35,141 nt of DNA from the IMG/VR virus record IMGVR_UViG_3300029913_000067, positions 1 to 35,141 of that record, one strand, 5' to 3'. Position 1 is the stretch's first letter. The number at the start of each line of letters is the position of its first letter. The position numbers and the translations under genes were made by a program. Origin of the DNA: a virus. Below the pieces are notes generated by a model, which was not told the DNA's origin, searched no databases, and saw only the letters and a list, made by a program, of their open reading frames with translations. Of this stretch, positions 1 through 35,141 are shown piece by piece.

Positions 1-210
1 GCAGTGCCGCTATAGCCCGCTGTGGCAGTGCCGCTATAGCCCGCTGTGGCAGTGCCGCTATAGCCCGCTGTGGCAGTGCCTCTATGGCCCGCTGTGGCAG
101 TGCCGCTATAGCCCGCTGTGGCAGTGCCGTAGTCGCCCGCTGTGGCAGTGCCGCTATAGCCCGCTGTGGCAGTGCCGCTATAGCCCGCTGTGGCAGTGCC
201 GCTATGGCCA
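1..210 (-). repeat. 24-bp in-frame tandem repeat
   Basis: Nine consecutive 24-bp units start at 1, 25, 49, 73, 97, 121, 145, 169 and 193; the last is partly degenerate. Most units are identical, encoding GYSGTATA on the minus strand. Units at 73 and 121 differ only in the two codons giving residues 2-3 (HR and DY), and the unit nearest the unique region encodes HS. Changes are therefore concentrated at two positions of each octapeptide. The array continues past the left edge and its full copy number cannot be seen. Confidence 0.9.
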
Positions 211-611
211 GTTAATGCATTTTCAGTATCTCCGACAATTACAGTTGCGCCAATTACAGCGACTTTTGCGCATTGAGGCTCATTAGCGATAAGGAAGTCG
301 GTTGCTGATTTTTTATCGCCGATAAATCGAACCACGCCGCGTTCAAATTTGCATTTTCCGTCCAACATCACAATATTTTCGGTAATGACTTCAACGACGA
401 GCCATTTTGCGGTTTCATCCAAATACTCACTACATGAATGATCACCTTGACCATATAACCAGCCATGTAGACCATTTCCACATTCGGCATTCGGTTTCCA
501 ATCTGGTGCAGTTGCTACCTCACCAACTGATGGCCATTTGAAACCGTTTTTAGATGTCATGTCAGCGCGGCATGTGCGCAGAATGAGACTTGTTTTAACT
601 TGGGTTGTCAT
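1..611 (-). CDS. DUF7666-like protein with GYSGTATA octapeptide repeats (3' end outside window)
   Basis: The gene starts at the ATG at 611-609, with a GGAG Shine-Dalgarno about 10 bases upstream, and stays open to the left edge, so its C-terminus is missing. About 128 non-repetitive residues come first, with motifs such as LRTCRADM, GFKWP, CGNGLHGWLYGQGD and KWLVVEV; I associate these with the phage-borne DUF7666 family, whose function I do not know. They are followed by at least nine copies of an 8-residue repeat, G-x-x-G-T-A-T-A. The repeat recalls the TxT-bearing repeats of bacterial ice-nucleation proteins and of beta-solenoids, so a repetitive solenoid is a reasonable guess. The gene has its own promoter just beyond the primase stop codon. 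The family call is fairly good, the function unknown. Confidence 0.72.
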   Translation of the reverse strand, partial: MTTQVKTSLILRTCRADMTSKNGFKWPSVGEVATAPDWKPNAECGNGLHGWLYGQGDHSCSEYLDETAKWLVVEVITENIVMLDGKCKFERGVVRFIGDKKSATDFLIANEPQCAKVAVIGATVIVGDTENALTGHSGTATAGYSGTATAGYSGTATAGDYGTATAGYSGTATAGHRGTATAGYSGTATAGYSGTATAGYSGT

Positions 612-646
612 TTTATTTAATCTCCGGTCGGTTTGTTGATGTACGC

Positions 647-675
647 AGATTAAATAAAGTTGACGGAGCCGTCAA
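647..675 (-). promoter_or_regulatory. Promoter of the octapeptide-repeat gene
   Basis: On the minus strand TTGACG (675-670) is followed after 17 bases by TAATCT (652-647), giving a short leader to the ATG at 611. The layout and the ATTTAATCTG block around the -10 match the plus-strand promoter at 5559-5587 almost base for base. The -35 lies inside a palindrome (660-675). The assignment rests on pattern and repetition, not on mapping. Confidence 0.6.
660..675. promoter_or_regulatory. Operator-like palindrome, copy 1
   Basis: TTGACGGAGCCGTCAA is a 16-bp palindrome with a 2-base centre, extended to 18 bp by G659/C676. It covers the -35 of the leftward promoter and also the stop codon of the primase gene (672-674). 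It is one of four TTGAC-N6-GTCAA sites in the window. Confidence 0.6.
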
Positions 676-3053
676 CATTTAAATTGTAACAATTGAGATA
701 TTTGCGAATCAGTGTATGCGCGCGCAACATCGGCGGCGTTGGTAAGATGGTAGTGAGGAGATAATTTTGTGACGTAAAGTCGAGGTTTGCCGTTGTCTGG
801 CAACACAATGTTATTGACACGCCCTTGCGGTAATGCCGGATGCCAGTCATAACCTAGGCGTTGCAGAATGGTGCGGCGCTGATTGAGCGCAATTTTGTTG
901 TTTGTGTGGCGACGGTCAATCAATCTGTCCAGAGCAATCGACGAAATAAAACCACCGCAGAAGCCCTCCTGCCCCTGCGCGACGGCTTCCAATATTTCTT
1001 GATCGATCAATCCTTGCGACTCGCTAATAGCCTCATCAGTGCTGCTTGTGATCGGTGCAACCTGGCATGCGCTGGCGGGGTTAAATTCTGGCAGTATAGG
1101 GAACGTGTGCAGTAATTCAGACACGATGGCGTAACCATCTTCATTTTTTAACCAGTTGTATAAACCCGTGACGTATTCTGCCGTAATTCCGTCGCGCACC
1201 AGATCACCCTTCGATTGCTGAGCCGTAAATAATGGTGCAGCTCTTCGGTCATTCTGTGTTTTGGGAATACCGTTTTTACTGTTCCCATTTAGGATGTAAT
1301 TGCAGCATACGTACCTGGTTGCAGCGTCCACACCTTTGGGCTCAATTGACTGCTTTTCCCCGGTAATCATTGGCTTCAACAATTCCCACACTGATTTATT
1401 TGACTCACTGATGCAAATATCTTCAACGGCAATAAATATCTTATTCAACTGCCACATATTGAAATTTTTATGTATCTGGTCGGCCTTGGGCCAGTGTGAA
1501 TATTTATCGCCTACAGCATAATCCACACATCGACTAAATAGGGATTTACCATTACCTTCCACACCCTGAATAAATGGGCACCATTGAAATTTAATACCTT
1601 TGTATTGGACGACTGCAGACATGTAAGATAGTAAAATTAGCGCATCGCGTTCAACCGGCAATAATTTATGTAAATGATTTAAAAATGGCGCAGGGTCGCC
1701 GACCCGTCTCGGCATGTTGATCGGCACGTAAGAGTTAACTCGCGTCATGCCGCCAGTATTAACGATCATCCCCGGTTTTAAATCTGGTCTAAATGTGGAT
1801 GTATCCACCTTTGGTGCTCGGTAGAGTTGAGACTGCGTAAACGCTTCGAATGCATCCCTGCTTGATCGACGGTTCTCCACATCCATCTGAAACATAAACC
1901 CGCCGTAGGCAACGCGGAATTGATCTGGCTTTAACAGGTTTCCAGACGGTACCATGATGCGGTGCATGTCTTGAACGTATACGCATCCCTTAAACGTATT
2001 AATTTGCTCCTGTGCACCCAGATAGACATTCCCCTCAACCATTTTTGGCACGGGGGTCTCAATGTTGCCAGACTCGACCTGCTGAACTGGTTCCGGGTGT
2101 TTGTCAGTCAATACATCATGCGACAATCGGACGACTGCTAAAATGGTGCGCGGTAAATAATCCTCGCGCTCCCATTTCTGCCGGTAAAGTTGCGACTGCA
2201 TCATAATGCGCCGGATACGTTCGCAATTTTTACCGGTCCAAAATGACAGGTGCATGGCAAGCGCGCTATCAGCTTCACTATGCCCATACGGTTCGGTTGG
2301 ATGTGGAAAACACCGACCAAGTGCGGCAATGTCGGCATTCCACAGATCGGCAAAACTGGCTTTGTTACCGAACGCAGACGATGCTGATTGAGATCGTAAG
2401 GCACGTTGAATCAACAACTCATCATCTTCCGGCCCACGCCATTCTTCGCACGGCTCGGCTGTCCAGCCAGCGTCAGATTCGTTCGGATCGCGCATTAAAT
2501 GTCGCTTGACTAACTCAGCCAGACTATCACTATAGTTGCAACCATCGACTGAACCAACAGCGCCAACGCCAGTCAGTGCAACAAATCTTTTTTTAGTAAA
2601 CAAATCAAACAATTTATTGGTTTTATCTTTAATGCGCCGGTCGTCCGTTACCCGACCCATGCCGAAAAAATGCAAACCTCGGCCAGAGTGGCTAATCTCT
2701 ACGGCGCATCCTGGGAATAATGCCGCCAATTCCATCACGATTGGCGTATAGCCTGAGTCAGTAATGCATTCGTCCACGTCAATAAACCAAAACGGGTCTT
2801 GTTCGGTAAATACAAAGCCGACCCCATGATCCGGCCCAAATAATGTGGCGATACGAATGGCATCCTGAGCATTAATCCAAATCGACGGATCGTGCGCGTC
2901 AGTGCGGTACCCGTGCGTAGGATGAATAGGAAATTTATGCGTCTTGCCCGGGCGTGTTTCGTCCGGCACATATTGGCAGACGATAAACTGCTTAAAGTAG
3001 ACAAAGCCGCGTAGTGCGCCCGAAGCGCCTAACGCCTGAACTAAATTGTGCAT
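672..3053 (-). CDS. Primase/SF3 helicase (D5-like replication protein)
   Basis: This 793-residue protein would prime and unwind phage DNA. The N-terminal part looks like an archaeo-eukaryotic primase-polymerase domain: IDVDE (D92, D94) supplies the metal-binding acidic pair and SGRGLHFF (123-130) the conserved histidine (H128). A linker region follows, then an SF3 helicase domain with Walker A GVEGNGKS (497-504), a Walker B-like segment IFIAVED ending near 545, and a later asparagine-containing motif, LNGNSKNG. Phage replicative primase-helicases commonly have this arrangement. The ATG lies 2 bases after the stop of the HTH gene and has no clear Shine-Dalgarno, so translation is probably coupled. 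It is the last gene of the leftward replication operon. Confidence 0.88.
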   Translation of the reverse strand: MHNLVQALGASGALRGFVYFKQFIVCQYVPDETRPGKTHKFPIHPTHGYRTDAHDPSIWINAQDAIRIATLFGPDHGVGFVFTEQDPFWFIDVDECITDSGYTPIVMELAALFPGCAVEISHSGRGLHFFGMGRVTDDRRIKDKTNKLFDLFTKKRFVALTGVGAVGSVDGCNYSDSLAELVKRHLMRDPNESDAGWTAEPCEEWRGPEDDELLIQRALRSQSASSAFGNKASFADLWNADIAALGRCFPHPTEPYGHSEADSALAMHLSFWTGKNCERIRRIMMQSQLYRQKWEREDYLPRTILAVVRLSHDVLTDKHPEPVQQVESGNIETPVPKMVEGNVYLGAQEQINTFKGCVYVQDMHRIMVPSGNLLKPDQFRVAYGGFMFQMDVENRRSSRDAFEAFTQSQLYRAPKVDTSTFRPDLKPGMIVNTGGMTRVNSYVPINMPRRVGDPAPFLNHLHKLLPVERDALILLSYMSAVVQYKGIKFQWCPFIQGVEGNGKSLFSRCVDYAVGDKYSHWPKADQIHKNFNMWQLNKIFIAVEDICISESNKSVWELLKPMITGEKQSIEPKGVDAATRYVCCNYILNGNSKNGIPKTQNDRRAAPLFTAQQSKGDLVRDGITAEYVTGLYNWLKNEDGYAIVSELLHTFPILPEFNPASACQVAPITSSTDEAISESQGLIDQEILEAVAQGQEGFCGGFISSIALDRLIDRRHTNNKIALNQRRTILQRLGYDWHPALPQGRVNNIVLPDNGKPRLYVTKLSPHYHLTNAADVARAYTDSQISQLLQFKC

Positions 3054-3055
3054 TT

Positions 3056-3346
3056 TTATAATTGCGCGATGGCGCGCGCTTTAAGCGAGTCTGGAATCTT
3101 TTTAACTAACGGGTTTTTTGTTGCCACAAGCTCGGCAATGACCGGCAATGTCTCGCTGCGGATCGCCGCTCGCGCAATCGTTCTTCGCATTTCGGTCATT
3201 GTCCCAAATCGATGATTGACGAGTGACGGGGTGATGCCGCACGCCTCGCTTATGTTGGCGCGGGTAAGATTTGCAAATCCGATTTTTACGGCCAGTGCCA
3301 GCGCCTTATCTACCATTTCGGATTTAATTTGTGTGTCGGTTTTCAT
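3056..3346 (-). CDS. Small TetR-like HTH DNA-binding protein
   Basis: This 96-residue protein has the TetR N-terminal pattern: a helix with KALALAVKIG, a helix-turn-helix at about residues 27-48 (LTRANISEACGITPSLVNHRFG shown in part: ISEACGI, SLVNHRFG), then a short helical tail. It lacks the large ligand-binding domain of typical TetR proteins, which are about 200 residues, so it is probably a DNA-binding-only version. It overlaps the nuclease gene by ATGA and precedes the primase gene by 2 bases. It is the only obvious sequence-specific DNA-binding protein in the window, which makes it the best candidate to bind the repeated TTGAC-N6-GTCAA palindromes. That link is inference. Confidence 0.7.
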   Translation of the reverse strand: MKTDTQIKSEMVDKALALAVKIGFANLTRANISEACGITPSLVNHRFGTMTEMRRTIARAAIRSETLPVIAELVATKNPLVKKIPDSLKARAIAQL

Positions 3347-3705
3347 AATTCCCCTGTACTAAATTTGGCGTAACCGCCCAGTTCATTAACAATATCGGCC
3401 CAATGTTGCTGTGCCTGTTCGCGTTCAGGATCATCGCCCGGTTTCCAGTCGCTACGTTTTACTTCAATGCTGACAAATTGCCCCATAACTTTGCCGACCA
3501 TATCCTGCGTGATTAATACCGGGCGGATACCGATCAAGTCTGCCGATTTAATGCGTTTATTCATTGCTGGCGAATCGTTGGCAAGTCCGAATCGTACCGG
3601 AACGCCGCGTTCGGTTTTAAAAACACCAACATTGTTGCGCCACAATATCCAGCCGGAATTTGCCGCTTGTAGTCGTATGCGTTGTTGGATAGGAGTTTCA
3701 TTCAT
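3343..3705 (-). CDS. VRR-NUC family nuclease
   Basis: This 120-residue protein matches the stand-alone phage VRR-NUC nucleases, a PD-(D/E)xK group thought to act on branched or recombination DNA intermediates. Visible features are RNNVGV near residue 23, then SADLIGI with D56, then FVSIEVKR with E81 and K83 (the E-x-K pair), and a C-terminal QQHWADIV helix with GGYAKF. I chose the ATG at 3705-3703, which has GGAG 11 bases upstream; the frame is open further up, but that part overlaps the helicase and does not look like the family. It starts just inside the helicase stop region and its own stop overlaps the HTH start (ATGA). Confidence 0.82.
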   Translation of the reverse strand: MNETPIQQRIRLQAANSGWILWRNNVGVFKTERGVPVRFGLANDSPAMNKRIKSADLIGIRPVLITQDMVGKVMGQFVSIEVKRSDWKPGDDPEREQAQQHWADIVNELGGYAKFSTGEL

Positions 3706-3709
3706 GATC

Positions 3710-5425
3710 TTATTGTCTCCGATTATTGACAATTCCGTCAACTGATAATTTTAATAAAATTCTTGCTTTAAGCTCTTCCGCATCTTTCGCATTCAATGCT
3801 TGTGCAGACAATACGTCAATATTAAACAAATGATAAAACCGACGTTGCGCTTCGTCAATTTGCCGACCTAGTGCTGTCTGATGGCCGCCCCATATCATCA
3901 TCGCTTGACGTAATTCAAATTGCGCTTGCTGTTTGGCATAGTGTTTATTTTGCAAAGATCGGACGATGATGTCGTTAAATCCACGCGGGGCTACCATCGG
4001 GTTGTCAATTTTTGCAATCTCACCGCGTAGCTGCGCCAGCATTGCCGGTGAGATTTCATTCATATCGCCATCAACCTCTGCCGGACTGTCACGGGATGCC
4101 GGGATGTGCTCGTAGCCGCAATGCGGACAAGTTTTATATGACTTCTCGTATGGTCTGCTACACTCCGCGCAATTACGCAAAGGTAAAATATCTTCGTCAA
4201 TTGTGGGCGCCCGTTTCTCACGTCGATCCAGTGTATAAATTCTGGGTTTGTCTGGCAAATTATGGCGCTTCCAATTACCGACGTGATCAATAATTAATGA
4301 GTTAGGCTTGCGCGACCCGGCAATGTACAACAGGCGCTCGGCGTCGGTAAATGTATGCCATGTGGAATTTAAGCGCGACTCAACCATGATGCGCAAGGCT
4401 CTTCCGAATTGTTGCGCGTAGAGACTGTATGACTCTGTTGGCCGCGCCATGATAACGACTTCAACTGCGGGCAAATCAAACCCTTCGCCAAACAGATCGA
4501 CGTTAACCAGCATCATAATTTCACGCTGCGCAAATCTACGCAGGATGCTCGCACGCACATCCGCTGGCGTATTACCCGTGACCACTTCGGCCCGGACGCC
4601 TGCGGCATTAAATCGTCTGCTAATATCCCCAGCCTGTTCGATATCGGCAGCAAAAGTGACACCCAACATATCCTTGGCAAATTTTAAATAGTCACGCACG
4701 ACATTGCCGATAACTTGCGAATTCTTTACCGCGTCGCGCATTTCAATTTGGTTAAAATCACCGTCCGCTGAGTGATGAACCTTGCTCATATCCAAGTCAT
4801 TGCGCGGGCAGATCAGTCGATAGTCGCACAAATAGCCCTGATTGATCAGATCGCGCATGCCGGGGCCGATAATCATTTCATCGACCAACCCGTCAGCATG
4901 AGCGCCTAATCCCATCCCATCTGCACGTATGGGCGTTGCTGTGGGCATCAGAGCGAAACAATCCCTATGAAATTTGGCAGCAGTCTTACCCCATTTGTTA
5001 TGTCGTAGGACGTGGTGACCCTCGTCAATTGCCCAAAATCGAGATTGGGTAAATATCGGATCGCTGGGTGACACTTTCGCCAATGTATCCACGCCAGCCA
5101 CCGCCCACTTGCTATGCGGATTAATATAATTATTATCTAATTCGCGTAGATGGATTTGCATAATAATTTTTTGCAACTTCTCTGGGCCGATAATGCGGTG
5201 ACGGATGCCGTTGCGTGCGATGGCAAGCGACATTTGTGCAGTCAATTCTGCGCGGTGCGCTATAAATGCGCCGGGTTCATTCAACGTAATGGCACAGTCG
5301 CTCACGACGACGGTCTTGCCGCCGCCCGTAGGTAGCACCGGCATCAATTTACGCTTGGCAGGGTCTTGCCACGCAATAAAAATGCGGTCTTTTAAAACCT
5401 GCTGGAAGTTGCGTAAGTGCGTCAT
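3710..5425 (-). CDS. SF2 DEAD/DEAH-type helicase with C-terminal zinc ribbon
   Basis: This 571-residue protein is an ATP-dependent helicase or translocase of superfamily 2. Motif I is PTGGGKT (32-38), motif II DEGH (134-137), and a second RecA-like domain contains the GxxxPADVR and FGRALR regions (motif VI). A CAEC...CPHC cluster near residue 430 is a probable zinc ribbon, as in RadD/YejH-like helicases. The start ATG overlaps the stop of a 37-residue membrane-protein ORF (ATGA). It is the first large gene of the leftward replication operon and presumably supplies helicase activity in replication or recombination. Confidence 0.87.
   Translation of the reverse strand: MTHLRNFQQVLKDRIFIAWQDPAKRKLMPVLPTGGGKTVVVSDCAITLNEPGAFIAHRAELTAQMSLAIARNGIRHRIIGPEKLQKIIMQIHLRELDNNYINPHSKWAVAGVDTLAKVSPSDPIFTQSRFWAIDEGHHVLRHNKWGKTAAKFHRDCFALMPTATPIRADGMGLGAHADGLVDEMIIGPGMRDLINQGYLCDYRLICPRNDLDMSKVHHSADGDFNQIEMRDAVKNSQVIGNVVRDYLKFAKDMLGVTFAADIEQAGDISRRFNAAGVRAEVVTGNTPADVRASILRRFAQREIMMLVNVDLFGEGFDLPAVEVVIMARPTESYSLYAQQFGRALRIMVESRLNSTWHTFTDAERLLYIAGSRKPNSLIIDHVGNWKRHNLPDKPRIYTLDRREKRAPTIDEDILPLRNCAECSRPYEKSYKTCPHCGYEHIPASRDSPAEVDGDMNEISPAMLAQLRGEIAKIDNPMVAPRGFNDIIVRSLQNKHYAKQQAQFELRQAMMIWGGHQTALGRQIDEAQRRFYHLFNIDVLSAQALNAKDAEELKARILLKLSVDGIVNNRRQ
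3726..3741. promoter_or_regulatory. Operator-like palindrome, copy 2 (inside the helicase 3' end)
   Basis: TTGACAATTCCGTCAA fits the TTGAC-N6-GTCAA pattern. It lies within the last codons of the helicase, about 20 bases before the nuclease start. Because it is coding sequence and has no good -10, it is the weakest of the four copies. Confidence 0.35.
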
Positions 5426-5535
5426 TTATTACGCAACTTGGAAAGTATATTTGCTAGTGCAATACTTATGATTTTTAGTATTACATATATCGGAATTATG
5501 CAAATTAGTAAGTAATAAGTGTCAATCGATGTCAT
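5422..5535 (-). CDS. 37-residue membrane protein leading the replication operon
   Basis: The ATG at 5535-5533 follows a strong GGGGG ribosome-binding site at 5-base spacing. The ORF ends in a TGA that overlaps the helicase ATG (ATGA). The product begins MTSIDTYYLL and is almost entirely hydrophobic through residue 30, ending in the basic SKLRNK, which fits one transmembrane helix with a positive inner tail. Strong RBS plus coupling to the helicase suggests it is truly translated, either as a function or as a leader that sets helicase translation. No family is recognised. Confidence 0.6.
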   Translation of the reverse strand: MTSIDTYYLLICIIPIYVILKIISIALANILSKLRNK

Positions 5536-5558
5536 TACATCCCCCTTAAAAATAATTG

Positions 5559-5574
5559 TTGACAGAGCCGTCAA
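5559..5574. promoter_or_regulatory. Operator-like palindrome, copy 3, at the divergent early promoter region
   Basis: TTGACAGAGCCGTCAA differs from copy 1 at one base. It lies between the leftward replication operon (start 5535) and the rightward block (start 5622). Its left half is the -35 of the rightward promoter; its right half, read on the other strand, is TTGACG and could serve a leftward promoter with a weak TTTTAA -10. An additional half-site, TGTCAAC, is at 5596-5602. Confidence 0.6.
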
Positions 5575-5587
5575 TGTAATTTAATCT
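5559..5587 (+). promoter_or_regulatory. Rightward promoter of the SA-repeat gene
   Basis: The -35 TTGACA (5559-5564), a 17-base spacer and TAATCT (5582-5587) place a transcript start roughly 25-30 bases before the ATG at 5622. The ATTTAATCTG context is the same as at the minus-strand promoter near 650. Confidence 0.62.
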
Positions 5588-5621
5588 GAGGTCGTTGTCA
5601 ACATAAACCGGAGAATTTTAA

Positions 5622-6353
5622 ATGCAAGCATTTCACAACAAACCCGAAGTAAAACAATTTTACGTTGATCGTTTAACAGAACATCATCGACTTGATCAAA
5701 TAATTCAAGGAACCGGATTTGATGGTTCGCGAGGCTGCAACGTTGGTTGTATTTTGCATGCGTATCAACATGATCGTTATCCAATAGAACTCGGTTTACC
5801 TGAATGGTATGCACAGTTATGCGACACAATTTTCGAAGGTCTGCCAAAAGAAAATGCGCCAGCATTCGCTATGTCAACTTTGAGCGCGATTAAAATTGGT
5901 GTTGATATTGAGCATGTTCGGTGGCAATTGGCAATCGAACGCCATCAAATTGATTTACTTCGATTAAAAGATAATTCGGAACCGTATGCTCGCGAATGTG
6001 AAATTGCGATTCAAAAGGTTATTGATTATTGTTTTGATGAATTGAATCATGTATTTAAAGACAATGAGTCGGCGGAGTCGGCGGCGAGGTCGGCGGTGCA
6101 TTCGGCGGCGAGGTCGGCGGTGCAGTCGGCGGCGAGGTCGGCGGTGCAGTCGGCGGCGAGGTCGGCGAGGTCGGCGGCGAGGTCGGCGAGGTCGGCGGTG
6201 CAGTCGGCAGCGTGGTCGGCAGCGTGGTCGGCGGCGGAGTCGGCGGTGCAGTCGGCGGCGAGGTCGGCGGAGTCGGCGGCGAGGTCGGCGGTGCGTAACC
6301 ATTTTATTTGGGAAGCCGAAACTTTGATTCGATTACTCACTGAGATTAACTAA
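5622..6353 (+). CDS. Phage protein with C-terminal SA-rich helical repeats
   Basis: This 243-residue protein has a non-repetitive N-terminal part (about 1-148) containing GCNVGCILHAYQHD and LGLPEWYAQLCD, and a C-terminal low-complexity region (about 149-224) built from 3-4 residue units such as SAAR, SAVQ and SAAW. It ends in NHFIWEAETLIRLL. Proteins of this two-part design are widespread in phages; their function is not known to me. The ATG follows a GGAG ribosome-binding site and a strong promoter. All other frames across the repeat are also open, which is a by-product of the GC-rich repeat. Confidence 0.75.
   Translation: MQAFHNKPEVKQFYVDRLTEHHRLDQIIQGTGFDGSRGCNVGCILHAYQHDRYPIELGLPEWYAQLCDTIFEGLPKENAPAFAMSTLSAIKIGVDIEHVRWQLAIERHQIDLLRLKDNSEPYARECEIAIQKVIDYCFDELNHVFKDNESAESAARSAVHSAARSAVQSAARSAVQSAARSARSAARSARSAVQSAAWSAAWSAAESAVQSAARSAESAARSAVRNHFIWEAETLIRLLTEIN
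6067..6295 (+). repeat. Degenerate 12/9-bp tandem repeats (SA-repeat coding)
   Basis: Variations of tcggcggcgagg and tcggcggtgcag are strung together, with occasional 9-base units, so the array keeps frame. It is far richer in G+C than its surroundings. Such an array should be prone to copy-number change by slippage. Confidence 0.85.
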
Positions 6354-6389
6354 TTATGCCCACACTTAAAGAACATAAGGTTGGGTCTG

Positions 6390-6410
6390 GCATGAGCATA
6401 CCGATCGTGT
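6390..6410 (+). repeat. 21-bp repeat, copy A (start region of the next gene)
   Basis: gcatgagcataccgatcgtgt here matches 20 of 21 bases at 6638-6658. Both copies begin with an ATG coding MSIPI, but only this one opens a long reading frame. Confidence 0.8.
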
Positions 6411-6643
6411 TAACAAAATGGTTTTTAAGTACGAAAATGCCTTCGCGAATTGGTGTTTATGAAATTGCCCGACAAGTTGGCGCATGCGGCCCTTGGTTAC
6501 TAAACTTTTCATATTGGGATGGCGAATTTTGGTATTGGGGAGATATTCATCCAAATTTAGCAATTTTGCATATGGAAAAGTCGTTCGTTTTATATGATGA
6601 CGACGGCTTAATTAAATCATTTCAATGGCGGGGGCTAGCATGA
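6392..6643 (+). CDS. Small phage protein of unknown function
   Basis: The ORF gives 83 residues from the ATG at 6392. An upstream in-frame ATG at 6356 would add 12. I prefer 6392 because similar phage proteins begin a few residues before a WF...P.R.GVYE motif, here WFLSTKMPSRIGVYE; neither start has a convincing Shine-Dalgarno. Aromatic-rich segments (YWDGEFWYWGD) and the ending FQWRGLA are typical of this small, uncharacterised family. Nothing indicates an enzyme or membrane protein. Confidence 0.6.
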   Translation: MSIPIVLTKWFLSTKMPSRIGVYEIARQVGACGPWLLNFSYWDGEFWYWGDIHPNLAILHMEKSFVLYDDDGLIKSFQWRGLA

Positions 6644-6658
6644 GCATACCGATCATGT
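6638..6658 (+). repeat. 21-bp repeat, copy B (abortive MSIPI start)
   Basis: This second copy of the 6390-6410 sequence overlaps the 3' end of the preceding ORF. Its ATG (6640-6642) opens only an 8-codon frame, MSIPIMST, before TAA. It looks like a duplicated translation-start region or the scar of a gene duplication or deletion. Confidence 0.7.
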
Positions 6659-6685
6659 CAACATAAATAGGAAAAAATAAAATGA

Positions 6686-6715
6686 ATGCAAAGAAATGCA
6701 AAGAAATGCAAAGAA
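6686..6715 (+). repeat. 10-bp tandem repeat with a start codon in every unit
   Basis: atgcaaagaa occurs three times in a row. Since 10 is not a multiple of three, each unit's ATG is in a different frame, and gain or loss of one unit would move the downstream frame relative to any upstream start. Confidence 0.85.
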
Positions 6716-6877
6716 ATACGTCAAAAACTTCGCAGGGCTGGGATTGATGTGAAAGAAATAAAATTAGTTCACAAAGCCTCGCAATTTTACGAATATTTTA
6801 CAGGAGATCGCAAACTTTATATAAGTTGCGGGCGTTATGCGTATCGATCAATGAAACGTAATGCGAGGTTGGTATGA
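6686..6877 (+). CDS. Small basic protein of unknown function
   Basis: The ORF codes for 63 residues, rich in Lys and Arg, with RQKLRRAGIDVKEIKLVHKASQ as its most gene-like stretch (shown in part: RAGIDVKEIK). The start lies in a 10-bp tandem repeat that provides ATGs at 6682, 6686, 6696 and 6706; only the frame of 6686 continues beyond about 22 codons. The A-rich sequence upstream includes a weak AGGAAA site. The TGA overlaps the next ATG, which supports this frame. No family is recognised. Confidence 0.55.
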   Translation: MQRNAKKCKEIRQKLRRAGIDVKEIKLVHKASQFYEYFTGDRKLYISCGRYAYRSMKRNARLV

Positions 6878-7119
6878 GAACGTTATCGCAAATTAATGAA
6901 TTTCGAATGCGCTTGGGTCATCCCCCGTCAATAAAGCGAACTGGAGTTAAGTCACTTCAAGAACGTAACGCAATCCGCATCCGTGCAGCACAGCATAAAT
7001 TAGGTTTTAATTGGCAGGCACATCCATTTTACAGCGCTTTGCACAATCCGCATCATCCGATTATTCCAGGCAGTCACACGGCAATTTTGACCAACTTGGC
7101 AAAATTTTTAAAAATATGA
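6874..7119 (+). CDS. Small hypothetical phage protein
   Basis: The ORF gives 81 residues beginning MRTLSQINEFRMRLG. Its ATG overlaps the previous stop and its stop overlaps the next ATG (ATGA both sides), the pattern of a coupled operon. The sequence is His- and basic-rich (FYSALHNPHHPIIPG) with no membrane segment or recognised motif. Confidence 0.6.
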   Translation: MRTLSQINEFRMRLGHPPSIKRTGVKSLQERNAIRIRAAQHKLGFNWQAHPFYSALHNPHHPIIPGSHTAILTNLAKFLKI

Positions 7120-7340
7120 GGCGCATTAATTTCTTTGCATATCTGACCGTCGCTGCAATTGCGGGGTATTTGTTTGGATATGGTGCGCGGCCAGACCCGC
7201 GAATTGTCACCGTGATTAAGAATGTGCCAGTCGAAACGATCATTACTCGACATGAGTGTAATTCGGTCGATGCGGTCAAATGGTGGAACAATTCTGACTT
7301 GAGGTCAGCTAAATTAAAACTTTGTGGGATTGGGAAATGA
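7116..7340 (+). CDS. Small single-pass membrane protein
   Basis: The product is 74 residues. After MRRIN comes a hydrophobic helix, FFAYLTVAAIAGYLFGYG, followed by a polar domain of about 50 residues containing RHECNSVDAVKWWNN. The basic start before the helix suggests an inner-membrane anchor with the rest outside the cytoplasm, or an uncleaved signal. I start at 7116 (ATGA overlap with the gene before) rather than at 7011, which would read through that gene. No family is recognised. Confidence 0.55.
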   Translation: MRRINFFAYLTVAAIAGYLFGYGARPDPRIVTVIKNVPVETIITRHECNSVDAVKWWNNSDLRSAKLKLCGIGK

Positions 7341-7508
7341 GCGACAAAAAAATGTACAGTCGGTAAAACGCATAAATGGGAATGGGTTAAAGATGTGGCG
7401 TTGCGAACTTCACCACGCCCCGGTTATCTGAAAATTTCTGCGAAAGGTGTTTTTAAATGTGCCTGCGGCGCAACTAAATACGGCATGTCTAAAAATGGAT
7501 TGCTCTGA
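7337..7508 (+). pseudogene. Small Cys-containing (zinc-ribbon-like) gene with frame broken at an A7 run
   Basis: The ATG at 7337 overlaps the previous stop, like its neighbours, but as written reads MSDKKMYSR and stops. One base further on in register, after the A7 run at 7346-7352, is a continuous frame of 51 codons reading CTVGKTHKWEWV... and ending near FKCACGATKYG and a TGA at 7506-7508. Removing one A would give a sensible 56-residue protein, MSDKKCTVGKTHKW..., resembling short phage zinc-ribbon proteins. This is either a real frameshift, a homopolymer sequencing error, or slippage-based expression. Confidence 0.55.
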
Positions 7509-7521
7509 ATAAAAATAAATC

Positions 7522-7550
7522 TTGACAAACATTGACGGCATCGTCAAAAT
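7522..7550 (+). promoter_or_regulatory. Promoter upstream of the 7585 gene
   Basis: TTGACA (7522-7527) is followed after 17 bases by CAAAAT (7545-7550). The operator-like palindrome at 7532-7547 fills the spacer and touches the -10. The gene start lies 35 bases downstream with a GGAG leader. Confidence 0.5.
7532..7547. promoter_or_regulatory. Operator-like palindrome, copy 4
   Basis: TTGACGGCATCGTCAA fits TTGAC-N6-GTCAA and lies between the -35 and -10 of a candidate promoter, a position where bound protein would block RNA polymerase. Confidence 0.55.
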
Positions 7551-7584
7551 GCAATGGCATTACTAACTTACTGGAGAATTTGAA

Positions 7585-8367
7585 ATGCAAATTATAATTA
7601 ACGACATCAATCAACTTACGGATTTGGAGCGGCAAATATTGTTGATACTTGCAGATACGCCCGTTGAGTCTTTGTCATTTAAAATTAAACCTGCCGATTT
7701 ACCCGATGCTGGCGCTGATGTCAATCCGATTATTGCGAAGCATGCGTATGTACAACCGTCAACTCTGATTCAATCGCTGCCGGAGTCATTCGACCCAAAC
7801 GTAGCGTTCGGCACGGCCCCTGTATCCAATATTGCCGTTGCCGCTCAGTCTCCGATTGTGCCAATTACTTCTCAACTGCCCAACGTATCGTTACCGCCTG
7901 CAGCGGCTTTCAACATACCGGCACCTGCGCAAACGGGCACTACTCAGTCAGCGGTTGCGACCCTTTCAAACCCTGCCCAAGGCGACACGGATAAAAACGG
8001 CTTCCCGTGGCATCCAGACATTCATTCTTCTTCGAAAGAGAAAAACCAAGACGGGTCATGGCGTTACAAACGTGGTGCGGACAAATCTGTCATTCAAGCG
8101 GTCGAAGCGCAATTGCGCGCAGCATTGGCAGCACCCGCTCAGCCAGCCCCTCAATCGCCATTGACCCCACTTAATACTGACATACTGACATGGCCCGTAT
8201 TGATTCAGGAATTGACCGGTTTATTGTCGGCCAACAAAATTACCAATGACCAGATTACAAAAATTTGCAAAGAATCTGGCGTTGACCAATTTAGCATGCT
8301 GGCGGCACGTCCTGATTTGTTTAAAAATGTGCTGTTCCGTTGTCAGCAACTGGCGTCAGTAGCATGA
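7585..8367 (+). CDS. Hypothetical replication-module protein
   Basis: This 260-residue protein begins MQIIINDINQLTDLERQIL after a GGAG leader. A Pro/Ala/Gln-rich linker occupies about residues 70-135. A conserved-looking block follows, NGFPWHPDIHSSSKEK and DGSWRYKRGAD, then helical sequence to the end. Proteins with the W-D/H-x-x-IHSS...W-R-x-R-G block often sit just before a DUF2800 nuclease in phage genomes, as here, so it probably works with the replication/recombination genes. The activity is unknown. It has its own promoter and operator and overlaps the next gene (ATGA). Confidence 0.65.
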   Translation: MQIIINDINQLTDLERQILLILADTPVESLSFKIKPADLPDAGADVNPIIAKHAYVQPSTLIQSLPESFDPNVAFGTAPVSNIAVAAQSPIVPITSQLPNVSLPPAAAFNIPAPAQTGTTQSAVATLSNPAQGDTDKNGFPWHPDIHSSSKEKNQDGSWRYKRGADKSVIQAVEAQLRAALAAPAQPAPQSPLTPLNTDILTWPVLIQELTGLLSANKITNDQITKICKESGVDQFSMLAARPDLFKNVLFRCQQLASVA

Positions 8368-9485
8368 GTGCTCACGCATTTTTAGCACCCTCATCCGCGC
8401 ACGTGTGGGTAAATTGCGCTGGTTCGGCAAAAATGCAGCAGTTGTACCGTGAACCTGCCGATAGCCCGAAAGCGATCGAAGGGACTGGCGCGCATTGGTT
8501 TTTGAAAGAACTGGTGCATGGTCGCCAGGTTGCGCTCGGGCAGGTTGCTGAAAATGGCGTGACGCTTGATCCTGAGATGTTGGCTGCGGTTGAGTTATGC
8601 CACGGTATTATTGCGGATATTATGCAAGATTCAACCGTGATTCGAGCGGCATGCGAGGCGCCCGTCGCAATACCATATGTACATCAACAAAATTGGGGAA
8701 CGCCTGATTTTTGGGCGTATCGTCCGGGATTGCTGACTATTGTTGATTTTAAATATGGTCATGAATTTGTTGAAGTGTTTGAAAATTGGCAGTTGATGGA
8801 TTATGCATGTGGGATTATCGACGAATTGAAAATCGATGGCCATGCGGATCAATTTACACAAGTCGAATTTGTCATTGTCCAACCTCGTAGTTATCACCCA
8901 GACGGACAAGTGCGTCGTTGGACAATTTCTACATCCCACTTGCGCGGACATTTCAATCAATTACATGCGAGTGCGGAATTGGCAGTGCGTCCTGATGCGC
9001 GAGTTACCACGGGGTCGCATTGTGAATACTGTAGCGCATCGCATGTTTGCAAAGCGTTGCAGGCAGATGCAATGCGTGGGGTTGATACCAGTGACGAGTC
9101 GGTGCCGTTTGAACTGAGTAGTGTGCAGGTTGGTCATGAGTTGCGTGCCGTACAGCGGGCAATCAGTAAATTGGAAATGCGCGAACGTGGTTTGATTGAG
9201 CAGGCCAAAGCACTTTTGCGTAATGGGGAAATTGTTCCTTTCTATCATTTGGAACCAACTAAATCACGTCGCATCTGGATTAAATCTGTACCTGAAATTG
9301 CGGCATTTGGAAATATGTTTGGCGTTGATTTATTAAAACCGCCCGAAGTCGTCACACCGACCCAGGCGAAAGCGTTAAAAAAACTGGACCCGGATTTAAT
9401 TGATTCATATAGCGGTCAATCTAATGGTGAAATTAAACTCGTTCCTATCGATAATCTTTTAGTTAAAAAGGCATTTCAATCATGA
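8364..9485 (+). CDS. DUF2800 RecB/Cas4-like nuclease, probable Fe-S protein
   Basis: This 373-residue protein carries the PD-(D/E)xK nuclease signature: an early EGTGAHW histidine motif (39-45), GTPD with D115, VDFKYG with D128 and K130, and the downstream NWQLMDYA (Q143, Y147). Cysteines are arranged as one near the N-terminus (C18, in NCAGS) and a C-x2-C-x5-C cluster (CEYCSASHVC), the 1+3 layout of Cas4/AddB iron-sulfur nucleases. It likely processes DNA ends in replication or recombination. The ATG at 8364 overlaps the previous stop; an upstream in-frame ATG at 8340 would fall inside the preceding gene. Confidence 0.82.
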   Translation: MSAHAFLAPSSAHVWVNCAGSAKMQQLYREPADSPKAIEGTGAHWFLKELVHGRQVALGQVAENGVTLDPEMLAAVELCHGIIADIMQDSTVIRAACEAPVAIPYVHQQNWGTPDFWAYRPGLLTIVDFKYGHEFVEVFENWQLMDYACGIIDELKIDGHADQFTQVEFVIVQPRSYHPDGQVRRWTISTSHLRGHFNQLHASAELAVRPDARVTTGSHCEYCSASHVCKALQADAMRGVDTSDESVPFELSSVQVGHELRAVQRAISKLEMRERGLIEQAKALLRNGEIVPFYHLEPTKSRRIWIKSVPEIAAFGNMFGVDLLKPPEVVTPTQAKALKKLDPDLIDSYSGQSNGEIKLVPIDNLLVKKAFQS

Positions 9486-10462
9486 GCACAAAGAATTCAG
9501 CAATTTTTACCACACCAGTTGGTCGCATCGTCTGGGGCAGCGTCTACACTCCACAAACGGCAGACAAAGATGGTAATCCTCTTGTTGTAAAATCCGGCCA
9601 GAATAAAGGCAAACCGACCAAAAAATGGGCGTTTGGCTTGGCAATCACGAAAACACCAGGCTGTGCGCATTTTACGCAAGAGTCATGGGGTCAACATTTC
9701 CTTGCCGTTGCACAGCGCGGTTTTCCGAATGGGGCGTGGCAGCGGCCAGACTTCGCGTGGAAAGTAACGGACGGCGATAGCGCGATGCCGAACAAAAAAG
9801 GACGTGCGCCAAATGCCACGCCGCATAATGTCGGGCATTGGATTATCTCAATTTCAACCAGCATGCAAGCACCTCGCTTGTTCCGCCAAGATCAGTCGCA
9901 GCAATGGGTTCAAATCGTTGGTGAAGACGATTTTGTCAAGTGCGGGCATTATGTACAGGTCAATCTCGAATTAACGGATAACGCCCCCGCTGAATCGGCT
10001 GGCATTTACGTCAATCCGCGCATGATTGCGTGGGTTGCGTACGGCGAGGAGATCATATCTGGCCCCGATGTGTCTGAGGCAGGTTTTGGAGGCGTACCGT
10101 TGCCAGCAGGGGCGTCAGCGGTGCCAATTGGCGGGTTTGCTACGGCTAGTCCAGTTGTCGGATTGCCCGCCAGCCCAGGCGCGCAATTGCCGGGATTACC
10201 TGGACTTAATGCGTTACCTGCCAGCGTGGCAAGCTATCAGCCACAGCAACAAGCTGCCCCGGTTACTCAAGGCATTCCGCAATTACCTATTGTGCCGAAT
10301 CCAGCATTCTTACAAGCCGGGCCAGTTGCCGCGCTGCCGGGATTGACTGCCACCCCGGTCAAACGCATGACGGCTGCGGCGCAAGGTACCTATGACCAGT
10401 ATATTGCTGCCGGGTACACCGACGCATTATTAATTCAAAATGGTCTGATGACGGTTGCGTAA
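9482..10462 (+). CDS. DUF2815-type ssDNA-binding protein
   Basis: This 326-residue protein starts by ATGA overlap with the nuclease. The N-terminal part (about 1-190: VGRIVWGSVYTPQ, KKWAFGLAI, GHWIISIST, CGHYVQVNLELTDN) matches DUF2815 proteins, which pair with DUF2800 in many phages and are thought to be single-stranded DNA-binding proteins. The C-terminal half is low-complexity Pro/Ala/Gly/Gln-rich and flexible, ending in TYDQYIAAGYTDALLIQNGLM. It should coat ssDNA for the family-B polymerase encoded downstream. A terminator lies immediately after it. Confidence 0.78.
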   Translation: MSTKNSAIFTTPVGRIVWGSVYTPQTADKDGNPLVVKSGQNKGKPTKKWAFGLAITKTPGCAHFTQESWGQHFLAVAQRGFPNGAWQRPDFAWKVTDGDSAMPNKKGRAPNATPHNVGHWIISISTSMQAPRLFRQDQSQQWVQIVGEDDFVKCGHYVQVNLELTDNAPAESAGIYVNPRMIAWVAYGEEIISGPDVSEAGFGGVPLPAGASAVPIGGFATASPVVGLPASPGAQLPGLPGLNALPASVASYQPQQQAAPVTQGIPQLPIVPNPAFLQAGPVAALPGLTATPVKRMTAAAQGTYDQYIAAGYTDALLIQNGLMTVA

Positions 10463-10468
10463 TTTTGC

Positions 10469-10503
10469 GCCCGGTTGCTGTGATGCGTGACCGGGCTATT
10501 TTT
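10469..10503 (+). terminator. Rho-independent terminator after the SSB gene
   Basis: GCCCGGT (10469-10475) pairs with ACCGGGC (10490-10496) around a 14-base loop, followed directly by TATTTTT. It should end or attenuate rightward transcripts so the downstream polymerase genes are read at lower level. Confidence 0.75.
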
Positions 10504-10516
10504 AAGTGAGGCGCAA

Positions 10517-10690
10517 ATGATACGATGTGTTGATGGCAAAGAGTTCGAAAATGTGTCAATTGTGGGCAGTGTGGTGCAACGAAATTCCGATGATATCCAC
10601 ACACCCCCTGTCGTTGGTGAATATCCGGTTATTGCTGTTTTTTGGGGTCGGGTTGTCACCTACGTTAGCCAAATTAAAAGGATATTATGA
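10517..10690 (+). CDS. Small hypothetical protein
   Basis: The ORF gives 57 residues from the ATG at 10517, which has GAGG five to six bases upstream; an in-frame upstream start at 10487 would lie inside the terminator. The product, beginning MIRCVDGKEF and ending RVVTYVSQIKRIL, is mostly beta-like and has no recognised motif. Its stop overlaps the next start. Confidence 0.5.
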   Translation: MIRCVDGKEFENVSIVGSVVQRNSDDIHTPPVVGEYPVIAVFWGRVVTYVSQIKRIL

Positions 10691-10866
10691 AAAGATTCAT
10701 TTTAATCATTTTGTGGTCTTTGGCACTTTATGTTGCTGGCGGATTCATTGTTTTAGATTGGAATGTATTTGAATGGTCGGAGGCTAGTCGTACGTTTTAT
10801 GTTTGGTTCGTATTTACGGGTGGCGCATTTATTGCTTTCACGCCTAAATCCATATGGGAGCCATAA
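10687..10866 (+). CDS. Small two-helix membrane protein
   Basis: The product is 59 residues. Two hydrophobic stretches are visible: FILIILWSLALYVAGGFIVL (about 4-23) and FYVWFVFTGGAFIAF (about 37-51), separated by a short acidic loop, DWNVFEWSEAS. It overlaps the preceding gene (ATGA) and ends 2 bases before the next start. It could be a small accessory membrane protein; nothing marks it as a holin apart from size and topology. Confidence 0.55.
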   Translation: MKRFILIILWSLALYVAGGFIVLDWNVFEWSEASRTFYVWFVFTGGAFIAFTPKSIWEP

Positions 10867-10868
10867 CT

Positions 10869-11174
10869 ATGAAATTATCTGAACATCAAAAAGCGCAGAT
10901 GTATGCCGGTTCGCAATTCGGTGCCGATATTGTCAATTTTATTGATCGCCAGCTTGAGGATCAATTTGTGCCATCTGCATGCAAAGCGGTCGGAATATTG
11001 CAAGATGCGATGCTGGACACTGATGAAATTTTCATTCATTTTGACGCTTTTTTAGAAAAATTGCCCAAACAGTTAGCGGCGGAATTTAATGATCTGTTGC
11101 AGGCGCATGTTGACGATCTTGAGCGCACCAATGAATCAATTGCCGAAGCAATTCGCGCATTGGATCAAAAATGA
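10869..11174 (+). CDS. Small helical hypothetical protein
   Basis: The ORF gives 101 residues from the ATG at 10869, with GGGAG upstream. The sequence, MKLSEHQKAQMYAGSQFGADIVNFID..., is acidic and helical with no Cys cluster or membrane segment. It sits between a small membrane protein and the gene overlapping the polymerase, so it may have a replication-related role, but no family is recognised. Confidence 0.55.
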   Translation: MKLSEHQKAQMYAGSQFGADIVNFIDRQLEDQFVPSACKAVGILQDAMLDTDEIFIHFDAFLEKLPKQLAAEFNDLLQAHVDDLERTNESIAEAIRALDQK

Positions 11175-11377
11175 GCATGCAAATGCGTAAAGTGATTGAT
11201 ACCAAAGAAGTCCGCCCATTACGATTGCTACCCAACATCGCGGGGTTTGAATTTCACGGCGTGCGCGCGGATTTTACGCTAGCAAACTGTCGTGTTGAAC
11301 GCACCGAGGAAGGTACACACGTCATTCGCGGCGAGGAGTCCTATTTTAATTTGCAAGGTTGGGTTCCTAAATCATGA
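11171..11377 (+). CDS. Small hypothetical protein upstream of the DNA polymerase
   Basis: The ORF gives 68 residues, with ATGA overlaps to both neighbours. The sequence (EVRPLRLLPNIAGFEFHGVRADF, shown in part: LLPNIAGFEF) is predicted mainly beta and has no catalytic pattern. Close coupling with the polymerase gene suggests co-expression; the function is unknown. Confidence 0.55.
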   Translation: MSMQMRKVIDTKEVRPLRLLPNIAGFEFHGVRADFTLANCRVERTEEGTHVIRGEESYFNLQGWVPKS

Positions 11378-13371
11378 TCAAACCCGAAATAATGTTCGAC
11401 ACCGAATGTTATCCGAATTATTGGTTGCTCCGATTTAAAAACGGTTACAGTTTTGAACTGCGCGAAGGTCAACGATTGACGCCTGAGCAGGGTTTTAGAA
11501 TTCGTTGGCTATTTGACGTTGTTACTGCCGTCAGTTTTAATGGTCGCAACTATGACGTTGTTATGATCAACGCTGCTTTATGTGGATACACACCGGCGCA
11601 ATTGAAATTTTTAAATGATCAGATTATTGTTCAGGGAATTAAACCATGGGATATCAATCTACCCGCCAAATGGGAACCTCTCGACCACATCGATATTATC
11701 GAAACATGCCCTGGTGTCAAAGCATCGCTAAAACAACTTGCCGCTCGTGTCCATAGCAAGCGATTGCAAGACCTGCCGTATGAGCCAGACACGCGTTTGA
11801 CTGAGGATGAAATAAAAAACGTGTTTGATTATTGTGGCAACGATTTACAATTGTTGCAGGATGTTTTCGACGGGCTAAAATCTGAATTGAAATTTCGCAG
11901 GGCATTAAGTCAACGTTATGGCATTGATCTGCGCAGTAAATCGGATGCCCAAATAGGCGAAACTGTCTTAAAACTACGCTGTGAAAATGTTCTCGGTCGT
12001 AAATTATACAGACAGGATGTAAATATAAATTTGCGTTTTAAATATGAAGCGCCTGATTTTATTGCATTTACCCATCCTGCTCTGATTGCCGCATTCGAAG
12101 CGGTCAAATCATCGATCTTTACACTGAACCCGAATGCCACAGTTGGCATGCCTGCCGCACTGGAAGGTTTAACGATTACGCTCGGCGATACTACCTATAA
12201 AATGGGTATTGGCGGACTTCACAGCCAAGAGCAAAAATTAATACTTGTTAGTGATGCAAACAAGACTGTGCGCATGCCCGATGTGGCCAGTTATTACCCG
12301 GCACTTATGATTAATTCGGGAAAATTTCCTGCTGCGCTCGGCCCGGCATTTACTAAAGAATACACGGCTATTCGAGATGAACGTCTGGTGCATAAAGCCA
12401 CGCTGGCGCGATTGAAAGATGCACATCAGACTGATTGTATCGAATACGACGACGCTAAAGTCGGCTCCGAAGGCGGCAAGATTCAAATTAACGGCCCATT
12501 TGGTAAAACCGGCTCACCGTATTCAATATTGTTTGCGCCGGAAATGTTGATTCAAACAACGTTGACCGGACAATTATCAATTTTGATGCTAATCGAATGG
12601 CATGAATATTATGGAATACCTGTGCGATCGGCCAACACCGATGGCATTGTGATCGAATGCCCAAATCATTTGTTGACCACAAGTGAAATGCTGATTAAAG
12701 AATGGGAAAAGCGCACCGGGTTAGAAATGGAAACTTCGGATTATGTTGCATTGTACGCGCGCGATGTAAATAACTATTACGCGATAAAAACACCCGACGA
12801 CGTAAAGCGCAAAGGTGAATATGCCCTATCTGGACTGGCCGCAAAGAAGAACCCCGACGTTGAAATTTGCTCGGATGCGGTAGAAAAATACTTGGTGCAT
12901 GGTACGCCGGTTCGCACAACGATTGCGGCTTGTCGCGATATCCGTAAATTTGTGACAATTCAAAAAGTAGCAGGCGGTGCGGTGAAATTGTGGGGTAAAG
13001 GGCCTGATAAAAATGCACTTGTTAAAGACATGGTGCCAGTATTGGAAGCAAATGGATGGCTGAAAGTCGGGCGTCGATGGATTAAAAACCTACCGGATAC
13101 ATTTGAGTCCGTATCGATGACTGCTCAGGAAGCCTATCAGACCTGTTTTAATCCACAAGTTCGAGAATATCTTGGGAAAGTCATTCGCTGGTATTATGGT
13201 GTAAATAGTCCGGGTACCATTGTGTACGCAAAAAATGGGAATACCGTAGGTAGATCAGAAGGTGCGCAACCCTGTATGACTTTACCAGATGAATTTCCGA
13301 GCGATATCGACTACGATTGGTATGCTGCGAACTGTGAATCAATCTTGCGAGATTTGGGGGTGTTGCCATGA
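11374..13371 (+). CDS. Family-B DNA polymerase
   Basis: This 665-residue replicative polymerase has a 3'-5' exonuclease domain with Exo I FDTE (D9, E11), Exo II SFNGRNYD (N56, D61) and Exo III YCGND (Y153, D157). Polymerase motif A is DVASYYPALM (D303) and motif B begins at about K369 (KIQINGPFGKTG). Motif C is ANTDGIVIE: D423 is present, but the first Asp of the usual DTD is an asparagine (N421). The protein is short for family B, as is common in phages. It overlaps its neighbours by ATGA on both sides. Confidence 0.88.
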   Translation: MIKPEIMFDTECYPNYWLLRFKNGYSFELREGQRLTPEQGFRIRWLFDVVTAVSFNGRNYDVVMINAALCGYTPAQLKFLNDQIIVQGIKPWDINLPAKWEPLDHIDIIETCPGVKASLKQLAARVHSKRLQDLPYEPDTRLTEDEIKNVFDYCGNDLQLLQDVFDGLKSELKFRRALSQRYGIDLRSKSDAQIGETVLKLRCENVLGRKLYRQDVNINLRFKYEAPDFIAFTHPALIAAFEAVKSSIFTLNPNATVGMPAALEGLTITLGDTTYKMGIGGLHSQEQKLILVSDANKTVRMPDVASYYPALMINSGKFPAALGPAFTKEYTAIRDERLVHKATLARLKDAHQTDCIEYDDAKVGSEGGKIQINGPFGKTGSPYSILFAPEMLIQTTLTGQLSILMLIEWHEYYGIPVRSANTDGIVIECPNHLLTTSEMLIKEWEKRTGLEMETSDYVALYARDVNNYYAIKTPDDVKRKGEYALSGLAAKKNPDVEICSDAVEKYLVHGTPVRTTIAACRDIRKFVTIQKVAGGAVKLWGKGPDKNALVKDMVPVLEANGWLKVGRRWIKNLPDTFESVSMTAQEAYQTCFNPQVREYLGKVIRWYYGVNSPGTIVYAKNGNTVGRSEGAQPCMTLPDEFPSDIDYDWYAANCESILRDLGVLP

Positions 13372-13490
13372 TTTCAAATTACATCGTTTTGCTTCGGTAT
13401 GGATATTTACAAGTACAGAATATCTACATATTTGGGATTGTGCACGAAACGATCGCCACAGTGCTATTTGATGATGTGGTTTGGTGCTAA
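13368..13490 (+). CDS. Short ORF at the end of the rightward operon
   Basis: This 40-residue ORF begins MISNYIVLLRYGYLQ and ends FDDVVWC. Its ATG overlaps the polymerase stop (ATGA), which is the main reason to accept it. It has no recognised motif and could be non-functional read-on. Confidence 0.4.
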   Translation: MISNYIVLLRYGYLQVQNIYIFGIVHETIATVLFDDVVWC

Positions 13491-13491
13491 C

Positions 13492-13532
13492 GCTTGGGAG
13501 GGCATGAATTAATCAGAGCTCACATCCCAAGC
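13492..13532. terminator. Inverted repeat between the converging operons
   Basis: GCTTGGGA (13492-13499) is complementary to TCCCAAGC (13525-13532), with a 25-base interior. It lies between the two convergent stop codons (13490 and 13544). There is no T-run on either side, so it may act as a bidirectional or rho-assisted end, or only protect mRNA 3' ends. Confidence 0.35.
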
Positions 13533-13543
13533 ACACAGCATGA

Positions 13544-14344
13544 TTATACCATCTCAGTCAACGCCGATCGGGTTTCGTTGTATCCGGTCATGAGCAATTT
13601 TGATCGTAACTCAAAAGTCATGTTTTTGTCTAAACCTCCGGCAAACCCGGTTTCAATGTACGCAAAATGTACCCCTGATTGCAACGCAAGCGCTCTATGA
13701 GCGTTTTCCGTAGCGCTGAGCATTAAGTCTAACAACCTAGGAGCAACGTTGAATAGCGATGATTTTGCGGCGCTGAATGGGCTTTGTTTTGAGACCAACT
13801 GAATCCCTAAACGCGGGATATCGTCTTTAACCAATAAATCGGCAGGAATGTTGTCAATCATACCACCATCCATCAATAATGCTTTGCCGATTTGCACCGG
13901 CGAATAAACGAATGGTATTGACGCAGAAGACCGCGCTGCTTTAGCAATGCTGATGTCAGGGGTGTTGTATTTATTAAAAACGAATGACGACTCTGACGCC
14001 ACGTCGGACGCCACAATGGTTAAATCGGTGCGCAATTGTCTGAACGTTTGATGTTTGGTGTAATTACCAATCAAAGACTGTAGATTTTTACCGTTGCAGA
14101 AACCACCCCGCATTAAGGCTGTCGGAGTAAATTTTAAAATATTTGACCAGTTTTGTGTTAACGCAATGTCGCGCATTTTAGTCAACGGCATGCCGGATGC
14201 GGCCAATGCAGAAATTAGAGAGCCGCCGGATGTACCTGCATATTCAACAGGTTTGTATCCGGCGTCTTGAATTGCCATAAGCGCGCCGACGTGCGCGGGG
14301 AATTTAAACCCCGAGCCCGACAAGGCGACGCGAATGGGTTTCAT
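13544..14344 (-). CDS. Patatin-like phospholipase at the end of the lysis cassette
   Basis: This 266-residue protein has the patatin Ser-Asp dyad: GTSGGS with the nucleophile S39 and DGG with D159, plus a glycine-rich oxyanion-hole segment near residues 9-14 (SGSGFK). Patatins hydrolyse acyl chains from membrane lipids. The ATG at 14344 overlaps the preceding stop (ATGA); an in-frame extension to 14374 would run into that gene. There is no signal peptide, so it would stay in the cytoplasm until membrane damage or act on the inner membrane. Being the last gene after holin-like, endolysin and lipoprotein genes suggests a part in lysis; an anti-defence or lipid-remodelling role is also possible. 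The enzyme family is clear, its role inferred. Confidence 0.85.
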   Translation of the reverse strand: MKPIRVALSGSGFKFPAHVGALMAIQDAGYKPVEYAGTSGGSLISALAASGMPLTKMRDIALTQNWSNILKFTPTALMRGGFCNGKNLQSLIGNYTKHQTFRQLRTDLTIVASDVASESSFVFNKYNTPDISIAKAARSSASIPFVYSPVQIGKALLMDGGMIDNIPADLLVKDDIPRLGIQLVSKQSPFSAAKSSLFNVAPRLLDLMLSATENAHRALALQSGVHFAYIETGFAGGLDKNMTFELRSKLLMTGYNETRSALTEMV

Positions 14345-14586
14345 GCGTGTTTGATGGCGGTGGCTGCCACCCATGCAGCATGCGCGGCAATGACTTGCTG
14401 AATGACCGCCGCTGATTGATCTGCGGTCACTACCCCGGATGATGACAGCGCGTTGATACCCTGTATCACATTGATGATTGCGGGGATCGAAGCGGCAATT
14501 GCCGCGTCTGCCGGATTGACTGCCGCCAATACACCGGCTGCTTCATCAATAACCGCTGTGGTTTCTGTTGTTGGTGCGTTATCCAT
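14341..14586 (-). CDS. Small Ala-rich hypothetical protein of the lysis region
   Basis: This 81-residue ORF starts at 14586 behind an AAGGAAA site. The sequence, beginning MDNAPTTETTAV, is Ala/Val/Ile-rich (AAIAASIPAIINVIQGINAL) and could form one hydrophobic helix or a helical bundle. It overlaps the patatin gene. It may be a small structural or membrane protein; no family is recognised. Confidence 0.55.
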   Translation of the reverse strand: MDNAPTTETTAVIDEAAGVLAAVNPADAAIAASIPAIINVIQGINALSSSGVVTADQSAAVIQQVIAAHAAWVAATAIKHA

Positions 14587-14588
14587 GA

Positions 14589-14903
14589 TTATTTTCCTTG
14601 AATTGAGTCGGCCAACAGATTCGTTACTGCTGACATGATTTGTTGCGTTACCGCTGTCGGATCGGCTGGCGCTGGCTGGCTGCAAATTGGTGTTATTTGC
14701 GCGTCCAGTTGGTTGATTTCCGCAATCGATGCCGCCGACAGTTTCCCTGCCGATGCTAACGTGCTTGCGGTCTGTAACGCCCCCGCGTACGCCAGACATG
14801 CTTTCGAATACGTCGTTTGTATCTGGGGTGCTGTCGCGGTTGTTGAACATGCTGCGATACAGATTGAGCACCAAATTGCCAAAAAACTGAGATATTTTTT
14901 CAT
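14589..14903 (-). CDS. Lipoprotein of the lysis cassette
   Basis: This 104-residue protein begins MKKYLSFLAIWCSICIAACS: two lysines, a hydrophobic core and a lipobox (IAAC), so it should be lipidated and anchored to a cell membrane. The mature part is small, Ala/Ser/Thr-rich, with two cysteines (KACLAY, PICSQ). Its position after the endolysin and a membrane protein resembles where outer-membrane spanin subunits sit, but it is not Pro-rich like Rz1, so I do not call it a spanin. Confidence 0.7.
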   Translation of the reverse strand: MKKYLSFLAIWCSICIAACSTTATAPQIQTTYSKACLAYAGALQTASTLASAGKLSAASIAEINQLDAQITPICSQPAPADPTAVTQQIMSAVTNLLADSIQGK

Positions 14904-15103
14904 TTCTGTTCCTCCGGTTGAGTGTTACTGGGATTGCTTTTTAAACCCTTTGTTAAGTCTTGAAGTAGCAGTGTCAAAAGCGGCAGTATGCCGATCAATA
15001 CCGTGTCACTGTGGGGCATGGGGAACAGTGTCAAATAAACCCACGCGGCCCCAAGAATTGCCGCCGATAAAATTTTTACCAAGAATACCAAAGTTGGGTT
15101 CAT
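14900..15103 (-). CDS. Small membrane protein, holin candidate
   Basis: This 67-residue protein has two hydrophobic helices (about 4-27 and 34-50; LVFLVKILSAAILGAAWVY and TVLIGILPLLTLLLQ) and a polar C-terminus (KSNPSNTQPEEQK). Size and topology fit a class II holin. It overlaps the endolysin gene upstream (ATGA) and the lipoprotein gene downstream. Other membrane proteins in the cassette are also holin candidates. Confidence 0.6.
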   Translation of the reverse strand: MNPTLVFLVKILSAAILGAAWVYLTLFPMPHSDTVLIGILPLLTLLLQDLTKGLKSNPSNTQPEEQK

Positions 15104-15564
15104 GACGCCACCGTGTCATATTGTGTTAAATTACGTGCTGATATTTCATCGATCAGCATTTGAGCATAGTTCGGATTGGTAGAATATCCGGCGTCTTGCA
15201 AACCTTGGCAAAATTCTTGCGGTGTGGCCAACACCCACAACCCTGCATAACGTTCGTTGTCATGTAAAAAATTAGTGTGATCTAAGATTGATGCTTGCCA
15301 TGTCAGATATGATCTCCAGTTAGCCGATACAGTTACGGCCACACCGTTTTCATATTCAATCGTTGGCAATGAAATTGTTTGCCCATTCCATGCCGGGTCA
15401 GCTTTAATGCCAAACAAATTATTGGCCCGAATTGTTAATTCCGACGAACCCCAGCCGGATTCAAAAATAGCTTGCGCGACGACCACGGAGGGGAATACGC
15501 CCGTCGAAGGGTAAAGCGCTTGTGCCGCTGGGGCAATTTGAGCTATAAAATCATCAGGTTGCAT
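15100..15564 (-). CDS. Endolysin: GH73/FlgJ-type glucosaminidase
   Basis: This 154-residue protein is a single catalytic domain of the FlgJ/GH73 N-acetylglucosaminidase type, which cuts the glycan strands of peptidoglycan. The AQAIFESGWG motif (30-39) carries the catalytic glutamate E35; RANNLFGIKAD and the later W-R-x-Y region are typical. There is no signal peptide, so it needs a holin to reach the cell wall. It overlaps the upstream membrane-protein gene by 11 bases and the downstream one by ATGA. Confidence 0.85.
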   Translation of the reverse strand: MQPDDFIAQIAPAAQALYPSTGVFPSVVVAQAIFESGWGSSELTIRANNLFGIKADPAWNGQTISLPTIEYENGVAVTVSANWRSYLTWQASILDHTNFLHDNERYAGLWVLATPQEFCQGLQDAGYSTNPNYAQMLIDEISARNLTQYDTVAS

Positions 15565-15853
15565 TTTGATCTTTCAGCAAAGCCAATTCTTGTCGCAAAA
15601 GTCGAATCTCGATTTCCCGCGCTTCCATTTTTCGGATGCGCCAGTTGACAATGTAAATTCTAATCGTAATGTACGTTAGCACACAACCTAAAATTAGCGC
15701 AAGCAAACTGATACCGTCATGAATAATTGGAAATTCTTGCATAAACGCATTCAGATACCCCAATAAACCCGTAGATAATCCGACTGTCGCGCCGACCTCA
15801 GGTGTCGAAATCAGTTCGTTGATCTTGTGCGTTATCGTCTGGAAATGGCTCAT
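15554..15853 (-). CDS. Membrane protein with C-terminal coiled coil (holin- or spanin-like)
   Basis: This 99-residue protein has one or two hydrophobic segments (GATVGLSTGLLGYL about 22-35; ISLLALILGCVLTYITIRIYIV about 48-69) followed by a charged heptad-like helix (RKMEAREIEIRLLRQELALLKDQ). Such a membrane anchor plus coiled coil fits a holin or an inner-membrane spanin subunit. It directly precedes and overlaps the endolysin gene. Confidence 0.6.
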   Translation of the reverse strand: MSHFQTITHKINELISTPEVGATVGLSTGLLGYLNAFMQEFPIIHDGISLLALILGCVLTYITIRIYIVNWRIRKMEAREIEIRLLRQELALLKDQNAT

Positions 15854-16266
15854 GGCCGAACACCTTTATTAAATAAATTGACCAAATTATAATCACAACA
15901 AAATACAAGCCAACGAGGATATTGCACAATGTTTCCATCACTTTTACCTATCCAAATTAGCCGTAGATAAGTAATTATAACGATAGTTAGAATCGCATTG
16001 TGATAAAAGTAAGGGAACGTAACGTATGTCGCAATTAGCCACGCGAAAATATGTGTACACATCTGCCCAAACATGAGTAGTGAAACGTCAACCATGACAG
16101 AGGTCGGTTTATTTTTTAAAATCAAAAGCAATGTTAAAAAGCTGAAATTTACACACGCGAACAGATACGCTCCGTTGGTCGGAATGAAATTTAAAACGTA
16201 AGCTGATAAAAAATCTGACCATAATAAAATGGTCAGCGCTATCAACCTGGAACGTATTCCGCGCAT
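15850..16266 (-). CDS. Multi-pass membrane protein
   Basis: This 138-residue protein has about four transmembrane stretches: LIALTILLWSDFLSAYVL, AYLFACVNFSFLTLLLIL, a segment around VSLLMFGQMCTHIFAWLIA, and AILTIVIITYLRLIWI. It starts 4 bases after a small acidic ORF and overlaps the next membrane-protein gene. Its place in the lysis cassette suggests a membrane role in lysis or superinfection exclusion; no family is recognised. Confidence 0.6.
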   Translation of the reverse strand: MRGIRSRLIALTILLWSDFLSAYVLNFIPTNGAYLFACVNFSFLTLLLILKNKPTSVMVDVSLLMFGQMCTHIFAWLIATYVTFPYFYHNAILTIVIITYLRLIWIGKSDGNIVQYPRWLVFCCDYNLVNLFNKGVRP

Positions 16267-16269
16267 AGT

Positions 16270-16365
16270 TTACGGCTTAACTGGCGGTTGTTGTGGTAAA
16301 TTCCCGCCGATTTCTTCCTCTTCGGGCGTTTTAATTGGTTGCGGTAATTTTTGATCGTCATCCAT
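16270..16365 (-). CDS. 31-residue acidic/proline-rich peptide
   Basis: The ORF reads MDDDQKLPQPIK...EEEE...PQQPPVKP, starts at 16365 behind a good AAAGGA site and ends 4 bases before the next ATG. It is clearly placed as a translated member of the operon. Composition suggests a disordered peptide; the function is unknown. Confidence 0.6.
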   Translation of the reverse strand: MDDDQKLPQPIKTPEEEEIGGNLPQQPPVKP

Positions 16366-16387
16366 TTTTAATATCCTTTAAATTTAA

Positions 16388-17716
16388 TTAACGTCTACGT
16401 CGGGCAAACAAATAGCCGCTCGCGGTTTCTGTGCTGACAGTGAAAGAGGATGAGACCACTAAATAAACTGTGGTTGTCGCCGAAATATTGATACGTTGGA
16501 TCGGGGCACTCGCATCCTGCGACGCCCCCGTTTGCATTGTATTTTGTATGCGTAAAAATGAGCCCGCTGCGCCCACCGCCGCCGACGTTGTAGACACTCC
16601 GCATATGAGATTAGTGGGAATTGTCGTCGCTGCCGGATTAATTTCACACACTCCCCACACGTCCCAATCACCGGCTGTCAAACTAAAACTACTAATATTT
16701 GCCCCAGTGCCGGTGGTTAGAGATACGCCAGTTAAATTTGTCGGTGTCGGAAATTCGCCAACATTGCCAGCGGCGGTATTATTGCCGGACGTTGTGCCGA
16801 TGATTCCGTTCGTGCTTGCAAAACCGGCATTGACTTGGAACTGACAAAGATTTGAACAACTAAAAACGGATGCACCGCCAACGTAAAAAGCGTCCCCCAA
16901 AGACGAATTAATATAGGTATTGCTGCTGGTAGCCGCCATTACAAAATTGGTCGAAGATGGCGTGACGCCCGTTGTCCAAATTCCACTATTGTCGGTCGCC
17001 AAATTGCCCATATACCAACCCTGCGAAGATGCCGAGCCCGATCCGATTTGAACTTCTGTAGATGTCGGTGTCGATGGATTAATGATTACGCCATCGACAA
17101 GACTCACAACGCCAGTCGAGTTAGATACAGTAATTGGGTAATCTTGAAATGTGCCAGATATAAATCGCTGTAGCACCCACTGATTAGTCGAACTAATGTT
17201 TTCCAAGTCCCATTCTGAATTACCGGAATTGTCAAAAAGCAATTGCGCAAGACCTGTTCCGGACGAATCGTTTAAAACAAGCAACGGTGACGTGCTTGCT
17301 AAAATAACCGATCCTGTTGCATTAATGGTCGTCGCTTTGATTGCTGCTGGTGTAGTTAGGCCAACGGTCGTCCCGTTGATTGAACCTCCAGTAATGGTCA
17401 CGGAACCGGGCGTATAAGCTGATCCGGCAACCCACGTGGGGCAGCCCGATGCACCAGCTTGTAAAAAATAACCTGCCGTACCTAAAGCAATATAGCCGGT
17501 AGTGCCGGTAGACGTTTGACATACCAATTGTCCGGCGCCGCCCGCTGCTAAATTTGTCGCGCTTGTTGCCGTTGTGGCACTTGAAGCATTGCCGGTCAAC
17601 GGGCCGACTAAAGACGATGCTGTAACCGTACCCGACGCATTCAAATTGTTGACTTGAAAAGTTTGCGCTTGAACGCCGGATATTAAAAATAAAAGCAATA
17701 ATATAATTTTCTTCAT
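16388..17716 (-). CDS. Fibre-like protein with an N-terminal signal peptide
   Basis: This 442-residue protein begins MKKIILLLLFLISGVQAQ, a canonical secretory signal with a predicted cut after VQA. Beyond it come Thr/Ser/Ala/Gly-rich repeats typical of phage fibres (LTGNASSATTATSATNL, GTAGYFLQAGASG), a long beta-rich shaft and the terminus YLFARRRR. The ATG at 17716 overlaps the previous stop, so the longer frame to 17767 is not used. Secreted fibre proteins are odd because virions assemble in the cytoplasm; it may instead be a host-surface or released protein. Confidence 0.7.
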   Translation of the reverse strand: MKKIILLLLFLISGVQAQTFQVNNLNASGTVTASSLVGPLTGNASSATTATSATNLAAGGAGQLVCQTSTGTTGYIALGTAGYFLQAGASGCPTWVAGSAYTPGSVTITGGSINGTTVGLTTPAAIKATTINATGSVILASTSPLLVLNDSSGTGLAQLLFDNSGNSEWDLENISSTNQWVLQRFISGTFQDYPITVSNSTGVVSLVDGVIINPSTPTSTEVQIGSGSASSQGWYMGNLATDNSGIWTTGVTPSSTNFVMAATSSNTYINSSLGDAFYVGGASVFSCSNLCQFQVNAGFASTNGIIGTTSGNNTAAGNVGEFPTPTNLTGVSLTTGTGANISSFSLTAGDWDVWGVCEINPAATTIPTNLICGVSTTSAAVGAAGSFLRIQNTMQTGASQDASAPIQRINISATTTVYLVVSSSFTVSTETASGYLFARRRR

Positions 17717-17961
17717 ACTGAAACTCCCGCAGCATTGACCCATGTCGGGCCGGTTAAACTTGAGCACGTTATTAGTTGACCTAATGTGGTATCGAAATAT
17801 TGTTGATATAAGATTGGTGAAGTTGGTCGTTGCGACGTTGTGCCACCAGCCGGAACCGGTAGCGCATTAACTGCATTCGCCAAATTGGTGAAATTTGCGT
17901 CAACCTGCGCCCAAGATAACGGGTTTGTTTGACCGGCACGTAATGCGATGACGACACCCAT
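17713..17961 (-). CDS. Small fibre/tail-associated protein
   Basis: This 82-residue protein contains SQRPTSPILYQQYFDTTLGQLI and PTWVNAAG (shown in parts: YFDTTLGQLI), a short beta motif very common in phage tail and fibre proteins. The N-terminal part, NPLSWAQVDANFTNL, is also typical of tail-fibre attachment ends. It lies between the collar fibre gene and the signal-peptide fibre gene, overlapping the latter, so it probably links or caps a fibre. Confidence 0.65.
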   Translation of the reverse strand: MGVVIALRAGQTNPLSWAQVDANFTNLANAVNALPVPAGGTTSQRPTSPILYQQYFDTTLGQLITCSSLTGPTWVNAAGVSV

Positions 17962-17968
17962 AATTACC

Positions 17969-19276
17969 TCAATATTTTATGCAGGTTATGACAGAAATGT
18001 TGATTGGTCGCGATTCGCTACCGCCTTGCGCATTAACTGTCGTACTTGTCGAGGCGCTGGCCGTGGTAGTGGTGCTGACAGACACGCTGGTTGACACGGT
18101 AACGTTTGTGTTTGCCGCATTTGTCGGATAAGGGCTTCCGTTAAACCCGAAATTGGACGCGCCCCCGCCTGAAAATTGATTACCGCCTGATCCAACATAT
18201 GCACCGCCGCCATTAAATCCCGCCGCCCCCAACACCATACCTTCTGAGTGCGCATGACCCGGGTCGTTGACCAATGACGTTGCACTTGCCGTTGACGTGG
18301 ACGACGGCGTGACTGACGTGCTTGAGCTAGCTGTATGCGTGTGACTAATGTTGGCTGAGCCTTGAATTGAGCCAATTGTACGACCGGGGTCAATTCCATT
18401 GCCGTTATCTAATGAGCGCAAAAAGTAACCACCAAATTGTGGCAATCTGAATGTAGTTGCACCGTCGCCAGTACTAAATTGACCGGCAGTCCAGGACGCA
18501 TCAGAAACAATATTTCCACTTGCTTGCGCAAAAGTCCACAGGTTTGCGTATGTCGTACGCGAAACTATTTGGCCGTTCAGGAGTAAATAACCGCTCGGTG
18601 CAGTCGTGCACGGAAATTGCGCTATAGAGCCCGCAGGGATTGAACTGACGCCTGTTGCCGGGTTCTGCATCACGTATGCTGAAAACGTCGATGAGTAATT
18701 TAACTGAATTGGATAGCCAGATGCAGGTATGTCGTTCGCAACTAATGGGCTATTGTTACCTTTGACAATGTTAACTGCGCTAAAGACCATAGAGCCTATT
18801 GTCAATTGCAATGTTGCAGGCCCTGTGTTGGCACTAATTGCTTGCACAATTAAAGGCATGCCTGCGGGAACTGTTGCCAGATCGCCCGCAATTGCCGCCG
18901 ATAATGCGTTTGCTGTCCCGCCTGCGATTGAGAATGAATATGCGCCTTGTTGCAATTGATCGGGTTGAGCAAAAGTGGCTTGTGTACCCGCTGTCGGATA
19001 GCATGAGACATAATCCCCAACTAACCACGCGCGCGCAGTAGTATTTTCTTGACCGCGAACAACGGTAATTGTGTCGCTTGATTTCGCGGTACCGTACATA
19101 ATTTCATGAATTAAACCGGTCGCGGCGTCGGTCATTGTTAAAATAAAATATTGGCCACTTGTCGGCGATGGAAATAACATGCCGGTATTAGGTGTCAATT
19201 GCAAAGCGGTCGAACTATTTGAGATCGCAGCCACAAGGTTACTGGTCGCATTGTTCGCAAAAATTAATTTACTCAT
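17969..19276 (-). CDS. Tail fibre with phage tail-collar domain
   Basis: This 435-residue receptor-binding fibre has an N-terminal attachment-type domain (about 7-92; IYGT-type EIMYGTAK, VVRGQENTTARAW), a middle linker, and a tail-collar domain (about 212-282; GSIAQFPCTTAPSGYLLLNG, FRLPQFGGYF). A SHTHTASS segment and a Ser/Thr-rich C-terminal tip follow, ending ESRPINISVITCIKY. It is next to the tail-terminal baseplate gene, as expected for a fibre. It should contact the host surface. Confidence 0.82.
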   Translation of the reverse strand: MSKLIFANNATSNLVAAISNSSTALQLTPNTGMLFPSPTSGQYFILTMTDAATGLIHEIMYGTAKSSDTITVVRGQENTTARAWLVGDYVSCYPTAGTQATFAQPDQLQQGAYSFSIAGGTANALSAAIAGDLATVPAGMPLIVQAISANTGPATLQLTIGSMVFSAVNIVKGNNSPLVANDIPASGYPIQLNYSSTFSAYVMQNPATGVSSIPAGSIAQFPCTTAPSGYLLLNGQIVSRTTYANLWTFAQASGNIVSDASWTAGQFSTGDGATTFRLPQFGGYFLRSLDNGNGIDPGRTIGSIQGSANISHTHTASSSTSVTPSSTSTASATSLVNDPGHAHSEGMVLGAAGFNGGGAYVGSGGNQFSGGGASNFGFNGSPYPTNAANTNVTVSTSVSVSTTTTASASTSTTVNAQGGSESRPINISVITCIKY

Positions 19277-19278
19277 AA

Positions 19279-19989
19279 TTAATAAGTGACCGTAAAGTTG
19301 TATTGGAATGGCAATGATAAAACTTGCTGATTGATTGCCTCTTGAAGCGAAATTGCGCTTGCCAAATTTGCTGCAGATGCTGCAACAAAAGTAGGTGATA
19401 CCGCAATAGTAACATTTCTTGCCGAAGAAAAAGAGATGCTTACAATATATGTATTATCCAATGGTGTTGAGATACCGTTTTGCATTGTCAAAAATCTAAC
19501 GACTCGGTTTTTTAACCAGGACATTGTAAATTGTTTGCCGTCGCCCGTATATAAATTCCACGTTAAAATCCTTTGATAAATATCATCATTGACTGGTGTC
19601 AGATTTGTGTTGCCGGAAATTTGCGGCGTGTCGTAAGCGATCGTGTTGTAGTCGTTTGAGTTATACGTGCCGCCATATACAGTGACTGCGCTTAATACTG
19701 GTCGATTTATTCCATATAAATTTGTGGCAACCCAATCTAACGCATTGCCGAATTGTTGACTCCACACGGGTAGATTTAAATTATTAATTTGATTTAAATA
19801 TTGTTGAGATATTGTATTGTACGTAATAAAGAAAGCGTCGGTGTCTGCATCAGGAGTCCACTGGACGTAAGCATAGGCAGGCAAAACTGTTTGCGCAGAA
19901 GGTGTTGCAATCGCAGGCAATGCTGCGACTTGATATTCGATAGCATATCCGTCAGCCCAATATCCATCTTCAACGTAGCCAAATCCCAT
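19279..19989 (-). CDS. Baseplate protein downstream of J (gpI-position)
   Basis: This 236-residue protein lies between the baseplate J-like gene and the collar fibre, where P2-like phages encode protein I, which links baseplate and fibres. It contains a mid-region LPVWSQQFGNALDWVATNLYGI, a TGDGKQFTMSWLKNRVVRFL segment (shown in parts: WLKNRVVRFL) and a C-terminal beta part. I recognise this arrangement rather than a precise family. Confidence 0.6.
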   Translation of the reverse strand: MGFGYVEDGYWADGYAIEYQVAALPAIATPSAQTVLPAYAYVQWTPDADTDAFFITYNTISQQYLNQINNLNLPVWSQQFGNALDWVATNLYGINRPVLSAVTVYGGTYNSNDYNTIAYDTPQISGNTNLTPVNDDIYQRILTWNLYTGDGKQFTMSWLKNRVVRFLTMQNGISTPLDNTYIVSISFSSARNVTIAVSPTFVAASAANLASAISLQEAINQQVLSLPFQYNFTVTY

Positions 19990-19991
19990 AG

Positions 19992-21626
19992 TTAAACCTG
20001 TGTAATTGTGATTGCAGCAACGGTTGTTTGAAAATACGATTCAGGATCGCCATAAATGACACCCGTCCCAGCAACTGGTGAAGTCACGATGCCGTTAATA
20101 GTGACAACGAACGTCATTTGCGAAATTAACGTAATATCCAATAACGTCGCAATTGATTTTTTAAATGCCGCTTGCATGTCATAAATATTAATTGGCTGAC
20201 CAACACCGATACCGTTGATATATGAATCTAACGCAGGAGCTCCCGCTGCCGCAACCGCTGTGGCAGAAACGTAATTTGTGGCAATGGAATTCCACGTCAA
20301 TGCAACGCTGACCTGCTGTGCAGGCGGAATTACAAACGGGATACTGTACGTGTCGGGGTAATCATTAATGGAGACGACAATGTTGCGTAAATTTGGTGTG
20401 ATATAGGCACTATTGGTCGTATATGTACCGTTGCCCGATCCGTCATATGGCGTGTAGCCTAAATTGGTCGCAGTTCCCGGGTTTGATGCCAGCGGATAAG
20501 TAAACGTATTGGCGCCGGTTCTGGTCAACGTGTACGCGCCGTTATATGCCGTCGGCGTACATCCGTAAATATTACCCGCAGTCGTCCCGCTTGGTAAATT
20601 GTGGGGTTCGGTTGTCGTTACTGTTACGGTTCCGGACGCCCATGCGATTGATGCGATTGCCACATTCAATGTGAACGTTGTTTCGGTCGTTACGGCTGCG
20701 ATGAAATTGATTCCGCTGGTATCGGTTCCCCATGATCCACCCGCCGCACCGACCAATTGCATGACTTGTCCACTCGAATACCCGTGATTTAAATTTGTGG
20801 TCACAACCGGGGCGTAAACTGATGTAATGGAAGCCGCAAGAATGGTTGAGCCAACCAAATTGTTAAAGTCAAACATACCTTGATAAATGGCATTCGCGAC
20901 TTGATAGGGATCGCCTCCACCGCAGATAATTTTCCAATTCGAACCAACGGCAGTAAGTGAAATTAAATTCGACTGTACGCCCGATACGTTTTGCAATTGC
21001 GTCTTTAAAAATTGAGGGAACCCTTGCGCGACAGCTTGACCAGCTTGAATGACTTGCGCTTGGTAGCTTTCGAGTGACTGAGTGGTTTCGCCAGGCAAAC
21101 CGCTCGTTGTATTTGTGCAGGTCATCGTTATACCAGTCGGCAATGATGTCACTATCTGAATGACCGTACCAATAGGAACTGCCCAAGACCCCGGATTGAC
21201 TGCAAGGCAATACAACGGCTGAGATTGACCCGAGGCTGATATGGCACCCCCATCCTGCACAATGTATTGGTTCGTGCCATCACTGACTACAAAACCGGCA
21301 TTGATTACAAATCCATAATTCGAACTCAAAAAAGTGACGTATACGCTTGTGTTTGAACCTTGACCTTGCGGTACTCCATATTGCATACCTAGTTGGTACA
21401 AAACAGGCGGGTTTGCAAATGGGGGAGCAATTGAGTTACCTAGATCAACAATCCCCTGATCCTGTACGACGACGGCACCCGTGGCTGTACTCGCCAAATC
21501 TTCAATTAATGAGCCCGGTAAATTGGCAGTCAATCCTGGCGATAACGCCTGTGCGTCACTAATAATCGTAGCGTTTAGGGTCGCCGGTGGAGTTGGGATA
21601 AATCCCGCTGTAGTAATTGTTGGCAT
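19992..21626 (-). CDS. Baseplate J-like protein with inserted beta domains
   Basis: This 544-residue protein has the J-like pattern: early FIPTPPATLNATIISDAQALSPG, PGSLIEDLASTATG, a central PGETTQSLESYQAQVIQ (QSLESYQ) and a C-terminal arch domain. Residues about 265-324 and 325-390 are two tandem beta domains rich in V/T/G (TTNLNHGYSSGQVMQL; TTTEPHNLPSG, TFTYPLASNPG). The second is clearly related to an insertion in the tail sheath. J forms the baseplate wedge around the hub. It overlaps the upstream gene by 1 base. Confidence 0.85.
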   Translation of the reverse strand: MPTITTAGFIPTPPATLNATIISDAQALSPGLTANLPGSLIEDLASTATGAVVVQDQGIVDLGNSIAPPFANPPVLYQLGMQYGVPQGQGSNTSVYVTFLSSNYGFVINAGFVVSDGTNQYIVQDGGAISASGQSQPLYCLAVNPGSWAVPIGTVIQIVTSLPTGITMTCTNTTSGLPGETTQSLESYQAQVIQAGQAVAQGFPQFLKTQLQNVSGVQSNLISLTAVGSNWKIICGGGDPYQVANAIYQGMFDFNNLVGSTILAASITSVYAPVVTTNLNHGYSSGQVMQLVGAAGGSWGTDTSGINFIAAVTTETTFTLNVAIASIAWASGTVTVTTTEPHNLPSGTTAGNIYGCTPTAYNGAYTLTRTGANTFTYPLASNPGTATNLGYTPYDGSGNGTYTTNSAYITPNLRNIVVSINDYPDTYSIPFVIPPAQQVSVALTWNSIATNYVSATAVAAAGAPALDSYINGIGVGQPINIYDMQAAFKKSIATLLDITLISQMTFVVTINGIVTSPVAGTGVIYGDPESYFQTTVAAITITQV

Positions 21627-21943
21627 TAACTTACGATCTCCTGCACAGGTGTGCCGTCCAATAAAACGACAGAAACGTTATAGGTCGGCGGAAATGAATT
21701 GGCCACCTTCGTAATGATCAAACTTGAAAAATATTGCGAAAATTGCGTTTGAATTGCATTAACCGCAATATCTGGCGCAATTTGAGTGGTGACGGATTGA
21801 TAGGCCGGAATGCCCGCTGACGCATAAAACGGGCTTTCGCCCTGAACCAGCCGCAAATTTTGGATAAGCGTCGCCAACCACACATATGATGTTTGCGTGA
21901 TTTCCTGCCAATTTCCATTTGCATCTTTGCCGTATGTTCTCAT
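21626..21943 (-). CDS. Baseplate wedge protein (gp46/gp25-like position)
   Basis: This 105-residue protein, starting MRTYGKDANGNWQEIT with SYVWLATLIQNLRLVQGESPF, has the short wedge/sheath-initiator look of proteins encoded between the spike and J in contractile phages. It overlaps the spike gene by ATGA and J by one base. The role is inferred from order and size. Confidence 0.65.
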   Translation of the reverse strand: MRTYGKDANGNWQEITQTSYVWLATLIQNLRLVQGESPFYASAGIPAYQSVTTQIAPDIAVNAIQTQFSQYFSSLIITKVANSFPPTYNVSVVLLDGTPVQEIVS

Positions 21944-22560
21944 GGCCCCACCGGTCCAGATTCGCTCGTGCCCGTTTGCACCAAAGTGTGCTTGTGGCTT
22001 AAATATGGATTGCCATTAATCGTCAAAATGCCAGTAATTGCAATTCCGCTTGAATTTATAACGACACTATTGCCACCATAATTTAAATTTATTTGGTTTT
22101 CAGAAATTATAACACTTGATATACCGTCGATAGTTTGAATTACTGCGCCGTTTGGTGCGGAAAGAACCACGGCATTCGGGTCGATCGTTTCCCAATTTAT
22201 GTTACCAATCGGAATAAATGACAGGCCGCCCAAATTGCTGGGGGCAACTAAGGGTGCCATACCGTTACCCAATCCAGTAACGCCTCCCAGTCGTACATCA
22301 GCGGCAACGCAAATGCCAAAATCACCAATTTGTATTGGCACTCTTACGTACTTGCTACCCAACGTGGCACATGTGACTGGTGGAAACGTGAATTTTACAT
22401 TGCTTGAGTCCACATCGAAGTTAACCGTCACAATTGCCCCGTTAACTGCCGTCACATGACACGGCAATACGGGGCCAAGTTGACCCAACGCGTCAACAAT
22501 TCGTTGATCTGTGAATTGATTAATCGCCCTGGAAAAGGGGGTCTTTTGTGACGTGCTCAT
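21940..22560 (-). CDS. Baseplate spike protein (gpV/gp45-like)
   Basis: This 206-residue protein has an N-terminal OB-like part (LPCHVTAVNGAIVTVNF), a repetitive beta segment (VVLSAPNGAVIQTIDG, NQINLNYGGNSVVINSSG) and the tip NPYLSHKHTLVQTGTSESG, with H189 and H191. In P2 gpV the tip histidines bind iron and this C-terminal pattern is characteristic. It forms the membrane-piercing needle. It overlaps the hub gene by ATGA. Confidence 0.85.
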   Translation of the reverse strand: MSTSQKTPFSRAINQFTDQRIVDALGQLGPVLPCHVTAVNGAIVTVNFDVDSSNVKFTFPPVTCATLGSKYVRVPIQIGDFGICVAADVRLGGVTGLGNGMAPLVAPSNLGGLSFIPIGNINWETIDPNAVVLSAPNGAVIQTIDGISSVIISENQINLNYGGNSVVINSSGIAITGILTINGNPYLSHKHTLVQTGTSESGPVGP

Positions 22561-23522
22561 GATAGCGACAAGCCTTTAATTATAGCGTCAATTACCGTCA
22601 CCCATCCGTTGGCATCTTTTTGTCTTGAACTGCCAACATGGCGAATGCTGGTGACTAAAAATTTACCGCCGAACGAAATTAAGTTGCGTACTTGATTGAC
22701 GCCCGCAGCAGTGTTTACGGTCGGAGCATTTGCCGGAAACGTAATTTCATCGCCCACGTTAACGTCAGATCGCATAACTAGTTTCGCCTGAATTGTGGCT
22801 ATATCCAACCACGTCAGATTGCCGATAATGTCCTGATAATTCACAGTGATGGTATTCGGTGCGGGTCCGGTTCCGTCAGTGATATAAAATCCATTCGTAT
22901 TAACAGAAACGATGCATCCCAGGTAATAGTCCTGATTAAGAATATTTTTGCTTGTTTTATTTAAATAATCAGTAAACGATTTCATTGTATGAAATAACCC
23001 CGGCTGTGGCTCAGGCGTAACCAATGATTCAGACAGTTGACTGAGGGGGTCAACGTTTAGCCCATATGCTGCATTTAAAGTGTTTGTAATGGCCTGTAGC
23101 ATAGTCTGACCAGGTTGCCAATTGAACGACAAATTTGCGGGTGTGCTTGAGTCGATCGCAAATGGCACAATGACAAAATTTAAATTGACTGTCAGACCTT
23201 GATAATTTCCGAATGCTTGTAAAACGGTTCCCTGAATTAAAACCCCGGCTTGGCTCGGTGTAGCCAACGGCAAACCTTTCGACATACCGCCTTTAACAAC
23301 AATGCGACAATTATTAAAATCGGATGCTTGCGTGAGGTAATCGAACGGGATTCCCCAAATAGTCACAGTGCTATTTTGTGACGGCAAATGAAAAACTCCT
23401 TGCCACACGTCAATGTCTGCACGCAACGCCATTGGATTATTCGATCCGTCAGCATTCAACGTCGAAAATGTCGTAGTTGCCTGACCGTCCGGGCTCGTAA
23501 TGATCAATTCGTAATAGCGCAT
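22557..23522 (-). CDS. Baseplate hub protein (gpD/gp44-like)
   Basis: This 321-residue protein begins MRYYELIITSPDG and contains alternating beta segments (TVTIWGIPFDYLTQ, CRIVVKGGM, GYQGLT) and NWQPGQTMLQAITNTLNAAYG. Its place before the spike gene, its size and its beta-barrel-like composition fit the hub on which the spike docks. It overlaps the spike gene by ATGA and the preceding gene by one base. Confidence 0.72.
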   Translation of the reverse strand: MRYYELIITSPDGQATTTFSTLNADGSNNPMALRADIDVWQGVFHLPSQNSTVTIWGIPFDYLTQASDFNNCRIVVKGGMSKGLPLATPSQAGVLIQGTVLQAFGNYQGLTVNLNFVIVPFAIDSSTPANLSFNWQPGQTMLQAITNTLNAAYGLNVDPLSQLSESLVTPEPQPGLFHTMKSFTDYLNKTSKNILNQDYYLGCIVSVNTNGFYITDGTGPAPNTITVNYQDIIGNLTWLDIATIQAKLVMRSDVNVGDEITFPANAPTVNTAAGVNQVRNLISFGGKFLVTSIRHVGSSRQKDANGWVTVIDAIIKGLSLS

Positions 23523-23794
23523 TATGGCGTCACTTCAAAATTATTCGTACTGACACGATAGACCAACGTGGACGTTTGAAAGTAATTGTTGACCAGATTG
23601 ATATCGTAATCAGGAGGTGATCCGATTAATGGTCGCAGCATAATTAACGTTTTTGACGTGTTGTAAATGCCGATGTAATATCGTTGCCCATACACGTTCC
23701 ACGTCACTATGGCTACATACGCCACGCTGTCCAGCGTCAAATTAAATTGGAACGGGGCGTTCGGCTGTGGGTTAAATTGAGTATATGTCGTCAT
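23522..23794 (-). CDS. Small baseplate plug-like protein
   Basis: This 90-residue protein starts at the ATG at 23794 (ATGA overlap; the frame to 23824 runs into the gene before). It contains NAPFQFNLTLDSVAYV, ITWNVYGQRYYIGIY-like alternation and PLIGSPPDYDINLVNNYF. I associate this pattern (W-N-x-x-x-x-R-Y-Y-I, P-L-I-G-S-P-P) with phage baseplate plug-type proteins, which close the tube at the hub. The call depends on memory of the family. Confidence 0.6.
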   Translation of the reverse strand: MTTYTQFNPQPNAPFQFNLTLDSVAYVAIVTWNVYGQRYYIGIYNTSKTLIMLRPLIGSPPDYDINLVNNYFQTSTLVYRVSTNNFEVTP

Positions 23795-24381
23795 AACGTA
23801 AATGGTGCCGCTGAGCCATTCCAATTTGTCTGTGTTGGCGTCCCGTTCGTCGTATTGTTCATGAAATTATTCAATTGCGTAGTGGCCGCGGCCAAATCAA
23901 TCAATGGTTGAGCGAAGTCCCATTTCCACACGGCTTGCACCTGCTTGTCGTTGTTTCCGGTCATGTCAGTTATTTTAGTCAATAGAATGTTTTGATAAAC
24001 GTACCCAGGCGTATTTACTTGAAAGTAGCCGCCCTGCGAAATGTGGTTTTGGATTTGATTTTGCAAAGACGTTAACGTGTTTAGTTTTGACAAATAGTTA
24101 TTTGTAGGGTCGGATTGAGCGGGGCAAATCATTTCAAGGCTGACACGCAGCGGTTGCATAAGACCTGCATTCGCGGCGACGACCATGTTGGCGAATGGAT
24201 ATTCGGCATATTCCCAATCGACAATCGTGCCGCCCGGCGTAACTTTGAACGTGGCAAAGTCTGTCGATTGTAGTAAATCAGTAATCAACATTTGATGGTT
24301 TTGCGCATCTTGCGCAATGCCTGCCACCAATATAATTGGTGCGACTGCAAAATTTTGCTCAAATATAGTTAAGTCGCTCAT
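23791..24381 (-). CDS. Tail/baseplate protein between tape measure and plug
   Basis: This 196-residue protein (start MSDLTIFEQNFAVAPI) contains VDWEYAEYPFANMVVAANAG and QPLRVSLEMICPAQ, and ends NWNGSAAPFTL. It overlaps the plug gene by ATGA and the tape-measure gene by one base. Proteins at this position usually join tube and baseplate hub. I do not recognise a named family. Confidence 0.6.
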   Translation of the reverse strand: MSDLTIFEQNFAVAPIILVAGIAQDAQNHQMLITDLLQSTDFATFKVTPGGTIVDWEYAEYPFANMVVAANAGLMQPLRVSLEMICPAQSDPTNNYLSKLNTLTSLQNQIQNHISQGGYFQVNTPGYVYQNILLTKITDMTGNNDKQVQAVWKWDFAQPLIDLAAATTQLNNFMNNTTNGTPTQTNWNGSAAPFTL

Positions 24382-26045
24382 TATTTCATCGCCGTCGCAA
24401 TTACGTTCAAATCGCTACCCGCAGAAGTCGTAACGTTGATGTTGAATTTATGCAGGTAATCAGTCGTTTCTTTCGGTAGCCGAGAATAGCCCTTGTCGCC
24501 ACGAATATAGTGATCCAAATTACCCTCACCCCAATTGTACGCAGCCAACGCGTCGGCCAAATTATCGTGGTATTTTTCCATCAAATGATGCAGCAATTTA
24601 CCAGTACCTTGCGCAGAATCTTTTAAATTAAACGAATCGGCCACGCCGTATTGCTTTGCGGCGTCCGGCTTGAGTTGGAAAGGGCCTTGTGCGCCTTTCT
24701 CAGACACGGCATTGTTATTACCACTAGATTCAATAAATCTAAGTTTTTCTAATAAACCTTCGGGCAATTTATTTTTCGATTCCACACTTGAAAAAAAGGT
24801 TTCAAGTTCTGGATGATTGGATTTGTCATATGCAATTTTATACTCTAATTTTTTTCTATATTCTACGAACTGATCAGTCTGATCAGGTTTTGCATTTGGG
24901 TCGACTTGTTCGTTTGGATTTAAATATTGGTGCAAATTGCCCTGCGATAAAAACCCAATAAAATCGCCCAATCCTTTCCCAGTTAAGCTAAAAATATCAG
25001 TGGCAGTATCGATCCCGCCACCAATTTTAAGCATGTATTTCCCCATGTCAGACAGCCCTGTAAAAAAATCAGACATGGCTTGTTTACTTTTTGGAGAATT
25101 TAACCACTCTGTGAGATTTTCAAGCCCGTTTTTAACTTCGTCACTTTTTAAAAATGCAGCAATGGCGCCGCTAATCGCTTCAGCCAAATTTGATAGAGGT
25201 TTAGCCAACGGAGCGAGTGCTCCAACCAACACGGTTTCAATTACGTCACCAGAACGCTTTAGTTGCGTCCAAAAATCTTGCATCGATTCGTTTTCTTTAT
25301 CGGAATTTGCTAATTTTTTACGATCTTCCTGAAAGGCTTCGATCGTTTTATTTAATTCTTCTTCACCATTTCTAGTCGCGTTCGCCAGTCGCCGTAAATC
25401 TTCCATAGGGAAAATTTCGGTCAATTTCATCGCTTTGGCGGTTTGTTCGTTTTCGCCGCCACGTTTAAATAAACGCACGGCATTTTTCATTAAAGTCGGC
25501 AACATTTCGGCAGGATTTTCCCCTGCTTTACCACCAAGCATTGATAGGATGTATGAGCGCGACAGATCACCTTTAATGTCGGCAATATTACCTAATGCAT
25601 TTTCAGGATTGATATACTTCCCGAAGTTGACCTTCGCAGCTCGCAGGTCTCCCGTTGACGTACCCAAACCTTGCGCCTGGCGACGCGAATCACTGGTCGA
25701 CGACGCCAATGTGCCAAGACCAAAACCACCAGCGATCGAGCCGAACGTCATCCACTTGGCAAGTGATAGCCCGATTGAAAAAAAGTTCTTAGCCACATCG
25801 GCGCTAAACTTGATTGTCTCCCTGAGGTCTTTATTTAAATTTTTAATGCTCTTGTCTACATCGTTTTGGGATTTTTTAAGCGAAGCAGATAGTTCGCCCA
25901 GTTTTGAGTTGTACGCGGCATTTTTTGCAGAGTCGGCCTGAAACTTCGCTACGTCATTTTTCATTGATTGAAAAATTTTTGCGAATTCTGTGAATTTATC
26001 AAGTCCGGTTAAATCAAGCTGGACAACACCTTTTGCGTCTGCCAT
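24381..26045 (-). CDS. Tape-measure protein with C-terminal lytic transglycosylase domain
   Basis: This 554-residue protein has a helical, Lys/Ser-rich N-terminal half (LSASLKKSQNDVDKSIKNLNKD), a Gly/Ala/Ser hydrophobic stretch near 90-115 (IGLSLAKWMTFGSIAGGFGLG), and a C-terminal SLT domain from about 420 to 540: RFIESSGN with E439, GAQGPFQL and LAAYNWGEGN. The tape sets tail length and the SLT domain opens peptidoglycan at entry. By the roughly 0.15 nm per residue rule the tape would give a tail of about 60-80 nm. It starts directly after the chaperone frame's stop. Confidence 0.88.
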   Translation of the reverse strand: MADAKGVVQLDLTGLDKFTEFAKIFQSMKNDVAKFQADSAKNAAYNSKLGELSASLKKSQNDVDKSIKNLNKDLRETIKFSADVAKNFFSIGLSLAKWMTFGSIAGGFGLGTLASSTSDSRRQAQGLGTSTGDLRAAKVNFGKYINPENALGNIADIKGDLSRSYILSMLGGKAGENPAEMLPTLMKNAVRLFKRGGENEQTAKAMKLTEIFPMEDLRRLANATRNGEEELNKTIEAFQEDRKKLANSDKENESMQDFWTQLKRSGDVIETVLVGALAPLAKPLSNLAEAISGAIAAFLKSDEVKNGLENLTEWLNSPKSKQAMSDFFTGLSDMGKYMLKIGGGIDTATDIFSLTGKGLGDFIGFLSQGNLHQYLNPNEQVDPNAKPDQTDQFVEYRKKLEYKIAYDKSNHPELETFFSSVESKNKLPEGLLEKLRFIESSGNNNAVSEKGAQGPFQLKPDAAKQYGVADSFNLKDSAQGTGKLLHHLMEKYHDNLADALAAYNWGEGNLDHYIRGDKGYSRLPKETTDYLHKFNINVTTSAGSDLNVIATAMK

Positions 26046-26342
26046 CTAATCACCTTTTTTGCGATGCTGGGTTATGTGGCGTTGTCGAAAATGTTGTGCG
26101 TCAATCCAATCGCCCGAATATTTTTTGATGAATGCGCTAAACATCGACCCAGAAATTAACGACAATAAATGATTAACTATGCTGTCGCCTTCTCTTGCGT
26201 AGTTTCGGTTTCTGTCAACGTCGTCAAGCCAGTCATGTACACCATACAATCCGATAACGTAAGTTCCCAGCCGCGTATCCGACCCGACATTTCCAAAAAT
26301 GCCGTTCTCAGTTCCTTTGGCCCAGCCAGCGAAATTGACGTA
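26046..26342 (-). CDS. Tail chaperone extension ORF (-1 frame)
   Basis: The frame is open from 26393 to a TAG at 26046, immediately before the tape-measure ATG, with no good start of its own except a TTG at 26249 and an internal ATG at 26144. It overlaps the upstream chaperone gene in the -1 frame, the classical tail-chaperone arrangement (lambda G/T, P2 E/E+E'). A fusion using the T8 run would add 98 residues ending QHFRQRHITQHRKKGD. The exact slip site is uncertain. Confidence 0.6.
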   Translation of the reverse strand, partial: YVNFAGWAKGTENGIFGNVGSDTRLGTYVIGLYGVHDWLDDVDRNRNYAREGDSIVNHLLSLISGSMFSAFIKKYSGDWIDAQHFRQRHITQHRKKGD

Positions 26343-26764
26343 AAAAAAATGAGAGCGCTCATCACCTCCGCTTCTTCGTCCTCGTCGAGAAAGTCACGCG
26401 CAATAATTGTGGATAAAGGGAGTGCCTTCCAGCCGGATTCGTCAGCAAATACCACATTGGTCAATCGAATAATTTCCTGACACAATCCGAACTTTACGCC
26501 GGATCGATCAGCTGGATTTTTTTCATTCTCCCACGTGCCTGCTTGGCGGGCAACTTTTTTTAAAGCCGGATAGGCAATCTGGGGAGCAGACAACGCAGTG
26601 TGTGACGGGTTGTCCGAGCTAAAGCATTCGTCAAAAACTTGGCCTAGTTCGAAGTAGTAAGTTTCAAATACGTCACGCCCAATAGGCACAGAATGAACGA
26701 AAATTTTACCGTGATTTTGAGTCGTCACGGGGATGACCAAATTAAGTTTTTTATTGATGCGCAT
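26177..26764 (-). CDS. Tail assembly chaperone (short form)
   Basis: This 195-residue protein starts at the ATG at 26764, seven bases after an AAGGA site; a GTG three bases further upstream is possible. It is soluble, helical (VFDECFSSDN, IARDFLDEDEEAEVM) and lies between the tube and tape-measure genes, the position of tail assembly chaperones that bind the tape during assembly. A slippery T8 run at 26342-26349 and the overlapping -1 ORF support a frameshifted long form. Confidence 0.72.
   Translation of the reverse strand: MRINKKLNLVIPVTTQNHGKIFVHSVPIGRDVFETYYFELGQVFDECFSSDNPSHTALSAPQIAYPALKKVARQAGTWENEKNPADRSGVKFGLCQEIIRLTNVVFADESGWKALPLSTIIARDFLDEDEEAEVMSALIFFTSISLAGPKELRTAFLEMSGRIRGWELTLSDCMVYMTGLTTLTETETTQEKATA
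26342..26348 (-). promoter_or_regulatory. Candidate -1 frameshift heptamer T_TTT_TTT
   Basis: On the minus strand the codons are ATT TTT TTT ACG, so the zero-frame heptamer T-TTT-TTT is a canonical X-XXY-YYZ slippery sequence. After a -1 shift the frame reads on to the TAG at 26046. A second, weaker candidate A-TTT-TTG is at 26294-26300. Confidence 0.5.
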
Positions 26765-26783
26765 CACTGCATCCTTTTTAAAA

Positions 26784-27227
26784 TTATGCTGCTAAAAATA
26801 AAGCGGAATTGATCGAATAAGTACCTTTGATAGTGACGACCCATCCAGCATCTTTACCGTTTAACTTTATCGGCTGCACTGAACTCAGCACGCAATTATT
26901 GAACTGGTAAGGCGTCAGCGCCAACGTATCAGGAACAACTGTCACGGAACCCACATTGCTGTTGGTTTCAATCTGGTTTTTGTAGATCGACGCCATACCC
27001 TGCGACCTGACCAAATGAATTGTGACCGTTGCGAATTGATACGGTTCGGGGCTAGGTACGGCCCCAATCATTGTAGGAATAAGTTGCGAGACCTCACCTT
27101 CTAAGGCGATATCAATGCCGTCTGGCGTGAGGAATGCGGCAATCACGTTTAATAACGGATTCGCTCCGTAAAAAACGCTTGCTTGCAGCCGATTTAACGA
27201 ACCTTGTGGAATGGCCGGATTTGACAT
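26784..27227 (-). CDS. Tail tube protein
   Basis: This 147-residue protein lies immediately downstream of the sheath gene (4 bases) and is beta-rich: RLQASVFYGANPLLNVIAAF, YQFATVTIHLVRSQG, GWVVTIKGTYSINSA. Size and position match contractile-tail tube subunits, which stack in rings inside the sheath. The family is not recognised beyond this. Confidence 0.75.
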   Translation of the reverse strand: MSNPAIPQGSLNRLQASVFYGANPLLNVIAAFLTPDGIDIALEGEVSQLIPTMIGAVPSPEPYQFATVTIHLVRSQGMASIYKNQIETNSNVGSVTVVPDTLALTPYQFNNCVLSSVQPIKLNGKDAGWVVTIKGTYSINSALFLAA

Positions 27228-27231
27228 TTAA

Positions 27232-28539
27232 TTAGCTCCCAGTCGGAATTTGTGAAGCGGTCAGATTAATCGTAATCGACGTAAAGCCTTTGCGCGGCGT
27301 AAATGTCACAGCAAACCCGCGATAAATGCCAGCGGTATAGTCACTCGGATTTGACGCGATGTAGGCGGCAAACGTGACTGCTGTAGACGTGTATCCGGTC
27401 AAAATTACACCAAACGCCACGGCGCTATTTGTACAGAAATTATTGATTACTTTTTCCAGCGCGTTGATGCCTGCTTGGTTGTAATACAGCGGATTTTGTG
27501 GAGTATTGGAACCGTTGATGACAGCGGCAGACAATTGCTGTTGCAAATTGATCGACATGTAATCGACGCCATACCAATATGACCACACGTTACCGTCTGC
27601 ATATTGCCCGCCCATGATCAACGTATTGCTGATGCCGCCCTGCGCACCTGTGCCAATCCAGTTCATAAATGCGGCTTTTAGCGTCGTCACTTGCGCGTTG
27701 GTCAGAACATACGGTGTCACACCAGAAACATATTGATATAGCAGCGGCAGCATCAAGGACGCCGCGCTAGGATTTGTAAACAGCATATTATAGAACGCAG
27801 CCGCAGCACTAAATTCAGTCACTGGCGCAGTCGGGCTTGGCAACAGAGCAAAAACCGATTTAATGCCCGACCAATTCGTATATGTGGAAATTGTGGTACT
27901 CACCGTAAAATACACTTGCGCTGTCGTACCGGTAAAATTACGGCACATGGTCGGCGCTGTTGATTCAACATCCCATGTTGACGGCAATAGATAATTATAA
28001 ATTTGCAATGTTGGCGCATTAATGTACGCCTGCAATTCAGTGACGCCAACCGCAGTTCCGTTCGTGCCGAGTTCTAGAACATAGCACGCGAGATTCGAAC
28101 CCTGAGCAAAGAACGTATTAGCCATCGCGGTAAGCTGCACCGCCGAACCGATTTGAAACGTACCTAACGCGGTTTCTGAACCCGGATTAGTGCCAAGCGG
28201 ATAAGTCAAAGTTTCCGCACCAGTCGATGTGCATTGGAATGTGCCGTCATAACCAACCGGGGAAACACCCGCAATCACGCCTTGAACAATTTGTCCGGTC
28301 GGGATGTTGTGAGGTGCTGCTGTCGTCACAGTGACGATATTTGACGCCCACGTAATCGACGTAATGGCGTTGGTCGGGGTTAAAATGGCGGTTAAGTCTG
28401 CAACCTGCGTAATGAGCGTGACGCTATTGGCTGCCTTAGTTGTGCCACCTTGCGATACAAATGCGCCGGTTTGCTGCAACGTTGACGGGGATGAGCCGAC
28501 AACCTGCGCAACGTTGACGTTTACAATGTTGTTGGTCAT
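27232..28539 (-). CDS. Tail sheath protein (DUF3383-like) with an inserted beta domain
   Basis: This 435-residue protein begins MTNNIVNVNVAQVVGSSPSTLQQTGAFVSQGG, a start (shown in part: STLQQTGAFVSQGG) I associate with DUF3383 sheath proteins. Residues 59-126 form an insertion (VTVTTAAPHNIPTG, YDGTFQ, LTYPLGTNPG) related to the second inserted domain of baseplate J. The rest includes YQYVSGVTPYVLTNAQ and the terminal FTPRKGFTSITINLTASQIP beta strands that exchange between subunits. It contracts to drive the tube into the host. Confidence 0.8.
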   Translation of the reverse strand: MTNNIVNVNVAQVVGSSPSTLQQTGAFVSQGGTTKAANSVTLITQVADLTAILTPTNAITSITWASNIVTVTTAAPHNIPTGQIVQGVIAGVSPVGYDGTFQCTSTGAETLTYPLGTNPGSETALGTFQIGSAVQLTAMANTFFAQGSNLACYVLELGTNGTAVGVTELQAYINAPTLQIYNYLLPSTWDVESTAPTMCRNFTGTTAQVYFTVSTTISTYTNWSGIKSVFALLPSPTAPVTEFSAAAAFYNMLFTNPSAASLMLPLLYQYVSGVTPYVLTNAQVTTLKAAFMNWIGTGAQGGISNTLIMGGQYADGNVWSYWYGVDYMSINLQQQLSAAVINGSNTPQNPLYYNQAGINALEKVINNFCTNSAVAFGVILTGYTSTAVTFAAYIASNPSDYTAGIYRGFAVTFTPRKGFTSITINLTASQIPTGS

Positions 28540-28551
28540 GTCTTACCCCAA

Positions 28552-28866
28552 TTAAACGTAGCTGATTGATGCAACCATGCCGGTACCTGGCGTAAATACG
28601 ATGCCTACCAAGCACGGGAAATCAACGTCATAACTACCCACAGTATCGGGAATTGAAATGACCAAATTTGCAGCGGCAACCGCCCCTGTGGTCAGCACAT
28701 CACTAATCGTCCCGTTCGTAGAGCCTGCCGTAGTAACGTTGACTTTACAAATTCGACCCGGCGCGGCTTTGATCACCGTGGCGGCAGAAACGTTTAAGGC
28801 AGATTTATTACCTTTGCCGGTCAAAACGTTGTTGAGATATTGCGGTACAAGTGGGTTTTGCGGCAT
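28552..28866 (-). CDS. Small virion protein of unknown role
   Basis: This 104-residue protein contains KAAPGRICKVNVTTAGSTNG, TVGSYDVDFPCLVGIVFTPGTG (shown in parts: FPCLVGIVFTPGTG) and a C-terminal beta strand. I have seen this small family next to sheath or capsid genes in phages; a decoration or neck role is possible. It lies 12 bases upstream of the sheath gene in the operon. Confidence 0.6.
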   Translation of the reverse strand: MPQNPLVPQYLNNVLTGKGNKSALNVSAATVIKAAPGRICKVNVTTAGSTNGTISDVLTTGAVAAANLVISIPDTVGSYDVDFPCLVGIVFTPGTGMVASISYV

Positions 28867-28878
28867 GATAATCGTCCT

Positions 28879-29892
28879 TTAAGTGGTTGGCGTCAACGTG
28901 ACGAACGCCGAAATAATCAATTTTTGAGCAACATCCAACGCATTAGTCTGATAATAACTTACTTCAAATGTTATCACTTTTTTCTGAGCAATGATACCAA
29001 ATTCAGTTTGATTAATTTTGGCATCCCGAACAGTTGGGCTATTTAGAATGCCAATGTTATCAGTTAGCAGACTGTAATTAAAAACACTTGTCAAAAATGG
29101 TTGAATTTCATAATTTCTTGACCCATACACCTCGATCGTAACCACATCGCGCACCAACTGATACGTTGAGCTATTTTGCTGCGTCACCATAAATGATTGC
29201 AACGCTGACGTATCGTCTTGTCCGATATGAACCGTGGCATACGGGGGTGCCATGTTTTCTGGAGACAAAAACGAAGGGTATAATGTAAATGGAATAGTTT
29301 CCGCGCCAATAATCGGCGATGTGTAAGTGTTCAACGCCAGCCAGATCGGCAAACTATTTGAAGCAATAACGTTAGTCGTATCAAACCCGGTCAGAGTATT
29401 GATAATCTGACTATCCATTATTGAATAAACAGCATGCCCTGAATAGTGGTACAAATCGGCTTGCTGATAGTAATTCGCCTGGTGCCGAAATGCGTATTGA
29501 ACCCCGTCATCTTCGGCGATGTACATTAAATAGGGATTGTTTTGATTTAAATCATTGACTGGCGTCAGCGATGTGAATACCAACGTATTTACCGAAGCAT
29601 ACCTGTCGCGCTCTTGCTCCAACGCCGTCGCGTGGTGCAACGACCCTTGAACGACGATTGAATTTGGCGGCGTAGTCGAATAAGTCACACCGCCCATTGC
29701 AATTGCTGCAGCGATTTGCCCGGACGTAAGCAGATTAGCATTTACCCAAAAAACATACCCGTCGAGCGGTAAAATAGTTTTTACGTATAGAGTAAAAGTT
29801 ACCGTTTGATTTAACGATAACGTGTTGAGACCTTCGGCAAGTCCGGCACCAAGTTGCGATTTAGCGGATATTGATTCTGCGACGGTCGTCAT
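28879..29892 (-). CDS. Structural protein upstream of the sheath
   Basis: This 337-residue beta-rich protein contains YVFWVNANLLTSGQIAAAIA, an EQERDRYASVNTLVFTS segment and TVEVYGSRNYEIQPF-type strands (VTIEVYGSRNYEIQ). Its start overlaps the previous stop by one base (TAATG). Position suggests a neck, head-tail joining or proximal tail protein; no precise family is recognised. Confidence 0.6.
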   Translation of the reverse strand: MTTVAESISAKSQLGAGLAEGLNTLSLNQTVTFTLYVKTILPLDGYVFWVNANLLTSGQIAAAIAMGGVTYSTTPPNSIVVQGSLHHATALEQERDRYASVNTLVFTSLTPVNDLNQNNPYLMYIAEDDGVQYAFRHQANYYQQADLYHYSGHAVYSIMDSQIINTLTGFDTTNVIASNSLPIWLALNTYTSPIIGAETIPFTLYPSFLSPENMAPPYATVHIGQDDTSALQSFMVTQQNSSTYQLVRDVVTIEVYGSRNYEIQPFLTSVFNYSLLTDNIGILNSPTVRDAKINQTEFGIIAQKKVITFEVSYYQTNALDVAQKLIISAFVTLTPTT

Positions 29893-30344
29893 TATTCAAC
29901 CCAACATTTTAAAGACGCTTGCATAATGCCGCTGTAGATAAATGACGGACGTTTTGCACCATAAACGCGCACGTATTTTGCTCCCTTACGCACTTTGGAA
30001 ATTGATTTTTTATTTTTAGTGCGCAACGTAACACCGGACAATGCTGCCTGCGTTGGGACTCCAACCAGACCAATACTTTCATCTTCGCCCAAACTGATGA
30101 ATTGCTTAAATCGATTTGTTATCGAGTCGCCCGCGTCAGCAAATGCGGCGCCAGTCGGTTCGCCGTTTAACAATGCGGAAAACATATTTGTGGCATCTTG
30201 CGTTAATTCTTTGGCGATAAAATCAATATTAGTTGCAGCAAACGCGCTAAATAAATGATAGCGTTTTTCTAAAGATTGCGCGACCTCGAATGACGAGCCA
30301 CCTTCCGGTTCCGGCACGTCAATCACGCCAATTTGCAAGATCAC
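29892..30344 (-). CDS. Head-tail joining / tail completion protein
   Basis: This 150-residue protein uses a GTG start at 30344 that overlaps the previous stop (GTGA). It contains SLEKRYHLFSAFAATNIDFIAKEL, a long helix (shown in part: NIDFIAKEL), and a basic loop RTKNKKSISKVRKGAKYVRVYG. Order in the operon puts it in the neck region, after the capsid-proximal connectors. The function is inferred from position. Confidence 0.55.
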   Translation of the reverse strand: MILQIGVIDVPEPEGGSSFEVAQSLEKRYHLFSAFAATNIDFIAKELTQDATNMFSALLNGEPTGAAFADAGDSITNRFKQFISLGEDESIGLVGVPTQAALSGVTLRTKNKKSISKVRKGAKYVRVYGAKRPSFIYSGIMQASLKCWVE

Positions 30345-30796
30345 GATATCCCCCAGAGAGACCCCATGCTACCCATGAAAGCAAGTGCTTGCCGCCCGTA
30401 AGGATTGGTCGCCAGTTGCAAACTGAGCAAATCCATATTAGACAGTTGTTTGCCGACAACCATCCCCTGATGCGTGGTTTCATCACCGGCAGAATTGATC
30501 ACACCGGCCACAAAGCTGTTCATGCCGTAGGTCTTACGCGCATTGGTAAAAAATGTCTGTCCGGTTTGATCCTGCGCGTACATCAGCAATTGGCTGCCCG
30601 CGATGTTGTACGTGGTCAAGGTCTGAATATCAGGTAATCCCGGCATGTCTGGCACAATTGCCAGCGCCACTTGGAATGCATAAGTGTACGCGCTGGAGCC
30701 GTCCGGGATAATTGTTGTCGTCACGCCCATTACTGCCTTCGCCCAGGCAATAAAGCCGGTAAGCGTTGGCGGCGAAACGATTGGGTCAGAATCCAC
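30341..30796 (-). CDS. Head-tail connector protein
   Basis: This 151-residue protein contains FIAWAKAVMGVTTTIIPDGS, YAFQVALAIVPD and a C-terminal NPYGRQALAFMGSMGSLWGIS. It begins 2 bases after the upstream gene's stop. Its place between a capsid-proximal gene and a neck gene suggests a connector or adaptor ring subunit. No family is recognised. Confidence 0.55.
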   Translation of the reverse strand: MDSDPIVSPPTLTGFIAWAKAVMGVTTTIIPDGSSAYTYAFQVALAIVPDMPGLPDIQTLTTYNIAGSQLLMYAQDQTGQTFFTNARKTYGMNSFVAGVINSAGDETTHQGMVVGKQLSNMDLLSLQLATNPYGRQALAFMGSMGSLWGIS

Positions 30797-30798
30797 AA

Positions 30799-31311
30799 TT
30801 AACTCCGGTTTTTACGACGGCCACGACCTGATTCAATACCGTCACGTTGCACAGTGATGGTCTGATTTAATTTCGGCGCATTATCAGTAACGCCCTGTTT
30901 TTCCTCGACGACTTCAATTTGAAGTGGTTTAGTTTGGCGAATACCCATCTGCTGGGCAGTGTCAGCCATAATTTTATCACTGGCGACGGCGCCAACTTTT
31001 TGCGCTTCAATAGCGCGGTCAATTGCATCCTGATCACGCTGTGATAATCCAGCTTCAATCGCTTCGATGCTGATCGCTTTATTCAATTGGTACGCAATGC
31101 CGCAGAAACCTTTTTTAATTTTAGCCACATCGTAGAACCCATAAGGTTCGTGCTGTTCGATTACGCGAGACAATGTATCACGATTGTCAAACTCTAATGC
31201 GATTTGCTGGCCCGGCTCAATTTCACGCATGAACTGACGCGAATTTTCGGGCAGCATGTAGCCGAACCGATGGCGCTGTTTAGTGCAATTGGCAATATAT
31301 AATTTTTCCAT
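30799..31311 (-). CDS. Small charged head-region protein
   Basis: The ORF gives 170 residues from the ATG at 31311; the longer frame to 31353 runs through the structured leader. It contains NCTKQRHRFGYMLPE and, later, a helical acidic/basic stretch ending GIESGRGRRKNRS, a strongly basic tail. Proteins with an early CTKQ..F.YR/YMLP motif occur next to capsid genes in phages. The function is unknown. Confidence 0.6.
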   Translation of the reverse strand: MEKLYIANCTKQRHRFGYMLPENSRQFMREIEPGQQIALEFDNRDTLSRVIEQHEPYGFYDVAKIKKGFCGIAYQLNKAISIEAIEAGLSQRDQDAIDRAIEAQKVGAVASDKIMADTAQQMGIRQTKPLQIEVVEEKQGVTDNAPKLNQTITVQRDGIESGRGRRKNRS

Positions 31312-31331
31312 GAGAACACCCGTAATATGGT

Positions 31332-31410
31332 GAGGGCAGATGATGCGAGACAATCACCTGAGCAATCGACTCCCGCCCTCGTTGAAGCATTACCCTGGCA
31401 TCACTCAGGG
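31332..31410 (-). terminator. Paired hairpins downstream of the major capsid gene
   Basis: On the minus strand the capsid stop (31420-31422) is followed by CCCTG-8-CAGGG (31410-31393), then by a longer GAGGGC...GCCCTC stem (31380-31332). Neither is followed by a T-run, so these are more likely attenuation, RNA-stability or processing elements that help keep capsid mRNA abundant than full terminators. Confidence 0.4.
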
Positions 31411-31419
31411 CAAATTATC

Positions 31420-32445
31420 TTAATATTGGGCAGAGAGCAGCGTAAACGCTTCAGGACGAATACCCCAACCAGGCGTTGCACGTTGAGTGTACAGCACGGT
31501 TGTGCCACCATCAGCAATTGGCGTCGGGATTTCAGTCGGTGCAGCAACGTCAGTCAACATGACCGATGTAGCCAATTGATTAGGAGCCAGACCTGGGAAT
31601 TGATTGGTGTCAACCATCGGATTTTGACGGTTAATTTTCAATTCAGGAAAATTCATGATGATCAAATCGGTACCGCTTGCACCTTGCCCAATCAACGTAT
31701 CATCTGCCACAAATTCAATCTTGTCGCCACCCACGCGGTTCGCGATATCTTCAACCACACCTGCAGCAACATCCACACCGGCACCGATGCGTTGAAATTG
31801 CGTCAACGATACGATACCACCATAGCCGATCTGGCTGACAAAGCGTTGCGGCGCACAGAATGTCACGCGCAACGGTACGCCAATGGTGTTGGTGCGGACT
31901 TTAGCGGCACCAATCATATTCAGCAAAAATTGCGCTAATTGCCCGCTGTCCCACGTGGAGTACCCCGGATTACCGTTGGAGTCCGAACCCAGATTCTGAG
32001 TCGTCGCGCCGTTGGTATTGACCAGACCTTCGCCGTTTGTAGGATTGAAACCATACAGCAAAGCGTTACGCAATTGCTGCGCGATACCTTGACGTGCCGC
32101 CAGGCGCATACCTTCGGGCAAAGAATAACCCCAGTTTCCGGTTGCGGCAGTGTCAAAATTATCGTACTGTGCTCGGGTTTGCATACGATATGTCGGTGTG
32201 CTGATCATCGAAGGGATGATCGATGCGGATGGCAATTGATTTACTGTTGACTGATTGGCAGAAACCTGTGTAGTCAGTTGCAGTTTTTTTGCATAGACGT
32301 ACAGATCATTTTCACCGATACGAACCATCGGATTACCTGTAGCAAGCAGATCAAATGCGCCGGTTGCCAAACTGTACTGCATGATCAATTCGGGCATCAT
32401 GTAGTGAGGGTTTGCCGTAATAAAGCTAGGGGCTAATGCTGACAT
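31420..32445 (-). CDS. Major capsid protein
   Basis: This 341-residue protein is the probable major head subunit (HK97 fold), resembling the DUF2184 group. It has an acidic/aromatic first third (LYVYAKKLQLTTQVSANQST), QTRAQYDNFDTAATGNWGYS, the E-loop-like region GMRLAARQGIAQQLRNALLYG, and a C-terminal GWGIRPEAFTLLSAQY. It is followed by hairpins and preceded by a decoration-type gene. Size and order support the call. Confidence 0.82.
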   Translation of the reverse strand: MSALAPSFITANPHYMMPELIMQYSLATGAFDLLATGNPMVRIGENDLYVYAKKLQLTTQVSANQSTVNQLPSASIIPSMISTPTYRMQTRAQYDNFDTAATGNWGYSLPEGMRLAARQGIAQQLRNALLYGFNPTNGEGLVNTNGATTQNLGSDSNGNPGYSTWDSGQLAQFLLNMIGAAKVRTNTIGVPLRVTFCAPQRFVSQIGYGGIVSLTQFQRIGAGVDVAAGVVEDIANRVGGDKIEFVADDTLIGQGASGTDLIIMNFPELKINRQNPMVDTNQFPGLAPNQLATSVMLTDVAAPTEIPTPIADGGTTVLYTQRATPGWGIRPEAFTLLSAQY

Positions 32446-32461
32446 GATTTTAGTCCTTTAA

Positions 32462-33100
32462 TTAAACTTCGCACAGAGCGACAGTATCGGTATAGATATA
32501 TGTCGCCACCCCGGTAGTCCCGTTGTAAGACACAGTTTTGTTTGCGTTTGATGACGGGCTGATGCTCAATACTTTGAACGATGTCGGTAACGCATAGTCG
32601 GTATTAGTTACCGTAATCCAGTTATTCGCCCAATTCCAGTAAAACTGGACATTCACTGCACCACCTTCAATGGCCGACACCGCTGCAGGATTCAAACGCA
32701 ACGGAATACGTGCGCCGGAACCGTTGCGATAGAAATTGACCGACATGCCTGGGCCATATGTCTGCGCCGGACTTTGAGGAGTCGTCAAACCAGCAAAAGC
32801 CTGGTTAACCACGCACCAGCAACTGATATCAGTTTCACCCGAGGTCGCAGCCAGCAATTGCGGCCCAAGCACACCAGTGCCAGGTACTGAACTTGACGTG
32901 ACGGTCGCCACATATTCAGTCATCGGCATCCCACCCCAAATTGGAGTTGTGTTGGCCGCAGCATAAACGCCCCCTGCCAATTTAAATTTAATCGCCGGAT
33001 CATCTTGCGCGTCACCCTGCGTATATCCGTTCGAATTTACATTAAATAACCCGCCAGCGTTTGTTGTCGCCATCGGGTTAAAAGAAATATTTGCACTCAT
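32462..33100 (-). CDS. Capsid decoration/cement-type protein
   Basis: This 212-residue beta-rich protein contains TNAGGLFNVNSNGYTQGDAQDDPA and FKLAGGVYAAANTTPIWGGMP (shown in parts: GYTQGDAQDDPA, YAAANTTPIWGG), a pattern I associate with phage structural cement proteins encoded between the maturation protein and the major capsid. It probably stabilises the expanded head. It lies 16 bases from the capsid gene. Confidence 0.7.
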   Translation of the reverse strand: MSANISFNPMATTNAGGLFNVNSNGYTQGDAQDDPAIKFKLAGGVYAAANTTPIWGGMPMTEYVATVTSSSVPGTGVLGPQLLAATSGETDISCWCVVNQAFAGLTTPQSPAQTYGPGMSVNFYRNGSGARIPLRLNPAAVSAIEGGAVNVQFYWNWANNWITVTNTDYALPTSFKVLSISPSSNANKTVSYNGTTGVATYIYTDTVALCEV

Positions 33101-33111
33101 AATTTCGCCCC

Positions 33112-34977
33112 TTAGCGTTTAGCGTTGTTTGCTGTATGAAATTCCATTGCACGGTATGGAGAACTCTTAAACTGGCCTAGCCAGCTATTAATATCACCAT
33201 AATATTTAGTAATGGTACGACCGGAACCGTCAGATGCTGTGCTACGAACTGCTTGCAATTGCCCGTCAGCGTAAGCCTTCGGTGATGTTGCATGTTTCAG
33301 AGCATCGGCATAAATTTTAGCTTCAAGCATGTTCAACGTGGTCGGGTCTTTTACGTCAGCCAGATTGATCGATTTGCAATCGTCGGAGTAATTTTGCAGA
33401 CCGCGCATTAAACGTTTGCGGTAATTCAGCAAAGTTTCACCAGACAGCGCACGGGATGCTGATTTACCGAAACATGCGTAAGCCGAATCTGCCTTGGCTT
33501 GAGCGTCAGCCATTGCCATTTCGTCGTCAGCGTCTTTTTTAGCCTTGTCTTCCATTTCTTTTTCTGTCAGATTTTCATCTTTTTTGCAGTCTTCGGCGTC
33601 TTTCTTATCCTTCGCCTCTTTAAGCGCTTCATCGGCATCTTTCTTATCCTTTGCCTCTTTTTCTTCGGCGTCTTTCTTTTCTTTAAGAGCCTCATCAGCG
33701 TCGGAAGCGCTACGCAGTGTTGGAGCAGGCATGTTTTTTTCCATGCTGTCCATACGTGACGATAGTCCGGTAACAAGCGTGGTCACACCATTAATTGCGG
33801 ACAGTAACTCACTAATCCCCGGCACTGAATTTTGAACCTGGGCGTCAGCTTTTGCGCCCGTTGTAATTGCATCGCTCATTTCTGACACCTCATTGTTAGT
33901 TAATAAAACACCATTTGCATCACCGCCTTTGTCCCACACACCGCGCCCGCCCTGCTCACTTGTGACTATCGCAATATGATCAATCAAAAAAGGTTGACCT
34001 TCGATCAATAACGGGTCTTCTCCTTCAACTCGCACAAGCATATTACCGCTCGCGTCGTTGAATACGACATTTGGGGACGTGCTGGTATTTTCTGGATCGG
34101 CGATAATTTTTGCAATCGCTTCATCCACATGGCACCGGGCAATACCCCAAATGTCGTCGCCTTTGATATATGGCAACATAATACTACCAATATTGCGTTT
34201 TGTGTATTCCTCAGATGACATTGCCGGGCCATCACCATCGCTCGGATGATCCATAATCACCGGCAATGCCTGACAACGTTTAAGGAAATTGTCATTTAAA
34301 TAAATTGACGGATCGCGCCAAACATATTCCTGATCTTTTGAGCGGTAGGCCATCCCCGTGCCAGTTATGCGAATAGCAAGCAATGTAATATTTGAATAAA
34401 ATTGTGGGCTGGGCAAAATACCGTCGGCCATCAGTTGGGCCACATCAAATTCAGTGCGAGCACCAGCAATTCTAAATGAAGCGATTAATCCGGGGTGTAG
34501 GGGGTTCGGGGCAGCGTCGGGCGCTGTCCACACAAACCCGGTTGATTCGTCGCAAATTTTAACGTCAAATTTGGGAACATCACGGGCGATGAATGTCTGG
34601 AAATGACCATCGTCGTGTAGTAATTTCAATGGCCCATCATAATCGAAACCGGTTTCTTCCAGTGTTTCGCGTCGGGCAGTTTGCGCCAGATGCTCGCCTT
34701 CTTCCTGATGACCACCTGGCAGGCCGAACACGCCCGGGTAATCGCCGCCGTTGCCGCGTCGCAATAGCAATGTCTCGCCTTCGGGCGTTATGAACATGAT
34801 GCCTGCTGCTGTAGCTTCTGAGGCATAGACTATTAGCGGGTTGTCAATACTGGAACCCGGCGCGTCATCAGCCGCAGCAAATTCCTTGCCAACAGATTGC
34901 GGCACGCCACCATAGCCGCCCGGAGTATGGGCAGCAGCTTCCATTAATCGATGCTGTGCTGGCGATGTTGACGGCAT
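33112..34977 (-). CDS. Nudix hydrolase fused to DUF2213-type capsid maturation/scaffold protein
   Basis: This 621-residue protein starts at 34977 behind an AAGG site. Residues 1-37 carry an AQHRLMEAAAHTPGG peptide found at ends of several phage head proteins. A Nudix domain follows, with box residues G89-x5-E95-x7-R103-E104-x2-E107-E108-x-G110 complete. A DUF2213-like region (about 170-360; GIARCHVDE, PVIMDHPS) is next, matching phage prohead protease/scaffold proteins. It is then very charged at 430-500 (repeated KDKKDADEALKE, scaffold-like) with a final folded part to 621. It presumably drives head assembly; the Nudix part may hydrolyse a nucleotide derivative. Confidence 0.8.
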   Translation of the reverse strand: MPSTSPAQHRLMEAAAHTPGGYGGVPQSVGKEFAAADDAPGSSIDNPLIVYASEATAAGIMFITPEGETLLLRRGNGGDYPGVFGLPGGHQEEGEHLAQTARRETLEETGFDYDGPLKLLHDDGHFQTFIARDVPKFDVKICDESTGFVWTAPDAAPNPLHPGLIASFRIAGARTEFDVAQLMADGILPSPQFYSNITLLAIRITGTGMAYRSKDQEYVWRDPSIYLNDNFLKRCQALPVIMDHPSDGDGPAMSSEEYTKRNIGSIMLPYIKGDDIWGIARCHVDEAIAKIIADPENTSTSPNVVFNDASGNMLVRVEGEDPLLIEGQPFLIDHIAIVTSEQGGRGVWDKGGDANGVLLTNNEVSEMSDAITTGAKADAQVQNSVPGISELLSAINGVTTLVTGLSSRMDSMEKNMPAPTLRSASDADEALKEKKDAEEKEAKDKKDADEALKEAKDKKDAEDCKKDENLTEKEMEDKAKKDADDEMAMADAQAKADSAYACFGKSASRALSGETLLNYRKRLMRGLQNYSDDCKSINLADVKDPTTLNMLEAKIYADALKHATSPKAYADGQLQAVRSTASDGSGRTITKYYGDINSWLGQFKSSPYRAMEFHTANNAKR

Positions 34978-35091
34978 TTAATAACCTTATAAATTTAACA
35001 GCAATTTGATGCAGGCGATGCCTTTAGAACCAACCGGGAACCGACTTAATCAGTCGTAAGGTGGTTAGTCAGACCAACCGCGACGGGCGAT
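34978..35091. other. Intergenic leader with possible hairpin
   Basis: The 114 bases contain the AAGG Shine-Dalgarno of the maturation gene. A nested inverted repeat is also visible: CGACT-5-AGTCG (35042-35056) inside AACCAACC/GGTGGTT (35028-35035 and 35060-35066). There is no T-run and no convincing promoter, so it may be a processing or attenuation site. Confidence 0.3.
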
Positions 35092-35141
35092 CTACTTCAC
35101 ATCATTTGCCGGTAATTTAGATTGTAAATGAATCTTGCCTT
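35092..35141 (-). CDS. Possible C-terminal end of an upstream head gene (partial)
   Basis: From the right edge the minus strand is open for 15 codons, ending HLQSKLPANDVK and a TAG at 35092-35094. The composition looks protein-like and this is where a portal or minor head gene would end, but the stretch is too short to be sure. Confidence 0.35.
   Translation of the reverse strand, partial: GKIHLQSKLPANDVK

Follow-up and report, generated by a model that had tools for sequence, protein, structure and literature searches.

A Nudix domain fused to a predicted capsid protease and scaffold in the head operon of a myovirus

Related head-gene systems

Nudix domains joined to phage head proteins have been described before. 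Iyer et al. (2022) reported Nudix fused to MuF, to portal, and to capsid-processing serine peptidase, grouped these head-protein fusions as T4 NudE-like, and proposed that they are packaged and injected (PMC9503650); DUF2213 is also associated with NUDIX in Pfam architectures (PMC8770471). In public records, gp4 of Klebsiella phage vB_Kpn_Chronis and pdc_04 of Pantoea phage PdC23 are already annotated as NUDIX hydrolase, and PHROG 6216 spans the fusion. We analyzed such a gene in a viral stretch of 35,141 nucleotides (IMG/VR record IMGVR_UViG_3300029913_000067, positions 1 to 35,141; hereafter, the window). A preliminary description of this DNA regarded a Nudix domain in a capsid protein as unexpected, a view that these sources do not bear out: The Nudix-protease fusion of the window gene is widespread in related phages and has already been noted in the literature.

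As in the fusions of Iyer et al. (PMC9503650), the Nudix domain of the window gene lies in one polypeptide with a predicted capsid-processing peptidase, in a head operon. Our data differ from their NudE-like grouping in that the two T4-type NudE proteins that we sampled fall on very long, poorly placed branches of the tree, and in that the proline associated with ADP-ribose substrates is missing here.

Chronis gp4, PdC23 pdc_04, and gp44 of Shewanella phage vB_Sb_QDWS have the same Nudix-protease-scaffold order as the window protein (38–40% identity to it) and, like the window gene, lie between the portal region and the major capsid gene. In Burkholderia phage Bcep781, a related Nudix domain (45–47% identity, Bcep781 group) is carried on the C terminus of the portal protein, gp17; the operon contains the PF06381 portal and DUF2213 protease families found in the window's relatives, with the protease as a separate gene. 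In Bm1, Nudix is a free gene that lies a short way upstream of the gene for the DUF2213 protease. Beyond the fusion family, the phage Nudix domains closest to that of the window protein include those of Bcep781 and Bm1. The DUF2213 protein of Escherichia phage Rac-SA53 (41% identity) shares the protease and C-terminal domains; it has no Nudix domain and begins at the protease, yet its record is noted "nudix."

T4 gp21 and herpesvirus assemblin (pUL26) resemble the window protease in predicted fold and in the order of the candidate catalytic residues, His…Ser…His. Herpes assemblin, too, is synthesized in one piece with a scaffold, and no Nudix domain is known in either T4 gp21 or the herpes proteases. 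This study adds an assignment of the protease to the gp21-like type, a test of whether the catalytic residues are conserved, a map of Nudix presence and absence, a negative result for the ADP-ribose motif, and a comparison of portal-fused (Bcep781) and free (Bm1) Nudix domains in related head modules.

The fusion gene and its domains

The window gene encodes a Nudix-protease-scaffold polypeptide of a myovirus. Its single frame runs from an N-terminal module of ~38 aa through a Nudix domain and a DUF2213-type domain to a charged coiled segment and, last, a conserved C-terminal domain. The preliminary description had placed a complete Nudix box, a DUF2213-like region, and a charged scaffold in this one frame, as our analysis confirms (box, G89-F111), and we are nearly certain of the anatomy as set out below.

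33112..34977, minus strand: Nudix-protease-scaffold fusion gene (621 aa plus stop; phrog_6216 covers residues 57-613, E=4.6e-139)
34864..34977, minus strand: N-terminal ~38-aa module MPSTSPAQHRLMEAAAHTPGGYGGVPQSVGKEF, residues 1-38 (phrog_16759, E=9e-8; stand-alone copies in jumbo phages)
34489..34818, minus strand: Nudix hydrolase domain, residues ~54-163 (Pfam and predicted structure)
34645..34713, minus strand: Nudix box G89-F111, GHQEEGEHLAQTARRETLEETGF (sequence and family alignment)
33892..34464, minus strand: predicted DUF2213-like protease domain of T4 gp21/herpes assemblin type, residues 172-362 (Pfam matches of relatives and structural match)
34246..34248, minus strand: H244, candidate catalytic His
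34072..34083, minus strand: S299-T300-S301-P302, candidate nucleophile motif
33976..33981, minus strand: D333-H334, candidate third catalytic residue
33475..33816, minus strand: charged Lys/Asp/Glu coiled segment, scaffold-like, residues 388-501 (sequence; helices in the model with a low-confidence middle)
33115..33474, minus strand: conserved C-terminal domain, residues 502-621 (alignment; helices in the model)
32462..33100, minus strand: 212-aa head-module protein, downstream from the fusion gene (phrog_6268)
31420..32445, minus strand: major capsid protein (phrog_264 major head protein, E=1.6e-6; weak PF09950 match)

The phage is contractile-tailed, with genes for tail sheath, baseplate, tail fibre, and endolysin, and the contig stops just upstream of the fusion gene. 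In a contig with an identical fusion gene (L018), the order is terminase, portal (PF06381), proteins of 116 and 271 aa, the fusion, the 212-aa protein, and the major capsid protein; closely similar head-gene orders are found in Shewanella, Pantoea, Klebsiella, and Yersinia phages. The portal ORF of another contig (L028:135-4655) is 1507 aa long, and its Pfam match is confined to the portal part, residues 55-360.

An in-frame TAA lies immediately 5′ of the fusion-gene ATG, and AAGG lies 7 bases upstream of the ATG. Across residues 73-260 of the window ORF, we found no Shine-Dalgarno-like site at any ATG, GTG, or TTG. The normal internal start after the Nudix domain that the preliminary description had named as a counterargument was thus not found, and a Nudix-less product from such a start is not supported in the window. 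The gene occurs unchanged on four more viral contigs, and two additional copies match it at ~90% identity; an assembly error therefore does not account for the joined frame. Ahead of the gene is an intergenic gap of ~117 bases (34978-35093, minus strand) with a possible inverted repeat, GGTTGGTCTGACTAACC; the gap is kept in the contigs with the identical gene and has diverged in L006, and in L019 it is ~3 bases.

The window protein and QDWS share the 38-aa module, which Chronis, PdC23, and the Yersinia phages do not have. The module could serve as a tag that directs proteins to the virion. Its pattern, MPSxSxxQxRLM...GVPQSVGKEF, is also seen in stand-alone proteins of ~53–58 aa in jumbo phages, among them PHIKZ165.1 of phiKZ and protein 51 of Klebsiella phage Eowyn, annotated "structural protein"; in Stenotrophomonas phage BUCT555, a stand-alone copy adjoins head genes. 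One relative (L099:5872-7767) has a different short segment in place of the usual module. Of the 55 family members, 13 contain DUF6321. In the examples L033:4346-6907, L051:5121-7652, and L058:5131-7797 (proteins of 840–890 aa), it lies between the N-terminal module and the Nudix domain and is accompanied by a short motif, DPCWxGYEQxGMKxKxGKxVPNCVP.

An AlphaFold2 model of the full fusion protein, built with 55 sequences, has two N-terminal helices, a confident Nudix domain, and a mixed domain at residues 172-362; beyond these, long helices flank a charged stretch of low confidence, and the C-terminal domain is helical-plus-strand. The structural matches listed for the whole-protein model are Nudix enzymes throughout.

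The DUF2213 region of the window protein is itself below Pfam significance for the PF09979 profile; it is assigned to DUF2213 because relatives match PF09979 (35/55 family members, best 8.9e-9) and because of the predicted fold. Folded alone, residues 172-362 gave pLDDT 88 and pTM 0.87. The first match of this model is T4 gp21 (Foldseek E=5.8e-3), which superposes as 5jbl with Z 9.9, rmsd 3.0, and 133 aligned residues at ~14% identity. Herpes proteases reach Z 5.3–6.9 (4v08, Z 6.9); since this is level with MCE-domain proteins, the gp21 match alone stands clear. Capsid proteases of the gp21/assemblin type have the catalytic order His-Ser-His/Asp, and H244, S299/S301, and D333-H334 follow one another in that order; all three sites are invariant in 55/55 sequences. 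A sequence search of the PDB with the protease profile gave no match, and profile comparison with the Bcep781 and Bm1 proteases was weak, all of them being linked via the DUF2213 Pfam family. Judging from the modeled fold and the conserved residues, we predict that residues 172-362 form a gp21/assemblin-like serine protease. Between the Nudix and protease domains, no cleavage site was identified.

Relatives with and without the Nudix domain

Searching viral contigs and prokaryote genomes with profiles recovered 136 distinct relatives: In 93 the Nudix domain is fused, and in 43, L178 among them, it is not; these are best-scoring matches, and their ratio is no census. A search for other Nudix-DUF2213 fusions, as suggested in the preliminary description, turned up more than 80 distinct fused relatives.

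On the protease tree, Nudix presence takes at least three changes: in one enterobacterial prophage clade, in L070, and in L178. L070 has no Nudix domain and retains the N-terminal module. In L178 (5621-5953), the Nudix domain is a separate ORF of 111 aa that overlaps the start of the protease ORF by ~34 bases, an arrangement that is either a natural split or a frameshift. No Nudix domain was found anywhere in 21/21 records of the enterobacterial prophage clade, which is Rac-SA53-like, and exactly one per record, the fused one, was found in 20/20 fused records searched (some records may be incomplete). The domain therefore appears dispensable in the Rac-SA53-like clade.

The separate, overlapping ORFs of L178, together with Nudix-less homologs that begin right at the protease domain, lend some support to an annotation artefact, in which two genes have been read as one, or in which most of the product is made from an internal start and has no Nudix domain. 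However, the frame is unbroken in 93 distinct proteins, and the internal starts after the Nudix domain in the window have no Shine-Dalgarno-like site; we consider such an artefact extremely improbable.

In L104 (5989-7600), on a Kluyvera genomosp. 3 chromosome, the fusion gene is broken up into three ORFs. In L088 (5581-7819), one ORF holds the protease, and the ORF next to it holds the scaffold/C-terminal part.

Nudix conservation and possible role

The Nudix domain of the window protein matches PF00293 at residues 56-161 (E=1.2e-13, 51.7 bits; cut-off, 21.1 bits), and its predicted model has the Nudix fold (best match 4dyw, Z 16.6, rmsd 1.8, 115 aligned). The box is complete: G89-F111 fits GX5EX7REUXEEXGU, with Thr at the first hydrophobic position. 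Among 84 distinct fused relatives in the family alignment, REx2EE is intact in 83, the sole loss being an E-to-K change in L102, so the loss of Nudix residues in all relatives, which the preliminary description had named as a refutation, was not seen. A degenerate Nudix domain was considered for L036, L041, L056, L058, and L090-L094, which fail the strict motif, and was rejected: They have a one-residue loop insertion, some of them also without the first Glu, and REx2EE is intact. Nudix-domain dN/dS in computable pairs is 0.04–0.25, similar to or somewhat above that of the protease. From the retention of REx2EE and these ratios, it is most likely that catalysis, or at the least the metal site, is the reason why the domain has been retained.

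The Nudix and protease trees broadly agree, and we do not claim a general swapping of Nudix cassettes between backbones. Local recombination is likely in one pair, L022 and L031, whose Nudix domains differ (dS 1.0) far more than the parts on either side.

The preliminary description had also suggested a binding fold reused in assembly, that is, a Nudix module for binding or oligomerization in the procapsid with little or no catalysis. Non-enzymatic Nudix domains do exist (PMC5389931), and this one is embedded in an assembly protein. The retention of the catalytic REx2EE in 83/84 nevertheless disfavors structural reuse, as does a whole clade of close relatives that have the same protease-scaffold wholly without the Nudix domain, and we regard it as quite improbable.

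ADP-ribose pyrophosphatases have an X-loop proline ~15–17 residues past the Nudix box (PMC5389931). In the 84 distinct fusions, position +15 is F or Y in 79 and P in only two, and P is not one of the residues commonly found at +16 or +17; the absence of this proline weakens the case for ADP-ribose as the substrate. ApnA hydrolases have an X-loop tyrosine, for which position +18 is a candidate counterpart: 77 of the 84 fusions have Y or F there, the window protein having F. The nearest structures were set aside as a guide to substrate, since MutT, Ap4A, decapping, and ADP-ribose enzymes all occur among the top matches with Z scores spread over ~1–2 units. Among the window ORFs scanned, no other NAD- or ADP-ribose-related gene was recognized.

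Portal C termini point into the capsid, as do proteases linked to a scaffold. Nudix fusions to these two proteins point to a single compartment for the enzyme, and the domain is probably present inside the procapsid. We give roughly even weight to the reading that the window protein is a capsid-assembly protease-scaffold carrying a Nudix pyrophosphohydrolase as head-loaded cargo that hydrolyzes NDP-X. Scaffold assembly would bring the Nudix domain into the procapsid, self-cleavage by the protease during maturation could release it, and some copies may stay behind in the head and accompany the DNA into the next host. There they would hydrolyze a nucleotide of the NDP-X type: perhaps one that serves as an alarm or immune signal, or else a modified nucleotide or a dinucleoside polyphosphate. 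That the enzyme reaches the cell and acts on a nucleotide of the host is possible, though we place this somewhat short of an even chance. That the fused records searched have no other Nudix supports the head-loaded reading. Against it weigh the Rac-SA53-like clade, which does without the enzyme; the free domain in Bm1 and the split-off one in L178, which show that its role does not require fusion; the missing X-loop proline, which tells against ADP-ribose; and the failure to identify a cleavage site ahead of the protease.

Alternatively, the domain may be a late enzyme of the producing cell's cytoplasm, where it would clean or remodel nucleotide pools while DNA is packaged, or clear immune nucleotides at a late stage, without delivery to the next cell; the fusion would then tie its expression to an abundant late protein. 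Its position in the head operon fits this, as do the stand-alone Nudix near the protease in Bm1 and the separate upstream ORF in L178, which imply that the activity need not be in the head. However, if location did not matter, it would be odd to find the domain independently fused to two head proteins that face the interior, and we find a purely cytoplasmic role rather doubtful.

If the Nudix enzyme is instead head-loaded, the tie between enzyme and scaffold is genetically simple and widespread, with the Nudix-less, split, and portal-fused versions as natural controls, and the shipping of nucleotide-clearing enzymes in phage heads is testable in the culturable PdC23 and Chronis. A broader version of head loading would make the front of the protease-scaffold a general cargo dock, at which Nudix, the 38-aa module, DUF6321, and others are loaded, cut free, and delivered with the DNA, the Nudix domain then destroying a nucleotide immune signal other than ADP-ribose; this is speculative, and we think it unlikely.

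The window also has genes for DNA polymerase, primase, helicase, and exonuclease. A primase-like protein at 672-3053 (minus strand) combines an NrS-1 polymerase HBD domain with DUF5906, and a patatin-like phospholipase (13544-14374, minus strand; PF01734, E=8e-30) is encoded between the DNA polymerase and endolysin genes.
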